Made by a program: the position numbers and the translations under genes. The notes beneath the pieces are model-generated. The model did no database searches. It was not told where the DNA came from and worked only from the letters and a program-made list of their open reading frames with translations. Positions 1 to 64,000 of a DNA stretch of 64,000 nucleotides are shown here, piece after piece. Position 1 is the first letter of the stretch. Each line of letters starts with the position of its first letter. Origin of the DNA: Bacteroides acidifaciens (GTDB lineage: Bacteria > Bacteroidota > Bacteroidia > Bacteroidales > Bacteroidaceae); contig NZ_CAEUHO010000001.1 in NCBI RefSeq assembly GCF_903181435.1, forward strand, positions 1,922,001 to 1,986,000. The letters are read 5' to 3'.

Positions 1-139
1 TACGGATTATCACGAAGCCATCGCAGTAATTCCTGCACCGTCGGAAGCACAGAAGGGCAAGATTCTGGATTGTGTGCAGACGGGATATACATTGAATGAC
101 AAGGTGTTGCGACACGCTAAAGTAGTGGTAGGGGAATAA
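1..139 (+). CDS. grpE: GrpE nucleotide exchange factor, C-terminal end (partial)
   Basis: The left edge cuts this gene; the first complete codon starts at base 2 and the stop TAA is at 137-139. The roughly 45 visible residues include VIPAPSEAQKGKILDCVQ and end in HAKVVVGE, the typical C-terminal beta domain of GrpE. GrpE releases ADP from DnaK in the cytosolic DnaK-DnaJ-GrpE chaperone cycle. It lies 26 bp upstream of dnaJ on the same strand, so the two are very probably co-transcribed, the usual Bacteroidetes order. Confidence 0.9.
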   Translation, partial: TDYHEAIAVIPAPSEAQKGKILDCVQTGYTLNDKVLRHAKVVVGE

Positions 140-165
140 GATTAATTTGTAATTGACAAAGAAGC

Positions 166-1356
166 ATGGCAGAAAAAAGAGATTATTACGAAATACTGGG
201 AGTGACGAAGACCGCCACAGCAGAAGAAATTAAAAAGGCTTACCGCAAGAAAGCGATTCAGTATCACCCTGACAAGAATCCGGGGGATAAAGAAGCGGAA
301 GAGAAGTTCAAGGAAGCGGCCGAGGCTTATGACGTATTGAGTAATCCGGATAAGCGTTCGCGTTATGACCAGTTCGGTCATGCGGGTGTGAGCGGTGCGG
401 CAGGCAATGGCGGGCCGTTCGGCGGTTTCGGTGGCGAAGGTATGTCGATGGATGACATTTTCTCTATGTTCGGTGATATTTTCGGTGGTCGTGGCGGTGG
501 CTTCGGCGGCGGATTCAGCGGTTTTGGCGGATTCGGTGGCGGTGGCGGCGGTTCACAACAACGCCGGTATCGCGGTAGTGACCTTCGCGTGAAAGTGAAA
601 CTGACTTTGAAGGAAATCTCCGAAGGGGTGGAAAAGAAGTTCAAGCTCAAGAAATATGTGCCGTGCGACCATTGCCACGGTTCGGGTGCCGAGGGTGACG
701 GCGGTTCGGAAACGTGTCCTACTTGTAAGGGTAGCGGCTCGGTGATTCGCAACCAACAGACGATTCTGGGCACTATGCAGACGCGTGTCACTTGTTCTAC
801 TTGTAACGGTGAAGGTAAGATTATCAAGAACAAGTGTAAGAAGTGTGGCGGCGACGGAATCATTTACGGTGAAGAAGTGGTGACGGTGAAAATTCCTGCC
901 GGTGTGGCAGAAGGTATGCAGCTCTCGATGGGCGGCAAGGGTAATGCCGGAAAGCACAATGGCGTGTCGGGCGATTTGCTGATTCTTGTAGAGGAAGAAC
1001 CGCATCAGGACTTGATTCGCGACGAGAATGACTTGATTTACAATCTGTTGTTGAGTTTCCCGATGGCTGCGTTGGGTGGCGCTGTGGAAATTCCGACGAT
1101 TGACGGTAAGGTGAAAGTGAAGATTGATTCGGGTACTCAGCCGGGTAAAGTGCTTCGCCTTCGTGGCAAGGGGTTGCCGAACGTGAATGGATATGGAACG
1201 GGGGATTTGCTCGTGAATATCAGTATTTACGTGCCGGAAGCTCTAAACAAGGAAGAGAAGGCTACGCTGGAGAAAATGGATGCTTCGGATAACTTCAAGC
1301 CGAACACTTCGGTGAAGGAGAAGATTTTCAAGAAGTTCAAGAGCTTCTTCGATTGA
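166..1356 (+). CDS. dnaJ: Chaperone protein DnaJ (Hsp40)
   Basis: This is a full-length 396-residue type I Hsp40 that delivers unfolded clients to DnaK and stimulates its ATPase. It has an N-terminal J domain with the HPD motif (YHPDKNPG, about residues 33-40). A long Gly/Phe-rich linker follows at about residues 75-130. The zinc domain carries four CxxCxGxG-type repeats ([32 protein letters not shown], about residues 165-230), then the C-terminal client-binding domain. It sits directly behind grpE and is followed by a hairpin at 1384-1417. Overlapping minus-strand ORFs are artefacts of the Gly-rich coding. Confidence 0.98.
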
Positions 1357-1383
1357 TTTTTTGCTGTTATATATAGATAAAAA

Positions 1384-1417
1384 TAAGTGAGCTGTAATTT
1401 TTTGCGGCTCACTTATG
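1384..1417. terminator. Hairpin after dnaJ, probable terminator
   Basis: A perfect 10-bp stem (ATAAGTGAGC at 1384-1393 with GCTCACTTAT at 1408-1417) closes a 14-base T-rich loop 27 bp after the dnaJ stop. There is no clean T-tract after the stem, so termination is inferred from position and stem strength. Confidence 0.55.
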
Positions 1418-1481
1418 CTTTATATAAGGGTATGTGAGTGCGATAGATGTTCGCCCGCATGGCTTCCCCTCCTTCGGGAAG

Positions 1482-2938
1482 CTACCCTTTATACACAAGT
1501 CTTAGCTGATTAACTCATACAATTCAAACTGTGTATAAAATCTATCCAGTCCATTCTTAAAGGTTATATATCCTGGAATGGACTGGCTCTTGTATGCACT
1601 CCATGCTCCTAACCTTGCAATAATCCATGCCGCCCATGCCATTGATTCTTTTTTATATGGATTTTGCTGTATTTTTGTATTTCCCTCACTCTTTTTTCCT
1701 ACTATATGTAATAATTCTATTTCTTTGCTTGTAAAGTAGATTTCTGAAGAGAGGTTTTCATCTTCTTTATCAAAAGAAAGTTTGAGTACCATCACCTGCA
1801 GGGCTGCCTGCAAGGAAATTAAGATTAGTTTTTGTAATGCCGAAACTGTTTCCAACTGTGCGTCCTCAATCATGAATCCCTTTCTTTTGAGTACTCTGAA
1901 CAACTCTTCAATCAGCCATCTACAACGATACCAACCGATACATTCAATTGCTTGTTCTACAGTCTCCACCACATGTGTAGTTAGCAGTCTCCATTCAATA
2001 GGACTCTCATTTATCGGTGTACTGGAAGATTTTTCTTTAACATGTATGCAATAAAGACTAACAGGGGGACTGCCCTTTGCCGGACCGTTAACAGGAGCGC
2101 ACAAAGTGACTCTTTCAAAGCGAAGTTCCATACACGCTATCCGTTTCTTACGTCCGCTTCCCGGGAGCACTTCAAAGCTATACTCTGCCCGTAGAACAGC
2201 CTGATCCATTAATGTATTCAGATGGACAGAACAGTCTGGATTATCCAACCGGCAATTCCTTTCATGAACAGAACGGATCAGCAAGTGAACATTATCAGCA
2301 GGGATACGGCTGAAAAGCTCGAAAATGTCCGCTTCACGGTCACCGATAATCGTTTTAACTGCATCCCGGGGCATTTGCTCACTGGCAGCCATGCCACTTT
2401 CTATCCAACGATATGACTCTTTTTCTTCTATAGGCTGATATCTGTAATTACGTTCTTCACGACTTAAAGCATCCGGTGAGCGATTCCACTGCTTGACCGA
2501 AGAAAAGCCTATAGGAATATGGCTGGAGGCATCCACTACCAAGACTGGATGCAAAAAAGTACCACATTGCTTTTGACCGACAATGCCGGGACTGACTGTT
2601 TTTTTCTTCATTCGCTCAACATGAGCCTCATAGTTTATCTCCGAGGTATCTTGAATACACAGTAAATGCTTACGACCGGAAGCATTCTTACAGCAAGTTT
2701 GTATCAGACCTGATAAGATAGCATCAGAACTGACTGAGGAATTGTTCAAAAATCTATAAGCACCCATCTTTTCTTTATGTTCCTTACTAAATTGATTCAC
2801 TATAGCACTTTGATGGACAACCATCTGAGAGCAAATTAAGTTTAAACGTCGCAAAAGCCGAGGATCACGAATTTGATCTGTCTCTAATAACATCAAGCAA
2901 AGATAAAAAAATAATATATACTTGTGTATAAAGGGTAG
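1482..2938 (-). mobile_element. IS4-family insertion sequence
   Basis: This 1457-bp element is bounded by perfect 18-bp terminal inverted repeats (CTACCCTTTATACACAAG at 1482-1499 and its complement at 2921-2938). The 10-bp direct repeat CTTCGGGAAG lies directly outside both ends (1472-1481 and 2939-2948) and is the target-site duplication. Intact ends, an intact transposase and an unmutated duplication suggest recent insertion. It carries one gene, the transposase at 1502-2896. Confidence 0.93.
1502..2896 (-). CDS. IS4-family DDE transposase
   Basis: This 464-residue protein resembles IS50/Tn5-type transposases. The three catalytic acidic residues can be placed in QDTSEINY (about residue 122), IIGDREADIFELF (about residue 188) and the YREK-type signature YRCRWLIEELFRVLK (about residues 330-345). 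It would catalyse cut-and-paste movement of the flanking 18-bp ends. The ORF fills the element and has no frameshift. Two adjacent ATG codons make the start ambiguous by one residue. Confidence 0.93.
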   Translation of the reverse strand: MMLLETDQIRDPRLLRRLNLICSQMVVHQSAIVNQFSKEHKEKMGAYRFLNNSSVSSDAILSGLIQTCCKNASGRKHLLCIQDTSEINYEAHVERMKKKTVSPGIVGQKQCGTFLHPVLVVDASSHIPIGFSSVKQWNRSPDALSREERNYRYQPIEEKESYRWIESGMAASEQMPRDAVKTIIGDREADIFELFSRIPADNVHLLIRSVHERNCRLDNPDCSVHLNTLMDQAVLRAEYSFEVLPGSGRKKRIACMELRFERVTLCAPVNGPAKGSPPVSLYCIHVKEKSSSTPINESPIEWRLLTTHVVETVEQAIECIGWYRCRWLIEELFRVLKRKGFMIEDAQLETVSALQKLILISLQAALQVMVLKLSFDKEDENLSSEIYFTSKEIELLHIVGKKSEGNTKIQQNPYKKESMAWAAWIIARLGAWSAYKSQSIPGYITFKNGLDRFYTQFELYELIS

Positions 2939-2973
2939 CTTCGGGAAGGAGGAGAAACCATGCGGGCGGATAT

Positions 2974-5049
2974 CTATTTCACGATTATCTCGTCAGTAAA
3001 TATCCAGCCGCCGAACTCTTTTCCGGCTTGTGCCTGATAGCGTACATATCTTCCTTGTGCGTTTCCTTCCCAAGAGATGTCCATGAATTTAATAGGGACT
3101 TCTTTGGTTACTTCAAAGGTTTGATGTTTCAACTCTGTGAAGTTGCTTCCGTCGTCGGAAATAGAAATCGTGACAGATGCAGGCAGGAATACTTCTGCGC
3201 CTATCACCTGCATAAAGGCGGCGGTAACGGAGTGGATGGAAGTTTTGGTTTCCATATCAATCGTTACATCCAGACGTTTGCCGTCGATAAAGCCTTGCCA
3301 ACAACCGTCACCGTAAGTCCAGTCGCCACGTATGCCATCCGTCAAGGCGGTGTTTCCCTGAGCGGGATAGTGGGGGCTGTACGGAGTGTTGTAAATCACT
3401 TTCTTTCCTAAGGCAAGGTGAGCGGCAGGTTTGGTAGATTCCGGGCGGCTACCGATTTCATTTTTAAGGTCGAAAGGATGGTAGCCTTTTGCCTGCAAAT
3501 CCGATACGGCTTTCAAAGCACGGGCATGGAAGTCCGGCCATGACTTACGTTCGGGAGCCGACCAGGCAACTTCCGCCAACGCCAATGTGCGGGGATATAA
3601 CATATACTCTACATGCTCGGGAGTCGGAACATATTCTGTAAAAAGGTTAACTTGTGCGCCATACACAAGTTTCGCCTGTTCCGCCGACAATGAAGCGGCA
3701 ACCGGATTGTAAGCATAGACCTTTTTCAGAGGCAGGTATCCGCCGATGGCTTCCGGCTGGGAGTACGGGGCATCCTGATAACTGTCCAGATAACAGTGGC
3801 TTCCCGGCGTCATGACAGCCCGGTGACCGGAAGTAACGGCAGCAATGCCGCCTTCTTCGCCACGCCACGACATAACTGTCGCATTAGGAGCCAAACCGCC
3901 TTTAAGTATCTCGTCCCAGCCCAACAAACGACGGCCGCGGGCGTTCAGAAACTTTTCTATCCGGTGAATCAGGTAGCTTTGCAGTTCGTCTACGTGAGAG
4001 AGGTGCTCGTCCTTCATTCTCTTCTGGCATTTCGGGCAGTTTTTCCATGCTGCCATACCGGCTTCGTCACCGCCTATATGAATGTATTCGGAAGGGAAAA
4101 GTTCGAGGACTTCGGTCAGTACATTCTCTAGGAAAGTGAATGTCTCTTCGTTTCCGACACAAAAATCCGCATTCTTATAAGGTTCACCCGAACAAGAGAG
4201 TTGCGGATAGGCTGCCAATACCTCTTCCGAGTGGGAAGGCATTTCAATCTCCGGAATAACGGTGATAAAATGCTGACGGGCATATTCTACAATTTCACGG
4301 ATATCATCCTGGGTATAGTAACCGCCGGAAGCTCCGGGTTCGTCGAAACGGACGTATTTGCGGTCGCCATTCCACCATTTTTTCCAGTTGGCATCGGTAC
4401 GCCAGGCTGCAAATTCTGTCAGCAGAGGGTATTTCTTGATTTCAATCCGCCAGCCTGCCGCATCCGTGAGGTGCAGATGCAGACGGTTGATTTTATAGTA
4501 TGCCAGTACGTCTATCTGTTTTTTCACAAATTCTTTGGTGAAGAAATGGCGGGATACGTCGAGCATCAATCCGCGATAAGCGAAACGGGGCGTATCCTGC
4601 ACTTCAACGGCAGAGACGGTGATGACGCCCGTGCCCGAAGAAACCGATAGCTGCAAGAGTGTCTGAATCCCGTAGAAGAGTCCGGCTCCCGAAGTTGCTT
4701 GAATCTGGATTCGCTCCGGTGTGACGGACAGCGTATAACTTTCAGGAGTAGGCAACTGCCCGCTCTTTTCCGTTATCAATAGAGAAAGTACATTCTGTGT
4801 ATCTTTCTTTTTCCCTTTCTTGAGATGAACTGGCAATGCTTGCAGGCAATTCTCCAGAAGCTGCGCTTCTCCACCTTGTAGGTTTGTATAAAGTTTTGTT
4901 TTCTCTGAGAGCAAAAAAGAGCCCGTCCCCTGCTCCATTTTCAACGGGACAGGAATGACGGACTGTGCTTGTAGGGAATGTGCGGTCAAGCACATTCCCA
5001 ATACCCATAAGAAAAGACAAACTTTAGCGTATCTATTCTTTATATTCAT
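2974..5049 (-). CDS. GH20 beta-N-acetylhexosaminidase, secreted
   Basis: This 691-residue exo-hexosaminidase would remove terminal beta-GlcNAc or GalNAc from glycans. A signal peptide (MNIKNRYAKVCLFLWVLG) is followed by the GH20 N-terminal domain and the TIM barrel with YRGLMLDVSRHFF and the catalytic Asp-Glu pair in IHIGGDEAGM. A C-terminal beta-sandwich of F5/8C type follows. I chose the ATG at 5049, which overlaps the stop of the upstream hexosaminidase (TAATG), because it begins the signal peptide; the longer ORF to 5109 adds 20 residues inside the upstream gene. The overlap implies translational coupling. Confidence 0.92.
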   Translation of the reverse strand: MNIKNRYAKVCLFLWVLGMCLTAHSLQAQSVIPVPLKMEQGTGSFLLSEKTKLYTNLQGGEAQLLENCLQALPVHLKKGKKKDTQNVLSLLITEKSGQLPTPESYTLSVTPERIQIQATSGAGLFYGIQTLLQLSVSSGTGVITVSAVEVQDTPRFAYRGLMLDVSRHFFTKEFVKKQIDVLAYYKINRLHLHLTDAAGWRIEIKKYPLLTEFAAWRTDANWKKWWNGDRKYVRFDEPGASGGYYTQDDIREIVEYARQHFITVIPEIEMPSHSEEVLAAYPQLSCSGEPYKNADFCVGNEETFTFLENVLTEVLELFPSEYIHIGGDEAGMAAWKNCPKCQKRMKDEHLSHVDELQSYLIHRIEKFLNARGRRLLGWDEILKGGLAPNATVMSWRGEEGGIAAVTSGHRAVMTPGSHCYLDSYQDAPYSQPEAIGGYLPLKKVYAYNPVAASLSAEQAKLVYGAQVNLFTEYVPTPEHVEYMLYPRTLALAEVAWSAPERKSWPDFHARALKAVSDLQAKGYHPFDLKNEIGSRPESTKPAAHLALGKKVIYNTPYSPHYPAQGNTALTDGIRGDWTYGDGCWQGFIDGKRLDVTIDMETKTSIHSVTAAFMQVIGAEVFLPASVTISISDDGSNFTELKHQTFEVTKEVPIKFMDISWEGNAQGRYVRYQAQAGKEFGGWIFTDEIIVK

Positions 5050-7373
5050 TAATCTATCGTGATTTCGTCTACAAACAAGAATGCCGGACTGTCTTTGCCA
5101 CCATGCCATGCTGGTATTTTACTTTCAGACAGGGCAACCACTTTCACATATTGAGTTTTCACCGGGCTGAATGACAGTTTATGTTCGTAGATGCCATTCT
5201 TATCGCTTTCTTTCATAACAGGATACTCCTCGGAAGCAACTTTGGTAAAGTTCTTGCCATCGTCCGAAACTTCTACGGAGAGTCCTCTCGCATCGAACAC
5301 CCAGTCGCCCTTCTCCACGCAAGTAGAAATAGCAACGCTCGAAATCTCGGTGGGCTGCTGAAGGTCGATAGTCATATCCATATCGTTCTTGTAGAATGCA
5401 ATCCAACGCCCGGTCTTGTAATTGCCGTTTCCTTTCAAGCCGTCTACCAGTGTAGATTCGCCTTTGAACATGTATTGCTTATTGACAGGTTGGTTGGCTA
5501 CAATCGGCTTCATACTTGACTTGCTGAAATTCATCTTTTCAGAAACCACACGGCTGTTTCCGGTAGGACGGACAGCAATGGCAGAGAAGGTCACATTTTC
5601 CTTGATTTTCAGCGGGCTTTCATAAAGCGGAGAAGCGGCGGTAGGTTCCGTGCCGTCCAAAGTATAGTGGATAGGCGCATTGTCGATAGTAGACAAGGTG
5701 ATGTCCAGCGTACCGTCTGCCGGGTTCGGAGTGTATTCGGCAGTAACGTTGAATACATGTTTGGCGTAATTGTATCCTTCCGCATCGTACCACTTAATCA
5801 GACGTGGCAGACGGGACAGGAAGTCTTCATAATTCTTCTTGTCGGGAGCCGACCACTGGACTTCGGACAAGGCAGCCCAACGGGGTAATACCATATACTG
5901 GGCATGAGAGAAAGTAGGAACGTACTCAGTCCAGAGGTTAGCCTGCACGCCTTTGATATATTTCTGTTCTTCCGGAGTGAGGGAAGCCGGCATCGGCTCG
6001 TAGCTGTACACTCTTTCAAGAGGCAGGTAACCACCAATACCGAGAGGTTCGTTCTCCGTGTCTTTTGTCTGGTAGTAGTCGAAATACAGGTAAGTGTTCG
6101 GTGTCATGATGACATCATGTTTCTGCTTAGCCGCTTCGATACCACCCTTTTCGCCACGCCATGACATGACAGTCGCGTTCGGTGCAAGCCCGCCTTCGAG
6201 GATTTCATCCCAACCGATAATCTGACGTCCGTGCTCGTTGAGGAATTTTTCGATATGGTTGATTATGAAGCTCTGCAAGCGTTCTTCCTTACTATGCTTA
6301 TCATCCGATTTCAAGCCCAGCGCCTTGATACGTGCCTGGCATTTCGGACATTTCTCCCAACGTACTTTCGGACATTCGTCACCACCTACATGGATATATT
6401 CTGACGGGAAGATTTCAATCAGTTCGGCATATACGTCTTCGAGGAATTTCAATACCTGGTCGTTTCCGGCACAGAGCACGTCTTCGGATACACCCCATTG
6501 TCTCCATACTTCGTACGGGCCACCTGTACATCCGAGTTCCGGATAAGCGGCAAGAGCAGCCTGCATATGTCCCGGCAGGTCGATTTCGGGGATAACCGTG
6601 ATATAACGTTCGGCAGCATAAGCTACTATGTCTTTCGCCTGTTCCTGAGTGTAGAAACCACCGTAAGGTTTGCCGTCATATTCGCCGGAATTGCGTCCGA
6701 TGACTGTCTCCGTTCTCTTAGAACCGATTTCCGTCAGTTTCGGGTATTTCTTGATTTCCAAACGCCAGCCCTGGTCTTCAGTAATATGCCAGTGGAAACG
6801 GTTCATATTGTGTAAAGCCATCATGTCAATATATGTCTTCACTTCATCTACGGTAAAGAAATGGCGGCTGGTGTCGAAGTGCGCGCCACGATAAGAGAAA
6901 CGGGGAGCATCCTTTATCTCTACTGCCGGCAAAGCTATATCCGCACCCATTGCAACGGGCAAGGATTTGCGCAAAGACTGGATTCCGTAGAATACTCCGG
7001 CTTCCGTAGGACCGGTGATAGTGATTCCGTCACCTGCTACTTTCAACTGGTAGGATTCGGGATTTTCGGCTTCCGCTCCCAATGCCAGTACAATAGCGTT
7101 CTTGCCTTCTGTTCCGGCTTCGATGGCAAAGTCTTTTCCGGTAGCTGTTTTCAGATAGTCTGCCAGGAACTTTGCGTTGCGTTGCATCTTTTCGTTACCC
7201 TCCGGATAAAGGATTTTCACTCCGCTCTTCAGGATGAAGGGACTTCCCTGAGCTGTAACGATTTCCTGCGGCAAGGGGATGATTTGGTAATCAGCTTCTT
7301 GTTGCGCGGATTGGCACGAAGCAAAAAGTCCCGCCACTGCCAAGCATCCGGTTAGCTTTAAAAGTTGTTTCAT
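5049..7373 (-). CDS. GH20 beta-N-acetylhexosaminidase, lipoprotein
   Basis: This 774-residue enzyme starts with a lipoprotein signal (lipobox LFASC at about residues 16-20), so it is probably periplasmic or on the outer membrane. It contains the GH20 N-terminal domain, the catalytic barrel with IHVGGDECPK (Asp-Glu catalytic pair) and SWRGEKGG, a chitobiase-type C-terminal domain (HYTLDGTEPT), and an F5/8 type C-like carbohydrate-binding domain at the end. Its stop overlaps the next hexosaminidase start. Different domain tails suggest different linkage preferences for the two neighbours. Confidence 0.93.
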   Translation of the reverse strand: MKQLLKLTGCLAVAGLFASCQSAQQEADYQIIPLPQEIVTAQGSPFILKSGVKILYPEGNEKMQRNAKFLADYLKTATGKDFAIEAGTEGKNAIVLALGAEAENPESYQLKVAGDGITITGPTEAGVFYGIQSLRKSLPVAMGADIALPAVEIKDAPRFSYRGAHFDTSRHFFTVDEVKTYIDMMALHNMNRFHWHITEDQGWRLEIKKYPKLTEIGSKRTETVIGRNSGEYDGKPYGGFYTQEQAKDIVAYAAERYITVIPEIDLPGHMQAALAAYPELGCTGGPYEVWRQWGVSEDVLCAGNDQVLKFLEDVYAELIEIFPSEYIHVGGDECPKVRWEKCPKCQARIKALGLKSDDKHSKEERLQSFIINHIEKFLNEHGRQIIGWDEILEGGLAPNATVMSWRGEKGGIEAAKQKHDVIMTPNTYLYFDYYQTKDTENEPLGIGGYLPLERVYSYEPMPASLTPEEQKYIKGVQANLWTEYVPTFSHAQYMVLPRWAALSEVQWSAPDKKNYEDFLSRLPRLIKWYDAEGYNYAKHVFNVTAEYTPNPADGTLDITLSTIDNAPIHYTLDGTEPTAASPLYESPLKIKENVTFSAIAVRPTGNSRVVSEKMNFSKSSMKPIVANQPVNKQYMFKGESTLVDGLKGNGNYKTGRWIAFYKNDMDMTIDLQQPTEISSVAISTCVEKGDWVFDARGLSVEVSDDGKNFTKVASEEYPVMKESDKNGIYEHKLSFSPVKTQYVKVVALSESKIPAWHGGKDSPAFLFVDEITID

Positions 7374-7410
7374 AAACTAAAAAATTAGGTATTAAGTTAC
7401 TAATAGATAT

Positions 7411-10059
7411 TTAATTATAGGTTTCACGAATATGTTTGAGTCTCAATGGCAACTCTTCCCCTTTCTTTATTTGGGGAGAAGTGATGACGACCGTTTTACG
7501 CTCTCCGGGCAAAAGGTCGAAGAAGTTGTCGCTGAAACGGGCACCCTGCAAAGGTATTTCGATAAAGACATCCTTTGCCAAAGCAGGAGAAAGAAGAGTC
7601 AGTTCGCATTTGCCGTCTGTCTGCTTCATCTTGCAGGTGATGGTCGTTTCGGGCAGGAGCAGGTCTTTGGTCTTCTCGAAGAAATAGACTGTTTCGGCTA
7701 CCGTATGACCGGATTTGTCTTTCAAGGTCAGTTGCATAAAGCAATGGCGGAGTGCTTCCGAAAGCCGTTTTTCCGCAGAAGATTGAGACGTTTCCGAGGA
7801 TTTACGCTCTATTAAAGAGAGCAAATCGCTGGGCTTCGCCTTGTACACACATTTGGAAGTATTTGCCGGAATCGACAAGGATTTCAGTTGTATCGGCTTT
7901 CCTGCCTTTTTCCCTTCAAAGTCTGTTATCTTCATTTCCAATGTCATCTTCTCCATCGTATCGAGACGGTCTGAGAGAAGATAGACGCACAGGCTGTCAT
8001 TCTGCCGGATGGGGTTGATATGGATAGGGGCGAAAGCTCGTTTCGCCTGATAATGCAGGGCTTTCCAGTTGCCGTAATAATCAATGCCCGACCAAGAGAC
8101 AACAGGCCAACTGTCGTTCAATTGCCAGTATAATGTACCCATACAGTAGGGACGGTTGCGACGGTGGGCTTCCAGTCCGTGGCGCATGCCTTGTCCTTGT
8201 AATACAAGTCCGACATAAACGAAGTCCTCAAATTTCTCGGGTACGATATAATCACGTTCCATATAAGTGCGAATCAAGTCATTGCCGATGCTGCTCTTTT
8301 GATGAGCGTTCATCACTTCCGATTCGATTTCGTAATCTTCGGGAGATGCGAATGTGGCAATGGTTTTCATTTCGGGGAAAGACTGGAAACCGAATTCGCT
8401 CATGAAACGCGGCAAATCGGTGTCCAATGATTCAAAGGTTTTCTTTCCGTACCAGACGCCCCAGTTGTGGCTATCCCCTATTCCCCATGATTCGGGACGT
8501 CCCCAGTTGGCGAGATAGGGAGAGCTGTGGATGTAAAAGCGGTCTGCGTCGAGCTCTTTCACTTTGGCGGGAAGCAACTCGCGGAAGAGTTTGTCGTAGC
8601 CGGTCATCATTTCCTGGTAGATTTCCGGAGTGTATTTTTTCTGATAGCCCCAGTATTTCAAGGCTTCGAGTATTTCGTTGTTACCGCACCACATGGCTAG
8701 CGAAGGGTGGTTGCGGAGACGGCGGATGTTGTAGCAGGCTTCCGCCTCTACCCTCTTCAGGAAGGTGGGGTCGGACGGATAAGGGGTGCAGGCAAACATG
8801 AAGTCCTGCCATACCAGTATTCCGTTCTCATCAGCCAGATTGTAAAAGCGGTCGTCTTCGTAAGTTCCGCCGCCCCATACGCGGATGACGTTCATGTTCG
8901 CTTCCTTGATGTCGCGGAACAATGTCTGATAGCGTTCGGTAGTCACATTCGTCAATAGCGCGTCCTGGGGGATATAGTTGGCTCCCTTGGCAAACATCGG
9001 AATACCGTTTACTTCAAAATAGAAGGATTCTCCGTCCGCGTCCTTTTCATTCACCAGTCGGACGGTGCGGAGTCCGATTCTGTGGGATTGTTCAGCTACA
9101 ACGTTGCCTTCGGTGATGATTTGGGCGGAGAAGTCGTATAAGGTCGGAGCTCCCCAGCCGTTCGGCATCCAGCGTACCGGTGAGACAACTTCCGTAGGGA
9201 TACAGATGCGGTTGATTCCGGGTTGCAGGGTGACTGTTTGGCTCGTGGCGGATTCCTGTTCCCCTTCGAGCGAGGTGTTTATTTTTATTTCTGCTTGAAG
9301 CGGATGGGGAAGTATGTTGTTTATTTCCAATTCATTGGATAGCTTCGCTACCTGGTCGGTCAGAGATAGTTGCTTCACGTGGTAGTCGCTGATTGAGGCG
9401 GCATCGTAGAAACGGATGGTTACCGGACGCCAGACGCCGCTGGTCACCATGCGGATTCCCCAGTCCCAACCGTAGCTGTAAGGGGCTTTGCGGGAGAATA
9501 CACTCAGGTGTTTCTCGTGATGGTCGTTGTCGGCGGGATAGTTGAATCCGTTGGAAGCGTATTGAGGCAATGTCTGCCGGATGGGCGAATGAAAATATAT
9601 GTGAAGGAGATTTTCTCCGGAACGAAGGTATTGTTTTACGGGGATTGTATAGCCGACGAACATGTTGTCGGCTTTAAATAGCAGTGCTCCGTTGAGGTAG
9701 ACGTCAGCGTAGGTGTCGAGCCCTTCAAAGGTGAGTTGGGCGTCATCACGTTTCAGTTGGTCGGGGGTGATTGTGAAAGCCGTCCTGTATTCCCAGTCTT
9801 CATTTTCTATCCATTGGATTTTCTGTTCGTTGGTACCGTAGAAGGGATTGGGAATGAGGTCGTGATGAATAAGGTCCTGATGTACCGTGCCGGGCACCAC
9901 GGCTGTGCGCCATATCTCTGTCCCCACTTGGGAAAACTCCCAGCCTGTGTGCAAAGTTAAAACTTCTGAATTGTCATTGCTCTGGGCATAGGCCATGCTG
10001 CAACAGCAGAGTAATCCACACGCTATTTGAGCTTTTTTTCTGATTAAATTAATCATCAT
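7411..10059 (-). CDS. GH2 beta-mannosidase, secreted
   Basis: This 882-residue protein would cleave terminal beta-mannose, for example from the core of N-glycans after hexosaminidase trimming. It has a GH2 sugar-binding domain (WEFSQVGTEIW onward), an immunoglobulin-like domain, and a catalytic barrel with the acid/base motif MWCGNNEILE and the nucleophile motif MSEFGFQSFP. I chose the ATG at 10059, where a signal peptide begins (MMINLIRKKAQIACGLLCC, cleavage near AYAQ). The ORF runs in frame to 10191, but those 44 residues are not signal-like and cross an intergenic repeat. Confidence 0.9.
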   Translation of the reverse strand: MMINLIRKKAQIACGLLCCCSMAYAQSNDNSEVLTLHTGWEFSQVGTEIWRTAVVPGTVHQDLIHHDLIPNPFYGTNEQKIQWIENEDWEYRTAFTITPDQLKRDDAQLTFEGLDTYADVYLNGALLFKADNMFVGYTIPVKQYLRSGENLLHIYFHSPIRQTLPQYASNGFNYPADNDHHEKHLSVFSRKAPYSYGWDWGIRMVTSGVWRPVTIRFYDAASISDYHVKQLSLTDQVAKLSNELEINNILPHPLQAEIKINTSLEGEQESATSQTVTLQPGINRICIPTEVVSPVRWMPNGWGAPTLYDFSAQIITEGNVVAEQSHRIGLRTVRLVNEKDADGESFYFEVNGIPMFAKGANYIPQDALLTNVTTERYQTLFRDIKEANMNVIRVWGGGTYEDDRFYNLADENGILVWQDFMFACTPYPSDPTFLKRVEAEACYNIRRLRNHPSLAMWCGNNEILEALKYWGYQKKYTPEIYQEMMTGYDKLFRELLPAKVKELDADRFYIHSSPYLANWGRPESWGIGDSHNWGVWYGKKTFESLDTDLPRFMSEFGFQSFPEMKTIATFASPEDYEIESEVMNAHQKSSIGNDLIRTYMERDYIVPEKFEDFVYVGLVLQGQGMRHGLEAHRRNRPYCMGTLYWQLNDSWPVVSWSGIDYYGNWKALHYQAKRAFAPIHINPIRQNDSLCVYLLSDRLDTMEKMTLEMKITDFEGKKAGKPIQLKSLSIPANTSKCVYKAKPSDLLSLIERKSSETSQSSAEKRLSEALRHCFMQLTLKDKSGHTVAETVYFFEKTKDLLLPETTITCKMKQTDGKCELTLLSPALAKDVFIEIPLQGARFSDNFFDLLPGERKTVVITSPQIKKGEELPLRLKHIRETYN

Positions 10060-10141
10060 AGTGGGGGTATTAGATATTAATGGGGTCAAAGATATTATTT
10101 TTTCATCAATTTCCCCTGATAATTTAACAAAATATAGATTA

Positions 10142-10198
10142 ACGTCAGCGCGATAGAAGTTCGCCCGAAGGAGGAGAACCGAATAGTACAACTGACGT
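10142..10198. repeat. Intergenic inverted repeat with a shared Bacteroides-type segment
   Basis: ACGTCAG at 10142-10148 is complementary to CTGACGT at 10192-10198. Between them lies gcgatagaagttcgcccg followed by aaggaggagaacc, closely matching the segment at the IS-interrupted hairpin near 1440-1470 and 2945-2958. This is a small dispersed intergenic repeat between the esterase-mutarotase gene and the mannosidase gene. Its role is unknown. Confidence 0.5.
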
Positions 10199-10223
10199 CA
10201 GATTACAAGCAGCATTGTTTTTA

Positions 10224-13200
10224 TTACTCGATTGTTATCCTGACTATTTCGGGAGTGCGGACACCCGGCTTCAATTCTCCGTTTATATTGTAATAAGTTT
10301 TATCCCATCCTGTCAACGCCGCTCCGGCACGGGCTGTTTGCGGGGTACGGGCGACTTCCTGCCATGTGTTTTGACTAATATTATAGATTAATATACGGTC
10401 ATTGAATTTGTACCATTCGGCTGGATGAAGAAGATAGTCCTTTTGGGGCTGTCGGAGAGCTGCGAGGAAGATATCCTTATTCACTCCGCCTGTACAGAGA
10501 ATCAGGTTTTCATTGATGGCGATGGCTGTTCCGCCACCCAAGGAGATGGTTTCACCGTCGTTTCCTGTCGGGGTAGCTATGGGAGTCCATTGCCGGGATG
10601 CGGACGAGTAGCAATAGCCATCGGTGGAAAGTGTTGCCGATTTGCCATCGGTGGAAGCAGCGAATCCGCCCCATAGGAAGATACGGGCTTCACCGTCTTT
10701 ATGCTGTCCGGCACAGACGGCTTGCGTCCGTGCATCTCCGGGAAAATCCGGTAACTCCTGCCAACCCCTCTCAAGATTATCCAAATCGAGACAAAGGAAT
10801 GAGTTGGAAGGTTTGCCGTTTTTGTTGCCGCCTGCAACAAACAGTTGCCCGCCTGTCAATGTACCACACATGTTGTCTAGTGTATAAGGCAAAGCTGGAA
10901 GAGTTTCTATCTTGACTTTCCCTTGCTTTGCTGCCTTCGGATTGTCCTCAAAACTGATTTTATAGACAGATGTCAGCGCATCTTTTCCATCCGTTCCCCC
11001 TATGCAGATGATACCGTCCGGACAAGATACGGAAACTCCGTAAGCGGAAGCGACCGGCAACTCTCCTACCTTACGCCAGGCAAGTACCGTATCGGGATTC
11101 ATCGTTGCCGCATAAATTCCCCGATAGAATTTCTTCTTTCCACCATCGCTGGCAGGAACACCGGGAAAATTGCAACCGCCCGCCATCAGCAGATTGCCGC
11201 CCAGGATTCCTGAGTAGCAGGCGGAAACGCCTAGTTTGAAGCCTTTCTCCGATTGGGGGAATCCTTCCATTTTCTGCAAGTGAATGTCCGTAATGAACCG
11301 TTCGGGTGCTTCTGCACGAAAGGTGGAAGCCGGCAGGCCTGCTTCATTCACCAGGTTTGCCCGTGTGAAAGGCTGCCAACCGTAGCGGACGTATCGCGGA
11401 TGCTTTACTTGTTCACTATATACTTTTATCCGACCGTCTGTTATCTCGGCAACGGCAGGGTAATAAATGCCGTCCGTCTCGGCGACCTCAAACGTGCGCA
11501 AAGGATGACCGTCCGAACTCTTTAAGCCTTTGCCGTAATTGAAAGTTATATATACGGCATTTTCACGGAAATCGGCTTGGTGAAATAACGGGCCGGATGG
11601 CAGTATATGGTTCATGCCATACGTTTTATTCAATGCCCAACGGGCGAGACGTTCGCCAATCGGTTTCTTATTTCTAGGGTGTACGTCTAATGAGTCGCCA
11701 TTATCACTAGATACCGCCATACCCGTATTCGGTATTTCGTTCATCATCCTGCGCTGGCTGTCACGGAACCACGGCCAGGAAGGACGGGCTACACTGGAAA
11801 GCTGAACGTAGTAGAACGGCAGTTCCTCATTCTCCCAGTTCTTTCGCCAACTGCTTATCAAGAGTTTGAAGAGTTTCTCGTGCGCTTTGTAATTATGGGC
11901 GTTCGATTCCCCCTGATACCAAATCACACCTTTGACCGGATATTGCGCTAACGGACGAATACCGGACTCGTACAAATAACAAGGTTCGTAAGGGTGGCGT
12001 TGGTATTTATCTTCCGATTGTTTGATGTTTAATGCAGCGCGTCTGCGTACCCAGTCTTGTATAAAGTCATTATGTGTCCAGTCTTTCAATATAGCCGGAA
12101 AGTGGTATTCCAACGTGTTCCGGTCTATCCATGATTCGGTAGGCGAACCGCCGATTGCATTGCATATCAACCCTACCGGAACTTTCAAGCTATCCCGCAA
12201 CATCTGGCCGAAATAAGATGCTATCGCCGAAAAACGGGCGGCATTGTCGGGAGTACAGGCTTGCCATTCTGTGTCTTTATAATATTGAAGATGATTCAGG
12301 GAGTCGAGGACGGAAGCGTCCCATTGCACGGCGTTTGTATGCCAACGGGCTTTCATGTCATACAAGCGCAACTGTTCGTCGGCAACTTGAGGAATGTCTT
12401 TTTTGTCGGTAGTGGTCTGGCTCAACATAAATGCCATGTTCGACTGACCGGAGCATAGCCAGACTTCTCCTGCCAGGACGTTGGTGTATTTCAAGGTTCT
12501 TTTTGAGGTAGAGATTACCAGCGTATAAGGACCGCCTGCTTTCAACGGTGATAATTTCACCGACCATTTCCCGTCCGGTGTAGTTTTTGTAATCCACTGC
12601 TGACGGTCTATGCGGACTGTTACTTGTTCTCCCGCATTGGCTGTTCCCTGTATCAGCAAGGGGGTATCACGTTGGAGAACCATATTATCCGTGTAAAGTG
12701 GGGATAATTTCAAGCCGCCATACTCTCCGGTTATAGCCGAATAAACTGTTTTTGCAATGATAGATGCCCCTTCGGCAGTAGGATGAACGGCATCCGGCAG
12801 CAAGAAAGGATAAGGATAAAGCGGTTCGTGGAAATCTATCAACTGCACACCGGCATAACGTGCTACTGTTTCGATAGCCGTCTGTATCTCGCCGTGCCAG
12901 TCACGGGTTCCCGAAAGGAAACGGTTATGGCGGTCGGCAATCGGGGTCATTCGCGCTATGATAATCCGTACGCCGGGATTGGCTTTGCGGAATGTATCAA
13001 TCAGACTCAGATAGTTTTTCACAAAGAAATCACGGTAGTTTGTCCAGTCGCGGGGGTCGGTATCATTGATTCCCAAATGAATGACGACAATGTCTCCTGC
13101 AAAATCCAATGCTTTCTGATATTCTTCTTGCCGGGTATAGGGGCGGTGTCCCTGATTGAGCAGGGTAGCGCCGGGCTTTCCGAAATTTTCGACTTCATAA

Positions 13201-13370
13201 CGCTCCCCCAGTAGTTTCTGCAACTGTATGGGGTAAGATTGTGTTGCACGGTCGGACAATCCGGTTCCGTAGGTGATGCTGTTTCCTACACATGCAACTT
13301 TTATCCGTTGTTGGGCAGAAAGCACGCAACAAACGAACAGACAGACGGATAGTATCAGAATCTTTTTCAT
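10224..13370 (-). CDS. SGNH hydrolase - sialate O-acetylesterase - NanM-like mutarotase fusion
   Basis: This 1048-residue secreted protein joins three functions. Residues about 20-215 form an SGNH hydrolase with GNSITYGTGL, HLGINDTDPRDW and a C-terminal DAVHP block. Residues about 220-690 are a sialate O-acetylesterase domain with the nucleophile in CSGQSNMAFM and WYQGESNAHNY. Residues about 700-1048 are a kelch propeller of the cyclically permuted mutarotase/NanM type (LLMAGGCNFPGV, CIGGTDGKDA, LCTGGVNKD). It could remove O-acetyl groups from sialic acid and then interconvert Neu5Ac anomers before uptake. It lies between the mannosidase and esterase genes of the operon. Confidence 0.9.
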   Translation of the reverse strand: MKKILILSVCLFVCCVLSAQQRIKVACVGNSITYGTGLSDRATQSYPIQLQKLLGERYEVENFGKPGATLLNQGHRPYTRQEEYQKALDFAGDIVVIHLGINDTDPRDWTNYRDFFVKNYLSLIDTFRKANPGVRIIIARMTPIADRHNRFLSGTRDWHGEIQTAIETVARYAGVQLIDFHEPLYPYPFLLPDAVHPTAEGASIIAKTVYSAITGEYGGLKLSPLYTDNMVLQRDTPLLIQGTANAGEQVTVRIDRQQWITKTTPDGKWSVKLSPLKAGGPYTLVISTSKRTLKYTNVLAGEVWLCSGQSNMAFMLSQTTTDKKDIPQVADEQLRLYDMKARWHTNAVQWDASVLDSLNHLQYYKDTEWQACTPDNAARFSAIASYFGQMLRDSLKVPVGLICNAIGGSPTESWIDRNTLEYHFPAILKDWTHNDFIQDWVRRRAALNIKQSEDKYQRHPYEPCYLYESGIRPLAQYPVKGVIWYQGESNAHNYKAHEKLFKLLISSWRKNWENEELPFYYVQLSSVARPSWPWFRDSQRRMMNEIPNTGMAVSSDNGDSLDVHPRNKKPIGERLARWALNKTYGMNHILPSGPLFHQADFRENAVYITFNYGKGLKSSDGHPLRTFEVAETDGIYYPAVAEITDGRIKVYSEQVKHPRYVRYGWQPFTRANLVNEAGLPASTFRAEAPERFITDIHLQKMEGFPQSEKGFKLGVSACYSGILGGNLLMAGGCNFPGVPASDGGKKKFYRGIYAATMNPDTVLAWRKVGELPVASAYGVSVSCPDGIICIGGTDGKDALTSVYKISFEDNPKAAKQGKVKIETLPALPYTLDNMCGTLTGGQLFVAGGNKNGKPSNSFLCLDLDNLERGWQELPDFPGDARTQAVCAGQHKDGEARIFLWGGFAASTDGKSATLSTDGYCYSSASRQWTPIATPTGNDGETISLGGGTAIAINENLILCTGGVNKDIFLAALRQPQKDYLLHPAEWYKFNDRILIYNISQNTWQEVARTPQTARAGAALTGWDKTYYNINGELKPGVRTPEIVRITIE

Positions 13371-13384
13371 TTATTTTCTCCCGG

Positions 13385-13435
13385 TATTTAGTTTTCTCTA
13401 ATAGTTAGCTTTCTCTAATAGTTAGCTTTCTCTAA
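13385..13435. repeat. 17-bp tandem repeat, three copies
   Basis: Three head-to-tail 17-bp units (consensus TAGTTAGCTTTCTCTAA; the first copy diverged at a few positions) and a short fourth stub lie in the 85-bp gap between the esterase gene and the fusion gene. There are no spacers, so it is not CRISPR. Slippage there could vary the intercistronic distance. Confidence 0.8.
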
Positions 13436-13455
13436 TATTTAGTTGTTTCAGATAT

Positions 13456-14121
13456 TTACTTCTTCCCAATGTAAGGTTTCACAATCTCCACCCATTTCAG
13501 ATAACCTTTTCCGAGAAGGTGCAGACCGTCATTGGTGTAGGCAGTGTTCATCTTTCCGGTTTGCCCGTCTATAAAGTGAGAGTACAAGTCTATATAAGTC
13601 AATCCTTCCTTCTCTGCGAGGCGGACTAATCCTTTATTGATTTCGGGGATAACCTGCCAACGGGAAGTATGCCCCTTGAACGTATTGTAATGGTCGGTGA
13701 CGGGAAGAACACTTTGCAGATATAATTTTGTCTTCGGAGAATCAGCCTTTATCTTTTGGGCAATCATTCCGATACGGGATACAATCGTATCGGCAGGAGT
13801 TTCGCGGCTCACATCATTAATACCAATCAGAAGAAATATTTTAGCCGGTTTTCCTTTCAGGATGGCGTCCAGGCGGTCATATACTCCCATGCAAATATCA
13901 CCGCTGATTCCACGGTTTTTCACGTGTTTATTTTGAAACAGTTCTGCCCATTCGGCACCGTTCGTGATACTGTTTCCGAGGAAAATAATGTCGTTGGAAG
14001 TAACGGGTAGTTCTTCAAACAACGTAGCACGTTGGTAATAAAACGTAGAATATTTGCGTTCCTGAGCATGGCATGCCAAAGTTAAGGTCAATATGACCAT
14101 TAATAAAAAGTTCTTCTTCAT
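13456..14121 (-). CDS. SGNH/GDSL-type esterase, secreted
   Basis: This 221-residue protein has a signal peptide (MKKNFLLMVILTLTLACHAQ) and the four SGNH blocks: IIFLGNSITNGAEW (block I Ser), RGISGD (block II Gly), LIGINDVSRE (block III Asn) and NDGLHLLGKGY (block V Asp/His). It probably removes acetyl or other acyl groups from glycans, fitting a sialic acid or GlcNAc O-acetylesterase role in this operon. The exact substrate cannot be read from sequence. Confidence 0.88.
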   Translation of the reverse strand: MKKNFLLMVILTLTLACHAQERKYSTFYYQRATLFEELPVTSNDIIFLGNSITNGAEWAELFQNKHVKNRGISGDICMGVYDRLDAILKGKPAKIFLLIGINDVSRETPADTIVSRIGMIAQKIKADSPKTKLYLQSVLPVTDHYNTFKGHTSRWQVIPEINKGLVRLAEKEGLTYIDLYSHFIDGQTGKMNTAYTNDGLHLLGKGYLKWVEIVKPYIGKK

Positions 14122-14248
14122 GGCTGTTCTTTTTATTTATCAATTAGTATATCCGTATTTCATTATAGCATATTTATTTTCATTATATAGCATATTCAAA
14201 TTAGCTCATGGCATATTCATAAAAGTCCTTCCCTTTATGATTGGTATG

Positions 14249-16267
14249 TCACTTTAGTCTTTTATCCGGTGAGTAGACGAGTCCATCTACAGCCTTCTGT
14301 CCGTCGAGGGTAACAAAGACGGTGGTGAACATCCATTTTACCAACCGGACTTCGGAAGTAGTAAACTTCCCTATCGGCAATTTCAGCAATACCTTGTTCC
14401 ACCCTTTTTGCAGATGAACTTTCAAAGGAGGGCGTGCTACACAGTTTTCGTTGCCCAATGCTACTTCGTTGCTTTTAGTCCGATGGGTGGCTGTCCAGAC
14501 TGGTGGGATTATTTCCTGCCCATTTATCCAGATACGGCTTTCTTTATAATCCCATTTTCCCGGCAAGGGCGGCAGGTCTGCTTCGGAACGTCCGTAATTC
14601 TGAAATTCAGCCCACAGACCGACGGTTTGTTCTTTCGGTGAATAGACATAGGTGTAGGCATAGGCCGTATGGTTCTCTTTCGGTTCTTTGTAGAATCCGG
14701 GGATAAGCGTGCCCCACACATGACGGAGATAGATTCCCGCACCAATGGCGGGGCGTACATTATATGTCTTTCCTGCGTAGCTGTAACTATCCTGCAAAGT
14801 TTCTTCCGGTGGAAAAACCTTTGCCAAATCCCCTTCATTCGGGAAAGGGTCTGTTATATTCCATTTCACATTTGTCTGACGGACATATGCAAACGGATAG
14901 CCGGTAAAAGTGTGTTCTTTATGCCATAATAAGCGACGTTCAAAATCGGCAAAGTTCTTGAACAGTTCCGACTGTTCGTCAGTGGGAAGTATTGTGCCGT
15001 TCTTATCGAAGTACTCTGTCCCACCGCCTTTCCAAGCACGTTCTGCCATAGCCAGCATATTGGGATAGAAATTATTTTCGACAATCATCCCCCATTCGGT
15101 ATCTACTAACCGGTCATTCCAAATAGCCAGAATCGTGCCTGCAAGGTCATCGCTTCCTTGTTCCTTATTATAAATACGGCTATTGTACAATGCGATAATA
15201 TCACCGAAGGTATCGAAATGGTTCAGATAATGGAAACGCGAGTCAATGGCGGGAATACCTTCCTGTGCCTTTCCCCGATAACTCCAAAGTTGGGTCATGT
15301 CAATTTCTCCGGGTTTATAGTGCCATCCCGGATTCCAGGAGATTACTTTCTTGCCTTTGGAACGTACATAGGATACCATTTCCGGTACAAACCGGGGATT
15401 GGTAAATTGGACTTCATCCGTACCGATATGCAAATAAGGTACGTCAAACGTTTCACAGACTTCATCCAACAGGAGTTTTAATATTTTCATCCCTTCAGGG
15501 CTTTGCATATCGTGGCGGAAGGTGCGTATGAATGCGGCACTGTGTCCGGGCATATCTATTTCAGGGATTAGCGTCATGTGGTGTGCCTTACAGAAAGCGA
15601 CCAGTTCTTTGGCTTCTTCCAGCGTGTAATATTTGCCGGGCATCCGGGTGGTGTTCACGCTATCATTCAGCATCGGGAATATCTTGCTTTCCAAACGCCA
15701 GGATTGGTTCTCGGTCAGATGCCAGTGGAAGACGTTGATTTTGAATTTGGCGAGCGCGGCGATTTCACGCTTGAGTTCTTCCAGAGAAATGTAGCTACGT
15801 CCTACGTCCTGCATGAATCCGCGAATGCGGAAAGCAGGCCAGTCAACGATTTCGGCTCCTTGAATCTGTGTTTTTGAGTTTCTTTTCTCTGCCAGTTGCC
15901 TTAAAGTCTGCATAGCCCAATAAACGCCGCGTTCGGTCACAGCCTCAACGGTTATCCGTTTCTTGGTTACATTCAGGCGGTAAGCCTCATCCTGGTTCAT
16001 CGGTATTCCGGGGAGAGAAGGCAGTAATTTCACCTCAATGACGGCAGTTGCCTTTGGCGAGATAGTTCCGCCCATTTCAGCGATAAAAGCTTCCCACTCC
16101 TGTTGAAGCACAGGAGTGGAAAGCATCACCTTATTCACTTGAAAGTTTGTATGAGAGGGGGTAAACTTTTGTGGCTGGGGGAGCAGGTGATAATCACCTG
16201 CTTTTGCCACTGAAGTTGTGTATAAGTTAATTATAAAATATATTAGTAAAATGAGTTTGTTTTTCAT
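14249..16267 (-). CDS. GH20 beta-N-acetylhexosaminidase, secreted
   Basis: This 672-residue enzyme has a signal peptide (MKNKLILLIYFIINLYTTSV, then AKAG), the GH20 N-terminal domain, and a barrel with RGFMQDVGRSYIS, VFHWHLTENQSWRLES and catalytic IGTDEVQF. Its active-site region differs from the two downstream paralogues (GTDEV rather than GGDE), which suggests another subfamily. It follows the sialidase by 48 bp on the same strand, so it would act on the GlcNAc, GalNAc or galactosamine ends exposed once sialic acid is gone. Confidence 0.92.
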   Translation of the reverse strand: MKNKLILLIYFIINLYTTSVAKAGDYHLLPQPQKFTPSHTNFQVNKVMLSTPVLQQEWEAFIAEMGGTISPKATAVIEVKLLPSLPGIPMNQDEAYRLNVTKKRITVEAVTERGVYWAMQTLRQLAEKRNSKTQIQGAEIVDWPAFRIRGFMQDVGRSYISLEELKREIAALAKFKINVFHWHLTENQSWRLESKIFPMLNDSVNTTRMPGKYYTLEEAKELVAFCKAHHMTLIPEIDMPGHSAAFIRTFRHDMQSPEGMKILKLLLDEVCETFDVPYLHIGTDEVQFTNPRFVPEMVSYVRSKGKKVISWNPGWHYKPGEIDMTQLWSYRGKAQEGIPAIDSRFHYLNHFDTFGDIIALYNSRIYNKEQGSDDLAGTILAIWNDRLVDTEWGMIVENNFYPNMLAMAERAWKGGGTEYFDKNGTILPTDEQSELFKNFADFERRLLWHKEHTFTGYPFAYVRQTNVKWNITDPFPNEGDLAKVFPPEETLQDSYSYAGKTYNVRPAIGAGIYLRHVWGTLIPGFYKEPKENHTAYAYTYVYSPKEQTVGLWAEFQNYGRSEADLPPLPGKWDYKESRIWINGQEIIPPVWTATHRTKSNEVALGNENCVARPPLKVHLQKGWNKVLLKLPIGKFTTSEVRLVKWMFTTVFVTLDGQKAVDGLVYSPDKRLK

Positions 16268-16315
16268 GATTACAGGTCGTATGGTAAGTACTCGTTTTAA
16301 ATTAGTACTTGATGT

Positions 16316-17947
16316 CTATTTTATTATATCCCTTAGCCGAACAGCCTGGAAAGTCATGTGGGCTACACTACTTTCATATAATATACCAATTGTCTCCTTA
16401 TCAATCATTGTCAGGCAAGAATATCCCCATCCTTCACCCTCGTCCAGCATCACCTGATGTTCGGGCAACCATGTGATACCTCCGTCCAGACTTGCTTTGA
16501 TGGTGATATGATGGCGGCCTTTAACTGTATTCGGATTGGAGAACAAAAGGACATCTTTGTTTAATGCATTATCTTTCGCTTTCACACTAATCAAGCTCGC
16601 CATACAAATAGGCTCCTGCAAAGCCTTGCGGGAAGAGGGATGTTCTGTCCATGTCTTGCCTAAATCCTTTGTAGTAGAGATAGCACGGCTACCGCCACGG
16701 TTGTCTCTCATGTTCAGCATCAACACACCCGGTTCTACTTCCGCCACTTGGGCTTCTGTTGTATTGGTACGTGCGTAGTTGTGGATTTTCCATGTCTCGC
16801 CACGGTCTTTGCTATACATGATTCCCGCATTCGGGACACGGGTAGAGTCGATAAACTGAATCGGGAATACCAATGTACCATCCTGCATGGTGATACCCCG
16901 TCCCGGACCTTGCAGAAGGAAATACCATGAAGGGTCTTTCACCTGCTCTGTGATATTGATGGGTTTAGACCATGTCTTACCGTCGTCCGTACTCTTTGAC
17001 AGTACCAATTGGGCTGTATGATTCATATCCATTCCCGGATATGAGCTCCACCAGGCGCGTTGGTTACCCATTCCGTGCGTCCACGCTGCCACCACCCATA
17101 CTGTGTTGGTCTTGGTATCCACCAGGATGGAAGGGTCGCCGACACCGTTCTGCGCAGCAGGCAAATCACCCGTTTCGCCGAAAGCCAAAGGCAAGCGCAT
17201 CTTCTCCCAGGTTTTGCCACCGTCTACACTGCGACTCAAACCTATGTCTACATGTTCCTGCAAATCGGCACTGTTATTATAACGTACATCATATACCCCG
17301 AGCAATGTTCCCTTATTGGTAGTCACCAATCCCGGAATACGGAAGGCAGCCGAACCGTCGTCACCGGCATGACGTACGCCTACCCCTACCCTATGAACTA
17401 TATTCTCCGGTGAAACTATGTGCATAAGGGCTTCTTTGTTATCAACCTTAATCGCAGCAATCTTAGCCGAAACCTTATCCAACAAAGATGCATCCGGCTT
17501 CATCTGCAAACTAATCCAGAAATAGTTGATTCCGGGAAAAAGCTTCTGATTAGCTTTCAACGCAACTTTCTGCTTCGGATTATTCACTTGCGACTTATTA
17601 ATCGAATAAGAAGGATTCGCCGCCAATGTCTTTCCCGGTGTATGACTGGAAACATAGGATACAGGAGCAAAGAAATTCTTATCGTAGTTCTGTCTGGCTT
17701 CCGTACCACTATAATATAACTTAACGGATTGTATATCCGACATATTTACATCTTTGCCGAAATTCAAAACAACTTCGTCCAAAGTACGACTCTCTCTAGC
17801 ATTCAAACGCAGCATAAACAACACATTGTCTTGTCGTTCAATCAAAACAGGAATCTGAGTTTCACGCACAAATACAGTATCCGATGCAAAAGCCTGCAAA
17901 ATCACCCAGAAAGAAAAGATGATTGATAAAAATAGATTCTTTTTCAT
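16316..17947 (-). CDS. nanH: Exo-alpha-sialidase (GH33)
   Basis: This 543-residue secreted sialidase releases terminal sialic acid. It has a signal peptide (MKKNLFLSIIFSFWVILQAF), an N-terminal carbohydrate-binding sandwich (about residues 25-180), then the six-bladed propeller with the arginine motif FRIPGL and several Asp boxes (SVDGGKTW, STDDGKTW, SKDRGETW, SLDGGITW). I prefer the ATG at 17947 over 17968 because a TAnnTTTG promoter box at 17973-17980 puts the transcript start at or after 17968, and the signal peptide begins here. It is the first gene of the downstream glycosidase operon. Confidence 0.95.
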   Translation of the reverse strand: MKKNLFLSIIFSFWVILQAFASDTVFVRETQIPVLIERQDNVLFMLRLNARESRTLDEVVLNFGKDVNMSDIQSVKLYYSGTEARQNYDKNFFAPVSYVSSHTPGKTLAANPSYSINKSQVNNPKQKVALKANQKLFPGINYFWISLQMKPDASLLDKVSAKIAAIKVDNKEALMHIVSPENIVHRVGVGVRHAGDDGSAAFRIPGLVTTNKGTLLGVYDVRYNNSADLQEHVDIGLSRSVDGGKTWEKMRLPLAFGETGDLPAAQNGVGDPSILVDTKTNTVWVVAAWTHGMGNQRAWWSSYPGMDMNHTAQLVLSKSTDDGKTWSKPINITEQVKDPSWYFLLQGPGRGITMQDGTLVFPIQFIDSTRVPNAGIMYSKDRGETWKIHNYARTNTTEAQVAEVEPGVLMLNMRDNRGGSRAISTTKDLGKTWTEHPSSRKALQEPICMASLISVKAKDNALNKDVLLFSNPNTVKGRHHITIKASLDGGITWLPEHQVMLDEGEGWGYSCLTMIDKETIGILYESSVAHMTFQAVRLRDIIK

Positions 17948-17972
17948 GGTATTATTTAAATATTTCATGCCG

Positions 17973-17980
17973 CAAATATA
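17973..17980 (-). promoter_or_regulatory. Promoter -7 box for nanH operon
   Basis: On the minus strand this reads TATATTTG, a full match to the Bacteroides -7 consensus TAnnTTTG, 25 bp upstream of the chosen nanH ATG. A near-palindrome AATAAAATAATTTATT lies at 18010-18025, about 30 bp further upstream, where a repressor could bind. Confidence 0.7.
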
Positions 17981-18009
17981 TAAAATTACAACGAATTCCC
18001 GCTATATTT

Positions 18010-18025
18010 AATAAAATAATTTATT
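18010..18025. promoter_or_regulatory. A/T palindrome, candidate operator upstream of nanH
   Basis: AATAAAATAATTTATT differs by one base from AATAAAATTATTTATT at 23305-23320 upstream of susC. Similar palindromes lie at the nanT, yhcH and nanR promoters. It is a candidate binding site for the ROK regulator; low A/T complexity makes chance similarity possible. Confidence 0.35.
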
Positions 18026-18063
18026 ATAAAAAGTACAATTAATAAATTAACTACCACAAAAAC

Positions 18064-18097
18064 GAGAACGTATATGCCAAAACGCACATACGTTCTC
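18064..18097. terminator. Bidirectional terminator after susD
   Basis: GAGAACGTAT at 18064-18073 pairs with ATACGTTCTC at 18088-18097. T-rich tracts flank the stem on both strands (TTTTATTT to the right; TTTTTG on the minus strand), so it can stop the susCD transcript. Confidence 0.8.
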
Positions 18098-18129
18098 TTG
18101 TTTTATTTAATTATCAGCCTGAATTAATA

Positions 18130-19722
18130 CTATTCTTCACCTTCTCCACCGGTGAGATACCCTTTAGTCTGAACCAACTCTCTATTATTTGTCAACGTAT
18201 TGGCATCAATCGGCCATAACAGCCGTTTTTCATTTGCCGTAGAATATTTTGCCGTATAACCTAAAGTACGTATATCATACCAACGTTTTCCTTCATACAT
18301 CAATTCACGCAAACGTTCTTTCAGAATTGTCTCAATAGGGTCATCATCACCTGCTACAAACGGGTTGGCAGAATAAAACTCACCGCCTTTCTCATTTGGA
18401 TATGCCAGGGTTGCTTTATTTGCCTCGAAATAAGTTTCACCATATGCACGTTTACGAACAGTATTAATTTCCGTAGTGATATCTTCACCTAACAAAGCTT
18501 TAGCTTCTGCAAGAAGTAACAAACAGTCCGCATAACGATAAATAGGATAATCGTCTAACCATGCGCGCTCTGAAGCACCAGGCAACATCGTTCCTTGAAA
18601 TTTATAAGGAATACAAGCCTTATATACCAAGTTTTCCCCCTCCTTCGTATAAACAGCTTTCACTGAACCGGCTTTACGAGTATCACCTTCACGGAATACT
18701 TTATCATAGAACTCTCCTTTAATCTGAAGCCTAATCAAACCATTCATTTCGGCATCTTTAGTTTTGGCATAAGAAACTCCATTCTCATCAAAGTAATTGC
18801 CTGAAGTCATGTAAGCTTGCTGAGGAACAAGATTATTTCTAAAATTAGTATCCCCCCACATATTATACTCATCACGTCCATTATGAATGGTGAAGATTAT
18901 TTCTTCATTTTTCTTGTTCGCATAAGCGAAAACATCTGCAAAGTTTTCTTCCAGAGCGATACCCGGACAGTTGTTCACTTCTTGTAAAGCACCTTTAGCA
19001 GTACGGTAGTCAGCATCGCCACCGCCCATTTGCTTACCACTCCACAAGTACACTTCACCTTTCAACATCTTAGTAGCTCCCAGCGACCAGTAATGTTTTC
19101 CAAATTTATAGGAATAATCATTATTAAATGCCGCCTCAGATGCAGTAATATCTTCTTTGATACGAGCCATCACTTCCGTTGCCGGAGAAGCAGCCTTTTG
19201 TATATTTGCCAAATCAATGGTCGAACCACTGGTGTAAGTCAAATGAAGAATGACATCTCCCCATGAGCGAAGCAAATGAAAGTAAAGAAAAGCACGCATG
19301 CCATAAGCTTCTCCCAAATAATATTTCTTGGTGTCTCCGGACAACAATCCGGTTTCTTCCGTCTTGGCAATCATAAGGTTTATCTGATTGATAACTCCGT
19401 ACAAATTAGCAAAATTGCTGAGTCCTACGTTTTCCCTATTCAGTGAGTTGGCAGGAAAAATTTCCATCCCTTGAGTTGCCTCACCACCAAAAGGTGCATC
19501 ACCATAAATATCAGCACGGGGTTCACCCAATATAAACAAGTTGTACGAACGTTCTCTGAGCTGCGCATGCAAACCTACATTGAAAGCACTGAAGTGCGTG
19601 TCACTTTTCCAGTAGTTGGCGTCGGTTATTGTACTTTCCGATTCAATATCCAAGGAGTTGCATCCGGCAAGGAAAGGCAGCAAAGCTGCGCTTGCCAATA
19701 AATATTTGAATATATTTTTCAT
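18130..19722 (-). CDS. SusD-like (RagB/SusD) glycan-binding lipoprotein
   Basis: This 530-residue surface lipoprotein has a signal and lipobox (LLPFLAGC, about residues 14-21), a TPR-rich SusD fold, and the C-terminal motif LMYEGKRWYDIRTLG common in the family. It would cover the SusC channel at 19752-23069 and capture oligosaccharide or sialic acid. It ends at a clear terminator, so the pair forms its own unit. It may be a NanU-like sialic acid binder, but the second pair in the nan operon is the better positional candidate. Confidence 0.93.
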   Translation of the reverse strand: MKNIFKYLLASAALLPFLAGCNSLDIESESTITDANYWKSDTHFSAFNVGLHAQLRERSYNLFILGEPRADIYGDAPFGGEATQGMEIFPANSLNRENVGLSNFANLYGVINQINLMIAKTEETGLLSGDTKKYYLGEAYGMRAFLYFHLLRSWGDVILHLTYTSGSTIDLANIQKAASPATEVMARIKEDITASEAAFNNDYSYKFGKHYWSLGATKMLKGEVYLWSGKQMGGGDADYRTAKGALQEVNNCPGIALEENFADVFAYANKKNEEIIFTIHNGRDEYNMWGDTNFRNNLVPQQAYMTSGNYFDENGVSYAKTKDAEMNGLIRLQIKGEFYDKVFREGDTRKAGSVKAVYTKEGENLVYKACIPYKFQGTMLPGASERAWLDDYPIYRYADCLLLLAEAKALLGEDITTEINTVRKRAYGETYFEANKATLAYPNEKGGEFYSANPFVAGDDDPIETILKERLRELMYEGKRWYDIRTLGYTAKYSTANEKRLLWPIDANTLTNNRELVQTKGYLTGGEGEE

Positions 19723-19751
19723 AATTCTATTCCTTTTTAAGTCCTGTTAAA

Positions 19752-22700
19752 CTAGAATGTTAGAGATAAACCGAACAAAAGTGTTCTCGGAGTAGGATAA
19801 CGACCATTATCGATACCACGACCGTATGTAGTCGACACAGCAGGCTCAGGAGATACACCACCATATCCGGTGACATAGAATAAGTTCTGTCCGGTGACGT
19901 ACACAGATGCCTCTGTCATATGTACCTTGCTGATAAGCGATTTCGGCAACTGATAGCTCAATGTGACTTCGCGCAAAGCAAGATAATCACCTTTTTCATA
20001 ATAACGAGAGCTGTTATTATCGGCTGCAGTAGAAGCATTATTTGAACGGGTAATATTCTTTTTTGCCAACTGATCGGCATAGTAGAATTTCGTAAGGTCT
20101 GAGTTCGGATTTGAGTCGCTCCACATATCTTTCACATCTGTGATAATATTGAATTGTCCTTGATATTGCCCCAACGAACGCGCTTTCAAGTCATTATATA
20201 GTGTATGTCCTAATGCATAGTCGAAACGTGCGTAAAGTGACAGACCTTTATATCCGAATGTAGTAGAAAAGCCACCTGTTACATTCGGGAAAATGTTACC
20301 CATTACAGAACGGTCATAACCGTTAATTACATTGTCACCGTTGATATCTTCCCAACAAGCGTCACCCGGTTCGATAGGTTGCCACCCGGAAGATTCCTTA
20401 TATGTCTTTCCGGTAGCCGGATTGATTTGATCAGCCAATCCGGGACCATACAAGTTGGCAACCTCATCCACCCGATAGTTAGCATGTTGCTTTACGTCAT
20501 CCCAGTCTTTGAAAACATGCTCTTGCTTATACCCTACCAGTTCTCCAAGTTTGCCACCTTCCTGACGACCGGCAATCCATTTTTTCGGGAACTTGCCATC
20601 AGCATCTACTTTGCCTGCCGCTACTTCATAACCACCTACGCGGTTGTTCTCAACTCCGTTATAAGGCAATGAAATTATCTTGTTGGCAACAGAAGTGATA
20701 TTTGCCGTCATATCCCATGAGAACCCACCCTTATTGATGATATTCGCTTTCACTTCCGCTTCAAACCCGGAGTTACGTAATGTTCCCATATTTGTCACAA
20801 TATCCGAGAATCCTGTATATCCGGGCAATGCTTGTTTTGTCAGCAAATCCTTTGTCTGCCGACTGTAGAAATCGAGAATAAAGGAAAGTCTGTTCTGCAA
20901 AAATCCGATGTCCAAACCAACTTCAAAAGTCTGGCTCTGTTCCCAACGCAGGTTAGTATTGAGCAATTTGGAATTATAAAGAGCCGTCGCTCCAGCATAA
21001 GTTTTAGCCTTCACTTGCGCGTACTCTCCATACACTTCATAGTTTCCGATACCATTTACATTACCATTCACACCATAACTGAGACGCGGTTTCAAATTGG
21101 AAATAATATCAGACACTTTCGATTCTTTCCAAAAATCTTCTTCCATTATATTCCACCCGACAGATACTCCCGGGAAAAATCCCCAACGATTGTCTTTCAA
21201 ACGAGAAATTCCGTCATAACGAGCCGTGAAAGACAGCAGATATTTCATATTGTAATTATAATTAATGCGACCGAAACCGGAAAGAATGCGATAAGCCGTC
21301 TTTTCCGTACGAGTGAAAGTCCTTTCAGAGCCAACATTTAAGGTCGAAACATCGTCCGTGGGAGAACCTTGTGTCTTAGCCTCAAAATCAAATTGATTGT
21401 AGGTATAATACTCTCCACCAATCATTGCGTCCAAATTATGCTTTTCGGCAAACGTTTTGGTATATGCCAATGAAGCGTTAAGCTGAATCTGATTATATTT
21501 CTGAATCCAAGCTTCCGCATTGCGAGTTTTATTAGGAGTAGAAGATGTCTGCGTCTGATATGCCTTGTCAAACTTCTCTCTCTGATATTGATAATTCAGT
21601 AAAGAAGCATTTCCATTCAATACCAATTCTTTTGGAAGAATATCCAACGTAAAACCAAGATTGTATGTGGCGCGTGCTGTACTGTTCTTTTGGGTTAGCA
21701 AATCACGATAGTAAGCCGGGTTACCATCCCCGGTACCACCACCTGATGCAGGAGAACCATCTTCCATCCAAGGATTCCATGTAGGACGTTGCGAACGGGT
21801 ACGATAAAAGAATTCATAAGTGCCAATCCACAGTTCTGGGCGGGTAGACCATACATATGAGACACCGGCTTTTACGTTTAATATCGGAAAAATCTTATAC
21901 GACCCGTTGAACGCCCCACTGAAACGTTTGAAACCTGTTCCTTTAACCATACCATCTTCGTTATAGTACCCCAAACTGCTAGCAAAGGTACTTTTCTCAT
22001 TCCCACCCGTAATATTAAGGTAATGATCTTGCGTAATGGCACTGCTGCTAAATACCTCATCATCCAACTGTCCGTTGTAATCTCTAAATAAAATCTGCTT
22101 TCCGTCATAATATGGATCATTCATTACAGACCATCCTTCATTCTGAAGATGAGCCGTTTCATCGGTCAGATAACGAATATCATACAATGTATTCCCCACA
22201 CCATATCCAGCCTGTGTATCTACATTGTATGTCCCCATACGTCCTTCCCTTGCCTGGTTAGTACGGAGCATTCCCAAACGGTTATAATAGATATAATCTT
22301 CCGCATTTACAAACTCATACCCCTTACGAGTGAAATTCTTACCGATCTTGAATTTGTAATTGACAGAAGTTTTTCCTTCTTTTCCACTTTTCGTTTCAAT
22401 CAAAATAACACCACCATTCGCGCGAGCTCCGTAAATAGCCGTAGAAGCCGCATCTTTCAAAATTTGGATAGATTCGATATCGGAAGGATTCACATCAGAC
22501 ATACTGTTACGCACAATACCATCCACTACCACCAAAGCGTTACTGTTGTCGCCAGTAATAGTCGCCCCACCACGTAAAGTAATATCCGGATTCGTACCTG
22601 GCTGACCGGTAGTGTTTACTACCCGAAGACCTGTCACGGAACCTTGCAAAGACTGCCCGGCATTACTGAATGCTGCGTTTTTCAAAACAGAGTTGTCCAA

Positions 22701-23069
22701 TTTAGAGATTGCAGTCGTCAATGTGGCACGCTTCTGAGCCCCACCATACCCTGTAACTACCACTTCATCCAAGACTTCTGTGTCGTCTCGTAAAACAACA
22801 TTCAACATCTGTCCCGCAAACTTAATTTCCTGTGTTTTATAACCGACGAAAGATATTTGAATTATATCTCCGTCCTTCACATTGCTTAAGGTAAATTTAC
22901 CATCAATATCCGTAATAGTACCATTAGTGGTACCTTTCACAATTACGGACGCACCAATAACAGTCTCACCGGACTGGTCAGTAACCACACCTGTAGCAGT
23001 TTTAGTCTGTGCCATAGCCCCTATCAAGCCAAATAAGCACAACATCAACAAAAAGATGTTTCTTTTCAT
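19752..23069 (-). CDS. SusC/RagA-type TonB-dependent outer-membrane transporter
   Basis: This 1105-residue protein has a signal peptide (ending GAMAQ), an N-terminal carboxypeptidase-D-like regulatory domain (GVVTDQSGETVIGASVIV), a TonB box region (LDEVVVTGYG), a plug domain (YGARANGGVILIETKSG) and a 22-strand barrel ending in an aromatic residue (LLFGLSLTF). It imports glycan fragments with its SusD partner 29 bp downstream. Upstream lies a long gene-free region with paired palindromes, so regulation probably acts there. Confidence 0.95.
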   Translation of the reverse strand: MKRNIFLLMLCLFGLIGAMAQTKTATGVVTDQSGETVIGASVIVKGTTNGTITDIDGKFTLSNVKDGDIIQISFVGYKTQEIKFAGQMLNVVLRDDTEVLDEVVVTGYGGAQKRATLTTAISKLDNSVLKNAAFSNAGQSLQGSVTGLRVVNTTGQPGTNPDITLRGGATITGDNSNALVVVDGIVRNSMSDVNPSDIESIQILKDAASTAIYGARANGGVILIETKSGKEGKTSVNYKFKIGKNFTRKGYEFVNAEDYIYYNRLGMLRTNQAREGRMGTYNVDTQAGYGVGNTLYDIRYLTDETAHLQNEGWSVMNDPYYDGKQILFRDYNGQLDDEVFSSSAITQDHYLNITGGNEKSTFASSLGYYNEDGMVKGTGFKRFSGAFNGSYKIFPILNVKAGVSYVWSTRPELWIGTYEFFYRTRSQRPTWNPWMEDGSPASGGGTGDGNPAYYRDLLTQKNSTARATYNLGFTLDILPKELVLNGNASLLNYQYQREKFDKAYQTQTSSTPNKTRNAEAWIQKYNQIQLNASLAYTKTFAEKHNLDAMIGGEYYTYNQFDFEAKTQGSPTDDVSTLNVGSERTFTRTEKTAYRILSGFGRINYNYNMKYLLSFTARYDGISRLKDNRWGFFPGVSVGWNIMEEDFWKESKVSDIISNLKPRLSYGVNGNVNGIGNYEVYGEYAQVKAKTYAGATALYNSKLLNTNLRWEQSQTFEVGLDIGFLQNRLSFILDFYSRQTKDLLTKQALPGYTGFSDIVTNMGTLRNSGFEAEVKANIINKGGFSWDMTANITSVANKIISLPYNGVENNRVGGYEVAAGKVDADGKFPKKWIAGRQEGGKLGELVGYKQEHVFKDWDDVKQHANYRVDEVANLYGPGLADQINPATGKTYKESSGWQPIEPGDACWEDINGDNVINGYDRSVMGNIFPNVTGGFSTTFGYKGLSLYARFDYALGHTLYNDLKARSLGQYQGQFNIITDVKDMWSDSNPNSDLTKFYYADQLAKKNITRSNNASTAADNNSSRYYEKGDYLALREVTLSYQLPKSLISKVHMTEASVYVTGQNLFYVTGYGGVSPEPAVSTTYGRGIDNGRYPTPRTLLFGLSLTF

Positions 23070-23111
23070 AAGTATTACTTTTAGTTAATAAAAAAGAGTT
23101 GTTCACATTTC

Positions 23112-23455
23112 TCACCTAAGTTCGATTAGAACTAATCCTATCGTAATATTTATGTTTATCTTATTAAGAAGCGGCTGTGCTAAGCTAAATACGAAAAAGA
23201 AACTTCAAAAGAAATACCTATTATCTACTTAATTAGTAAATATTCGAGTACAGAGTATTAATAATGCAATTTAATAAACAATTATATGCTTATCAACATA
23301 TATAAATAAAATTATTTATTAAATAGTTTGTTATTATTAATAATATAGATATATTTGCAACGTTTTTAAGAAATGTACATTGATAGCTAAGAATAAAATT
23401 GCTTATGAAACAGAAATAATTCCAAGAAATAACTCACCTAAGTTCTAATCGAACT
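23112..23455. promoter_or_regulatory. Paired 15-bp palindromes upstream of susC
   Basis: AGTTCGATTAGAACT (23119-23133) and AGTTCTAATCGAACT (23441-23455) are 5-5-5 palindromes whose central bases are reverse complements of each other. Both are preceded by CTCACCTA. Two 23-bp matches 320 bp apart upstream of one operon look like operators for a dimeric regulator or a looping site. The regulator is unknown. Confidence 0.5.
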
Positions 23456-23713
23456 TATGCATCCATTAATAATCACCACCCATTATTTTAATAATAATAC
23501 TTATAAAGACAAGCTGTTATTTATTGGCAATACTACACTTATTCAAGTTTCTAGGAGTTATTAGAAAAACATAATCACTCACCGGTATGATGACAAATAA
23601 CATAAGCCAAACAAAGTTTTTGATATAAGTGTAGTAGAAATAGGTATCACAAATGATACAGAAACATAAGTTATGAAGTAAGAAAGTATTAGTTATCTTG
23701 CCTTTATCCTTTC

Positions 23714-23757
23714 GTTAGGCTGCCGGTATTCTTTCATTAGATTACCGGTAGCCTAAC
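23714..23757. repeat. 15-bp-stem inverted repeat
   Basis: GTTAGGCTGCCGGTA (23714-23728) pairs with TACCGGTAGCCTAAC (23743-23757) with one G-U. The arms also contain an imperfect direct repeat of TTTCnTTAGnnTnCCGGTA. It lies about 210 bp downstream of the hydrolase stop and could end that transcript, although no T-tract follows. Confidence 0.6.
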
Positions 23758-23965
23758 AAAAGTTATCTCTGGGTGCTATCATAACCTGCTCTCATAGCTG
23801 AAGCTACGATGAATAAAGGCTTTGAGGAAATTTATGAGAGTATGAGGGTAAATCGTGAAAACTTTCGTTTGGAGGCGTGTTTAGTTCTGAAATCGATTTA
23901 GTTCATTTTCGCACGAATTTGAACTAATTGCGTTTGCTATTAATCAATATATAAACATCAAATAT

Positions 23966-25213
23966 TTACTCTAAATGTTTCTTTAACCAAGGAAGAACTA
24001 ATTCCGATTTAAAATAATGATTAGGACCATCTACGTTCACCAATCTATAGAACTCATCTCTATCAAGCCCTTTCGGCAGTACGTCAAAGTCCGTTCGATT
24101 ATGCGGACTGGCATACTTAGGATAATGGTGTATCTCGATATTCTCCGGGTGTCCGGCAATCTTATATGCGGCACGTACAAGATTCAAGTCACGGTCTAGT
24201 CCTCCTTCCGTCAATATCACAGGACGAGGAGCCAAGGCAGCTACAATATCAGGGAAATTGAATTTACGCCAAAAGTCAGGTATCAGATGGCGGATAGAGT
24301 TAGGGAAAGGTCGTGTGCCATCCTTATCAGGTACGGTCATGACCAATGCACGTTCTTGCGTTTGGCACAAAAAATCATTGTAAACAAAAGCATAGAGTGA
24401 CGTATCCAGCGTTCCCAGTACCATCAAAGGCTCTGTCCCCAAAGAAAAGCCACTTACGATAATCCGGTCTTTACGGATATAGGACTGTGTTTTCATCCAT
24501 TGAAGAACTTGCATATCCAGATAAGAAGTATATCCCAGATAACTCCACCCCAACTCTAACAGAACTCGCGACACCAAATCATAGTTATAATTTCTTCCGC
24601 GTGCATAACGTTCCAAATCCGAGGATTCACCGGCTGCCGGATTATCTACGGCTACCGCCACATAACCTGCTTTCGCGAAATTCCGTGCCATTGTTACCTT
24701 GGGATTCTGATAATCATCATTCAGTTTCGGGAAAATGCCCGGCTCGCCCGCCAATCCCTCTTTACTGCCACCGGAACCGGGAATACATAAAACAGCAGAA
24801 ATCGGCTGCTGCAAAGAATCCGGTATCAGTACTAGAAAGGTAGATACACATTCAGGCAAAGGATAAAATTCCCACTTTTCCAGTTTGTAACCGTCACACT
24901 GTTTGTTGTATAGTCGTTTAGGTGAGGGCATGTCCTTTATTTCGGGAAAGTTCATTATTTCCTGCATCGACTTCCGTACTTTATGTTGCCATTCACGGAA
25001 TTCTTCCGAAGTCATATCCGGCTGAAATGCACATTCCGGTTTTATGTGTGAAAGCATTGCGTGAACAACTCCATAAGTACTCAGGAAGCGTCCATCTTGT
25101 CGCTCTGATTGAATGATATTATGTTCACGCCCTATTACTTCCGGAGTTTGGGCAGAAGTTATGCTACTGTGAACTGTCAGCATTAATAAACCTACTATTA
25201 TACTTTCTCTCAT
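23966..25213 (-). CDS. Secreted alpha/beta hydrolase, acetylxylan-esterase/dienelactone-hydrolase type
   Basis: This 415-residue protein has a signal peptide (cleavage near TSAQ) and an alpha/beta hydrolase core: oxyanion region CIPGSGGSKEG, nucleophile elbow SGFSLGTEP (Ser at about residue 265), then likely Asp in LTEGGLDRDLN and a His near the C-terminus. It resembles esterases found in polysaccharide utilization loci. In this context it may deacylate sialylated glycans, but the substrate is not visible. A hairpin at 25266-25303 separates it from the upstream operon. Confidence 0.75.
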   Translation of the reverse strand: MRESIIVGLLMLTVHSSITSAQTPEVIGREHNIIQSERQDGRFLSTYGVVHAMLSHIKPECAFQPDMTSEEFREWQHKVRKSMQEIMNFPEIKDMPSPKRLYNKQCDGYKLEKWEFYPLPECVSTFLVLIPDSLQQPISAVLCIPGSGGSKEGLAGEPGIFPKLNDDYQNPKVTMARNFAKAGYVAVAVDNPAAGESSDLERYARGRNYNYDLVSRVLLELGWSYLGYTSYLDMQVLQWMKTQSYIRKDRIIVSGFSLGTEPLMVLGTLDTSLYAFVYNDFLCQTQERALVMTVPDKDGTRPFPNSIRHLIPDFWRKFNFPDIVAALAPRPVILTEGGLDRDLNLVRAAYKIAGHPENIEIHHYPKYASPHNRTDFDVLPKGLDRDEFYRLVNVDGPNHYFKSELVLPWLKKHLE

Positions 25214-25265
25214 TGTAATGTTGTATTATAAAAAAGATCACTCCTATCGTCCTATAATGAAAAGA

Positions 25266-25303
25266 ATCCTTGGCATGATTTGGATAAAGCACGCCAAGGA
25301 TTT
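25266..25303. terminator. Hairpin between fimbrillin-like gene and hydrolase
   Basis: AATCCTTGGC (25266-25275) pairs perfectly with GCCAAGGATT (25294-25303). It sits 18 bp after the stop of the minus-strand gene at 25321 and probably ends the long nan operon transcript or attenuates expression of the hydrolase. Confidence 0.65.
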
Positions 25304-25320
25304 ATAAAATGAAAAGCTAT

Positions 25321-27420
25321 TTAGTTTGTGGTATTGTCTTTCATACAACGAACCGGGTAGCCATATGTTCTAGCTTGGCTTCTCAAAGGGAAGAAATTAG
25401 CAGTATCATACATCAAACAACAACCATTTGCCACAGTTACCGGACTGTTACTCCAAGATTGCCCTCTATTAGCCGGGTTCTTTATTACAAATGTAGCATT
25501 ATTCACATATCCCGAAGTTGCATAACTAGGAGTTGCTCCGACAGCAAAAGTACCTCCGGCTTTTGAAATAAAATCAGCCATTGTTCCATTGACATTAACA
25601 GTAACCGCACCAGTACTATATTTACCTCCAGCCGCAACATTAACAAATCCTGTCCAGACATATGCATGAGGTACACGGTACCCCGGTGGACATGGATCAT
25701 AAATAGTCTTACTACCGGATTCATTCACTACCGGACTGGATGCCGTCACAATATTGGCGTTACCCCACAGATCATTGCCACCATCCACGAGCCAACTTTT
25801 TGCACCAGACGCTATATAACACATTGGATATCGGGCAATATCATTAGCTTCTATTGGCGTAGTAATCCACCCCCAAGTATTATCTGTAGCAGCAGCTAAT
25901 GATTTAATAGCGTCAAATGCATTACCATCCTTATCATAAGTCGTCAGGACTGTCACCGATCCTGCACTAGCATCATTTCTTTCCGGGAATGGATCTTTAC
26001 GTCCCCATTGATAACGCATTCCTTGAGCTTTATTGTTGTTATTTACTGCCCAATATCCGTCAGAAAGAGCACCTAAGTTCCTATCCATCATTATGGGATT
26101 GACTAATTTATCATAGTCATTATAATCTGAATGAATGGTATATGTTTCCACTTTGGAATCCAAATCAACATCTGTCACCCAAATATGCCAACTCCAAAGG
26201 ATTGTAGTGCCATCTGCTGCATAAGCTGCAATAACAGCGTTTCCTGCATCCAAAGGTGTATTCTCAGACCCATTCAAGGTAAAGTAAATATATCCATTTT
26301 TCAGTTGGACTCCATAAATTAATCCTGGCGCAGTCTGCCAAAGTATATTAGCCGATACCGGCGCCAATGTTTTCGGAGTAATCCCAGGAGCAGTTCCCGA
26401 TAGCGGGTCATAATCAGCAACAGGCTGAGTAGTAGCACCATTTCCCATCACCGTAGCTTTGAAACGATATTCCTGCCCGACCTTACCAGCGATGTAACAA
26501 TTTGCCGTTTCGCTCTCGCTCAAATCAATTGAAGTATCCACGACAGAACCACTAGTCAATTGATCTAAATCCAAAGTCAAAATAGTAAATTCTCCGGCAA
26601 TAATATTCATCCAATCAACTTCACCAGTCAAAGCAATATCTTCAACACCTGTTTTCTCCAATATGAGTTTAACAGAGCATTTTGTAGAAGACAGCGCCAA
26701 TGGATTTACTGAAATATATCCATGAAATTCTTTGTTTGCGACCAATTCCGGTGCATTATCTATTTTTAACAAGACATCGGAAGAACCTTCGGAAATACTA
26801 AATGAGCCCGTGGTCAAATTGAATTTATAATTTCCAACCAAAGGTGTTCCCTCTGCCGCAGAAAGTTCTATCGACTTTACTTTCCATCCCGGATACTTGG
26901 TAGCTGTAGTATAAGCGACATCCAAATATCCCAATGCATGCTTAAATGTCACCGGAACGGCATTTTCCACTTCGGACGCAGTTATTGTCGCATAAGTCAA
27001 AGCAGTACTTGTCAAATGGGCATTGGATGTACCCGACTGCAATTGTGTACTATTCAAAGTCCCGGCTATGGATGTTGCCGTAGTGTTAGTTTTACTGTAA
27101 GGTGAATAAACATAAAATGTATGTTCACCACTCCCCCATGCCACTTTCGTATAGAACAAGCCTTCGGTCTGCCCTACACAAGGAGCTGCAACCCCTACGG
27201 CAAGATTAGCAGTTTTTGTCTGCTCACAGAAGAAACCAATTTTACTATCTGCCGCCCAAACCGTCTTATTATCATCCAACTGTGACTGGCAATTGAGGAA
27301 AATCTGATTTCCCCCCGCCGGACGCGTAAAATCAGTCTGGGTATAGTCATCGTCACTACATGCAACGACAAGAAATGCCGCACAGAGTCCTAAGACCGGA
27401 AATATAGATTGTTTTTTCAT
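25321..27420 (-). CDS. Fimbrillin-family surface lipoprotein, probable glycan-binding protein
   Basis: This 699-residue lipoprotein (lipobox FLVVACSDDD) has N-terminal fimbrillin-like beta-sandwich domains (about residues 30-290). Its C-terminal domain has the hallmarks MDRNLGAL, YQWGRKDPFP and YDPCPPGYRVP, common in Bacteroides proteins of this kind. Placed directly after susC-susD, it occupies the SusE/SusF slot and probably binds glycan at the cell surface. No catalytic residues are apparent. It could instead be a minor pilus subunit, but the operon position favours the first reading. Confidence 0.75.
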   Translation of the reverse strand: MKKQSIFPVLGLCAAFLVVACSDDDYTQTDFTRPAGGNQIFLNCQSQLDDNKTVWAADSKIGFFCEQTKTANLAVGVAAPCVGQTEGLFYTKVAWGSGEHTFYVYSPYSKTNTTATSIAGTLNSTQLQSGTSNAHLTSTALTYATITASEVENAVPVTFKHALGYLDVAYTTATKYPGWKVKSIELSAAEGTPLVGNYKFNLTTGSFSISEGSSDVLLKIDNAPELVANKEFHGYISVNPLALSSTKCSVKLILEKTGVEDIALTGEVDWMNIIAGEFTILTLDLDQLTSGSVVDTSIDLSESETANCYIAGKVGQEYRFKATVMGNGATTQPVADYDPLSGTAPGITPKTLAPVSANILWQTAPGLIYGVQLKNGYIYFTLNGSENTPLDAGNAVIAAYAADGTTILWSWHIWVTDVDLDSKVETYTIHSDYNDYDKLVNPIMMDRNLGALSDGYWAVNNNNKAQGMRYQWGRKDPFPERNDASAGSVTVLTTYDKDGNAFDAIKSLAAATDNTWGWITTPIEANDIARYPMCYIASGAKSWLVDGGNDLWGNANIVTASSPVVNESGSKTIYDPCPPGYRVPHAYVWTGFVNVAAGGKYSTGAVTVNVNGTMADFISKAGGTFAVGATPSYATSGYVNNATFVIKNPANRGQSWSNSPVTVANGCCLMYDTANFFPLRSQARTYGYPVRCMKDNTTN

Positions 27421-27468
27421 CTTTGTATGATTTAATTTTTAATGAATGATATGAATCTGACAGGCAGA

Positions 27469-29019
27469 TTAATAACCTGGTGTCTGCTGCACTAACGGGT
27501 CTTTCGACATTACCGCAGCATCGACAGGCCATAACAGATGTTTCTCGACAAGGTCGCCCGTAACGCTAATCTGAAGAGCTTTAGCCAATTCTCCATCCTT
27601 CATACGGCGGATGTCATACCAACGCTTACCTTCACCGACAAACTCTTTAGAGCGTTCTTCCAAAATCGCTTCTTCTGCTGTTTCACCACTACGGGGGTAT
27701 TTATTGGCAGCATAGGCGGAACCGTATGCACGTTCACGGACACTATTGATATATGCAGCGGGATCACCTCCTTGTAATGCTACAATTTCAGCCAGCATCA
27801 ACTGCAAATCCGCATAGCGATAGACGGGCCAATCGTTCGTGAACTTACGTATATCATTGTCAAGTTCTCCTTTATATTTATTCAAAAGTATAGCTGCCGC
27901 TCCACCGTCGATCTTATATACATCAAAGAAAGTGGCGCTACGGCGAATGTCGCTTTCACTGAACGTATCAAAAAACTCTTTTGCATACTGGTAGTTGGAT
28001 GCAGTACCATTCAGTTTCAAAGGATTCACATTGTTGCCTTTGTACTCCACACCATCTGCATTTTCGAAACCTACCAGATTGGTATTCGTAGGATACATGA
28101 ATTTGCTAAAGAAATTTTCTTTCTCATTCAGCATGTAGCGGATTACGAATATCATTTCTTTATTATCTTTCTTCGTTACGTCAAAAACCTCTTCAAAGCT
28201 AGTATTGGAAGCAAAACCATATTTGCCGCAATCTATAATATCCTGCAACGCTTGCTTGGCTGCTGCCAGGTCGGCAGGAATATTTTTTGAATAGACGCTT
28301 CCACCGCCAATGGGTTTCACCTTACATCCCCACAACAGGATTTCGGCTCTCAACATTTTTGTTGCTGCCTTGCTCCAATAAGAACTTTTGTCTGTAGAAT
28401 TGATGGTAAATGCATCATCTGCGAAATAATCTTCCGATGCCTTGATATCTTTTACAAGGAAATTGTAGACTTCTTCTTCCGTGGCCCGTGGCTGATTCAA
28501 GTCGGCAGGGGTAAAACTACCGTCCATCACGCGTGCGGTTTCAATCAGAGGAACTCCGCCATAGGTACGGAACAGATGGAAGTAATAGAAACTTCTCAAT
28601 CCGTGCAACACACCCATATAATAGTTCTTTTCTGTTTCATTCAAGGCAGAACTGCCGGGGACGGACTGGATGGCATGGTTAATCTGCATGATGTCCATAT
28701 AAAAGTTGCCCCAGTTGCTTATCACAGAATTAGCTTCAGTAAGATTGTTTGTCACAGCCGGCACATCACTAATAGTCTGATTGAACAAAGAAGAGTTTGA
28801 ACCGTAAAAAGTTCCACCTCTAAGTTCTCCCATCTTGAACAGTACTTCCTGACGCTCGCGAACACGATAATGCAAACCACGCACAAAGCGTTCCACCTGA
28901 TCTTTGGTACTCCAGTAATTACTGATACCATAGGAGTCTACCGGACTCAAGTCCAAATAATCACAAGACTGCATGACTCCTATCAACAACACTAACAATG
29001 TATATTTTATATTTTTCAT
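27469..29019 (-). CDS. SusD-like lipoprotein, NanU-like candidate
   Basis: This 516-residue RagB/SusD protein has a lipobox (GVMQSCDYLDL) and the C-terminal motif FVGEGKRWYDIRRMKDG. It follows its SusC partner by 22 bp. Since the operon also carries nanT, nanL and nanE, it is the positional counterpart of NanU, the extracellular sialic acid binder described in Bacteroides fragilis and Tannerella. Assignment as NanU is inference; identity to that protein was not checked. Confidence 0.9.
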   Translation of the reverse strand: MKNIKYTLLVLLIGVMQSCDYLDLSPVDSYGISNYWSTKDQVERFVRGLHYRVRERQEVLFKMGELRGGTFYGSNSSLFNQTISDVPAVTNNLTEANSVISNWGNFYMDIMQINHAIQSVPGSSALNETEKNYYMGVLHGLRSFYYFHLFRTYGGVPLIETARVMDGSFTPADLNQPRATEEEVYNFLVKDIKASEDYFADDAFTINSTDKSSYWSKAATKMLRAEILLWGCKVKPIGGGSVYSKNIPADLAAAKQALQDIIDCGKYGFASNTSFEEVFDVTKKDNKEMIFVIRYMLNEKENFFSKFMYPTNTNLVGFENADGVEYKGNNVNPLKLNGTASNYQYAKEFFDTFSESDIRRSATFFDVYKIDGGAAAILLNKYKGELDNDIRKFTNDWPVYRYADLQLMLAEIVALQGGDPAAYINSVRERAYGSAYAANKYPRSGETAEEAILEERSKEFVGEGKRWYDIRRMKDGELAKALQISVTGDLVEKHLLWPVDAAVMSKDPLVQQTPGY

Positions 29020-29041
29020 AATGCTATCTTTCTTTATGATT

Positions 29042-32000
29042 TTAGAACACGACCTTTAATCCCATCAGAACTGTCTTAGGCAAAGCATATCCGCCCTTGT
29101 TGCTACTGGTAGTTCCATATTCAGGAGTGTAGAGACGATTGTCTGTTATGTAGAACAAATTCTGTCCGGTTAGCGTCACCGTCACTTTATCCATGAGGGC
29201 TTTTTTAGTCCACTGCGAAGGTAAATCGTAACTCAAGGAAATCTCACGAGCGCACAAATAAGAAGCATCCTCCCAGAATAGTGAAGTGTTGCGGGTATAG
29301 TTCTTTTTAAAGTTAGTGTCGTTAGTCATCAATACCGGAAGTTCCGCACCCGGATTATCCTCCGTCCATGTCTTTTTAGCCAAATCCGGGACATTGAAGT
29401 GACCAGAAGTGATACCCATAAAATATTGATAACCGCTATTCCATTTCTTGTATCCCAACGCATAGTCAAATCGGGCAAATAAGGTCAGACCTTTCCATGT
29501 AACGGACGTATTGAAACCACCCATCCATTTTGGGATTTCGTTGCCAAGCTTCACCTGATCATACGTGTCGATAGTTCCGTCACCATTCACATCATACCAT
29601 ACAGCATCACCAGGAGCCAACTGCTGTGCATTTTTCTGTTGCTCAACCGTCAACTGTGCATAAGCCGCCGGACCATATATCGGTTTAGAGGGAACCTTAT
29701 CTACGTAATAAGCATAGTTTGCTAAATCGGCTTCGTCACGTACAACATTCATCATCTTAAATCCGTAGATATCACCATAAGATTGTCCTTCTTGTATTCC
29801 ACCCTTCCACACAGTTTCATTACTACCTTTGCCTTTGTACACTTCCGTTCCGCCCTGGCGGTTGTTCTCATTACCATTATCGGGCAATTGCAAGATTTTG
29901 GATTTCACGTAAGTGATGTTGGCACCTACATTCCACTTAAAGTCCTTACGATCAAAAATACGGTAATTGACTTCAAGTTCCATACCCTGACTACGAACAG
30001 CACCATTGTTTGTCGTCATCGAGCCTACACCGGATGAGGAAGCCAAAGGTACATTGGCAATCAAGTCGGTAGTCTTCTTGTTGAAATAACCGGCACTCAG
30101 GTCTACCTTATTATACAGTCCTAACTCCATCGCAGTATCAAAAGAAGTAGTTTTCTCCCAACGCAATCCAGGATAAGCAATATCGTCAATCAACAGACCG
30201 TAAATACCGTTGTAGTTACCGGCATTTGCATAGCTGCCTTGTAGCTCGTACAACCCGATGCCGTTCACGTTACCATTCTGCCCGTATCCCATACGAACCT
30301 TTATGTTGGAAAATATATCCAGATATTTCTCCATGAATTCTTCACGATACACATTCCATGCAGCACTGACACCTGGGAAAAATCCCCAACGGTTGTCTAC
30401 CAGTTTAGAATAGCCATCATAACGTCCGGAGAAAGAGAAAAGATACTTGCTCTTATAGTCATAGGTTGCATTTACGAAACCGGACATTATACGCTCCTGT
30501 GTATGAGTGGTAGACATGTTACGGGTAGATTTCCCATTAGCATCCAACGGGGCGGTAAACTGCAACCCGATAAAGTCGTCGGAAGTAGCTCCCTGACCTG
30601 ATGCCGAGAGTCCGTAGCTATATTTGTCTATTATTTCAAAACCACCGACTGCGCTGACGTTATGGTCGCCAAATGAGGCATTGTAATTAAGAATGGCGTT
30701 ATAAGTCTGATCCAGTTTGCGCGCATAAGTAGCAGAAGCTTTGCGGTTAGAATTCAACTTACCGGGAGCTGTAGGCAATTCTTTATCAAATGATTCTGTT
30801 TCTTTCATCCAAAGATACCACATGCCACTCAGTTTCAGACTCAATCCTTTCATCAAATCCACTTGGAAAGAAGTTCCCAATGTGGTCTTATAAGCCGTAT
30901 TTCTACGATAATAGTAGTTCTTCATTTCATTCCAGTTGGCATTCTGGGTATTATTGAGCAGTGTTATAACTGTCCCATCCAGATTAGCCCCTTTGAAAGT
31001 AGGCGGAGCCGCAGCCACCACGCTCCAGAAATTAGCGTCGCTCATGTAGTTAGGATTTGTTTCCGAACGTGAAAAGTTTACGAAACCGGAAGCTTTCAAC
31101 CAACTCTTAATCTTATATTCACCGTTTAAATTGAAAGACAAACGCTGATATCCCGACTCCAATGGGAAACCCGTTTCATCATAATATCCGATGCTCGAAT
31201 AGTACTTGCCTTTATCGTTTCCACCGGAGAATGAAACATTATAATCCTGCGTCCAGGCATCCTGTGTGTTCAACTTCATAAAATCAGTTTCCTTGAACAA
31301 TAGATAATTGTCTGATGCAGGATCTTTCATCGACTGCCAGCCGTAGTCCAGAAGATATTTATTCTTATCCGTCAGAATAGATGTACTATAGATACCGTTG
31401 CTGCTTTTATTTCCGTCGGCAGTAATGTCATTTCCTGTCCCCCATCCGTTCACCAGGTTCAAATCGTCTCCACTACGCTTTGCCGCCATACGCTCCCAAT
31501 AGAGATAATCACGGGCATTCATAAAATCATAGTTGTCGCGGGCAAAACCTTTACCGATATTTACGTTCAAGGTTACAGTTGTTTTTCCCACATGACCGCT
31601 CTTGGTAGTCACCAATACTACACCATTGTTAGCACGTGCGCCATACAACGCTGTCGCAGCAGCATCTTTCAAGACTTCGATAGACTCAATATCATTACTA
31701 TTAATATCGTTCATATCGTCTTTCTGTACACCATCAATAATATACAATGGACTACCGGAACCATTCAAAGAAGCACCCGCACGTACCTGGATAGAAGGTC
31801 CTGCTCCCGGCTGACCGGAAGTTTGTGTAACTCGTACACCGGTAACCGTACCTGCCAAAGCTGTCAACGGATTGGAACGTACACCTTTCTCCAAAACTTC
31901 GGAAGATACTTTTGATATAGCTGCCGTCAGTTTATCTTTAGTAACGGTCTTGCCATAACCTGTGACGATAACTTCCTGCAGACCTATGGCATCATCTTTC

Positions 32001-32308
32001 ATCACTACCATAATATTCTTACGTCCATCCACCGGAATATTCTGCTGAGCATAGCCTATGTATGAAAAAGCAAGAACCGATTTGCTCTTCGTCAACGTTA
32101 ACGTATATTTTCCATCCAAATCTGTAATAGCACCATTTGATGTGCCCACTTCCAATACAGAAACACCAATCAAAGGTTCTCCAGCAACATCCTTCACAAC
32201 GCCATTTACCGTTTGCCCAACTTGTGCATATATGCTGTCAATGGAACAAAGCATGGCCACTACCATGAAAATTATTTCACGGTAGAACTTTAAATGTATT
32301 TTTCGCAT
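29042..32308 (-). CDS. SusC-like TonB-dependent transporter, NanO-like candidate
   Basis: This 1088-residue outer-membrane transporter has a signal peptide (ending SIYAQ), a regulatory domain (GVVKDVAGEPLIGVSVLE), the TonB-box region LQEVIVTGYG, a plug (LYGARANNGVVLVTTKSG) and a barrel ending in LMGLKVVF. It lies 10 bp downstream of a sialidase-like gene in the nan operon and would import free sialic acid or sialyl-oligosaccharides, the role of NanO. The 22-bp gap to susD implies co-transcription. Confidence 0.92.
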   Translation of the reverse strand: MRKIHLKFYREIIFMVVAMLCSIDSIYAQVGQTVNGVVKDVAGEPLIGVSVLEVGTSNGAITDLDGKYTLTLTKSKSVLAFSYIGYAQQNIPVDGRKNIMVVMKDDAIGLQEVIVTGYGKTVTKDKLTAAISKVSSEVLEKGVRSNPLTALAGTVTGVRVTQTSGQPGAGPSIQVRAGASLNGSGSPLYIIDGVQKDDMNDINSNDIESIEVLKDAAATALYGARANNGVVLVTTKSGHVGKTTVTLNVNIGKGFARDNYDFMNARDYLYWERMAAKRSGDDLNLVNGWGTGNDITADGNKSSNGIYSTSILTDKNKYLLDYGWQSMKDPASDNYLLFKETDFMKLNTQDAWTQDYNVSFSGGNDKGKYYSSIGYYDETGFPLESGYQRLSFNLNGEYKIKSWLKASGFVNFSRSETNPNYMSDANFWSVVAAAPPTFKGANLDGTVITLLNNTQNANWNEMKNYYYRRNTAYKTTLGTSFQVDLMKGLSLKLSGMWYLWMKETESFDKELPTAPGKLNSNRKASATYARKLDQTYNAILNYNASFGDHNVSAVGGFEIIDKYSYGLSASGQGATSDDFIGLQFTAPLDANGKSTRNMSTTHTQERIMSGFVNATYDYKSKYLFSFSGRYDGYSKLVDNRWGFFPGVSAAWNVYREEFMEKYLDIFSNIKVRMGYGQNGNVNGIGLYELQGSYANAGNYNGIYGLLIDDIAYPGLRWEKTTSFDTAMELGLYNKVDLSAGYFNKKTTDLIANVPLASSSGVGSMTTNNGAVRSQGMELEVNYRIFDRKDFKWNVGANITYVKSKILQLPDNGNENNRQGGTEVYKGKGSNETVWKGGIQEGQSYGDIYGFKMMNVVRDEADLANYAYYVDKVPSKPIYGPAAYAQLTVEQQKNAQQLAPGDAVWYDVNGDGTIDTYDQVKLGNEIPKWMGGFNTSVTWKGLTLFARFDYALGYKKWNSGYQYFMGITSGHFNVPDLAKKTWTEDNPGAELPVLMTNDTNFKKNYTRNTSLFWEDASYLCAREISLSYDLPSQWTKKALMDKVTVTLTGQNLFYITDNRLYTPEYGTTSSNKGGYALPKTVLMGLKVVF

Positions 32309-32318
32309 ATTAAAGAGG

Positions 32319-33590
32319 TTATTTTGTAGATAATATAAATAGTTCCAGTCTCATCCATCCAGCCGGACGAGTCGATAGTTTTTGAAATCCCGGCTCATCA
32401 CCGAGTTCGGCAATAACAGCCATACCACCATCAGGCAAAAGAGCCATACATGTATATCCTGCTGCTTTGTCATAAAGTACCATCTGATCTGTCGGTTCGA
32501 ATGTATGTGAATGACCTCCAAAGAATTTAGCTTTGGCCAAATATAATATACCACGATCGTCATGAGCTGCCGTCTCGGTAATCCCCTTCGCTCCACAGTA
32601 ATACAGCCAGCCATCCTTTACTATGACACTGCCTGCACAGCCTTTGGCTGGAGTAGGTAATGCTGTTGGAGCATAATCCGTAAAAGAAGGCCATTTGGCA
32701 CCACCATCTGTACTTACATAGTTTTGACGGTATCCATTATAACGGATATTTCCGATCAATGCACCATCAGGAGCTTCCGTCACTGTCCATTCACCTGATT
32801 TATTAGGTTGCCCAGTCTCCCATGTCACTCCGTTATCATCTGACCACATAACTGTATTTCCACCATTTGACACGGTTCCTGCAGCTTCATTCACTTTGAA
32901 AGTACGTATAGGAACAATCAGACGGTTCTTATATTGTTCGCTTGATGTCATTTGTACCCCGGAACCAGGACCGAAACTACCGATCATTCTTGTCGCACCA
33001 CTAAAAACACCAACTGTCACTTCGTCTGTGAGATCTTTTCTTGTCCAATTTAATCCATCATCTTCCGAAGTATACATTATGGCCCTATTGTTATAACCTT
33101 GCTTAGCAGACTCTTTACCTACGGCATCCCATAAAGAGGTAAACAAAAAGATTTTTCCTGTAACTTGGTCAACGACAACAGTCGGATCCATATATGACAA
33201 CTTTGACGAAGTAGCTTGATTAGTTAAATTCTTTTCAGTCCATGTTACCCCCTTATCAGTACTACGCTTCATCAGAATATCCGTCCGACCAGCTTTGTCT
33301 TGCCAAGTTCCATAGCGAGCTTCACAAAAAACTAGTATGCTACCTTTCTTTGTAACCGCGATAGCAGGAACACGATATGAAATGTCATTACTTGCTTTCG
33401 AATTGAATACAGTAATTGTTGGAGAAGCTATCTTCCATATCGGTTCAGAATCAGGATCAAGGGCAGGATCTGGGTCCACAACTTCGTCCGGATAAGGTAC
33501 CGGACTGAAGTCATTAACATTATCATCTGAGCAGGCATTAAAAAGGAACAATCCAATGCTTAAAGCTAAAGCATTAAATAACCATTTCAT
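32319..33590 (-). CDS. BNR-repeat sialidase-like lipoprotein (GH33-type)
   Basis: This 423-residue lipoprotein (lipobox LFLFNACSDD) has a Pro/Asp-rich linker and a sialidase-type propeller with YRVPAI in place of FRIP, FCEARYGTWQDKAGRTD, and Asp boxes STDKGVTW, SEDDGLNW, SDDNGVTW and STDGGAKW. The arginine motif, acidic cluster and fold fit an exo-sialidase anchored on the cell. It lacks the N-terminal lectin domain of NanH. It is a diverged paralogue of the next gene upstream and may act on another linkage. Confidence 0.85.
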   Translation of the reverse strand: MKWLFNALALSIGLFLFNACSDDNVNDFSPVPYPDEVVDPDPALDPDSEPIWKIASPTITVFNSKASNDISYRVPAIAVTKKGSILVFCEARYGTWQDKAGRTDILMKRSTDKGVTWTEKNLTNQATSSKLSYMDPTVVVDQVTGKIFLFTSLWDAVGKESAKQGYNNRAIMYTSEDDGLNWTRKDLTDEVTVGVFSGATRMIGSFGPGSGVQMTSSEQYKNRLIVPIRTFKVNEAAGTVSNGGNTVMWSDDNGVTWETGQPNKSGEWTVTEAPDGALIGNIRYNGYRQNYVSTDGGAKWPSFTDYAPTALPTPAKGCAGSVIVKDGWLYYCGAKGITETAAHDDRGILYLAKAKFFGGHSHTFEPTDQMVLYDKAAGYTCMALLPDGGMAVIAELGDEPGFQKLSTRPAGWMRLELFILSTK

Positions 33591-33601
33591 AAATAAAAAA
33601 A

Positions 33602-34765
33602 TTAAAGATTAATAATAGGCACTAAAATTAAATCTAGCTTCATCCATTCAGCCGGACGTTTAAGAGGTTTTATATTAGGTAATGATTTGCGAGTAAACGA
33701 TTGCGTATCTGCTGTTTCAAAGATTATCGCCATTCGTCCATCCGGTAGTAAAGCCATACAGCTATATCCGGAAGCCTTGTCATATAAAAGCAGACCATCA
33801 TTCCAAGTTCTTCCACCATTACAGCTTTTATATAAAGTCAATCCAGCTCTTTCGTCATATTCCGGTGTTTCCGGGATTCCCTTTATTCCGGAGAAATAAA
33901 GATTTGCATTTTCCCCTAACACACTAGCTTGGCAGCCTTTAGACACACCAGGCAGAGCCGACTCTTTCATTGCTTTACTCCAAGTCATGCCTCCATCTTT
34001 GCTATATGCTACCATACGTGCACCTGATACTCGAGCATTATACACTAAAACTCCATTTGGAGATTCTGCAATCTGGAACTCATTATCTGTATCTCCATTC
34101 TCTCCTACCGTCCACGTTTCACCATGATTGTCAGAAAAAATAGCAACATCGTGTGCAGCTTTTCTTTCTGTATCAGAAATACGGGCGGGCAGAATTAAAC
34201 GTCCTTTGTACTTCTCACCTACCATCTGCAATCCTGCTCCCGGACCAAAACCATATATATAACGTCCATCTGGCATTAAAGATGCAGTAACATCGACAGG
34301 AGTAGACCATGTCTGCCCATTATCATCCGAAGTAATAAGAATGGCACGGTTGCCAGCTCCTGAAAGATCATCTGCCGGCCAAAAAGTCGTAAAAAGAAAG
34401 ACTTTGCCAGTGATTGAATCCAAAATGGGAGTTGGATCCATATAAGCACCAGTGATTCCTTTTGTCAAATCCTGCATAACCGACCATGTCTGACCATTAT
34501 CTGTACTACGCTTCACTACTATATCTGTACGACTTTTATCTTGCCAACTTTCTCTACGTGCTTCACAAAATACAAGTAAAGAACCATCTTTAGCTGTCAA
34601 TAATGAGGGAATACGATAACTATTCACATTATCATCCCCGGCAGAAAACACGGTGTATTTAGGAAACTCAGAAAAAGTGTTTTTAGCGCCGGACTGCGCT
34701 TCTCCTTTCATACAAGAAAAGAGAAGCATAAGTCCTGCTAATAATATGCTTTTCAAAATTCGCAT
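33602..34765 (-). CDS. BNR-repeat sialidase-like secreted protein (GH33-type)
   Basis: This 387-residue protein has a signal peptide with a possible lipobox (LLFSCMKGEAQ), then YRIPSLL (arginine motif), FCEARRESWQDKSRTD, Asp boxes STDNGQTW, SDDNGQTW, SKDGGMTW, NGGRTW, and LPDGRMAIIFE near the end. The single propeller and motif order match bacterial exo-alpha-sialidases. It lies between nanE and a second sialidase-like gene, so the operon codes two such enzymes in tandem in addition to NanH. Confidence 0.87.
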   Translation of the reverse strand: MRILKSILLAGLMLLFSCMKGEAQSGAKNTFSEFPKYTVFSAGDDNVNSYRIPSLLTAKDGSLLVFCEARRESWQDKSRTDIVVKRSTDNGQTWSVMQDLTKGITGAYMDPTPILDSITGKVFLFTTFWPADDLSGAGNRAILITSDDNGQTWSTPVDVTASLMPDGRYIYGFGPGAGLQMVGEKYKGRLILPARISDTERKAAHDVAIFSDNHGETWTVGENGDTDNEFQIAESPNGVLVYNARVSGARMVAYSKDGGMTWSKAMKESALPGVSKGCQASVLGENANLYFSGIKGIPETPEYDERAGLTLYKSCNGGRTWNDGLLLYDKASGYSCMALLPDGRMAIIFETADTQSFTRKSLPNIKPLKRPAEWMKLDLILVPIINL

Positions 34766-34807
34766 AGTAATAGTTTTAGATTCTATCTTTAAAAGCTACG
34801 CAATACT

Positions 34808-35983
34808 TCAAAGAAGTTCCTTGCAAAGCATATAACTACGAATCATCATACGAGGTATATGGAAAGGACCTTTAAAAAGATTCCCTTTGGCGGGTTGGGC
34901 TACGGTACCGTCACGATGAAGATAACCATACCATTCTCCGTACTCCTTATCGGGGAAATGAGCGTACGTCCAATCACTGATCTGCTTGTGCATCTGAAGA
35001 TATTTCTCATCTCCGGTAGCTTGATAGGCATATAAAGTAGCAATAATAGCTTCTGTTTGCGGCCACCAGAATTTCATATCCTGAGAATACTCTTGAACCG
35101 GAAGATTACGGCAGTCACGGAAATTGATGATTCCACCAAACTCCTTGTCCCATCCCCATTCCCAAGACCAATCAAGAATTTGAAGAGCCAATTGGAGTAA
35201 ATCTTTATCCCAGTTGCGATATTTAGCTTCTTCCATGATGAACCAGGCTGTTTCAATACAATGTCCCGGATTTATGAGACGTCCGTTACAAGTATCAATA
35301 AATTCACCATTGGGTCCTACCATCTCAAGCAAAGCTTTAAATTCGGGATGAATGAAGTATTGACGCAATGCTGCAATCGAACGGTCGATCTGTTCTGTCA
35401 ACACCGGGTCGTCAACAACCATACGGATTCGAGAAGCTGTATTAATCAAAATCATCGTTATTGAATGACCTCGTGCTTCCAATGAAGGCAGATATTTCGG
35501 TTCTAGCAAACCGGGAGTTTCTAAGAAATGCTGTATGCTCTTGAAAATCTCCAAAGCTCTTTCTGCATATTTTTTATCACCGGTTGCCAAAGCATATTCA
35601 GCCATTGCAATAGCAGCAAACCCTTCGGAGAACACATAACGACGTTTACGCAAAGGAGTACCTTCTTCCGTTACTTCAAAAAACATGTGTCCATCTGTAT
35701 CAAAGCAATGGGCTTCTATAAAGTCAATACAACTTTTCGAAGCGGAAAGCCATTCGGGATTCTTTTCTATATTATTATATGCAAATGCTGCAATGAAACC
35801 AAAACGTCCCTGAAACCACACAGACTTTGTGGTATCTATTATACTGCCATCGCGATCGATACAAGTATAAACACCGCCATGCTTACGGTCCAAGCCGTGC
35901 TTCATCCAAAACGGCATAATATTGTTCATTATGTCGTCCTTATAAGATGCAGCCCATTGATTAATATATTCTGTTTCGTTCAT
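34808..35983 (-). CDS. nanE: N-acylglucosamine 2-epimerase (AGE family), ManNAc to GlcNAc
   Basis: This 391-residue cytosolic protein belongs to the AGE alpha/alpha-barrel family: KHGGVYTCIDRDG and WFQGRFGF near the N-terminus, INPGHCIETAWF (catalytic His region) in the middle, and WWPQTEAI and EYGEWYGYLHRDG toward the end. It converts the ManNAc made by the lyase to GlcNAc, the route used by Bacteroides in place of the NanK/NanE route of E. coli. It starts 11 bp after nanL. Confidence 0.93.
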   Translation of the reverse strand: MNETEYINQWAASYKDDIMNNIMPFWMKHGLDRKHGGVYTCIDRDGSIIDTTKSVWFQGRFGFIAAFAYNNIEKNPEWLSASKSCIDFIEAHCFDTDGHMFFEVTEEGTPLRKRRYVFSEGFAAIAMAEYALATGDKKYAERALEIFKSIQHFLETPGLLEPKYLPSLEARGHSITMILINTASRIRMVVDDPVLTEQIDRSIAALRQYFIHPEFKALLEMVGPNGEFIDTCNGRLINPGHCIETAWFIMEEAKYRNWDKDLLQLALQILDWSWEWGWDKEFGGIINFRDCRNLPVQEYSQDMKFWWPQTEAIIATLYAYQATGDEKYLQMHKQISDWTYAHFPDKEYGEWYGYLHRDGTVAQPAKGNLFKGPFHIPRMMIRSYMLCKELL

Positions 35984-35994
35984 GCCTCGTACAA

Positions 35995-36915
35995 TTAGAA
36001 TTTATTACAACGTTCGAAGAAATGGATTGCTTCCAATTCCGCTCTCATCTGCGCCTCTTCTGCATCTGTCATGTTCTGAAATGGAGTACGGTTCTTACCT
36101 AAATCAAGACCTATCAATTTCATTATGCGTTTTCCACCGACTATATTTCCACGGAAATGGCAAATAACGTTAATCACTTCCTGTGAGAAGTTCTGACGTT
36201 CACGGGCTGTCTCCAAATCACCGGCTTTCCATGCATCAATAATACCAACCAATTCTTTTCCGTTATAATTGGTAGTTCCGCCAATGCCACCCTGAGCACC
36301 GCCCATAGCCAAACAAGGAAGAATCGTTTCGTCCTGACCATGCAGCATATCGAATTTACCATTCTTATATAAACGACACTGATTGTACTCATACATGCTT
36401 TCAAATGTATATTTGATACCCGCGAAATTAGGAATACGCCCGTCTACTGCTTCCAATAATTTAACCATTGGCAAAAAAGCGCCATTAAATGCCGGAATAT
36501 GATAATAATAGAAAGGAAGTTCGGGTGCACCGGATGCAATCTCTTCGATGTACTTAACTAATTCTTCAATACGTCCAATCTTCGGAAAAGGTGGAGCCAT
36601 AGCACCAATCCCCCATGCACCGATTTTTTGTGCATGTTCGGCCAGCATACGACTTGCCTTCACACAACAACTACCAACATGCACGATTACTTTAAAGCCT
36701 TCGGGTGCGACAGATACCCAGCGTTCGGCAAGTTGCATGCGTTCTTCTTCTGTCAGCATATAGCCTTCACCGGAAGATCCATTGATAAAAACTCCTTGCA
36801 GCCCATTCTTTACCAACATTTTGGCGTATGCTTCAATTGGTTCTAAATTTATTTCACCATTTTCATAAAAAGGAGTAAACGGTGCATCAATAAGTCCTTT
36901 AATTCGTTCCATCAT
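35995..36915 (-). CDS. nanL: N-acetylneuraminate lyase
   Basis: This 306-residue protein is a DapA/NanA-type class I aldolase cleaving Neu5Ac to ManNAc and pyruvate. Visible motifs are FINGSSGEGYML (pyruvate-binding loop), YYYHIPAFNG (catalytic Tyr) and NFAGIKYTF (Schiff-base Lys). It lies between nanE and nanT with short gaps. Two ATG codons at the N-terminus make the start uncertain by one residue. The symbol nanL follows Bacteroides usage; nanA is the E. coli name. Confidence 0.95.
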   Translation of the reverse strand: MMERIKGLIDAPFTPFYENGEINLEPIEAYAKMLVKNGLQGVFINGSSGEGYMLTEEERMQLAERWVSVAPEGFKVIVHVGSCCVKASRMLAEHAQKIGAWGIGAMAPPFPKIGRIEELVKYIEEIASGAPELPFYYYHIPAFNGAFLPMVKLLEAVDGRIPNFAGIKYTFESMYEYNQCRLYKNGKFDMLHGQDETILPCLAMGGAQGGIGGTTNYNGKELVGIIDAWKAGDLETARERQNFSQEVINVICHFRGNIVGGKRIMKLIGLDLGKNRTPFQNMTDAEEAQMRAELEAIHFFERCNKF

Positions 36916-36943
36916 TTTATTTTTTATAAAGTTAGTATTATTC

Positions 36944-38185
36944 TCAATCTACCATATTATCAGTCTTCGGTCTTAAAAAATAGATTTGAAGTACCAATGC
37001 CACAGTCACTACAATGCTTAACATTGCAAACCCTTGTCCCAGGCTTCCACCATCTGTCCATTTGCCAAGAAGTTCGGTCACGGCAGCTCCGGCAAACACC
37101 CCGGTCATATTCATTATGCCATAAGCAGTTGCACGGTGTTTTGCCGATACAAACTGACATAGGATAGGCATATTATTGGCATCAAATATTCCAAAACCAA
37201 TACCAAAGAGCAGACCTGCACCAATCACACTGATAAAACTATGACCAAAACCTAGTAAAAGCAATGCCGGTATAGTCATTCCCAGGCCAATAGCTCCAGT
37301 ATAAATACGTCCACGAATATTTTTTTGCACCCAACGGTCGGACAATATTCCACCTAGAATAACACCGATAAAAGATGATACTGCAATTGTTATGGTAGAG
37401 ATCGGACCTGCCTCGGCCATAGGGATATTCAGACTATCTGCAAACAATGTCGGAAGCCAGTTCTTTGTAGCCCATCCCGGAAGGCTGGGAGCAGCAAAAT
37501 AGATAAGAATTATCCAAAATGCCCAGTTAGTAAACAGCAGGGAGAGACCATTTATGACAGAAGGTTTCTTCTCTTTAGGAGCATTATCTATTTCCTTAAT
37601 AACAATATTATGGATAGGATTTTCTTTCAAAAACAATATTAGCACTAAAGAATAGGCAATACCAACAATACCAAACCAATGAAAAGTAGCTTGCCAAGAA
37701 AAAGCCGCAGCTGCCGTAGCCCCGAAACCACCAATAGCCTGTCCCACATACAATCCCGTCATATGTACTCCTACCGCTAAAGAACGTGATTTTCCTTCGT
37801 GCCAATCAGCAATCAACGACAAAGCCGATGGAATATACAACGCCTCACTGACTCCCATTATAGCACGTAACCAATATAGCTCGTGAAAATCTTGGGCATA
37901 TCCCATCAAGAAAGTAACAGCAGACCACACAAAAAGACTGCCAACCACCAACCATTTACGATTTACCCTATCTGCTATTATTCCGGCAACAGGACTCATA
38001 AAACCATATATCCACAAGAAAATAGCCATCAAAGCACCAAAAGCCTCTGCTTTATTCAACTCCACAATATCGACTTTCATAGCTTCTTGCATAGTAGAAA
38101 GCATCTGACGATCCATATAATTAAGAAGCGCCACTATCCACAATAAACCAACTACCATCCAGGGGTAAATACTCTTGTTTTTCAT
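36944..38185 (-). CDS. nanT: MFS transporter, probable sialic acid permease
   Basis: This 413-residue protein has about 12 hydrophobic segments. It carries the MFS signature loop between helices 2 and 3 (AGIIADRVNRKWLV) and a second one mid-protein (GGILSDRWVQKNIRGR). It would carry Neu5Ac across the inner membrane. It is the first gene of the operon nanT-nanL-nanE-sialidases-susCD, with a TAnnTTTG promoter 40 bp upstream. Confidence 0.88.
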   Translation of the reverse strand: MKNKSIYPWMVVGLLWIVALLNYMDRQMLSTMQEAMKVDIVELNKAEAFGALMAIFLWIYGFMSPVAGIIADRVNRKWLVVGSLFVWSAVTFLMGYAQDFHELYWLRAIMGVSEALYIPSALSLIADWHEGKSRSLAVGVHMTGLYVGQAIGGFGATAAAAFSWQATFHWFGIVGIAYSLVLILFLKENPIHNIVIKEIDNAPKEKKPSVINGLSLLFTNWAFWIILIYFAAPSLPGWATKNWLPTLFADSLNIPMAEAGPISTITIAVSSFIGVILGGILSDRWVQKNIRGRIYTGAIGLGMTIPALLLLGFGHSFISVIGAGLLFGIGFGIFDANNMPILCQFVSAKHRATAYGIMNMTGVFAGAAVTELLGKWTDGGSLGQGFAMLSIVVTVALVLQIYFLRPKTDNMVD

Positions 38186-38224
38186 ATAAAGTAATTTTTA
38201 TGTTTCACTCGCATTAAATCATTG

Positions 38225-38232
38225 CAAATGTA
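38225..38232 (-). promoter_or_regulatory. Promoter -7 box for the nan operon
   Basis: The minus strand reads TACATTTG, matching TAnnTTTG, 40 bp upstream of the nanT ATG. A perfect 20-bp palindrome (38255-38274) lies 23 bp upstream of the box. Confidence 0.7.
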
Positions 38233-38254
38233 ATAACAATTTTTATTATCATCC

Positions 38255-38274
38255 AAATATTTAATTAAATATTT
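38255..38274. promoter_or_regulatory. Perfect 20-bp palindrome upstream of nanT promoter
   Basis: AAATATTTAATTAAATATTT is its own reverse complement and lies around the expected -33 region of the nanT promoter. A 14-bp relative, ATTAAATATTTAAT, abuts the yhcH promoter at 38891-38904. It is a candidate operator for the adjacent ROK regulator. Confidence 0.45.
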
Positions 38275-38331
38275 TATTATATAATCCTAGATTAATTAAT
38301 AAGCAATGCATAGCAATAGCGTACACAACTA

Positions 38332-38371
38332 AAAAAGGTAGCGCTACTACAATAAATAACGCTACCTTTTT
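38332..38371. terminator. Bidirectional terminator between nanT and yhcH-like gene
   Basis: AAAAAGGTAGCG (38332-38343) pairs perfectly over 12 bp with CGCTACCTTTTT (38360-38371). A and T runs at the stem base give a factor-independent terminator on both strands; it would end the yhcH-like transcript. Confidence 0.85.
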
Positions 38372-38398
38372 GGTATTGAAAAGCAATCCAATAATAAA

Positions 38399-38845
38399 TC
38401 AAAGCTTTACTTTAGCTATCAACTTACGAATCTTACCATGACCGATAACCGGCGCATGGGGATCCTCCGGATATACAATCACAAATTGCCCCGGCAGCAG
38501 ATTAACATAAGTAGTAGGACGATCTGAATATAAGGCACATTCTTCCTCTTTAGAATATGCCTTAACCTCATTTTGCAAATCCTCTAAAGCTTTCCAGCCA
38601 ATCGTCTCTGCGCCCTCTAACAGAATATGCACATCAATGTAATCGTGATGCAATTCTAAAACCTGCTCATCAGGAGCTACACACTCCGGATTTACATTAT
38701 TAATAAACAAGCGCTCACCATCAATCTCAATACGCCCCAAATCCGCGTGAAGTAAATCATGCGTTTTCACATAGTTGAACAGAAGCCCAAACATAGGATG
38801 AAGCCCTTCAATGCGCTGACTATTTTGCAGATTAGATACAATCAT
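38399..38845 (-). CDS. YhcH/YjgK/YiaL family protein (DUF386 cupin)
   Basis: This 148-residue protein has the family's cupin-like core with HHDYIDVHILLEGAETIGW and FVIVYPEDPHAP, whose His and Glu residues could bind metal. Relatives accompany sialic acid genes in E. coli (yhcH) and have been proposed to handle sialic acid or ManNAc derivatives; the exact reaction is uncertain. I chose the ATG at 38845, not 38884, because a promoter box at 38882-38889 overlaps the longer start. It is monocistronic and divergent from nanR. Confidence 0.85.
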   Translation of the reverse strand: MIVSNLQNSQRIEGLHPMFGLLFNYVKTHDLLHADLGRIEIDGERLFINNVNPECVAPDEQVLELHHDYIDVHILLEGAETIGWKALEDLQNEVKAYSKEEECALYSDRPTTYVNLLPGQFVIVYPEDPHAPVIGHGKIRKLIAKVKL

Positions 38846-38881
38846 ATTTCTCTTTTCATTTATAGTTAAACAATATCTGCA

Positions 38882-38889
38882 CAAATATA
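38882..38889 (-). promoter_or_regulatory. Promoter -7 box for yhcH-like gene
   Basis: The minus strand reads TATATTTG (TAnnTTTG), 36 bp upstream of the chosen ATG. The palindrome ATTAAATATTTAAT at 38891-38904 lies one base upstream of the box, where a bound repressor would block the polymerase. Confidence 0.75.
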
Positions 38890-38914
38890 GATTAAATATT
38901 TAATATAAACACTT

Positions 38915-39059
38915 CTATTAATAAATTTATTTATTATACATGCTTATAAAATCAGATATTTCACATTAATCATTTACGCCAAAGAAGAATACCAAAATGG
39001 ACATTATAACAATTTCAAATTCGGCAAACGTCTATTAATAAATAAATTTATTATCTTTG
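38915..39059 (+). promoter_or_regulatory. nanR promoter with two AATAAATTTATT palindromes
   Basis: The -7 box TATCTTTG is at 39052-39059, 25 bp before the nanR ATG. The segment CTATTAATAAAT occurs at 38915-38926 and 39032-39043, and each copy runs into or is followed by the 12-bp palindrome AATAAATTTATT (38920-38931 and 39041-39052). The second palindrome touches the -7 box, as expected for autorepression of a ROK regulator. Confidence 0.6.
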
Positions 39060-39084
39060 TGGAAAAGAATAAAGAAGAACTAAG

Positions 39085-40293
39085 ATGAAACAACATTTAC
39101 AGAAAGAAATAGAAGCAGGAACCAAAAATGCTCTTCTCAAGAAGAAGATTATTACGCATTATATATATAATGGTAGCTCTACTATTACAGATTTAGCAAA
39201 AGAGCTAGACCTTAGCGTTCCAACTGTCACAAAATTCATTAGTGAAATGTGTGAAGAAGGCTATATTAATGATTATGGCAAATTAGAGACAAGTGGTGGA
39301 CGTTATCCCAGCCTGTATGGTCTTAACCCCGAATCCGGATACTTCATTGGGGTAGACATCAAGAAATTTGCGATTAATATAGGTTTAATCAATTTCAAAG
39401 GCGATATGGTAGAATTAAAAATGGATATCCCTTTTAAATCAGAAAATACTGTAGAAGCACTTGATGAGCTATGCAGACTTATTCTTCAATTTATAAAGAA
39501 AGTAGATGTTGATAATGATAAAATATTAAATATCAATATAAATGTTTCCGGCAGAGTGAATCCTGAATCTGGTTATAGTTTCAGTCTATTTAATTTCGAA
39601 GAAAGACCCTTAGCAGAAGTACTAACTGAGAAAATTGGATTTCGGGTAACAATAGATAATGATACACGCGCCATGACCTATGGAGAATTCATGAAGGGAT
39701 GCGTAAAAGGAGAAAAAGATATTATCTTTGTAAATGTTAGTTGGGGACTAGGTATCGGTATTATTATTGATGGGAAAATATATACCGGAAAATCGGGCTT
39801 TTCCGGAGAATTTGGACATACCAATGTCTTTGATAACGAAATCATTTGTCATTGTGGAAAAAAAGGATGCTTGGAAACCGAAGCGTCCGGCTCCGCCTTT
39901 CATAGAATATTAATCGAACGTATCCAAAACGGAGAAAGTTCTATTTTATCAAACAGAATCTTATCAAAAGATAATGCATTGACTCTTGATGAAATTATCG
40001 CTGCCGTGAATAAAGAGGATTTGCTCTGTATCGAAATAGTAGAAGAGATTGGACAGAAACTTGGAAAACAGATTGCAGGATTAATAAATATCTTTAATCC
40101 TGAGTTGGTTATCATAGGCGGAACTCTATCATTAACCGGTGACTATATCACCCAGCCCATCAAAACAGCAGTACGCAAGTATTCTCTAAATCTGGTCAAT
40201 AAAGATTCAGCCATCATGACTTCCAAATTGAAGGATAAAGCTGGTATTGTAGGGGCTTGCATGCTGGCACGCAGCAGAATGTTCGAGAGTTGA
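39085..40293 (+). CDS. nanR: ROK-family transcriptional repressor, NanR/NagC-like
   Basis: This 402-residue protein has an N-terminal winged helix (TITDLAKELDLSVPTVTKFI, about residues 32-51) and a ROK sugar-binding domain: GVDIKKFAINIGL, the His zinc ligand region EFGHTNV, the zinc motif CHCGKKGCLETEASG and VIIGGTLSLTG. It is divergent from the yhcH-like gene and next to the nan operon, so it likely represses these genes and senses a sialic acid, ManNAc or GlcNAc derivative. It could also be a sugar kinase, but the helix-turn-helix argues for a regulator. Confidence 0.87.
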   Translation: MKQHLQKEIEAGTKNALLKKKIITHYIYNGSSTITDLAKELDLSVPTVTKFISEMCEEGYINDYGKLETSGGRYPSLYGLNPESGYFIGVDIKKFAINIGLINFKGDMVELKMDIPFKSENTVEALDELCRLILQFIKKVDVDNDKILNININVSGRVNPESGYSFSLFNFEERPLAEVLTEKIGFRVTIDNDTRAMTYGEFMKGCVKGEKDIIFVNVSWGLGIGIIIDGKIYTGKSGFSGEFGHTNVFDNEIICHCGKKGCLETEASGSAFHRILIERIQNGESSILSNRILSKDNALTLDEIIAAVNKEDLLCIEIVEEIGQKLGKQIAGLINIFNPELVIIGGTLSLTGDYITQPIKTAVRKYSLNLVNKDSAIMTSKLKDKAGIVGACMLARSRMFES

Positions 40294-40295
40294 TT

Positions 40296-40391
40296 CTATC
40301 TTCTGCGCCGAGAAAGAAAGTTATCTATAAAACGAACAATATAGACTACGGCAACTCCGACAACAACTAAAACAATAATACGATTTAACAT
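40296..40391 (-). CDS. 31-residue single-pass membrane peptide
   Basis: An ORF of 32 codons starts MLNRIIVLVVVGVAVVYIVR, a strongly hydrophobic helix followed by a short basic tail ending RRRR. It stops 2 bp from the nanR stop, convergently. The ATG lies within the 30-bp repeat left of the IS at 40417. Amino-acid composition (one helix, positive-inside tail) suggests a real small membrane protein; function unknown. The IS sits only about 25 bp upstream of its start, so its native promoter has probably been displaced. Confidence 0.6.
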   Translation of the reverse strand: MLNRIIVLVVVGVAVVYIVRFIDNFLSRRRR

Positions 40392-40416
40392 AGATTGTAT
40401 TTTTATATTTCACATA
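40387..40416. repeat. 30-bp direct repeat, left copy, flanking the IS
   Basis: This 30-bp stretch directly before the IS end at 40417 recurs at 42131-42160 directly after the other IS end, differing only at position 27 (C versus T). It has the position of a long target-site duplication. Confidence 0.8.
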
Positions 40417-40448
40417 GGGATATTCAGTAAATGTTCCTCTTTCTAATA

Positions 40449-40496
40449 AATCAAGAGAAAAGTTTTGCTTTATGTGAGCTTTTCTCTTGATTTTTT
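40449..40496 (+). terminator. Terminator inside the IS left end
   Basis: AATCAAGAGAAAAG (40449-40462) pairs over 14 bp with CTTTTCTCTTGATT (40479-40492) and is followed by a T run. It stops rightward transcription, for example from nanR, entering the element. Confidence 0.85.
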
Positions 40497-40639
40497 CGTT
40501 CAACTCTCCCAGTCTTCTATCTTTTTTGTAGAATATTATTTACACATTCTTGTTTTTTCCTTCCCACCCATGCATTATGTACATGTCTTTTTTAGGGGAA
40601 GTTAAAACCTCTCCTGTTTTTCCTCTTATTTTGATCCGA

Positions 40640-41998
40640 TTATGCTGCCTTTCTTTTTTTCTTTTCGACCTTTTCTATCATACATACCGCATTGGCTGTA
40701 TGTATCCCAAAGAAAATCCAAAGTACTTCCGTTTTCCTGTTTCTAGCTTTTATCCTGGCCAGTGAGTAATGTTGTTTCTGCGTTCCAAAACTTCCTTCCA
40801 GGCGGGTAGCTCTTTCACGGCTGAGTTCCGACCGTAAGATTTTCCGAAGCGGCTCATCTTTGGCAGCTCTGCCCTTACGCTTAAAGGAAGTACTTATATG
40901 ATATTTTGTACAAAATTTCCGGTTGGCATTATTGGCATAGATTGAATCCGCCGCAAGCGCCTTAACCCTAACCCCGGTCAGTTGTTGTTGCAGATGAATA
41001 CAGTCTTTCAAACGTACTCCTTCGTTAAAAGCCTTAAAGGAGATATGTTCTATAAAGGAGATTCCGTCTATCTGTATATTGTTGACTTTGGCTCCGAATT
41101 CAACGGATTTGGTTTCCTTGCCTCTGATAATGGGGCGAAGGTAATGCCGGTCGATACTCACGATACGGTTGGACACTTTTTTGCCTGCAAATAAATTCTT
41201 CCCTTGCTCAAGGACCGTCTGTATGACCGAGAAACGTCTTTGGTAATCAGAGGATAATGTAAGCCTGTTCCTGTAGGATGAATGAAGCTGCTCCAGCTGG
41301 TCAAGTAACTTTTCCAATAACTGAAGTAACCTGCGTGTAATCATACGAGTCTGTGATTTCTTGCGTTTACGCAGTTTGCTATAAGCAAGATAGGCACGGC
41401 GTACATCAAGATACTTGTTACGGGGACGTTGTATATGCAAGGTCTGGCAATGTTTGCACAGATGACGATGAAGCCATACAATACCTTCCCATAAGAGTTT
41501 GGTATCAGTAGGAAAACGCAGATGACTTTCATAACAGGTGGCATCGGTCATACAGACATGAAGGTTCTCAAGATAAGGTTTCCAATACTCGGCAAGAATG
41601 AGCTGGAGGGAGTCAACGTCAAGGCGATTCGCTAGTTCCTGACGAATTGCACTAACGATTTTAGGATTGGTTAGTGGATGAAGCGGATCAATCTGAACAC
41701 CACAAAATAACTGGTAATGAATATTACCGTTTAAATGCTCAATCAGTTGTGCATCGGAAAAGTTGGTATAGGACTTCAAGACCATCAAGGCTATTTTACC
41801 TTCAGGAGAAAAATAACTTTTACGCCCCAAAGGAGAGGACTTCAAATGCATTTGTCGGGCCAGTTCCGAGAAAGGGAATAGAGAATGGAGTCGACCTAAT
41901 TCACTCGTTGCAAAACTTTGACGATATTTTTTAAGCATATCGAACTCGGTAAAACCTAAACAAGGTTCGATTTCTGAGATTTTTTGTATCTTTACCAT
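40640..41998 (-). CDS. Transposase, DUF772/DDE type
   Basis: This 452-residue transposase has an N-terminal domain with LGRLHSLFPFSELARQM, then MTDATCYESHLRFPTDTKLLW (first catalytic Asp with the PTD signature), KSVEFGAKVNNIQIDG, ALAADSIYANNANRKFC (second Asp) and ERATRLEGSFGTQKQHYSL (Glu). These match transposases of the IS5/IS1182/ISNCY assemblage. The gene is intact and fills the element. Confidence 0.88.
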   Translation of the reverse strand: MVKIQKISEIEPCLGFTEFDMLKKYRQSFATSELGRLHSLFPFSELARQMHLKSSPLGRKSYFSPEGKIALMVLKSYTNFSDAQLIEHLNGNIHYQLFCGVQIDPLHPLTNPKIVSAIRQELANRLDVDSLQLILAEYWKPYLENLHVCMTDATCYESHLRFPTDTKLLWEGIVWLHRHLCKHCQTLHIQRPRNKYLDVRRAYLAYSKLRKRKKSQTRMITRRLLQLLEKLLDQLEQLHSSYRNRLTLSSDYQRRFSVIQTVLEQGKNLFAGKKVSNRIVSIDRHYLRPIIRGKETKSVEFGAKVNNIQIDGISFIEHISFKAFNEGVRLKDCIHLQQQLTGVRVKALAADSIYANNANRKFCTKYHISTSFKRKGRAAKDEPLRKILRSELSRERATRLEGSFGTQKQHYSLARIKARNRKTEVLWIFFGIHTANAVCMIEKVEKKKRKAA

Positions 41999-42071
41999 GT
42001 GTTTTTATTTTTAATTACCCCCGCTTTGGCCGTCAAACCGTTTTTTTGGGGGAATGCTTAAAGATACAAAA

Positions 42072-42104
42072 AAGGCAACTAACTCGCAATGAATTAGTTG
42101 CCTT
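42072..42104. terminator. Hairpin inside the IS right end
   Basis: AAGGCAACTAA (42072-42082) pairs with TTAGTTGCCTT (42094-42104), flanked by A and T tracts on both sides, fitting a bidirectional terminator that insulates the transposase gene. Confidence 0.7.
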
Positions 42105-42130
42105 AAATTTTATTATTTTAGGAATATCCC

Positions 42131-42160
42131 AACATAGATTGTATTTTTATATTTCATATA
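42131..42160. repeat. 30-bp direct repeat, right copy, flanking the IS
   Basis: It matches 40387-40416 except at one base and directly adjoins the IS end. It duplicates the start codon region of the small membrane peptide gene at 40296-40391, so the original promoter of that gene now probably lies to the right of the IS. Confidence 0.8.
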
Positions 42161-42217
42161 AAATCCATACAAAAAGACATTCCTAGTAATACAATAGGAA
42201 TTCTGCAAGAAAAACGA

Positions 42218-42248
42218 AACGCTGATTATTTTACTAATAATCAGCGTT
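42218..42248. terminator. Terminator at the chromosome/prophage border
   Basis: AACGCTGATTATT (42218-42230) pairs perfectly with AATAATCAGCGTT (42236-42248), followed by TTATTT. It lies directly downstream (minus strand) of the tRNA remnant, as expected for the terminator of the original tRNA gene. Confidence 0.8.
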
Positions 42249-42255
42249 TTATTTG

Positions 42256-42317
42256 AGAGCCGCTAGCCAGACTTGAACTGGCGACCTACGCGTTACGAAG
42301 TCCCGTACAGCGGCTCT
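42256..42317 (-). other. tRNA-Thr-like 3' half, probable prophage attachment site
   Basis: On the minus strand the sequence has an anticodon-loop-like TTCGTAA (anticodon CGT, Thr), a good T arm (GCCAG TTCAAGT CTGGC) and an acceptor 3' strand, but no D arm: only 62 nt lie between 9-bp complementary ends (42256-42264 and 42309-42317). A tRNA 3' half at the start of a prophage is the classic displaced attachment site after tRNA integration. If so, the intact tRNA lies at the far right end of the element, outside the window. Confidence 0.65.
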
Positions 42318-42456
42318 ATTATTATACTGATTACTAATTTATTAAATGCTCTTTTCTTACCTTTTCAAAAAACAATCTACTATACAATTGCTGTTTTTAA
42401 GATAGAACTGAGATGTTAATATTGAGTTTTGAAATAATTAACAGAACACATATATA

Positions 42457-42801
42457 CTATAGATTTACTAATATATCATAAGAGGATACTGAAGTATCTT
42501 TCGATAAATACTTAACTTTGCTCATAAACAATTTACCTCTATTATTTTTTGCACTTATATAGAAAAAAGAATGCTCAGTAGATATTGTACATGTTTCGCC
42601 TACGGCAACATCTTTGGTATCAATCATTTCTAGCAGTTCCGCATCATCATCTCCAGAACTCATAATACATACATCTACATCATGCCAATTTACACCAGTT
42701 AGATTTTTTATTGTATAAGTTTCTTTGCCATCATCATCTGATGAACATGCTGCTAATAACATCATTGGCAGTATTGCCATTAAAAATAAAATCTTTTTCA
42801 T
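42457..42801 (-). CDS. Small lipoprotein, prophage border
   Basis: This 114-residue protein begins MKKILFLMAILPMMLLAACSSDDD, a clear lipoprotein signal with an acidic stretch after the Cys, which in Bacteroides favours surface export. The mature part has no motif I recognise. It lies at the tRNA-proximal end of the prophage with the next two minus-strand genes, a position typical of lysogenic-conversion genes. Its signal peptide is nearly identical to that of the next gene upstream. Confidence 0.75.
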   Translation of the reverse strand: MKKILFLMAILPMMLLAACSSDDDGKETYTIKNLTGVNWHDVDVCIMSSGDDDAELLEMIDTKDVAVGETCTISTEHSFFYISAKNNRGKLFMSKVKYLSKDTSVSSYDILVNL

Positions 42802-42864
42802 AACGCTTATTTAGTTTGTTTTAAATCATCAAGAAAATTGATATGTTCCATCGTTTCATAATAT

Positions 42865-43359
42865 TTATTCAATGGATACAGTTGTGTTATTTGCAACAGT
42901 TGCATCAAATTCATATCCTATTTTCATTTCCGCCTTAGACCCACAAGGAAGAGGAATGCAAGTACAACAGAATATAACTACCGATAAAGGAGTACGGTTT
43001 TTACCAGTAATATAAACTTCAGAAGAAGCAAAATTGACAACATCTCCAGAAGGCAAGGTCATATATCGAACCTTAATCCCTAAACGCCCTTTTGTTCCGA
43101 ACCATGCGGATCTTTTCGCCTCATAAACCGTTCCTTTTGCTATTGTACCTGCTGGAATAGCTATTTTCTTGTCAATAATAATATCTCTTGAAACTTTAAA
43201 GTCGATGGTTTGCCCTTCATGGACTTGAGATGCTTTTACATTATTAATCGCTTCTAAAGACACTATTGTACCAGCTTTTATAACTACATCACTTTGCTTC
43301 TGGGCTTTAGATGGCATACACAAAAATGCAACCATCATTAAAAATAAAATCTTCTTCAT
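42865..43359 (-). CDS. Secreted protein of unknown function
   Basis: This 164-residue protein has a signal peptide (MKKILFLMMVAFLCMPSKAQ) and a mature beta-rich domain with the repeated pattern GTIVSLEAIN, GQTIDFKVSRDI and IPAGTIAKGTVYE, resembling small periplasmic or surface beta-barrel proteins. Two Cys pairs (CCTCIPLPC) are near the C-terminus. Its start overlaps the stop of the nuclease gene by 4 bp, so the two are translationally coupled. Function unknown. Confidence 0.72.
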   Translation of the reverse strand: MKKILFLMMVAFLCMPSKAQKQSDVVIKAGTIVSLEAINNVKASQVHEGQTIDFKVSRDIIIDKKIAIPAGTIAKGTVYEAKRSAWFGTKGRLGIKVRYMTLPSGDVVNFASSEVYITGKNRTPLSVVIFCCTCIPLPCGSKAEMKIGYEFDATVANNTTVSIE

Positions 43360-44834
43360 TGTGCTTTAATATTTAGTTTGTTCTTTAATTCGTTGAAAAT
43401 GTCAGGATTTTCCATATCCAACCATGTATATCTTTTATAACTATTCCGATCAAAAGACTGCTGCTTTTCATATACAAATAGATAATATTTGTCACACAAA
43501 ACAATAACAGATGTCTCCAACAACTGAGCATAAGATTTAGCTTGCAAGAAAGCATCCTCTATCGCCTGGTTGTTCTTCATGTGCAGCTTGGCTTCAATCA
43601 GAACTTTTGCCCTTTCCTCATTGGGCTTGTTATCATAATGGAGTGCATAATCAGGAAATACCCTATGACCTCTCCCCGCTTGGATTGGTAACTGCCGGAT
43701 GAAGTCTTTGTTTTCGTACCACCCCATAGAATTAAGTAAGGGTTCCAACAATTGTTGTTCTACATCATGCTCGTACTCTACAATTACATCTTTGGGTAAG
43801 GTTGGAGCATACAGCTTTGGTAAAGTCTCTATATCAAACCCTTTTGTTTTTATGATACGCAATAGCTCCAAATAATCCTCACTATTAACTGCCCATCCGT
43901 TTACTCCTTGAAAGTTCTTTCTTATGAGTGGGTGCCCGGAGAAGTATTCATCTTCCCGAAGCTCTTTTAGTGTAATATGAGGAATGTCTATTCTGTTACT
44001 TACATAAGTGTTGCTGTAATAATGTGTAAATGGGTCAATAACTCCATCTACTTGGGCTATCCATAAACAGGTAATTGCACTAATTGGTGCTGTTTCGTAA
44101 TGAATCAGAATGTCTCCCTTCTTCGTTTCTTGATTTGACTGCCAAAATCCGGTAGTCCATTGCTCGCCATATCCTCTTATCAATCCACCAATGAACCATG
44201 CTTGTGATGGTTGGGGGATTTCACTCTTTTTCTCCGTGTGTAGGAGATTTGGTGCATAATCGTACATGAATGCACTCAATTCATCGGGTGTCAGGTTGTT
44301 TTTCGTCCTGAACAGATAGAATACCTTACATAACTCCCAGTAATACATACATCTGCTTTTGTAATCTGGCTTTTTGGGAATAGATGGCAATTCTATCTCG
44401 AAATAGTCGGCTAACCTTTTGAGTTCATAGAATCTGTCAATGTACAAATATGGAAAGAAATATTCACCAAGCAGGCAATTTAACTCCATTGATAGAAATG
44501 GAATGTATTCAAGCATCAAGTCGAAATCTCCTATCTTCAATACTTCTTCATTTTCTATCCGTAATCCTGTAGAGATAATATCTTCATATATATTACCAGC
44601 TTCATCAAGTGACGGATATTCTATACCTTCAAAATCGGAAACTTTATAGCACCAAAAATCTTCCAGTATTTTGCATATAATTTCCTTGTTGAAATTGTCT
44701 TTGATACTTGGGTTATAACGTTCTAAAAGTTGCTCCTCGTCTATCCATTCCTTTCTGTCTGAAAAGCTGGATATGACAGTTTCTCCTTCCGGGGAGTTCT
44801 TATATAGATTCCATATATATTGATTGAATTTCAT
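43356..44834 (-). CDS. EVE-like plus PD-(D/E)XK nuclease protein, possible restriction factor
   Basis: This protein of about 492 residues has an uncharacterised helical N-terminal part. A middle region (about residues 205-345) resembles EVE/PUA-type modified-base readers: KGDILIHYETAPISAITCLW, then VDGVIDPFTHYY and LIRKNFQGVNGWAV. Its C-terminal domain has VFPDYALHY and VLIEAKLHM, the D-x-n-E-x-K pattern of PD-(D/E)XK nucleases, like HsdR N-terminal domains. This suggests a modification-dependent DNA restriction enzyme carried for superinfection exclusion. I use the ATG at 44834; the ORF extends to a GTG at 44858. Confidence 0.7.
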   Translation of the reverse strand: MKFNQYIWNLYKNSPEGETVISSFSDRKEWIDEEQLLERYNPSIKDNFNKEIICKILEDFWCYKVSDFEGIEYPSLDEAGNIYEDIISTGLRIENEEVLKIGDFDLMLEYIPFLSMELNCLLGEYFFPYLYIDRFYELKRLADYFEIELPSIPKKPDYKSRCMYYWELCKVFYLFRTKNNLTPDELSAFMYDYAPNLLHTEKKSEIPQPSQAWFIGGLIRGYGEQWTTGFWQSNQETKKGDILIHYETAPISAITCLWIAQVDGVIDPFTHYYSNTYVSNRIDIPHITLKELREDEYFSGHPLIRKNFQGVNGWAVNSEDYLELLRIIKTKGFDIETLPKLYAPTLPKDVIVEYEHDVEQQLLEPLLNSMGWYENKDFIRQLPIQAGRGHRVFPDYALHYDNKPNEERAKVLIEAKLHMKNNQAIEDAFLQAKSYAQLLETSVIVLCDKYYLFVYEKQQSFDRNSYKRYTWLDMENPDIFNELKNKLNIKAQ

Positions 44835-44871
44835 AATACTAATTTCAACAGTTCGCACATTAAGCTTTAAA

Positions 44872-45567
44872 CTATCTCCTTCTTGGCCTTTGTAATTCTA
44901 TCACATTGAATATTTGCCTAACCTCCGCCAAATCAATAACCCTATCAGAATACATATCATTTAGAGAATGTATCGTTATTGTATGATTTTCTAGATTATG
45001 ATCAATAATCCTTTTGACTAAAATTCCTTCCTCATGGACTATTACAAAATCCCATTTTCTAATATGAAGTTTAGACTCCGCCCATAAATAAGGGGCAATT
45101 TCGCGACAAAGAAGTCTATCTCCTTCAAGATAACTTTCCTCTGTTCCATCATTCATACTATCACCTCTCACCTCAAAGGCTACATAGTTCCCTTTAGCTT
45201 CATGATCTATTATAAACGGTATAGTAGGCAATGTAGCTATATATGCAGCATCTTGGAAGCCACATAAATAACCTGCTTGTGCATATTGATTCACTAGTGG
45301 TACATTTATAATATAGTTCTGATTTAATGGTACTGCTTCTAGAATTTCTATATTTTCTTTAGATATAATAGGTTCTCCTTTCCCATAAAGAATCCAGTCC
45401 ATGTTCCAATGCGGGAAGCTTTTTTTTATTTTTTCTATTGTTGGTTTCCTGAAGCTTTCACCAACATTATTCAAATACCCATTTCCCAATCCAGAGATAG
45501 TATAGAATTGGTTTGGATTAATACCTTCTTTTTCAATCAGATAGAACATTCTTTCTCTTAAAGTCAT
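44872..45567 (-). CDS. Phage repressor, HTH plus LexA/S24 peptidase domain
   Basis: This 231-residue CI/LexA-type regulator has an N-terminal DNA-binding domain (about residues 1-65). A possible self-cleavage Ala-Gly bond lies in YAQAGYL, and the catalytic Ser is in EVRGDSMNDGTEE. The catalytic Lys is in GILVKRIIDH. It would hold lysogeny and self-cleave on RecA activation. It is divergent from the early genes, with a CTAG-rich operator region between. Confidence 0.9.
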   Translation of the reverse strand: MTLRERMFYLIEKEGINPNQFYTISGLGNGYLNNVGESFRKPTIEKIKKSFPHWNMDWILYGKGEPIISKENIEILEAVPLNQNYIINVPLVNQYAQAGYLCGFQDAAYIATLPTIPFIIDHEAKGNYVAFEVRGDSMNDGTEESYLEGDRLLCREIAPYLWAESKLHIRKWDFVIVHEEGILVKRIIDHNLENHTITIHSLNDMYSDRVIDLAEVRQIFNVIELQRPRRR

Positions 45568-45573
45568 ATAGAT

Positions 45574-45661
45574 ATTCTAGTTTTTAATTATAGAAAATCT
45601 AGCATATTTACAATAATTAACTAGAATTTCTATGCTAGATATAGAACTTCTAGTATATTTG
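45574..45661. promoter_or_regulatory. Divergent lysogeny control region
   Basis: Five CTAG-containing sites lie within about 80 bp, including the near-palindrome CTAGAATTTCTATGCTAG at 45621-45638. The direct repeat TCTAGYATATTTRC occurs twice. The second copy contains the rightward promoter box TATATTTG (45654-45661). Clustered half-sites over the rightward promoter and upstream of the repressor gene fit operators for the S24 repressor. Confidence 0.65.
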
Positions 45662-45753
45662 CATCATCAAACAGTGATAACCTAATCACTTTTGCAAAGA
45701 AAGACATTTTTAAGGTCATATACAATAGTATAAACATATTAAAATACACGATT

Positions 45754-46086
45754 ATGAGCACGAATTTTAAAAATCAAATGAAAGAAGTCATGAGTCTAGC
45801 ATGGTCTTTTGTAAAAAGAAACGGTTTTTCAATGAGTGAAGCACTGAAATGCGCATGGGCAAATATGAAGTTGAAAGCTCAAATGAAAAATAAGATTGTG
45901 AAGTTCTACTTTCAGAAAGTCGATGGTACAATGAGAGAAGCTTACGGCACACTTTGCGAAAAATACATGCCGGCAGTAACAGGCAATGACAAAAGAGCAA
46001 GGAACGATACGGTTCAAACCTATTTCGATACAGAACGCGGTGAGTTCAGATGTTTCAAGAAAGCTAACCTTTTAAAAATTGCATGA
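45754..46086 (+). CDS. SH3-barrel-type small phage protein (DUF2693-like)
   Basis: This 110-residue early protein contains KIVKFYFQKVDGTMREAYGTL, a pattern I associate with small SH3-fold proteins common in Bacteroides phages. It is the first rightward gene after the lysogeny switch and has the ACACGATT leader directly before its ATG. A role in early takeover or regulation is possible but not shown. Confidence 0.7.
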   Translation: MSTNFKNQMKEVMSLAWSFVKRNGFSMSEALKCAWANMKLKAQMKNKIVKFYFQKVDGTMREAYGTLCEKYMPAVTGNDKRARNDTVQTYFDTERGEFRCFKKANLLKIA

Positions 46087-46088
46087 TT

Positions 46089-46334
46089 ATGACACGCTAC
46101 GAGATTGAACAAGGCTTGGATGCCTTATACAGAGACCTAAACAACGTTCAGGATATGGATGAAGAAACAGCCCGCAGGGTTTACAATATAGATTGCAAGG
46201 CTGATATCATAGAAGTTATCGAAGAAGAAATTGATACCTATGAAGCCATCCTTTCAGGGCCAGATACAGGTGAAGATAACGACATGGATTATGATGCCCT
46301 CTGTCTGATTCAAGGTCTAAGCAGATACGCATAA
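46089..46334 (+). CDS. Small acidic phage protein, unknown function
   Basis: This acidic, helical protein of 81 residues (MTRYEIEQGLDALYRDLNN onward, rich in Asp and Glu) has no motif I recognise. I choose the ATG at 46089, directly after GATT, in line with the leader seen before other genes here; an in-frame ATG at 46083 overlaps the upstream stop. It forms a couplet with the preceding gene. Confidence 0.65.
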   Translation: MTRYEIEQGLDALYRDLNNVQDMDEETARRVYNIDCKADIIEVIEEEIDTYEAILSGPDTGEDNDMDYDALCLIQGLSRYA

Positions 46335-46350
46335 ATACACGATTATACAA

Positions 46351-46403
46351 TGCCCGTCCGGTCTCGATACCGGGCACAATCCGTAGAAGGTATGGCGGGC
46401 GCA
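46351..46403 (+). ncRNA. 53-nt structured element, copy A
   Basis: An outer stem (GCCCG with CGGGC) encloses two hairpins: CCGG-N8-CCGG and CCGTA-GAAGG-TATGG, joined by CACAAT. Copy B at 46581-46633 differs at four of 53 positions, and one G-C pair in the first hairpin is A-U in copy B, a compensatory change. An ATG at 46350 opens a 35-codon frame through it, but structure looks better conserved than coding. It follows an ACACGATTATA leader. About 175 bp between the copies hold nothing else I can support apart from a small ACGGA/TCCGT hairpin. Confidence 0.6.
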
Positions 46404-46580
46404 ATATATAACGGATTTTTCGTCCGTGCGCATAATGGCAAGCCTTCGGGCACATAGCAGACAGCGAAGTTAATCGGCTACAGGCAGTAACCACCGACAC
46501 GTTCACAAGGTTCTAAACGAAAGATTCAAGTTGTAAGTATGACTTTTAAATTTTCTTTCAGTAGAAATTCAACGATATAT

Positions 46581-46633
46581 TGCCCGTCCAGTCTCGATTC
46601 TGGGTACAATCCGTAGAAGGTATGGCGGGCGCA
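46581..46633 (+). ncRNA. 53-nt structured element, copy B
   Basis: This is the second copy of the element at 46351-46403, with the same outer stem and second hairpin and an A-U replacing G-C in the first. It ends 20 bp before the ATG of the small gene at 46654, so it could be a 5' leader element, a processed small RNA or an mRNA stabiliser. Confidence 0.6.
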
Positions 46634-46653
46634 AATTTCTAAATCATACGATT

Positions 46654-46848
46654 ATGTCACATTATTATTCAAAAGTGGGTGCTGATAGTTTATTATCACT
46701 TGTAAGCGCATCCGACTGTGTGGATTATTTTGATGTATCCAGTCTTGTTTCTGAAATGGATGAAACAGAGGTTCTAAACCAAGTCAGTGAAGATACCATA
46801 ATTAGTTATCTCGAAGATAAGGGTTTTAAAGTAGAAAAGGAGGATTGA
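46654..46848 (+). CDS. Small acidic phage protein, unknown function
   Basis: This 64-residue acidic protein (MSHYYSKVGADSLLSLVSAS onward) has predicted helices and no motif I recognise. It has the ACGATT leader directly before its ATG and lies 20 bp after structured element copy B. It overlaps or abuts the small membrane protein gene that follows. Confidence 0.6.
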   Translation: MSHYYSKVGADSLLSLVSASDCVDYFDVSSLVSEMDETEVLNQVSEDTIISYLEDKGFKVEKED

Positions 46849-46850
46849 TT

Positions 46851-47027
46851 ATGAAAATAATCCAGTTGATTTTATCCATACTTTTAACCTTATGCGCTAT
46901 AATTATGTTTTATGGGGCAATCACAACCTACAGCCCAATAAAAACGATCTCTATTACTATCATGGGTATTATATGTGTTGGTTGTTTTGCTTTTGTTAGA
47001 ATCACCTACACAGAATTACGTGAATAA
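46851..47027 (+). CDS. Two-helix small membrane protein
   Basis: This protein of 58 residues consists of two hydrophobic segments (MKIIQLILSILLTLCAIIMF and about residues 32-50) with a short polar end. The ATG at 46851 is preceded by TTGATT and fits the local leader; an ATG at 46845 is in frame. Function is unknown; phage early membrane proteins often alter host envelope or exclude superinfecting phage. Confidence 0.6.
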   Translation: MKIIQLILSILLTLCAIIMFYGAITTYSPIKTISITIMGIICVGCFAFVRITYTELRE

Positions 47028-47057
47028 CCTTTAAAACACTTCATAACAAATAAAGAA

Positions 47058-47216
47058 ATGAATGAAACATTAGAACTACAAATTAAGCGGTTAGAGTTTT
47101 GCCGTGACTGTATCGTACTTGATTACGATGCCGGAAGAGAAGAATACAATCGCCTTGAAAGGATGATTGAAGAATTGAAACAACTAAAATCCAAACAGAA
47201 ATCCGCAAAAAGGTAG
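47058..47216 (+). CDS. Short coiled-coil protein
   Basis: This 52-residue ORF (MNETLELQIKRLEFCRDCIV onward) has heptad-spaced Leu/Ile and Lys/Glu pairs through its second half, fitting a coiled coil, with a CRDC pair. It starts 30 bp after the membrane protein gene. There is no known function. From 47217 to 47334 I see no gene. Confidence 0.5.
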   Translation: MNETLELQIKRLEFCRDCIVLDYDAGREEYNRLERMIEELKQLKSKQKSAKR

Positions 47217-47334
47217 ACCGATAATCCGGCATAAGGTTCCTGCAATAAACCAGTACTGTGAGTAAGGGAAACCAGCCGGGCGGATTCTGAAAAATATAGT
47301 AGTTTTTGTCGTGTTTTATTTTGTGTTTGTACTA

Positions 47335-47362
47335 GGTGTGCCGTCTGTGAAGATAGTGCACC
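47335..47362 (+). ncRNA. Hairpin upstream of tRNA-like gene 1
   Basis: GGTGTGC (47335-47341) pairs with GTGCACC (47356-47362) through Watson-Crick and G-U pairs; the loop includes CGTCTGTGAAGATA. The same 15 bases (CCGTCTGTGAAGATA) occur at 51782-51796 inside a hairpin with an unrelated stem, also directly upstream of a tRNA-like gene. Confidence 0.55.
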
Positions 47363-47372
47363 TTTCTTATAT

Positions 47373-47457
47373 GGGTGGTTAGCTCATCGGTTAGAGCTTT
47401 GTGTTGCGCAACCAATTATCATAATTGAGAGAGGTTCGACTCCTCTACCACCCACCA
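47373..47457 (+). tRNA. Phage tRNA-like gene 1, unusual anticodon region, CCA encoded
   Basis: The acceptor GGGTGGT/ACCACCC, D arm GCTC-ATCGGTTA-GAGC, T arm AGAGG-TTCGACT-CCTCT, discriminator A and encoded CCA are all good. The stretch between D and T stems is 32 nt, about nine more than a class I tRNA. The best anticodon arm (stem TTGTG/ACCAA, loop TTGCGCA, anticodon GCG) has two mismatches. A CAATTA-TCA-TAATTG hairpin follows. Identity is uncertain: it may be a degenerate tRNA-Arg or a non-decoding mimic. Confidence 0.65.
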
Positions 47458-47481
47458 ATCATTAATTTAATTTTTAATCTT

Positions 47482-47703
47482 ATGGCAACAATCAGAGAAA
47501 CGATTTTAAAAGTAAAACCGGGCAAACAGAAGATTATCCCGCTATCAGAAGTTGATGTTACAGGCTACAGACAACAAGCCCATGTAATTAGCAAAGAATT
47601 GAGAGATAAAGGTGTTGTTGTTCCAGGCGGCAAGCCGGCATATACAATCTCTAAAAACAAGTACACCGGTTCAATGTATATTATCAATAATATGCAGGAA
47701 TAG
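47482..47703 (+). CDS. Small basic phage protein, unknown function
   Basis: This 73-residue basic protein (MATIRETILKVKPGKQKIIP onward) has beta-strand-like character. I start it at ATG 47482, 25 bp after tRNA-like gene 1, since the longer frame would begin inside the tRNA. No motif is recognised; it may bind nucleic acid. Confidence 0.6.
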   Translation: MATIRETILKVKPGKQKIIPLSEVDVTGYRQQAHVISKELRDKGVVVPGGKPAYTISKNKYTGSMYIINNMQE

Positions 47704-47722
47704 TATCTAATCTTACGCGATT

Positions 47723-48025
47723 ATGAAAAGAGTACTAACCGAACTGACACCTGAGTGTGAAGTAACAGCACAGATGTTTATTTCCGGTATGGAAAAGGAA
47801 GAGATTGCAGAAGCCAAATGCAGGGCATTCAGTACAATAAACAACCAACTGCAGAAAGCTTTTCAAATCCTTAATGTAAAAAATGGCAGGCAGCTATGCA
47901 AAAAGTTTTATGAACGTTTATCAGGTGTTGAATATACGTTTGATTTTTCACCGGCTATACGTTCTGCTTTTGCTTCCTTCTATGTGTTTTCGGATTATCG
48001 CTCTACCACGAACAGAACGATATGA
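47723..48025 (+). CDS. LuxR/GerE-type helix-turn-helix protein
   Basis: This 100-residue protein has LTPECEVTAQMFISGMEKEE and STINNQLQKAFQILNVKNG, the pattern of a LuxR-type DNA-binding domain (LT..E.ev..l...G.s..eIA....S..Tv.n...ki...L...nr). It has no receiver domain. It would be a stand-alone early transcriptional regulator. The ACGCGATT leader precedes its ATG. Its stop overlaps the next ATG (ATGA). Confidence 0.75.
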   Translation: MKRVLTELTPECEVTAQMFISGMEKEEIAEAKCRAFSTINNQLQKAFQILNVKNGRQLCKKFYERLSGVEYTFDFSPAIRSAFASFYVFSDYRSTTNRTI

Positions 48026-48081
48026 AAAGAGCCAGAAGAACGAAAATAGAAACCGTTGACAGGATAAGGAGGTCAGAATGA
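48022..48081 (+). CDS. 19-residue Arg-rich leader-like peptide
   Basis: MKRARRTKIETVDRIRRSE is encoded between two genes with ATGA overlaps on both sides (48022-48025 and 48078-48081), and ends in an AGGAGG that serves the next gene. It may exist only to couple translation of the two neighbours. Evidence is the overlaps alone. Confidence 0.4.
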   Translation: MKRARRTKIETVDRIRRSE

Positions 48082-48305
48082 ATGCGGAAACGAAATTAAA
48101 CACCCTCTACCGGATTGGCAACAGAATACCTTTAAACAAGTCACAAGCTGCAGGATTTGTTGGCGGACGGTATCGTCTTGAGAAATTAATAGCCGAAAAG
48201 AAGATACGAGCAACAAAGACAGGTCCGACAAAGATGTCTCCTTATGATGTAAACGCCTGTGATGTATTTCTTTATGCCATCGATTCTAAAGAACAAAGAA
48301 TATAA
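48078..48305 (+). CDS. Small basic phage protein, possible DNA binder
   Basis: This 75-residue basic protein has a helical region (LNKSQAAGFVGGRYRLEKLI) resembling helix-turn-helix/excisionase-type folds, followed by a strand. AAGGAGG lies 7 bp before the ATG. It stands just before the recombination gene block. Function not certain. Confidence 0.6.
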   Translation: MNAETKLNTLYRIGNRIPLNKSQAAGFVGGRYRLEKLIAEKKIRATKTGPTKMSPYDVNACDVFLYAIDSKEQRI

Positions 48306-48328
48306 TTAACCCTTTAAATTTTACGATT

Positions 48329-49264
48329 ATGAGTCTTATCAAAAAAAGTAATGAATTAGTAATCCCTACCACAGTAAAGATGATGATTTACGGTCAAGCC
48401 GGTATGGGAAAGAGTACGGTAGCACTGAGTGCTCCGAAACCTTTGTTATTGGATTTCGATAACGGGGTGAAACGTATGAATATGGCACATTTGGAAAACA
48501 TAGACACAGTACAGGTCACTTCTTGGAGTGATGTTCAACAGGTCTTGCAGGAGGATTTGTCAGCTTATCAGACAATCGTAGTTGATACCATCGGTAAAAT
48601 GATGGACTTTATCATTACTTATAAATGTGGCAGCCGCCAACCGTCTATCAGAGATTGGAGTGGTATCAATGCCGAATTTTCTTGGATGACAAGAACGCTC
48701 TCAAGCCTGAACAAGCATATTATTTTCGTTGCCCACCGTGATACAAGAAAAGAAGGTGATGATACAGTGTTCATTCCTGCCTTACGTGAAAAATCCTACA
48801 ACTCCATCGTTACCGAATTAGATTTGCTTGGTTATCTTGAAATGAAAAGCGAAAGAGGCGTTCAAAGACGTACTATCACTTTCGACCCAACTTCTAGAAA
48901 TGACGGTAAGAATACCTGTAATCTTCCTTCCGTAATGGAAGTGCCGACTATCCTTGACAAGAACGGTAATCCAACTGCCAAGAACGACTTTATTGCCTCG
49001 AAGATTATCAACTCTTACCTTGGGATGCTTGCCGCCAAAAAAGAAGCACAGGAGAAATACGATAAGGTGATGAAGGAAATCAAAGAGCAGGTTGAGCTGG
49101 TGACAGACGCAGAATCCATCAATGACTTGTTATCAAGGCTTGGTGAATTTCAACATATAGGTAGTTCGATGGTTGCGGCAAAAGTGCTTATTAATAATAA
49201 AGCAAAAGCATTAGGGCTTGTTCCCAATAAAGAGACAAAGACTTATGAAAAACCAGCAGCTTAA
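48329..49264 (+). CDS. Sak4-like RecA-fold ATPase (AAA_24)
   Basis: This 311-residue protein has Walker A GQAGMGKST (about residues 23-31), an Asp-rich strand LLLDFDNG, Walker B-like TIVVDTIGK and the conserved HIIFVAHRDTRKEGDD region. This is the phage Sak4 ATPase family, thought to promote single-strand annealing recombination with an SSB partner. The downstream nuclease and SSB-like protein complete a recombination module. The C-terminal 90 residues are helical and charged. Confidence 0.85.
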   Translation: MSLIKKSNELVIPTTVKMMIYGQAGMGKSTVALSAPKPLLLDFDNGVKRMNMAHLENIDTVQVTSWSDVQQVLQEDLSAYQTIVVDTIGKMMDFIITYKCGSRQPSIRDWSGINAEFSWMTRTLSSLNKHIIFVAHRDTRKEGDDTVFIPALREKSYNSIVTELDLLGYLEMKSERGVQRRTITFDPTSRNDGKNTCNLPSVMEVPTILDKNGNPTAKNDFIASKIINSYLGMLAAKKEAQEKYDKVMKEIKEQVELVTDAESINDLLSRLGEFQHIGSSMVAAKVLINNKAKALGLVPNKETKTYEKPAA

Positions 49265-50009
49265 TTACTGTATATATGCAACATTATTGGATGCCTATTG
49301 GGGATATCTGAATAGTGATGTAATTTGGGAAAAGTATTGGGGATGGAGCGAAAATCCTCCCCATACTCCCGAAGAATTTCACGAATTGCAGTTTCAAGAA
49401 CTGATAGACCGTATCAATCGAAAGCCTTTTGATAGTGAAGCGGCTGACAAGGGCACAGCCTTTAATGAATTGGTAGATGCTCTAATCGAAAATCGAAAAC
49501 CAAACGGGATGGATGTAGAAAGGAATACAGAAAATACTTGTTATACAGTTGTTTATAACAACCGTACATTTGTTTTCCCTATTTCTCTTTGCCGTGAGTT
49601 TGCCGGTTACTTCAAAGGCGCATTGACCCAACAGCGTGTAGAAGCCATTCTGCCCACCGCATACGGAAATGCTTTGGTTTATGGAGTAATTGATGAATTG
49701 ATGCCTACCAGTGTTCATGACATCAAGACAACTGGCAGTTATACTGTAGGAAAGTTCAAAGACCATCACCAACATCTGGTTTATCCATACGCTCTTATGC
49801 AGAATGGATCGGATGTACGGACGTTTGAATACAACATCGTAGAGTTCAACAAGGGCGGTTATGTGGTAGATACTTATACAGAGACATACGTTTTCAACCC
49901 CGAACGTGATATTCCTATTCTCACTAATCATTGTGAAGAGTTTATCAGATTCTTGGAAGAGAACAGAAGTTTAATCACTGATAAAAAGATATTTGGAGGA
50001 GAAAATTAA
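49245..50009 (+). CDS. PD-(D/E)XK exonuclease-like protein
   Basis: This protein of 254 residues has AADKGTAFNELVDAL (a RecB/lambda-exonuclease-like helix with the first acidic residue), YGVIDELMPTSVHDIKTTG (the D-n-D-x-K core) and HQHLVYPYALMQNG (the Q-x3-Y motif), together matching Cas4/RecB-type nucleases. I take the ATG at 49245; it overlaps the end of the ATPase gene by 20 bp. It would resect phage DNA ends for recombination. Confidence 0.82.
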   Translation: MKNQQLNYCIYATLLDAYWGYLNSDVIWEKYWGWSENPPHTPEEFHELQFQELIDRINRKPFDSEAADKGTAFNELVDALIENRKPNGMDVERNTENTCYTVVYNNRTFVFPISLCREFAGYFKGALTQQRVEAILPTAYGNALVYGVIDELMPTSVHDIKTTGSYTVGKFKDHHQHLVYPYALMQNGSDVRTFEYNIVEFNKGGYVVDTYTETYVFNPERDIPILTNHCEEFIRFLEENRSLITDKKIFGGEN

Positions 50010-50458
50010 TGGCAAATCAAATAACCGGACGGATAATCGAAATTGGGCAAACCGTTCAAATAGCATCCAAAAACGGTGGTTCCTCATTTACAAAACGGGA
50101 ATTTATTTTAGATGCTACCACTTACGACCCTTATACGGGAGAGCGTAGCGAGTATGAGAATGTTATTCCCTTAGAGTTTTCGGGTGACAAGTGTACAGAA
50201 CTTGACCGCTTTAATCAGGGTGATGTCGTTACTGTATCATTTGTCTTACAGGGACGTTCTTGGACGACTCAGGATGGAGAGCTTAAACGCATGGCATCTA
50301 TTCGGTGCTACAAAATAGAAGGACGTAGCGGTGTATCACAATCCCCACAGAGTGCACCAGTGCAACAACTAGCACCACAGCCGACTTATCATCAGCCGCA
50401 GGATTTTCCGCCTCCGGTTGATGCAAATGGTAATGCAAAGGACGATTTGCCTTTTTAG
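50009..50458 (+). CDS. SSB-like protein (DUF3127-type OB fold)
   Basis: This 149-residue protein has an OB-like beta domain (about residues 1-105: ITGRIIEIGQTVQIASKNGG onward, ending RMASIRCYKIEG), a Gln/Pro-rich linker and the acidic tip DDLPF. The tip is the hallmark by which single-stranded DNA-binding proteins recruit partners. It overlaps the nuclease stop by one base. It probably coats ssDNA for the Sak4-like annealase. Confidence 0.82.
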   Translation: MANQITGRIIEIGQTVQIASKNGGSSFTKREFILDATTYDPYTGERSEYENVIPLEFSGDKCTELDRFNQGDVVTVSFVLQGRSWTTQDGELKRMASIRCYKIEGRSGVSQSPQSAPVQQLAPQPTYHQPQDFPPPVDANGNAKDDLPF

Positions 50459-50461
50459 TGT

Positions 50462-50899
50462 ATGCTATTCGACTTGAAGAATGAATATCAAATACCCAAG
50501 TTTAAAGAGTATGTAAACAAATTGTTTAGTGAACGTGCGGTGGTGGAAGTGAAAAAGAAACTCCCTAACCGCACGCTTGCTCAGAACAGCTACTTGCATC
50601 TTCTTTTAGGGTATTTCGGTAGTGAATACGGTTGCAGCCTTGATGAAGCAAAAATAGACTTCTATAAGAGGACTTGCAACCGTGATTTGTTTGAGAGAAA
50701 GATGGTCAACAAGAAGGGGAAGGAAGTAACCTACTTGCGCAGTTCTGCCGAACTGACAACGGGTGAAATGACTCTAAGTATTGACCGCTTCCGCAATTGG
50801 AGTGCAGCGCAAGCGGGTATTTATTTACCCGCTGCAAATGAACATCAAATGCTGATATACGCCCAGCAGGAAATACAAAGAAATCAAGAATTTATTTAA
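50462..50899 (+). CDS. NinB-like recombination protein
   Basis: This 145-residue protein contains LPNRTLAQNSYLHLLLGYFG and a C-terminal helix with IYLPAANEHQML, resembling the NinB/Orf family of phage recombination mediators that bind ssDNA and SSB. Its place behind the SSB-like gene supports this. Detection is by pattern, so moderate confidence. Confidence 0.72.
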   Translation: MLFDLKNEYQIPKFKEYVNKLFSERAVVEVKKKLPNRTLAQNSYLHLLLGYFGSEYGCSLDEAKIDFYKRTCNRDLFERKMVNKKGKEVTYLRSSAELTTGEMTLSIDRFRNWSAAQAGIYLPAANEHQMLIYAQQEIQRNQEFI

Positions 50900-50901
50900 T
50901 T

Positions 50902-51762
50902 ATGATAGAAACAAGAAAAACAGAAATCCGATACGTGACATCCGACCCAAAGAAAATGCTCAACATGTACCTTGCAAAGCGTGTTCTCAAAACATGGGAG
51001 GAATCTTTCATAGATGAAGATACCGGTGAAACGGTAAACATTGAACGTAATGAAGTCCTTTTTGATCGTGGTTCTCTGATAGACCAAGACCTATTGGCAA
51101 AAATTCGTTTCAGTATGGAAGCGGATGGCATCAAAGAAGTGGAAGTCAGTAGTCAAAAACGTTTAGCTTTTGAGAACGAAAACAAATTCTTATATCCCTA
51201 TCTTGCACAAGCACAGATAGGTGATAAGAAGTACAAATTCCTGCTTTATGCTACCGGCCTGGAGAATGTCTGCCTTATTTTGAGAGACTACATTGAACTT
51301 AATTATCAATCGGGATTCACCTTAACGATGGCAAAGGAGTTTGATTCGTGCGTGATTCTTACTGATAACTTGAAAGAACGCAAGGTTGATGATGCTTCGC
51401 TTGCTTATCTCAAAAATGAAATCACTATGGCAGAATATGTTGACAAGATGGACGATGAGACGGAAGATAGCGACGAAGAATCTAAACCGGATGAAAAGAA
51501 GTTCTATCAGATTGAAACGAAAATCACATTTGACGAAGAGCAACGTACTCAAATATTCGTAGTGAATACTTTTAATGTTGACAGGGCGATGATGCTTATT
51601 ACCCACTACCTCAAAAATAAAGAGGAAGAATGTGAGAAGCAAGCCAAAGAAAAGGGACATGAGTTCAACAAAAGAGAAATCCATGCGGCCATTGAATCTG
51701 CCAAACCAATACCAGTAGGGCGGTTTATTCCGAAAGAGTTTTCAATGGCTTATATGGAATAA
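50902..51762 (+). CDS. Phage protein of unknown function, two-domain
   Basis: This 286-residue acidic protein has an N-terminal half with no family I recognise, an acidic linker (DDETEDSDEESKPDEKK, about residues 186-202) and a C-terminal domain with FYQIETKITFDEEQRTQIFV followed by a helix, a little like DUF4494 proteins. It ends the recombination block before a tRNA-like gene. Confidence 0.7.
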   Translation: MIETRKTEIRYVTSDPKKMLNMYLAKRVLKTWEESFIDEDTGETVNIERNEVLFDRGSLIDQDLLAKIRFSMEADGIKEVEVSSQKRLAFENENKFLYPYLAQAQIGDKKYKFLLYATGLENVCLILRDYIELNYQSGFTLTMAKEFDSCVILTDNLKERKVDDASLAYLKNEITMAEYVDKMDDETEDSDEESKPDEKKFYQIETKITFDEEQRTQIFVVNTFNVDRAMMLITHYLKNKEEECEKQAKEKGHEFNKREIHAAIESAKPIPVGRFIPKEFSMAYME

Positions 51763-51774
51763 CTTTGTTAACCA

Positions 51775-51804
51775 GCCTGCCCCGTCTGTGAAGATATGGC
51801 AGGC
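51775..51804 (+). ncRNA. Hairpin upstream of tRNA-like gene 2
   Basis: GCCTGCC (51775-51781) pairs perfectly with GGCAGGC (51798-51804) and closes the 15-base motif CCGTCTGTGAAGATA. The motif is identical to that of the hairpin at 47335-47362, while the stem sequence is different. The tRNA-like gene begins 6 bp downstream. Confidence 0.6.
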
Positions 51805-51810
51805 AAACAC

Positions 51811-51914
51811 GGAGAAGTGGCGGAATCAGTAGACGCACCACTCGATAATAGGAATGCCAACCTTAGATGTGGTGAGCTTGGCAACTCGTCCCAGTGCAAA
51901 TCTGGGCTTCTCCA
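51811..51914 (+). tRNA. Phage tRNA-Leu-like gene 2 with 27-nt anticodon loop
   Basis: It has acceptor GGAGAAG/CTTCTCC with discriminator A, a Leu-type D arm (GCGGAATCAGTAGACGC), a long class II variable arm (GAGCTTGGCAACTC) and T arm CCCAG-TGCAAAT-CTGGG. The anticodon stem ACCAC/GTGGT (51837-51841, 51869-51873) encloses 27 nt instead of 7; its last seven, CTTAGAT, would give Leu anticodon TAG. The invariant GG of the D loop is AG and TTC of the T loop is TGC. It is probably not a normal decoding tRNA. Confidence 0.65.
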
Positions 51915-51932
51915 CAACCCTTTATGAGAGAA

Positions 51933-52040
51933 AATCCGTTTTAATCCGAGAGTAGGGCGAAGATAGCGCAGGGATTCATCCGCACGGCATCGGTTAGCCG
52001 TTGACTCTATCTGAAAGGTGACACGAAATCGGATAGGATT
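51933..52040 (+). ncRNA. Candidate structured RNA after tRNA-like gene 2
   Basis: No ORF fills 51915-52101. Long-range complements bracket the segment: AATCC (51933) with GGATT (to 52040) and ATCCGA (51944-51949) with TCGGAT (52029-52034). AGATAG (51961-51966) can pair with CTATCT (52007-52012), and GGC...GCC hairpins fit inside. It includes GCGAAGATAGCGCA, similar to the GTGAAGATAGTGCA part of the hairpin at 47335. A terminator-like hairpin follows at 52060. Confidence 0.45.
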
Positions 52041-52059
52041 AGGAATGTTTGTTGTTTGT

Positions 52060-52083
52060 GCCCCGGAGAATATGCTTCGGGGC
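52060..52083 (+). terminator. Hairpin with T-tract
   Basis: GCCCCGGAG (52060-52068) pairs with CTTCGGGGC (52075-52083) and TTTTAATTT follows. It likely ends the transcript of the tRNA-like gene and the structured segment before the homing endonuclease gene. Confidence 0.7.
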
Positions 52084-52101
52084 TTTTAATTTGGTAAGGT
52101 T

Positions 52102-52695
52102 ATGAAAGAAAAGGAAATGCCTTGGCATAATTTGTTGTTAGATGATTTGCCCGGTGAAATTTGGGTTGATGCCTTTGGATTTGATGGTGTATATGAAGTC
52201 TCCAATATGGGAAGAATAAAGAGCCTTGCAAGATGGGTTTCTAATGGGAAATCAGAAAGAAAAGTCAAAGAATGTATTAGAAAACAATCTTTATCGAAAG
52301 ATGGAAGGTTAACTTGCCCGTTTCGTATTGATAACAAAAAGTATTCTATAAATATTCCAGAGCTAATATATAAATCTTTTTATAATGATATTTCAATAGG
52401 TAAGAATGAATGTATTATGCACAAAAACAAATTAGCCTCTGATAATCGGTTGTCTAATTTACGCTTAGTATCTATTACTGAATCTCACAAACTTAATTAC
52501 AAAAAGGGGTTGCTTTCTCATTTGAATGTGAATAATGAGAAGAAGCATAAAGAACATTTGGCTATAAAAAACAAGAAATGCAAAGTCTGTGGCTTAATTA
52601 AAAATGTTTCTGATTTTGAACATAATAGATGTATTTGTCTATCTTGTAGAAAGAAATATAGACATGATAAATACATGGAAAATAAAAATAGATAG
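52102..52695 (+). CDS. HNH homing endonuclease with NUMOD4 domain
   Basis: This 197-residue protein has an N-terminal NUMOD4 motif (WVDAFGFDGVYEVSNMGRIK), an HNH-type core with MHKNKLASDNRLSNLRLV, and a C-terminal zinc ribbon (CKVCGLIK and CICLSC). It is a free-standing homing nuclease that cuts phage DNA at an insertion site. Its stop is 1 bp before the ninG start, so it was inserted between replication genes. Its A/T content is visibly higher than its neighbours, fitting recent acquisition. Confidence 0.88.
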   Translation: MKEKEMPWHNLLLDDLPGEIWVDAFGFDGVYEVSNMGRIKSLARWVSNGKSERKVKECIRKQSLSKDGRLTCPFRIDNKKYSINIPELIYKSFYNDISIGKNECIMHKNKLASDNRLSNLRLVSITESHKLNYKKGLLSHLNVNNEKKHKEHLAIKNKKCKVCGLIKNVSDFEHNRCICLSCRKKYRHDKYMENKNR

Positions 52696-52696
52696 A

Positions 52697-53176
52697 ATGC
52701 CATACTACATAAAACGAACAAAGGCTAAGAAGAAAGACAAGCCTTTACCCTTGTTTGATAAAGCAGGGGTGACAGTAAAGAAGAAGCCGGATTTGAAAGC
52801 TAAGCTCGACAAAGAGTTTTCCCTTTTCATCCGGCTTCGTGATTGTATGCCTAACGGTTATTTTCGCTGTATCTCTTGTGGGCAGATAAAACCGTTTGAA
52901 CAAGCTGATTGCGGTCACTATTTCAGTCGCACGCATTTGGCTACCCGATTTGATGAGAACAATTGCCATGCCGAATGCCGTGCGTGCAACCGTTTCCGTG
53001 CCGACCACCTTGAAGGCTACCGTGAGAATTTGATAGCCAAAATCGGACAACAGCATTTTGACTTGCTAAAAGTGAAAGCTGCATCAAATACTAAGATGTC
53101 AGATTTTGATTATGAACAGCTAATCAAATATTACAAAGCACTTAATAAGAAGTTACGAAAGGAGAAAGGGCTATGA
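52697..53176 (+). CDS. NinG/Rap recombination protein
   Basis: This protein of 159 residues has a basic N-terminus (MPYYIKRTKAKKKDKPLPLF) and the NinG core: CISCGQIKPFEQADCGHYFS and ATRFDENNCHAECRACNRFR (zinc Cys and HNH-like His residues). NinG/Rap is a structure-specific nuclease that resolves recombination intermediates. I start at ATG 52697; the longer frame runs back into the homing endonuclease gene. Confidence 0.9.
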   Translation: MPYYIKRTKAKKKDKPLPLFDKAGVTVKKKPDLKAKLDKEFSLFIRLRDCMPNGYFRCISCGQIKPFEQADCGHYFSRTHLATRFDENNCHAECRACNRFRADHLEGYRENLIAKIGQQHFDLLKVKAASNTKMSDFDYEQLIKYYKALNKKLRKEKGL

Positions 53177-54345
53177 GTTATGTGTTACGAGATTATCAAC
53201 AGAAAGCCTCTGATGCTGCCGTTTCTTTCTTTAACAATAAGGCAAAGAAAACAAATGCCATTATGGTGTTACCAACCGGAAGCGGAAAGAGCCTTATCAT
53301 AGCGGATATAGCCGCAAGACTTGATGGACATACTTTAGTGTTCCAGCCTTCAAAAGAGATTTTGGAGCGAAATTTTAAAAAGCTCTGCTCGTATGGTATT
53401 CTTGACTGTAGCATTTATTCGGCTTCTTTCAACTCAAAGGAAATAAGCCGGATAACATTCGCAACAATCGGATCGGTAAAGAATCATCCCGAACTGTTCA
53501 TCCACTTCAAGAACATCATCGTGGATGAATGTCACCTTGTGAACCCCAAAGAGGGAATGTACAAGGATTTCTTTGATGCGGTGAAATGCAAGGTACTGGG
53601 ACTGACAGCTACGCCTTATCGGCTATCATCCAGTCGTGATTTCGGTTCTATGCTGAAATTCATCACCCGGACAAAACCGCATGTCTTTTCAGAGGTCATT
53701 TACCATGTACAGGTATCAACCCTATTAGATATGGGCTACTTGGCGAAGCTAAACTATTATCCAATGAATCCTTCAGGATGGAATGAACTTAACCTGAAAG
53801 TAAATACCACCGGTGCCGACTATACCGATAAATCAGTTCAACGAGAATATGAACGGATAGACTTCTACAGTTATCTCGTTCATATCGTCCAAAGGCTGAT
53901 GAACCCCAAAGCAGGTGGTAAGAGAAAAGGCATTTTAGTATTTACTCGGTTTTTGAAAGAAGCCGAACGGCTTACGATGTCAATACCAGGATGTGCAATT
54001 GTTTCGGGTGACACTCCAAAGGCTACCCGTGAAATGATACTTAATAAATTCAAATCAGGCGAAATTCCGGTAGTTGCTAATGTTGGAGTACTTACTACGG
54101 GGTTTGACTATCCAGAACTCGATACAGTCGTTATGGCACGTCCTACGATGTCTCTTGCTATGTGGTATCAGATAGTCGGTCGAGCAATTCGCCCCCACCC
54201 TTCTAAAGAATATGGCTGGATCGTGGATTTATGTGGGAACATCAAACGTTTTGGCGAAGTCTCTGATTTACGGTTGTTTGATAGCGGTAATGGTAAATGG
54301 GTAGTTTGCTCTAAAGGAAGACAATTAACAAACGTGAGATTCTAA
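53173..54345 (+). CDS. Superfamily 2 DNA helicase
   Basis: This 390-residue helicase has motif I LPTGSGKS, motif II DECH (IIVDECHLVNP), motif III LTATPYRL, the second RecA domain with GILVFTRFLKEAE, and motif VI QIVGRAIRPHP. It resembles UvsW/RecG-like and type III/I restriction-like phage helicases that remodel branched DNA. It overlaps the ninG stop by 4 bp (ATGA), so the two are coupled. Confidence 0.92.
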   Translation: MSYVLRDYQQKASDAAVSFFNNKAKKTNAIMVLPTGSGKSLIIADIAARLDGHTLVFQPSKEILERNFKKLCSYGILDCSIYSASFNSKEISRITFATIGSVKNHPELFIHFKNIIVDECHLVNPKEGMYKDFFDAVKCKVLGLTATPYRLSSSRDFGSMLKFITRTKPHVFSEVIYHVQVSTLLDMGYLAKLNYYPMNPSGWNELNLKVNTTGADYTDKSVQREYERIDFYSYLVHIVQRLMNPKAGGKRKGILVFTRFLKEAERLTMSIPGCAIVSGDTPKATREMILNKFKSGEIPVVANVGVLTTGFDYPELDTVVMARPTMSLAMWYQIVGRAIRPHPSKEYGWIVDLCGNIKRFGEVSDLRLFDSGNGKWVVCSKGRQLTNVRF

Positions 54346-54347
54346 CT

Positions 54348-55196
54348 ATGGACGAAGGATTTTTGAGGCTAAGCCGCAGGTTTTTCTCGAATGAAATGTG
54401 GAAGGTAGCCCGTGAGTTTTCGGAGTGCGAAGCGTGGCTTGACTTGATTCAGTCAGCACGATTTGAGGCAACCGACAAGGCGTACAGCGAACTCATCGGA
54501 GGTCGGGAAATCTCTTATACAAGAGGTCAATATCCAGCATCTATATCGTTTTTGATGAAGCGTTGGCAATGGTCTGAAAAGAAAGTGCGCTATTTCCTTT
54601 CAAAACTTAAAAGAAAAGGTATGATAACGACTTGTAACAAACAAGGCATGACTGTGATAACTTTATGTAACTATGATGAATATAACCCATACAGGGGCAT
54701 ACCCAAGGACGTAGACAGGGGCATAGATAACAATAAAGAAATCAGCGAATTAAACATTGCTTTGGGCGAGCTAAGGGCAGAGTTAAGGGCAGTTGTTGAA
54801 AAAATGGGGCAAGCTAAGGGCGATAATAAGAAGAAAGATAAAGAAGATAATACTAAAGAATCTCCTAACGGAGATAAGAAAGGCGCGGCTAAAGCCGCTA
54901 CTCTCTCTCGAAAAGAGTCTTTTTATCAATCTCTTATACCTTTTGTCGGCAAGTATCAAAAGGAAATGATTCGCTCCTTCTTTGATTATTGGTCTGAACT
55001 GAATAAAACAGAGACTAAGATGCGCTATGAACTTGAAAAGACCTGGGAGCTTCCTAAAAGGTTAGTAACATGGGCAAACCGAGAAAGAATGTCCGCCAAG
55101 CCAACTACTGACATTGGTGTGGTTCTCAAAGATAACTCTCCTGACAAATACGATTCGCCACAGGAAAGAAAATGGGAGGAAAGATGGAACAAATAG
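54348..55196 (+). CDS. Phage replication initiator, winged helix
   Basis: This 282-residue protein has an N-terminal winged-helix region (FLRLSRRFFSNEMW, FLMKRWQWSEKKVRYFLSKL, GMITTCNKQGMTVITLCNYD), a variable charged linker (about residues 120-185) and a C-terminal helical region with FFDYWSELNKTETKMRYELE. This is the plan of phage replisome organisers. It precedes the DnaC-like loader. The linker is encoded by a run of GGGC repeats that could be origin iterons, as in lambda O. Confidence 0.82.
   Translation: MDEGFLRLSRRFFSNEMWKVAREFSECEAWLDLIQSARFEATDKAYSELIGGREISYTRGQYPASISFLMKRWQWSEKKVRYFLSKLKRKGMITTCNKQGMTVITLCNYDEYNPYRGIPKDVDRGIDNNKEISELNIALGELRAELRAVVEKMGQAKGDNKKKDKEDNTKESPNGDKKGAAKAATLSRKESFYQSLIPFVGKYQKEMIRSFFDYWSELNKTETKMRYELEKTWELPKRLVTWANRERMSAKPTTDIGVVLKDNSPDKYDSPQERKWEERWNK
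54691..54824 (+). repeat. GGGC-centred repeats inside the initiator gene, candidate origin
   Basis: ACAGGGGCATA occurs at 54691 and 54715; AGCTAAGGGC at about 54769 and 54812; AGTTAAGGGC at 54781; further GGGC units lie between. An A-rich stretch follows (54825-54860). Direct repeats plus an A/T-rich flank in an initiator's linker match lambdoid-type origins. Confidence 0.45.
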
Positions 55197-55765
55197 ATTT
55201 CAAGAAAACAATCGACAGTCTCAGAAAGACCGGATTTAACCCTATCCCTAATCTTGTGAATATAGCGATACCAGATTCAAAGAATATCCTTTGGCGAGGA
55301 TTGAATTATTTCACGGGAAATGCCGAATGGTTGCCGGAATACGAGGAAATAGCCACATGGCTTTCCGGAAATAACGGACGTGGGCTTTTATGTCACGGCA
55401 ATTGTGGGCGGGGAAAATCACTTATATGCTGGAAAATTATCCCTTTGCTTCTCAATCACTATTGCCGGAAGATTGTAGCATGTTATGATGCACAACAGAT
55501 GAACGCTGATATAGACGCAGTGAAGACAAAACATATCATCTACATTGATGATGTCGGTACAGAGAATCTTAGCGTGAAATTCGGAGAAAAAAGACTTGCA
55601 TTCTGTGAAATTGTTGACGAAGCGGAAAAGCGGGGAAAGCTCTTGATATTGACCACTAATCTATCGCTTGATGAAATATCCCAAAAGTACGGGGAACGGA
55701 CAATGGATAGATTGGTTGCGATTACTACACGGGTAAAATTCAAAGGAGAAAGTCTGAGAAAATGA
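55184..55765 (+). CDS. DnaC/IstB-like helicase-loader ATPase
   Basis: This protein of 193 residues has Walker A HGNCGRGKSL, Walker B IIYIDDVGTEN, sensor region LLILTTNLSLDEI and an Arg-containing C-terminal box (GERTMDRLVAIT). It loads the replicative helicase at the phage origin. I start at ATG 55184, which has GGGAGGA 4 bp upstream; the ATG at 55172 overlaps that ribosome binding site. It overlaps the initiator gene by 13 bp. Confidence 0.9.
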   Translation: MEQIDFKKTIDSLRKTGFNPIPNLVNIAIPDSKNILWRGLNYFTGNAEWLPEYEEIATWLSGNNGRGLLCHGNCGRGKSLICWKIIPLLLNHYCRKIVACYDAQQMNADIDAVKTKHIIYIDDVGTENLSVKFGEKRLAFCEIVDEAEKRGKLLILTTNLSLDEISQKYGERTMDRLVAITTRVKFKGESLRK

Positions 55766-55944
55766 ATATTACAATCTGTTGGGTTACCAAAGACCGAGAA
55801 TCTATAGAAAAGATACGAAAGAAGTTCGACATATCATCTTATATGAGTGTCAACAGAGAAACACCTTGTAATATCAAGGAAGAAGATATGGAACTCCTTA
55901 AAGAGACAGAAAAACGAGGATTCATTCAAATAAGAAATAAGTAA
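55762..55944 (+). CDS. Small phage protein, unknown function
   Basis: This 60-residue protein (MNITICWVTKDRESIEKIRK onward) is coupled to the loader gene by an ATGA overlap. It has alternating strand and helix character, with no motif I recognise. Confidence 0.65.
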   Translation: MNITICWVTKDRESIEKIRKKFDISSYMSVNRETPCNIKEEDMELLKETEKRGFIQIRNK

Positions 55945-55948
55945 AATC

Positions 55949-56353
55949 ATGTTAGTAGGAACAACAAATCTTAATACGACCCTCAACCTAGCATACGTGT
56001 TGACAGATGTCGTAGAAACTCTTCTCTATGATTTGAGAAGTGAGATGGGAAAACAAGGCTATGAGTTACGTTACGATGCGAAACGCAATTTCAATACTGC
56101 TATAGCCGCCATCCGTAAATTGAAACAAGACGTGGACAAAACACAGTTCTCAACACAAGAGAACTTCGGAAACGACTCCGATTGTCTCCTAGCTTTCATA
56201 CGGTTATTAGTAGACAGATGCGGAGATGATGACAAAAAGATGTTCGCATTTTATAATTACATCAAATGTCACCCTTCACAACTTGATTTAACATTATCTG
56301 ATGAAAAGAGTGTGTTCGCGCATATTTTCGAAGGTGATGAGAAGCTGGATTAG
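55949..56353 (+). CDS. Helical phage protein, unknown function
   Basis: This 134-residue, mostly helical protein (YDLRSEMGKQGYELRYDAKR, FNTAIAAIRKLKQDVDKTQF) lies in the replication operon 4 bp after the previous gene. I recognise no domain. It could be a replication accessory. Confidence 0.7.
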   Translation: MLVGTTNLNTTLNLAYVLTDVVETLLYDLRSEMGKQGYELRYDAKRNFNTAIAAIRKLKQDVDKTQFSTQENFGNDSDCLLAFIRLLVDRCGDDDKKMFAFYNYIKCHPSQLDLTLSDEKSVFAHIFEGDEKLD

Positions 56354-56355
56354 TT

Positions 56356-56457
56356 ATGAGAATACTCCTAAACATCCTCCTTCTCCTAGGAGTGAACATT
56401 TTATTTTACCTGGTAGTGTATGCGATAGCGGACTACCTGATGGATAGTATTAATTAA
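56356..56457 (+). CDS. 33-residue single-pass membrane peptide
   Basis: MRILLNILLLLGVNILFYLV opens a 33-residue ORF that is one hydrophobic helix with an acidic tail (ADYLMDSIN). It starts 2 bp after the previous stop, so it sits in the replication operon. Small size, position and composition support a real gene; function unknown. Confidence 0.5.
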   Translation: MRILLNILLLLGVNILFYLVVYAIADYLMDSIN

Positions 56458-56515
56458 ACCTTGCAAGTTCTTGAAGAATTATCAAGGATTGGCGGAAAAC
56501 AGAAGAATAACAATT

Positions 56516-56689
56516 CTACTTATTGTGCCCCGGAGCATAATATCTCGCAGACTTACTGCCTGTCACTTTCTTTATTTGTCCTGGAGGAATTGTTTTATCC
56601 TTATGTGGGTGAACCCTCACCGACATACATGAAGTAATGTTAAGGCATAATGATATGCAGAATAACGCAAGTAGTAATTTGGTTCTCAT
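56516..56689 (-). CDS. 57-residue lipoprotein on the opposite strand
   Basis: The ORF starts MRTKLLLALFCISLCLNITS with Cys 21 as a possible lipidation site. The mature part contains IPPGQIKKVTGSKSARYYAP, a pattern I associate with very small Bacteroidetes lipoproteins of unknown role. It is antisense to the flanking phage genes and so probably expressed in the lysogen. Confidence 0.6.
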   Translation of the reverse strand: MRTKLLLALFCISLCLNITSCMSVRVHPHKDKTIPPGQIKKVTGSKSARYYAPGHNK

Positions 56690-56738
56690 ATAATCTATTT
56701 TTTAATTAAACAAGTAGTAACAAAAAAAGTTTGGAACA

Positions 56739-57272
56739 ATGAAAGCAATAACAATAAAGCAACCGTGGGCCTCATTAATCGTTCACGGTATCAAGGATAT
56801 TGAGAACCGGAGTTGGCGAACAAATTTCCGTGGACGTGTCCTTATTCATTCAAGCGCAAAGGGTGATATTGCCAAGTTTGGCTGCTTACAGCCAAATCAA
56901 AGACTAAAGATTCTTAATACGCCTATGAGCCGTATAGGTTTCAACGATCTTCCTTTTGGCTCCATCATCGGTAGTGTGGAGATTGTAGACTGTGTGCAAA
57001 ATCATCCATCCATTTGGGCGAATAAAGGGGTATATAATTGGGTCTTGGCTAATCCAATTCTTTTTGAAAAACTATTTGAGAACGTGAAAGGTAAGCTATC
57101 CTTTTGGGATTATTCCGGTTGCAACGAAGTAAAGATTGAGTGCCCGGAATGTGGCAGTATTGAGATGGCAGTCGAAGATTACACAACAGTTCCATTTAAT
57201 ACATTCATCCACAGTTGCAATAAGTGCGGGTATGTGATAATGGAGAGTGAGTGGAATAAGATTAACGAATAA
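56739..57272 (+). CDS. ASCH-domain protein with zinc ribbon
   Basis: This 177-residue protein begins with an ASCH (PUA-like) fold: MKAITIKQPWASLIVHGIKD, ENRSWRTNFRGRVLIHSSAK. A C-terminal zinc ribbon follows (CPECGSIEMAVEDY and CNKCGYVIMESEW). ASCH proteins bind RNA or modified bases; some are nucleases or amidohydrolases. A second ASCH protein is at 60626. Confidence 0.82.
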   Translation: MKAITIKQPWASLIVHGIKDIENRSWRTNFRGRVLIHSSAKGDIAKFGCLQPNQRLKILNTPMSRIGFNDLPFGSIIGSVEIVDCVQNHPSIWANKGVYNWVLANPILFEKLFENVKGKLSFWDYSGCNEVKIECPECGSIEMAVEDYTTVPFNTFIHSCNKCGYVIMESEWNKINE

Positions 57273-57283
57273 CAAATTTAGAA

Positions 57284-57364
57284 ATGAGCAAATACAGTGA
57301 ATACCATTACGGCTTTACCTCTACAGTAGCCCATCTGGGAGATAAGTGTGGATATGTTTTTTAG
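57284..57364 (+). CDS. 26-residue ORF, doubtful
   Basis: MSKYSEYHYGFTSTVAHLGD opens a 26-residue frame 11 bp after the ASCH gene. Spacing is consistent with a gene, but there is no motif and no clear ribosome binding site. It may be chance. Confidence 0.3.
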   Translation: MSKYSEYHYGFTSTVAHLGDKCGYVF

Positions 57365-57385
57365 AAAGTAAAATCAATAACTATT

Positions 57386-57571
57386 ATGGATAATTATATT
57401 GACCATAACTTGTATGCTGAATCAATGAAAAAGGCATTACGAGTAGATTTTCTTGCTAATAGCGAGGAATTGAGATTATATGCAACTTCTATCTATAACG
57501 CTTCAATATGGAGCAGAGAAGTAGACAAGAGAAATAAAGCTATTCTTAAAAGGAATAGGGTTTTAAAATAG
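57386..57571 (+). CDS. Small helical phage protein
   Basis: This 61-residue basic helical protein (MDNYIDHNLYAESMKKALRV onward) has no motif I recognise. Downstream (57575-57611) a GGGAGAA/TTCTCCC stem-loop is followed by an ACACGATT leader and an ATG at 57627 that opens only a 10-codon frame. Confidence 0.55.
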   Translation: MDNYIDHNLYAESMKKALRVDFLANSEELRLYATSIYNASIWSREVDKRNKAILKRNRVLK

Positions 57572-57666
57572 AAAGGGAGAACCAGCGAGCACGACCAAGC
57601 TTAATTCTCCCAAATCTTACACGATTATGATGCAAATATACTATTTACTTTTTAAATAATTGTGTT

Positions 57667-58104
57667 ATGATGAATGATTTTTCAATTATTGAGCAAATAA
57701 AATCTGTAAAAAAAAGAAAAGAGGAACTTTCAAGAATAGAACAGAATATGTCAACTCCCACCTTAACGGATAAATCACTCATTCCAGTCATTTATGAAAT
57801 GTTCAAGGAGATTCTAGCAGAACAGGATTTCGCACCGATGCCGGAAAGCCCTCATCAGAGAAAGAAGTTTGTGTTCGTTATACTTTTCTTGTATTCTCCC
57901 AAGACACTAGCCGGATACCACTCTCCAAAGGGATTGAGGGATGCGATTGCAAAAGCTATCGGATTACACGATGTCACATTCATTTCCAACAATATTGAAA
58001 CTGTTGCTTTTCTATCTCAAAACGATAAGTACTTCAAGAAAGATATAGAGTATCTTTACACTGAGATTATTAATCAGTTAAAAACCAAAGGGCTAATCAA
58101 TTAA
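57667..58104 (+). CDS. Phage protein of unknown function
   Basis: This 145-residue protein has a coiled N-terminus (SVKKRKEELSRIEQN) and a core with FVFVILFLYSPKTLAGYHSP followed by AIAKAIGLHDVTFISNN. The second half resembles a helix-turn-helix arrangement. It ends the rightward unit and is convergent with the next minus-strand pair. Confidence 0.7.
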   Translation: MMNDFSIIEQIKSVKKRKEELSRIEQNMSTPTLTDKSLIPVIYEMFKEILAEQDFAPMPESPHQRKKFVFVILFLYSPKTLAGYHSPKGLRDAIAKAIGLHDVTFISNNIETVAFLSQNDKYFKKDIEYLYTEIINQLKTKGLIN

Positions 58105-58115
58105 TGAGCCGGAGT

Positions 58116-58490
58116 TTAGTGCTCCAGCTCATCTAAATCAATAGTAGTGACTTCGTCTTGCTCGGTTATATTAAGCTCTAACTTCATCCAAATATGCAAC
58201 TTGGGGTTTTTATTATAAGGTCTAATAGCTGTAAATATAGATGAAACTGTTGGGTATTTACTTAAAACAGCTCCAAATGAGCTAATAATACACCTCATAT
58301 CCGAACCGGAGTTTAGGATAATAATGTCGTTAGATTTTTTATTTCTGACAATGTAGATTTCGGTATTCCAATCCCCCTCATTAACAATTTCTATTACTTC
58401 GACTTCCGATTCTATTTCTTTGAACTTTTTGTGAATAAATTTTGATTTACCTGAATCTTTTTCACCTTGGACTAATGTAATTCGTCTCAT
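58116..58490 (-). CDS. P-loop nucleotide-binding protein
   Basis: This 124-residue protein begins MRRITLVQGEKDSGKSKFI, whose GEKDSGKS is a Walker A motif, and has a hydrophobic strand DIIILNSGSDMRC in the Walker B position. It is shorter than normal P-loop NTPases. It abuts the upstream regulator gene without a gap, forming a two-gene unit. Confidence 0.7.
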   Translation of the reverse strand: MRRITLVQGEKDSGKSKFIHKKFKEIESEVEVIEIVNEGDWNTEIYIVRNKKSNDIIILNSGSDMRCIISSFGAVLSKYPTVSSIFTAIRPYNKNPKLHIWMKLELNITEQDEVTTIDLDELEH

Positions 58491-58718
58491 TTATATCTCC
58501 TTTCTCATTTTAGTTTTTCGTTCTAACTCTCCTTTTCTAATTATGCAAATAGCATTCTCATAAGGTTCTTCCGTCTTTTGCCAGTAGTTCAGAAGTGACT
58601 GTCGGGCTATTCCGAGTTCTTGGCTTGTATAATTATCATACATAGCCGATGGCGAACCGAAGTATCTATGTATCCCAGTCGCCTTAATTTCCAAATGTAT
58701 TACTCCTTTTGCTTCCAT
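58491..58718 (-). CDS. Small putative DNA-binding regulator
   Basis: This 75-residue protein has the middle segment TSQELGIARQSLLNYWQKTE, a plausible helix-turn-helix, and a basic tail. It is divergent from the tiny-gene cluster, with repeated palindromes between. The promoter box at 58723-58730 lies so close that the transcript may be leaderless. Confidence 0.6.
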   Translation of the reverse strand: MEAKGVIHLEIKATGIHRYFGSPSAMYDNYTSQELGIARQSLLNYWQKTEEPYENAICIIRKGELERKTKMRKEI

Positions 58719-58722
58719 AATG

Positions 58723-58830
58723 CAAAAATACTTATTTATTAGTATATATTATAAATAATACTGCATTTTATAATTTGTTAACTCACAAATAGTATTTTAT
58801 ATTATAAATAATACCATCTTTGCATCATCA
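58723..58830. promoter_or_regulatory. Divergent promoters with repeated operator-like sequence
   Basis: The minus-strand box TATTTTTG is at 58723-58730. The segment ATATTATAAATAATAC occurs twice (about 58747 and 58800), each copy next to AGTAT so that AGTAT...AATAC forms an inverted repeat. A rightward TTTGCATCATCAA at about 58819 matches the sequence at the early promoter (45658-45670). The arrangement looks like a second genetic switch. Confidence 0.55.
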
Positions 58831-58863
58831 AAAACGAAGTAATAACAATTAAAAGATATGATT

Positions 58864-59040
58864 ATGGCAACAAAAATGAGTGATAAGGTAAAAGGTAGTT
58901 TGATAGCTCAAATTATGAGTGAAATGAAATCAGCAGCTATATTACAAAACAAACCTTTTGATGAAGGTGTTTTCTTCGACCTCATATTTATGAGCGATAA
59001 AGAGCTATTGAAAGTTTCAAAACTTTGCGGTATTAAATAA
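58864..59040 (+). CDS. Small phage protein, tiny-gene cluster
   Basis: This protein of 58 residues (MATKMSDKVKGSLIAQIMSE onward) is helical, with no known motif. The ATG at 58864 follows GATT directly, the local leader; an ATG at 58858 is in frame. It is the first gene after the divergent switch. Confidence 0.6.
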   Translation: MATKMSDKVKGSLIAQIMSEMKSAAILQNKPFDEGVFFDLIFMSDKELLKVSKLCGIK

Positions 59041-59052
59041 TAGTATTAACCA

Positions 59053-59070
59053 GCAGGGCTTTCGCCCTGC
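59053..59070 (+). other. Intercistronic stem-loop
   Basis: GCAGGGC pairs with GCCCTGC around a TTTC loop. It is followed by ACAAT and then the GATT leader of the next gene. It could be a terminator remnant, a processing site or an mRNA stabiliser. Confidence 0.6.
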
Positions 59071-59085
59071 ACAATATAAAAGATT

Positions 59086-59286
59086 ATGAATACAAAAGAG
59101 ATAGAAGTTGGTTTGAGATACAGAGTGTCAGGTGATTTAGCTAACGGTCACTATGCAGATGGTACACCATGTATAATACATGAAGATGTAGTAAGGGTAA
59201 TCAAAAGAATTACAGAAACCCATATTATTTGCGAGTGCGGTCGTAGATTTATTATCAATGATAATCTCAAAATTGAGAGGTTCTAA
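59086..59286 (+). CDS. Small phage protein, beta-rich
   Basis: This 66-residue protein (MNTKEIEVGLRYRVSGDLAN onward) has a Cys pair in IICECGRRFIIND and looks like a small SH3-like or zinc-binding beta domain. The AGATT leader precedes the ATG, with a stem-loop upstream. Confidence 0.6.
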   Translation: MNTKEIEVGLRYRVSGDLANGHYADGTPCIIHEDVVRVIKRITETHIICECGRRFIINDNLKIERF

Positions 59287-59294
59287 GTTTAACC

Positions 59295-59312
59295 GGTAGC
59301 CTTCGGGCTACC
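59295..59312 (+). other. Intercistronic stem-loop
   Basis: GGTAGCC pairs with GGCTACC around a TTCG loop and is followed by ACAATACACACGATT-ATG, the same order as at 59053: stem, ACAAT, leader, start. Confidence 0.6.
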
Positions 59313-59327
59313 ACAATACACACGATT

Positions 59328-59510
59328 ATGGCAGCATCAGTAATTAAACAAAGAACAATAGAAAAGTTCATCATGTCAGAATTTGTACAAGGCAACTTAA
59401 ATACAAAAGAGCAAGTAAGTTGTATGCTTCTTCTGATTCAAAAGAAGTTGGATATGTCAGTAGAGCAAGCGAGTGACTTTATGAGAAATGTAATTGGTAT
59501 TAACGCTTAA
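59328..59510 (+). CDS. Small helical phage protein
   Basis: This 60-residue helical protein (MAASVIKQRTIEKFIMSEFV onward) has no motif I recognise. It has the full ACACGATT leader and lies 18 bp from the next start. Confidence 0.6.
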   Translation: MAASVIKQRTIEKFIMSEFVQGNLNTKEQVSCMLLLIQKKLDMSVEQASDFMRNVIGINA

Positions 59511-59520
59511 ATATACGATT

Positions 59521-59730
59521 ATGACAAAGCAAGAACTTGAAAGTAATATGACTAAAGTAGCCGGCGTGCCGGTTGAAATAACAGTCAGAGGCAAGCGCTC
59601 TTTTACTTTCTCTTTTGAGGGTAAGAATGAAACAGCAGCAAAGAAGATACAGCAATACTTTACACCTGTATCGCTTGAATACGACTACGATGAAGAATGT
59701 GATCTGACTTGTTTATATATGAACCTTTAA
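59521..59730 (+). CDS. Small phage protein, alpha/beta
   Basis: This 69-residue protein (MTKQELESNMTKVAGVPVEI onward) has an N-terminal helix and then strands, ending in an acidic DYDEECDLTC stretch. The ATG at 59521 is fixed by the TACGATT leader; the frame extends 9 codons upstream into the preceding gene. Confidence 0.6.
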   Translation: MTKQELESNMTKVAGVPVEITVRGKRSFTFSFEGKNETAAKKIQQYFTPVSLEYDYDEECDLTCLYMNL

Positions 59731-59742
59731 TAATACACGATT

Positions 59743-59880
59743 ATGACAAAAGAACAATGGATTCACCATAAGAACGTAATGTGTGAAATCAGCCTAAGTT
59801 TTCATTTTGCTTGGCTCGCCAACCCTAGCCCGTTGAGGTCAAGATTGTACGATAACCACTGTAAGATGTTTTTTTATTAG
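59743..59880 (+). CDS. 45-residue phage peptide
   Basis: MTKEQWIHHKNVMCEISLSF opens a 45-residue ORF with the ACACGATT leader. It is rich in His and aromatic residues and ends KMFFY. The leader is the main evidence that it is translated. Confidence 0.5.
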   Translation: MTKEQWIHHKNVMCEISLSFHFAWLANPSPLRSRLYDNHCKMFFY

Positions 59881-59891
59881 CATACACGATT

Positions 59892-60182
59892 ATGAAAGTA
59901 TATAACTCAAATAGCGTATTAGTAGCAGAAGGTTACTTAGTACCCAATCCCAATTTCATCCCTAAAGGTGAATACAAAGCAACAGAACTGGACGAATATA
60001 AACGTAGCGTTGATTTTCTAATAACGAGTTGCGGCAACAAGTATGAAGTCATCTTCAACAAGCCTGTCGTTCTCAAAGAAACACGTTCTATCAAGCGTAT
60101 TGGCAGCAATGAGCGCTACGCATATCTAATTACAGAAAAAGCCTTAGAGGGCCTAAAAAAAACAATATACGCACGCTTGTGA
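59892..60182 (+). CDS. Small phage protein, beta-rich
   Basis: This 96-residue protein (MKVYNSNSVLVAEGYLVPNP onward) is predicted beta-rich with a basic C-terminus. It has the ACACGATT leader and no family I recognise. Confidence 0.62.
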   Translation: MKVYNSNSVLVAEGYLVPNPNFIPKGEYKATELDEYKRSVDFLITSCGNKYEVIFNKPVVLKETRSIKRIGSNERYAYLITEKALEGLKKTIYARL

Positions 60183-60233
60183 TTTTTAAGAGAAGAAAGA
60201 TTGAATGTAAAATTTTAAATATATATATTAGTT

Positions 60234-60440
60234 ATGAACTCAATAAACAAAAACGGTTGCAGCGTATGCCAACCAGGTAAAGAGAATTACACTACCTATA
60301 ACACCAAACTGAAAGGCAAAAGAGTAAAGATGTACCAATACGACTTTCGTACTGAAAGTAGTGAGTTGTTTTCTTGTTGTGCGCCTACCTTAGAGGCGTG
60401 TAGAGAAAAGCGTGATAAATGGTTACAGAGCAAGAAATAA
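60234..60440 (+). CDS. Small Cys-containing phage protein
   Basis: This 68-residue protein has CSVCQPGKENYTTYN and FSCCAPTLEACREKRDKW, four to five Cys residues that could bind zinc, and is basic. Unlike its neighbours it lacks the GATT leader (its upstream sequence is TATTAGTT). Confidence 0.6.
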   Translation: MNSINKNGCSVCQPGKENYTTYNTKLKGKRVKMYQYDFRTESSELFSCCAPTLEACREKRDKWLQSKK

Positions 60441-60504
60441 CCAACATTTCACCTATTGTTGGTTTTATAGGTTGAAGATTTTTCATTATCTTTGGTTTAC
60501 ATAG

Positions 60505-60512
60505 TATCTTTG
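60505..60512 (+). promoter_or_regulatory. Promoter -7 box before tRNA-like gene 3
   Basis: TATCTTTG matches TAnnTTTG and ends 9 bp before the tRNA-like gene. A second TATCTTTG lies at 60487-60494. The box also sits in an ATAGTA/TACTAT hairpin. Confidence 0.6.
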
Positions 60513-60521
60513 AAGTACTAT

Positions 60522-60594
60522 CGCGGGTTAGAGCAGTGGGCAGCTCGTCACTTTGACTTGGTGAAGGTCAGCGGTTCGAATCCGTTACCCGCAA
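60522..60594 (+). tRNA. Phage tRNA-like gene 3: initiator-type body with GAC anticodon
   Basis: A complete class I cloverleaf: acceptor CGCGGGT/ACCCGCA, D arm GAGC-AGTGGGCA-GCTC, anticodon arm TCACT-TTGACTT-GGTGA, variable AGGTC, T arm AGCGG-TTCGAAT-CCGTT, discriminator A, no encoded CCA (CTA follows). The first acceptor pair is C-A and the second D-stem pair is A-T, both marks of bacterial initiator tRNAs, but the anticodon is GAC (Val) and base 37 is T. The three G-C pairs of initiator anticodon stems are missing. Confidence 0.75.
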
Positions 60595-60625
60595 CTACTT
60601 AATTATTAATTTAAAAGACACGATT

Positions 60626-61015
60626 ATGAACATTCTAACGCTTAGTATTAAGCAAAAGTATTTCGATGAAATTTTAGCAGGTAAAAAAACTCATGAATAC
60701 CGCGAAATTAGACCTACCAATGCAAAAAAGTACATAACCTACTTATGTGGTGGTAAAGAATATAAGGCTGATGAAGAATTACCTGAAGAGGGTGAGATAG
60801 AATTAAAACCTATCCAGTACGATGCCATAAAACTGCTAACTGGTGAATATAGGGGTAAACGTCCGTATATTATAGTTGAGGTGAAAGGCGCAGAAGCATC
60901 AATTCTCACAGATGATGAAGGTAACGATGTTGTTTACACCTATAAGGGTGAAGAATATCTTGCCGCTCAAATGGATTATACTTTAGGCGAAATACTAGAG
61001 AAACATATAGATTGA
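60626..61015 (+). CDS. ASCH-domain protein
   Basis: This 129-residue protein begins MNILTLSIKQKYFDEILAGK and KTHEYREIRP, the ASCH signature (I-K-x-x-Y-x-x-x-I-x-x-G-x-K-x-x-E-x-R). It is a PUA-like fold that may bind RNA or modified nucleotides. It has the ACACGATT leader and follows tRNA-like gene 3 by 31 bp. Confidence 0.82.
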   Translation: MNILTLSIKQKYFDEILAGKKTHEYREIRPTNAKKYITYLCGGKEYKADEELPEEGEIELKPIQYDAIKLLTGEYRGKRPYIIVEVKGAEASILTDDEGNDVVYTYKGEEYLAAQMDYTLGEILEKHID

Positions 61016-61087
61016 ATTGTTTAAACCTAAAATTTGATTTGCTGAGTCGCAAGAAGAATTAACAGAGTAGCCGGACCGCGCAGAAAC

Positions 61088-61216
61088 ATGAATGGAGCAG
61101 GTGCAGGCGGTAGATTGGTTGCCAACCGTAGAGGTACGGCTAGTGCCACACAGTTAGGTTCACGTAGACAACGTTATGCTGATTTACGTGTGTCATTGGG
61201 TATGTCTGGAGGTTAA
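61088..61216 (+). CDS. Arg-rich short paralogue A
   Basis: From the ATG at 61088 this gives 42 residues ending SLGMSGG. The frame is open upstream to a TGA at 61043-61045, and the extra 14 codons (VARRINRVAGPRRN) match the basic N-terminus of four other copies (61909, 62163, 62432, 63407). Copies share the upstream YTGAGTY sequence and a C-terminus close to LGLSNG. It is Gly- and Arg-rich and probably binds nucleic acid. Real start uncertain. Confidence 0.55.
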   Translation: MNGAGAGGRLVANRRGTASATQLGSRRQRYADLRVSLGMSGG

Positions 61217-61218
61217 CC

Positions 61219-61893
61219 ATGAATAAGGTAGAACAAACGAACCGGTATATAGACCTCATTCGGGTAAAATCGAATGAGGCTTTACTGTTTTTATCACTCG
61301 GTAAAGACTCGCTTGTTCTGCTTGATTTAATCTATCCGAAGTTTGACCGGATTGTTTGTGTGTTTATGTACTTCGTCAAGGACTTGGAACACATAAACCG
61401 TTGGATAAACTGGACTAAAGCCAAATATCCTAAGATAGTGTTCATTCAAGTGCCACACTGGAACCTTACATACATTCTCCGTGGCGGATTGTATTGTGTC
61501 CCTAATCCAAAAGTTAAACTGTTGAAGTTGACAGATGTAGTGAAAGCTATGCAGCTCAAATACGATGTCTATTATACCTTCTTAGGCATGAAGAAAGCCG
61601 ATGGCATGAATCGCAGACTTATGCTGAAGGGTTATGAAGAAAATGGATATGAGAATAACGGCATGGTTTACCCTTTGGCTGATTGGAATCAGAAAGACAT
61701 TCTCGCTTACATGAGACAACATAATCTTCCAGAACCAGTGAGATACTCACTAAAAGCCAGTTCTGGAGTTGGTTTTAATCTTGATTGTATGCTTTGGATG
61801 GAAAAGAATTACCCACAGGACTTACAGAGAATTTACAAAGTGTTTCCAATGGCTGAAAGAGTGATTTGGGAACACCATAATAAACAAGATTAA
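61219..61893 (+). CDS. PAPS-reductase-like PP-loop protein, IbrA-like
   Basis: This 224-residue protein has the PP-loop LSLGKDSLVLLDL (about residues 25-37) of the ATP-pyrophosphatase/PAPS reductase superfamily, plus TFLGMKKADGMNRR and PLADWNQKDILAYMRQH, typical of DNA-phosphorothioation DndC and phage IbrA-type proteins. A ParB-like gene follows 750 bp later, as in IbrA-IbrB. It may activate sulfate or modify nucleic acid; no partner cysteine desulfurase is seen. Confidence 0.82.
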   Translation: MNKVEQTNRYIDLIRVKSNEALLFLSLGKDSLVLLDLIYPKFDRIVCVFMYFVKDLEHINRWINWTKAKYPKIVFIQVPHWNLTYILRGGLYCVPNPKVKLLKLTDVVKAMQLKYDVYYTFLGMKKADGMNRRLMLKGYEENGYENNGMVYPLADWNQKDILAYMRQHNLPEPVRYSLKASSGVGFNLDCMLWMEKNYPQDLQRIYKVFPMAERVIWEHHNKQD

Positions 61894-61932
61894 TAGGAGA
61901 ACAACTGAGTCAAAAACAGAAGAAAAGGTAGA

Positions 61933-62145
61933 ATGAAAAGCGCTGCTGATATTGGAGTACAGACAAACCGTTTGAGCCGTGCAGCAGATGGTAATCCTAC
62001 AAGACAAGCAAGGATTAACAGTATTGGCGGTGCCATGTATCGTAACCTTAGCCGTTTGAATTATGCAAGAAACGGAAGCGTATACCAACAGTATTCAAGA
62101 GCCGCCCGTCAAGGACGTAATAGTCTAGGATTGAGTAACGGATAA
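61933..62145 (+). CDS. Arg-rich short paralogue B
   Basis: From ATG 61933 this gives 70 residues ending NSLGLSNG. Upstream, the frame is open to TGA at 61906-61908 and reads VKNRRKGR after it. TAGGAGA lies 5-9 bp before the CTGAGTC junction, not before the ATG, which suggests initiation upstream of 61933. The protein has many Arg, Asn and Gly residues and no hydrophobic core. Confidence 0.6.
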   Translation: MKSAADIGVQTNRLSRAADGNPTRQARINSIGGAMYRNLSRLNYARNGSVYQQYSRAARQGRNSLGLSNG

Positions 62146-62204
62146 ATAAAAGGAGGTATTGAGTCAAAAGAATATCTAAAAGAACTGCCAGATATAATAC
62201 TACA

Positions 62205-62381
62205 ATGTTTCCCAATACCAGTGAAGCCGGAAGACAGTATGCTGTCGGAAACAGAGCAGCCAACATGATTCGTGCAAATTTGCAAAATCAGGGAAATAGC
62301 AACTTTATGAGGAATTATAATCGTATTATTCGTGCAAGAAACAATATGCTAAGTTCTTCGCGTGGGTTGAGTAATGGATAA
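62205..62381 (+). CDS. Arg-rich short paralogue C
   Basis: From ATG 62205 this gives 58 residues (MFPNTSEAGRQYAVGNRAAN onward) ending RGLSNG. The open frame runs back to TGA 62160-62162, adding VKRISKRTARYNTT. AAAGGAGGT lies just before the TTGAGTC junction. No ribosome binding site precedes the ATG, so the true start is probably near 62163. Confidence 0.6.
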   Translation: MFPNTSEAGRQYAVGNRAANMIRANLQNQGNSNFMRNYNRIIRARNNMLSSSRGLSNG

Positions 62382-62431
62382 AGAAAGGAATTTTTGAGTC
62401 AAAAAAAACAAAATAATAGGAGGAAAGCTGA

Positions 62432-62644
62432 GTTAGAAGAAGAACAAAAACAGCAGAAGAAATAGGAAGACAAACGATACGTGCTCTTGCTACTAATAAT
62501 CAAAATGTATCACGTGGTGGCATAAATAGACAAGGTAGAATACTTCGTGCAAATGCAGGTGCATTGCTTCCGATTTATCAAAGGCAAGGAAATAGAGCCG
62601 CAGTAAATGCGATGCGTTCACGTTTGGGGTTAACTAATGGATGA
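62432..62644 (+). CDS. Arg-rich short paralogue D, no usual start codon
   Basis: The frame is open from TGA 62429-62431 for 70 codons: VRRRTKTAEEIGRQTIRALA onward, ending RLGLTNG. It has no ATG, GTG or TTG near its beginning, yet AGGAGG lies 4 bp before the CTGAGTT junction. A short remnant of another copy (GTCAAAAAAAAC at 62398) precedes it. Conservation with copies A, B, C and E argues that the region is translated by an unusual start or a frameshift. Confidence 0.55.
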   Translation, partial: VRRRTKTAEEIGRQTIRALATNNQNVSRGGINRQGRILRANAGALLPIYQRQGNRAAVNAMRSRLGLTNG

Positions 62645-63386
62645 TATGGAATTGTCAAAGTACATAAAGAGTAAGTCGGTAGAACTTAATCGTTCTGCCA
62701 TTCACTTCGCTGATTATAATCCCCGAAAACTATCCGATGAATCACGTAAGACATTGAAGCGTGGTATCAAAAAATTCGGATTGGTCGGTGGAATTGTCGT
62801 TAATAAGCGTACAGGTCTTACGGTAGTTAGCGGACATCAACGTTTAACTGTTATGGATGAATTGCAGAAGTTCCCCGATAATGACTACCGTATCCGTGTC
62901 GATGTCATAGATGTGGACGAAAAGCAGGAAAAGGAACTCAATATTCTGATGAATAACCCGAACGCTCAGGGAACATGGGATTTCAATGCTCTTGCAAGGA
63001 TTGTTCCCGACATTGACTGGAAAGATGCCGGTCTGACCGATGCTGACTTGAACATGATTGGAGTTGACTACCTATTACAGACCGAAGAAGAAAACTCTAT
63101 TGCGGACGCTCTGTCTGATATGATGGCGCCAGTTGCCGAGCAGAAAGAAGCTGATAAAGCCGCTAAACAGTTGGAACGTGCCGAAAAGATTGCCCACATG
63201 AAAGAGGTCAAGCAGCAGGTGAAAGAAAACGCACAGAAGCAAGCCGAGAACATGGATGCTTATGTAATGCTTTCTTTTGACACATACGAAGCAAAAGCAG
63301 CTTTCTGTGAAAGGTTCGGATATGATCCTGATATAAAATTTATAAAGGGAGAGGTCTTTGATGAACAAGTAGAAAGAATTGATTAA
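62637..63386 (+). CDS. ParB/Srx-domain protein, IbrB-like
   Basis: This 249-residue protein begins with a ParB-type nuclease/Srx domain: IHFADYNPRKLSDESRKTLK, FGLVGGIVVNKRTG, TVVSGHQRLTVMDEL (the GH-R motif), then a helical acidic-basic C-terminal part (about residues 150-230) that may be coiled. Together with the PP-loop gene at 61219 it matches the phage IbrA-IbrB pair. It overlaps copy D by 8 bp. Confidence 0.85.
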   Translation: MDDMELSKYIKSKSVELNRSAIHFADYNPRKLSDESRKTLKRGIKKFGLVGGIVVNKRTGLTVVSGHQRLTVMDELQKFPDNDYRIRVDVIDVDEKQEKELNILMNNPNAQGTWDFNALARIVPDIDWKDAGLTDADLNMIGVDYLLQTEEENSIADALSDMMAPVAEQKEADKAAKQLERAEKIAHMKEVKQQVKENAQKQAENMDAYVMLSFDTYEAKAAFCERFGYDPDIKFIKGEVFDEQVERID

Positions 63387-63454
63387 TTTTTAGGGAGGAA
63401 TGCTGAGTTAGAAAGAAAACATATAGTCAGCTATATCAACAGTCAAGACGAATA

Positions 63455-63640
63455 ATGTACAACGCAGGAAGACAATACGGATTAGGCTCTGCAAGGCAAA
63501 GGAACATAAGAGATAAGACAAAGTCCATAATGGAAAGATACGGTGCAAGAATAGATAGTTATTTTGCAAAAAGAGGAATTGACGTGTATGGAAACAAGCT
63601 AATCTCTCACCGTGTATATATGGGTAATAATAACGGATAA
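63455..63640 (+). CDS. Arg-rich short paralogue E
   Basis: From ATG 63455 this gives 61 residues (MYNAGRQYGLGSARQRNIRD onward) ending YMGNNNG. NAGRQYGLG parallels EAGRQYAVG of copy C. The open frame extends back to TGA 63404-63406 (VRKKTYSQLYQQSRRI). AGGGAGG lies before an ATG-CTGAGTT sequence at 63400 whose own frame stops after three codons. Confidence 0.6.
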   Translation: MYNAGRQYGLGSARQRNIRDKTKSIMERYGARIDSYFAKRGIDVYGNKLISHRVYMGNNNG

Positions 63641-63646
63641 TTGATT

Positions 63647-64000
63647 ATGACAAAAAGTGAATCTCAAAACAAAAAAGGTAAAGGGGGAAGAAAGCCTAAG
63701 TTTGACTATACAAGCGAAGACTTTCTTTCTCTCGTGGAATCGTATGCCAAAAAGGGATTCACAGATAAGGAGATTGCCCATGCTATTGGATTATCGCCAC
63801 AAAAATTTAGCGAAAAGAAAAGTGCATACAGTGAATTAAGTGATGTCCTCTCACGTGCGCGTTGTGCGATAAATTCCCTTGTGCGCGCCAAATTTCTTGC
63901 AATGGCTCTTGGTGGCATAAAAACTAAGAATACCACAGTTCGGAAGTTACGGGATAGAGATGGCAATCTGACAGGCGAAGAAGAAGTGCAAGTTGTAGAA
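63647..64000 (+). CDS. Terminase small subunit-like protein (partial)
   Basis: The right edge cuts this gene after 118 codons. It starts MTKSESQNKKGKGGRKPKFD, then has a helix-turn-helix region (GFTDKEIAHAIGLSPQKFSE) and a helical stretch (RARCAINSLVRAKFLAMALG), the plan of phage terminase small subunits that bind packaging sites. The TTGATT leader precedes the ATG at 63647. The late packaging genes should follow outside the window. Confidence 0.72.
   Translation, partial: MTKSESQNKKGKGGRKPKFDYTSEDFLSLVESYAKKGFTDKEIAHAIGLSPQKFSEKKSAYSELSDVLSRARCAINSLVRAKFLAMALGGIKTKNTTVRKLRDRDGNLTGEEEVQVVE

Follow-up and report, generated by a model that had tools for sequence, protein, structure and literature searches.

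The locus raises the question of how five Arg-rich mini-genes are translated when they begin at GTC or GTT (GTY) and one of them has no ATG at all. Initiator tRNAs are regarded as carrying a CAU anticodon and methionine. In the window (the whole stretch of 64,000 nucleotides analysed here), a phage-encoded non-methionine initiator tRNA very probably gives the mini-genes a private start codon. From comparison of the sequences, it was shown that the tRNA keeps two initiator marks, that the mini-genes code from GTY and that anticodon and start codon change together.

All five mini-genes and the remnant of the preliminary description were found at the same positions (Table 1). The absence of any ATG in copy D and the presence of a Shine-Dalgarno sequence upstream of four copies were also confirmed. 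At the position after copy C that corresponds to the remnant, locus L007 has a full mini-gene. The junction YTGAGTY had been called invariant, which held for all copies and the remnant in the window but not for the relatives, which vary there. The motif itself was not enriched: counted on both strands of the window, it occurs 32 times, where 32.7 would be expected. Six lay on one strand within 2.4 kb, and five of these head frames whose similarity to relatives begins there; this clustering is not chance. The earlier idea that the mini-gene unit itself spreads fits the finding that loci differ in how many paralogues they have and of which kind. No Pfam family scored above the cut-off for any of the five mini-proteins, and their PHROGs search produced a single weak match, of copy A (E 0.018), to a family of unknown function. 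Compared with PDB and BFVD at E 0.001, the structure model of copy E gave 0 matches, and the model of copy A was poor (pLDDT 55.7).

Table 1. Features of the mini-gene region, in positions of the window.
Feature	Position	Strand	Start and upstream signal	Details
Initiator-like tRNA	60522..60594	+		anticodon GAC at 60555-60557; ARAGORN 60522-60595; Rfam RF00005 51.4 bits
ASCH-domain gene, between tRNA and copy A	60626..61015	+	ATG	Pfam PF04266 E 6e-5, 24.1 bits, cut-off 21.2
Mini-gene A	61046..61216	+	GTC; no Shine-Dalgarno sequence	56 aa
PAPS-reductase-like (IbrA-like) gene	61219..61893	+	ATG	PF01507 E 2.3e-9
Mini-gene B	61909..62145	+	GTC; GGAG at 61896-61899	78 aa
Mini-gene C	62163..62381	+	GTC; GGAGG at 62152-62156	72 aa
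Remnant	62398..62436	+	GTC	12 codons after the start
Mini-gene D	62432..62644	+	GTT, no ATG; GGAGG at 62419-62423	70 aa
ParB-like gene	62637..63386	+	ATG (in the window)	phrog_620 E 2.6e-24
Mini-gene E	63407..63640	+	GTT; GGAGG at 63394-63398	77 aa; AlphaFold2 model pLDDT 90.3

Coding ahead of the ATG, from GTC or GTT on, had been proposed and was borne out by an excess of differences at codon position 3. Among 13 distinct copy E sequences, the codons that lead up to the ATG (2-17) showed 0.038, 0.065 and 0.231 differences per site at positions 1, 2 and 3, while the 30 bases upstream of the GTY showed 0.335, 0.197 and 0.318 by phase. Differences were likewise highest at codon position 3 in copies A1, B and K, and the short A2 stretch (codons 2-4 only) showed no clear codon-position pattern. 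Of 23 public copy E relatives, 11 have a length of exactly 61 residues, which is that from the internal ATG. In phage BS-TP2 of Bacteroides salyersiae BG8, which has the GAC tRNA together with a copy A that begins with GTC, the annotation of gene 53 also starts at an internal ATG. In copies that have no in-frame ATG, no alternative start was seen.

In the relatives, GA is preceded by T, C or A, so that TGA becomes CGA or AGA in many of them. A-GTY was nearly always the retained part of the junction, and a few copies lack G at -2; of the 86 start contexts collected, about six are false sites inside genes, and the search itself prescribed G(-2) and A(-1). Across the relatives A at -1 is nearly invariant. 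Two paralogues of L374 have G instead of A before ACC, which counts against the initiator reading. Pairing of a conserved GC at -5/-4 with tRNA bases 40-41 was considered and rejected: it fits the GAC tRNAs, but the GC is kept in GGU and UAC loci despite different bases at 40-41 and must therefore have another role.

The GAC tRNA lies 451 bases 5' of copy A. It was not mentioned in the preliminary description. Its loop is UUGACUU (bases 32-38), and the anticodon reads GUC and GUU. Alignment of the tRNA with those of relatives and a host tRNA-fMet (17 phage tRNAs and the host tRNA, 18 rows) showed C1 opposite A72, so that it lacks the Watson-Crick pair 1:72, unlike elongator tRNA-Val. The 1:72 position was unpaired in 17 of the 18 rows, through the combinations C.A, U.U, A.A, C.C, C.U and G.A, and A11:U24 in the D stem was present in all 18, the other stems covarying. 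At position 11, where host elongators such as Val(UAC) and elongator Met carry the C of a C11:G24 pair, the phage tRNA has A11. A purine occupies position 37 in 51 of 52 distinct host tRNAs, against U37 in the phage tRNA. Seven of the 20 phage records listed as similar carry an annotation at the tRNA, in every case tRNA-Met.

Some features count against the initiator reading. The tRNA of L382 has U1-A72, which can pair, and by eye so does that of L329. The window tRNA lacks three consecutive G-C pairs in the anticodon stem (UCACU/GGUGA), which are said to occur in all initiator tRNAs (PMC4611024); the L382 tRNA (CAU) does have them. The isolated tRNA sequence also folded weakly, with a z of -1.37 and 22 of 200 shuffles equally stable.

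The anticodons of the relatives were matched by the start codons: GAC with GTC or GTT, AAC with GTT, UAC with GTA, GGU with ACC or ACT, and CAU with ATG. In a recount of 79 distinct copy-A genes, with tRNA class read from the sequence, a cognate start was present in 63 of the 64 genes with a GAC, AAC, UAC or GGU tRNA upstream. Those with a GAC tRNA used GTC (51) or GTT (1; n = 52, four of the tRNAs having been missed by ARAGORN and confirmed by model R1), those with AAC used GTT (8) or ATG (1; n = 9), and those with UAC and GGU used GTA (1/1) and ACC (2/2). The copy A with a CAU tRNA used ATG (1/1), as did that of L385, which has a CAU tRNA 7 kb away and was counted under 'none seen'. L382 combines its CAU tRNA with an ATG start at the equivalent place. 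When no tRNA was found on the contig, copy A began with ATG in 9 of 10 genes and GTC in one. Rows kept apart were L375, which the rule called ACT but which reads ATG by eye; L359, which has ATG and a motif match that is not a tRNA; L371, which has ATG and an odd loop; and L317 and L372, whose upstream regions were not covered.

Paralogues followed the same pattern after hand correction: GTC in 40 and GTT in 17 at GAC loci (n = 57), GTT in 7 and ATG in 2 at AAC loci (n = 9), ACC in 7 and ACT in 2 at GGU loci (n = 9), and GTA in 2/2 at UAC loci. For this count, loci were assigned to tRNA classes manually with GAC as default, start codons were called by a class-blind rule, and 13 calls were corrected by hand, namely 12 mini-genes in L009 (two), L040, L045, L319, L320, L327, L329 (two), L373 and L374 (two), and copy A of L375. 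The mini-gene paralogues change start codon as a set. When mapped onto the tree of a neighbour gene, the anticodon label requires 15 changes. Loci from a first, too loose tRNA pattern were left out, as were eight loci (L289-L296) from an AAC pattern whose spacing missed the known AAC tRNA of L034; a shuffle whose start labels had been taken from the class table was left out of the evidence.

Several loci count against the initiator explanation. L032, L033, L034 and L046 have an AAC tRNA, yet copy A begins with ATG; the ParB gene and the next gene begin with GTT. L330 and L331 contain two mini-like genes with ATG, L370 and L371 have an 8-base tRNA loop, and the genes read in L371 look ATG-started. 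L355 has a GTC start and no tRNA on its 21.9-kb record; its twin, L386, is in a genome bin with the tRNA on another contig. P0007, an ATG-started relative of copy E, was not traced to a locus. A general rule, by which copy A would be started by such a tRNA wherever a locus has one, was rejected, as it fails in L032/L033/L034/L046 and L370/L371.

The tRNA could instead be an ordinary phage elongator tRNA-Val that serves codon supply or helps to evade anticodon nucleases of the host, with host tRNA-fMet starting the mini-genes at near-cognate GTY or a later codon. ARAGORN names it tRNA-Val, and altered anticodon loops in phage tRNAs are a known means of evading defence (PMC10264068). However, the open 1:72 end, A11:U24 and U37 are at odds with such a role, as are starts at ACC/ACT that coincide exactly with a GGU anticodon, starts at GTA that coincide with UAC, and ATG in nine of the ten loci where no tRNA was found, which makes this reading very unlikely. 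An antisense-like regulator, in which the tRNA-like RNA pairs with a GA-NNN site and initiation takes another route, would account for complementarity that reaches past the anticodon, where U37 faces A-1 and base 38 faces G-2, and for the unusual T and D loops of some related tRNAs. It is extremely improbable, as the initiator marks are kept, a CAU version goes with ATG at the same place in L382, and copies without an in-frame ATG offer no other start.

The junction could also be read as a start at CTG/TTG, or TGA re-initiation, after which a +1 shift would lead to the GTY frame. Every copy in the window does have YTG-AGT, in which TGA precedes GTY, and a Shine-Dalgarno sequence is present in four, but relatives with CGA or AGA have neither YTG nor a stop there, and the junction of GGU-tRNA loci is GCTGA-ACC, with ACC or ACT as the start. 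TGA re-initiation and programmed frameshifting were rejected because TGA is not conserved and the junction holds no conserved stop or shift site. This route, which also leaves the link to the tRNA anticodon unexplained, has a practically negligible probability. The three options offered earlier were an unusual start, a +1 frameshift after initiation and an RNA-level function. The unusual start is strongly supported and would be explained by a dedicated initiator tRNA; the +1 frameshift and stop-linked options are not supported.

According to the initiator reading, the phage would make its own initiator tRNA with an anticodon other than CAU, GAC in the window, so that translation would start at GUC or GUU. 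Valine and threonine synthetases read the anticodon, and charging would therefore be with valine, or with threonine in the GGU version. Because the 1:72 end is open, the tRNA is probably formylated, and it would enter the P site with IF2. There it may pair with the start codon plus the preceding A, through U37 with A(-1) and often U38 or C38 with G(-2), and this longer pairing may substitute for the three G-C anticodon-stem pairs of normal initiators. As the start codon would be read by the phage tRNA, it would be private, and the mini-genes would be made only while that tRNA is present. The fuller picture is moderately favoured: a natural private initiation channel in which the initiator drifts through GAC, AAC, UAC and GGU, the start codons of the whole paralogous family follow, proteins start with valine or threonine, and A-NNN or GA-NNN (4-5 bases) is read through U37 and base 38 instead of the three G-C pairs.

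Bacterial tRNA-fMet(CAU), host or phage-encoded, shares the lack of a Watson-Crick pair at 1:72, A11:U24 and a similar D arm, but the phage tRNAs differ from it in having GAC, AAC, UAC or GGU as anticodon, in having U37 and in lacking the three G-C anticodon-stem pairs. Engineered initiators with GUA/UAC and UAG/CUA pairs (PMC13232202) likewise start at the non-AUG codon that matches a changed anticodon; those are laboratory-made, whereas the phage case is natural and the start codons changed along with the anticodon. The unusual anticodon loop is shared with the phage tRNAs of PMC10264068, which are proposed to serve elongation under tRNA cleavage, while here the target would be the start of a few phage genes. 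The dicistrovirus intergenic IRES also represents natural non-AUG initiation in a virus, but this system is eukaryotic and dispenses with initiator tRNA, for which a folded RNA substitutes (PMC4132737). As far as found in the literature, co-changing of initiator anticodon and start codon was engineered only, with no natural case.

Overall, a phage family of Bacteroides-like gut bacteria appears to carry its own starter tRNA and to begin small proteins at a non-AUG codon, which raises the question of the reason for placing a few small basic proteins under its own initiator. A private start would explain genes missed or truncated by annotation, such as the 61-residue relatives of copy E and gene 53 of BS-TP2. 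If true, the finding would make orthogonal initiators available ready-made for use in gut Bacteroidales, and it would mean that a start signal can evolve as an anticodon/start-codon pair whose two members were switched together more than once in nature.

On its left side, the window consists of bacterial chromosome carrying genes of Bacteroidota type (SusD, TonB receptor, glycoside hydrolase 20). The phage region, which includes AAA and helicase genes, extends past the right end at 64000. The mini-gene locus lies near this end, before a frame whose position corresponds to that of the gene ahead of the large terminase in BS-TP2, an isolated phage of Bacteroides salyersiae. All six sites of the preliminary description, five Arg-rich paralogous copies (A to E) and a remnant, were confirmed at their positions, and its claim that coding starts at GTC or GTT (GTY), upstream of any ATG, held for copy E. 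Among 13 distinct copy-E sequences, the GTY-to-ATG codons differed by 0.038, 0.065 and 0.231 per site at positions 1, 2 and 3; the 30 bases preceding GTY gave 0.335, 0.197 and 0.318 by phase. These codons evolve as coding sequence does, differing most at third positions. The same third-position lean was seen in set A1 (0.186, 0.137 and 0.326), set B (0, 0.171 and 0.286) and set K (0.061, 0.061 and 0.303), and no clear lean was seen in set A2, which covers codons 2-4 only (0.264, 0.429 and 0.460). Copy E has 23 public relatives, 11 of which have a length of exactly 61 residues, as expected for a protein begun at the internal ATG; the two of these whose sequences were inspected (P0005 and P0015) both begin there. 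For copy E, the predicted structure (pLDDT 90.3) consists of two long helices, spanning residues 6-24 and 29-55, plus one short helix. If translation began at the ATG (residue 17), helix 1 of this model would be truncated. No structural relatives of the model were found. All 22 aligned mini-proteins end with NG.

Coordinates of the features in the window and in relative loci (L-numbers)
Record	Position	Feature	Remark
Window	47373-47457	tRNA-Arg(GCG)	near left side of phage region; candidate attachment site
Window	60522-60594	tRNA	anticodon GAC
Window	60626-61015	ASCH-domain gene	separates tRNA from copy A; present in BS-TP2 too
Window	61046	Copy A	56 residues from GTY
Window	61896-63398	Shine-Dalgarno sequences	strong, ahead of B, C, D and E, though in a phage of Bacteroidia
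Window	61909	Copy B	78 residues from GTY
Window	62163	Copy C	72 residues from GTY
Window	62398	Remnant	
Window	62432	Copy D	70 residues from GTY
Window	63407	Copy E	77 residues from GTY
L012	8384-8458	tRNA	altered T and D loops
L020	2192-2264	tRNA	altered T and D loops
L037	3057-3130	tRNA	altered T and D loops
L023	8714-8788	Second tRNA, Asn(GTT)	immediately 3' of initiator-like tRNA
L028	7324-7398	Second tRNA, Asn(GTT)	immediately 3' of initiator-like tRNA
L034	9987-10740	ParB-like gene	GTT start
L034	10758-11204	Next gene, 149 aa	GTT start; weak LPD3 match, under Pfam cut-off
L218 (BS-TP2)	12051-12765	tRNA and copy A	GTC start

ARAGORN and Rfam identified a single tRNA in the mini-gene region, and its anticodon reads GUC and GUU, the two start codons of the mini-genes. 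ARAGORN labelled it tRNA-Val, yet C1/A72 is unpaired and A11:U24 is present. The usual base 1 of an initiator is C1, not G1 as printed in one review. Passages of that review (PMC4611024) list no pairing at 1:72 and A11:U24 among the transformylase determinants. In Bacteroides mediterraneensis, host of a relative, the initiator tRNA shows both features, and the elongator tRNA-Met and tRNA-Val(UAC) carry C11. In an alignment of 17 phage tRNAs and one host tRNA, 1:72 was unpaired in 17 of 18 rows despite differing bases, A11:U24 was present in all 18, and 94.2% of cells were paired over the whole structure (covariation score 0.601 vs 0.187 in shuffles). Exceptions at 1:72 were U1-A72 in L382 and, by eye, L329. 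The three G-C pairs of the anticodon stem, an initiator feature, are absent from the phage tRNA, and its base 37 is U, where 51 of 52 distinct host tRNAs have a purine. With the tRNA of one relative as query, BLAST retrieved 49 phage records; among the 20 listed, 7 had it annotated, all as tRNA-Met.

The tRNA was found by ARAGORN in 38 of the 51 viral loci collected via the ParB-like gene (34 GAC, 4 AAC), and model R1, a tRNA model, added three more (L012, L020, L037) with unusual T and D loops. Their T loops are of the kind GGCGGAG instead of TTCGAAT, and the elbow contact may be rebuilt another way. In five loci (L001, L024, L029, L035, L041) the contig starts near or inside the ParB-like gene. 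Neither tRNA nor mini-gene was found in L047-L051, which carry distant ParB genes, and no mini-gene paralogues turned up in tRNA-less loci. A specific tRNA pattern matched 37 viral contigs and 13 genome contigs; by eye, the latter comprised 5 chance matches and 8 real tRNAs, in genera which we take to be all Bacteroidales. Among 399 genomes sampled from the family of genome G001, three had the tRNA (by eye, out of 7 pattern matches). In the public record of BS-TP2 the tRNA is unannotated and gene 53 is begun at an internal ATG. The ASCH gene is a candidate for a possible RNA-binding role with the tRNA.

A direct search with copy A, independent of ParB and tRNA, gave 79 distinct genes, two of which lacked upstream sequence. 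With a GAC tRNA, 51 of 52 started at GTC and one at GTT (in four of these cases ARAGORN had missed the tRNA and model R1 confirmed it); with AAC, eight of nine started at GTT and one at ATG. The start was GTA in the single UAC case (two contigs, L363/L365), ACC in both GGU cases (L373, L374) and ATG in the single CAU case (L382), to which L385 is added, with a CAU tRNA 7 kb from copy A on the same contig. Where no tRNA was found on the contig, nine of ten genes started at ATG, as called by rule or read by eye, and the remaining one at GTC (L355); model R1 found no tRNA in these slices or in their ten whole virus records, possibly fragments. L386, the twin of L355, sits in a genome bin with the tRNA on a different contig. 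At the start of L370 and L371, a tRNA at a like place has an 8-base anticodon loop (GTGGCTTT); copy A and the other genes inspected in L371 look ATG-started.

The paralogues switch as a set, to ACC or ACT in L373/L374 and to GTA in L363/L365. With 13 hand corrections, mini-gene starts were 40 GTC and 17 GTT in GAC loci (n = 57), 7 GTT and 2 ATG in AAC loci (n = 9), 7 ACC (two in frame-broken copies) and 2 ACT in GGU loci (n = 9), and GTA in 2/2 in UAC loci. The GTC:GTT ratio was 90:18 for GAC vs 0:15 for AAC (Fisher p 1.5e-10, uncorrected for kinship). Copy A of L032, L033, L034 and L046 nonetheless starts at ATG with an AAC tRNA. Both the ParB-like gene of L034 and the gene after it begin behind AGGAGG, and this ParB-like frame is the only one of 87 distinct frames without an early ATG, one truncated and one apparently frame-broken record aside. 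The ParB-like and 149-aa genes of the AAC clade start at GTT, therefore the private start is not confined to mini-genes. We consider it very probable that the tRNA starts the mini-genes.

On a tree of the neighbouring PAPS-like gene (76 rows), the anticodon label requires 15 changes; GGU and UAC rows fall among GAC rows, and AAC takes three changes, possibly one gain and two losses. Details of the tree are unsure because some branches are long. The coupling of anticodon and start codon is nonetheless not the product of one event.

In 86 start contexts, with -2 and -1 fixed by the search itself, -5 was G in 75, -4 was C in 73 and -3 was never G. Position -2 can vary with -1 still A (CA-GTC in L319, L320 and L327; TA-GTT and AA-GTT in L329), the exception at -1 being CG-ACC in two L374 paralogues. 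None of 12 ATG-started copy-A genes had GA before the ATG. U37 of the tRNA is able to pair with A(-1), and bases 37-38 of the GGU tRNA are UC, so GA-ACC would give five Watson-Crick pairs. Such longer pairing may stand in for the missing anticodon-stem G-C pairs. We lean towards valine or threonine as the first residue, with the longer pairing mattering. Upstream GGAG preceded mini-genes other than copy A (rule-called starts only) in 38/50 GAC, 6/6 GGU, 2/2 UAC and 0/5 AAC cases, compared with 39/306 other ATG frames of at least 200 codons, and preceded copy A with an alternative start in 1/62. Bacteroidia ribosomes, except those without bS21, are reported in PMC9976891 not to recognise Shine-Dalgarno sequences.

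No natural initiator tRNA with an altered anticodon was found among the open-licence PubMed Central papers searched, a scope outside which most subscription papers fall. Around 1990, an E. coli initiator whose anticodon had been changed to GAC was reportedly able to initiate with valine at GUC. PMC13232202 describes engineered initiators whose anticodons were altered. As a suggestion only, the private start may possibly serve control of timing. PMC10264068 prompts a further idea: the private start may possibly let the proteins be made even as toxins such as VapC cleave host tRNA-fMet.
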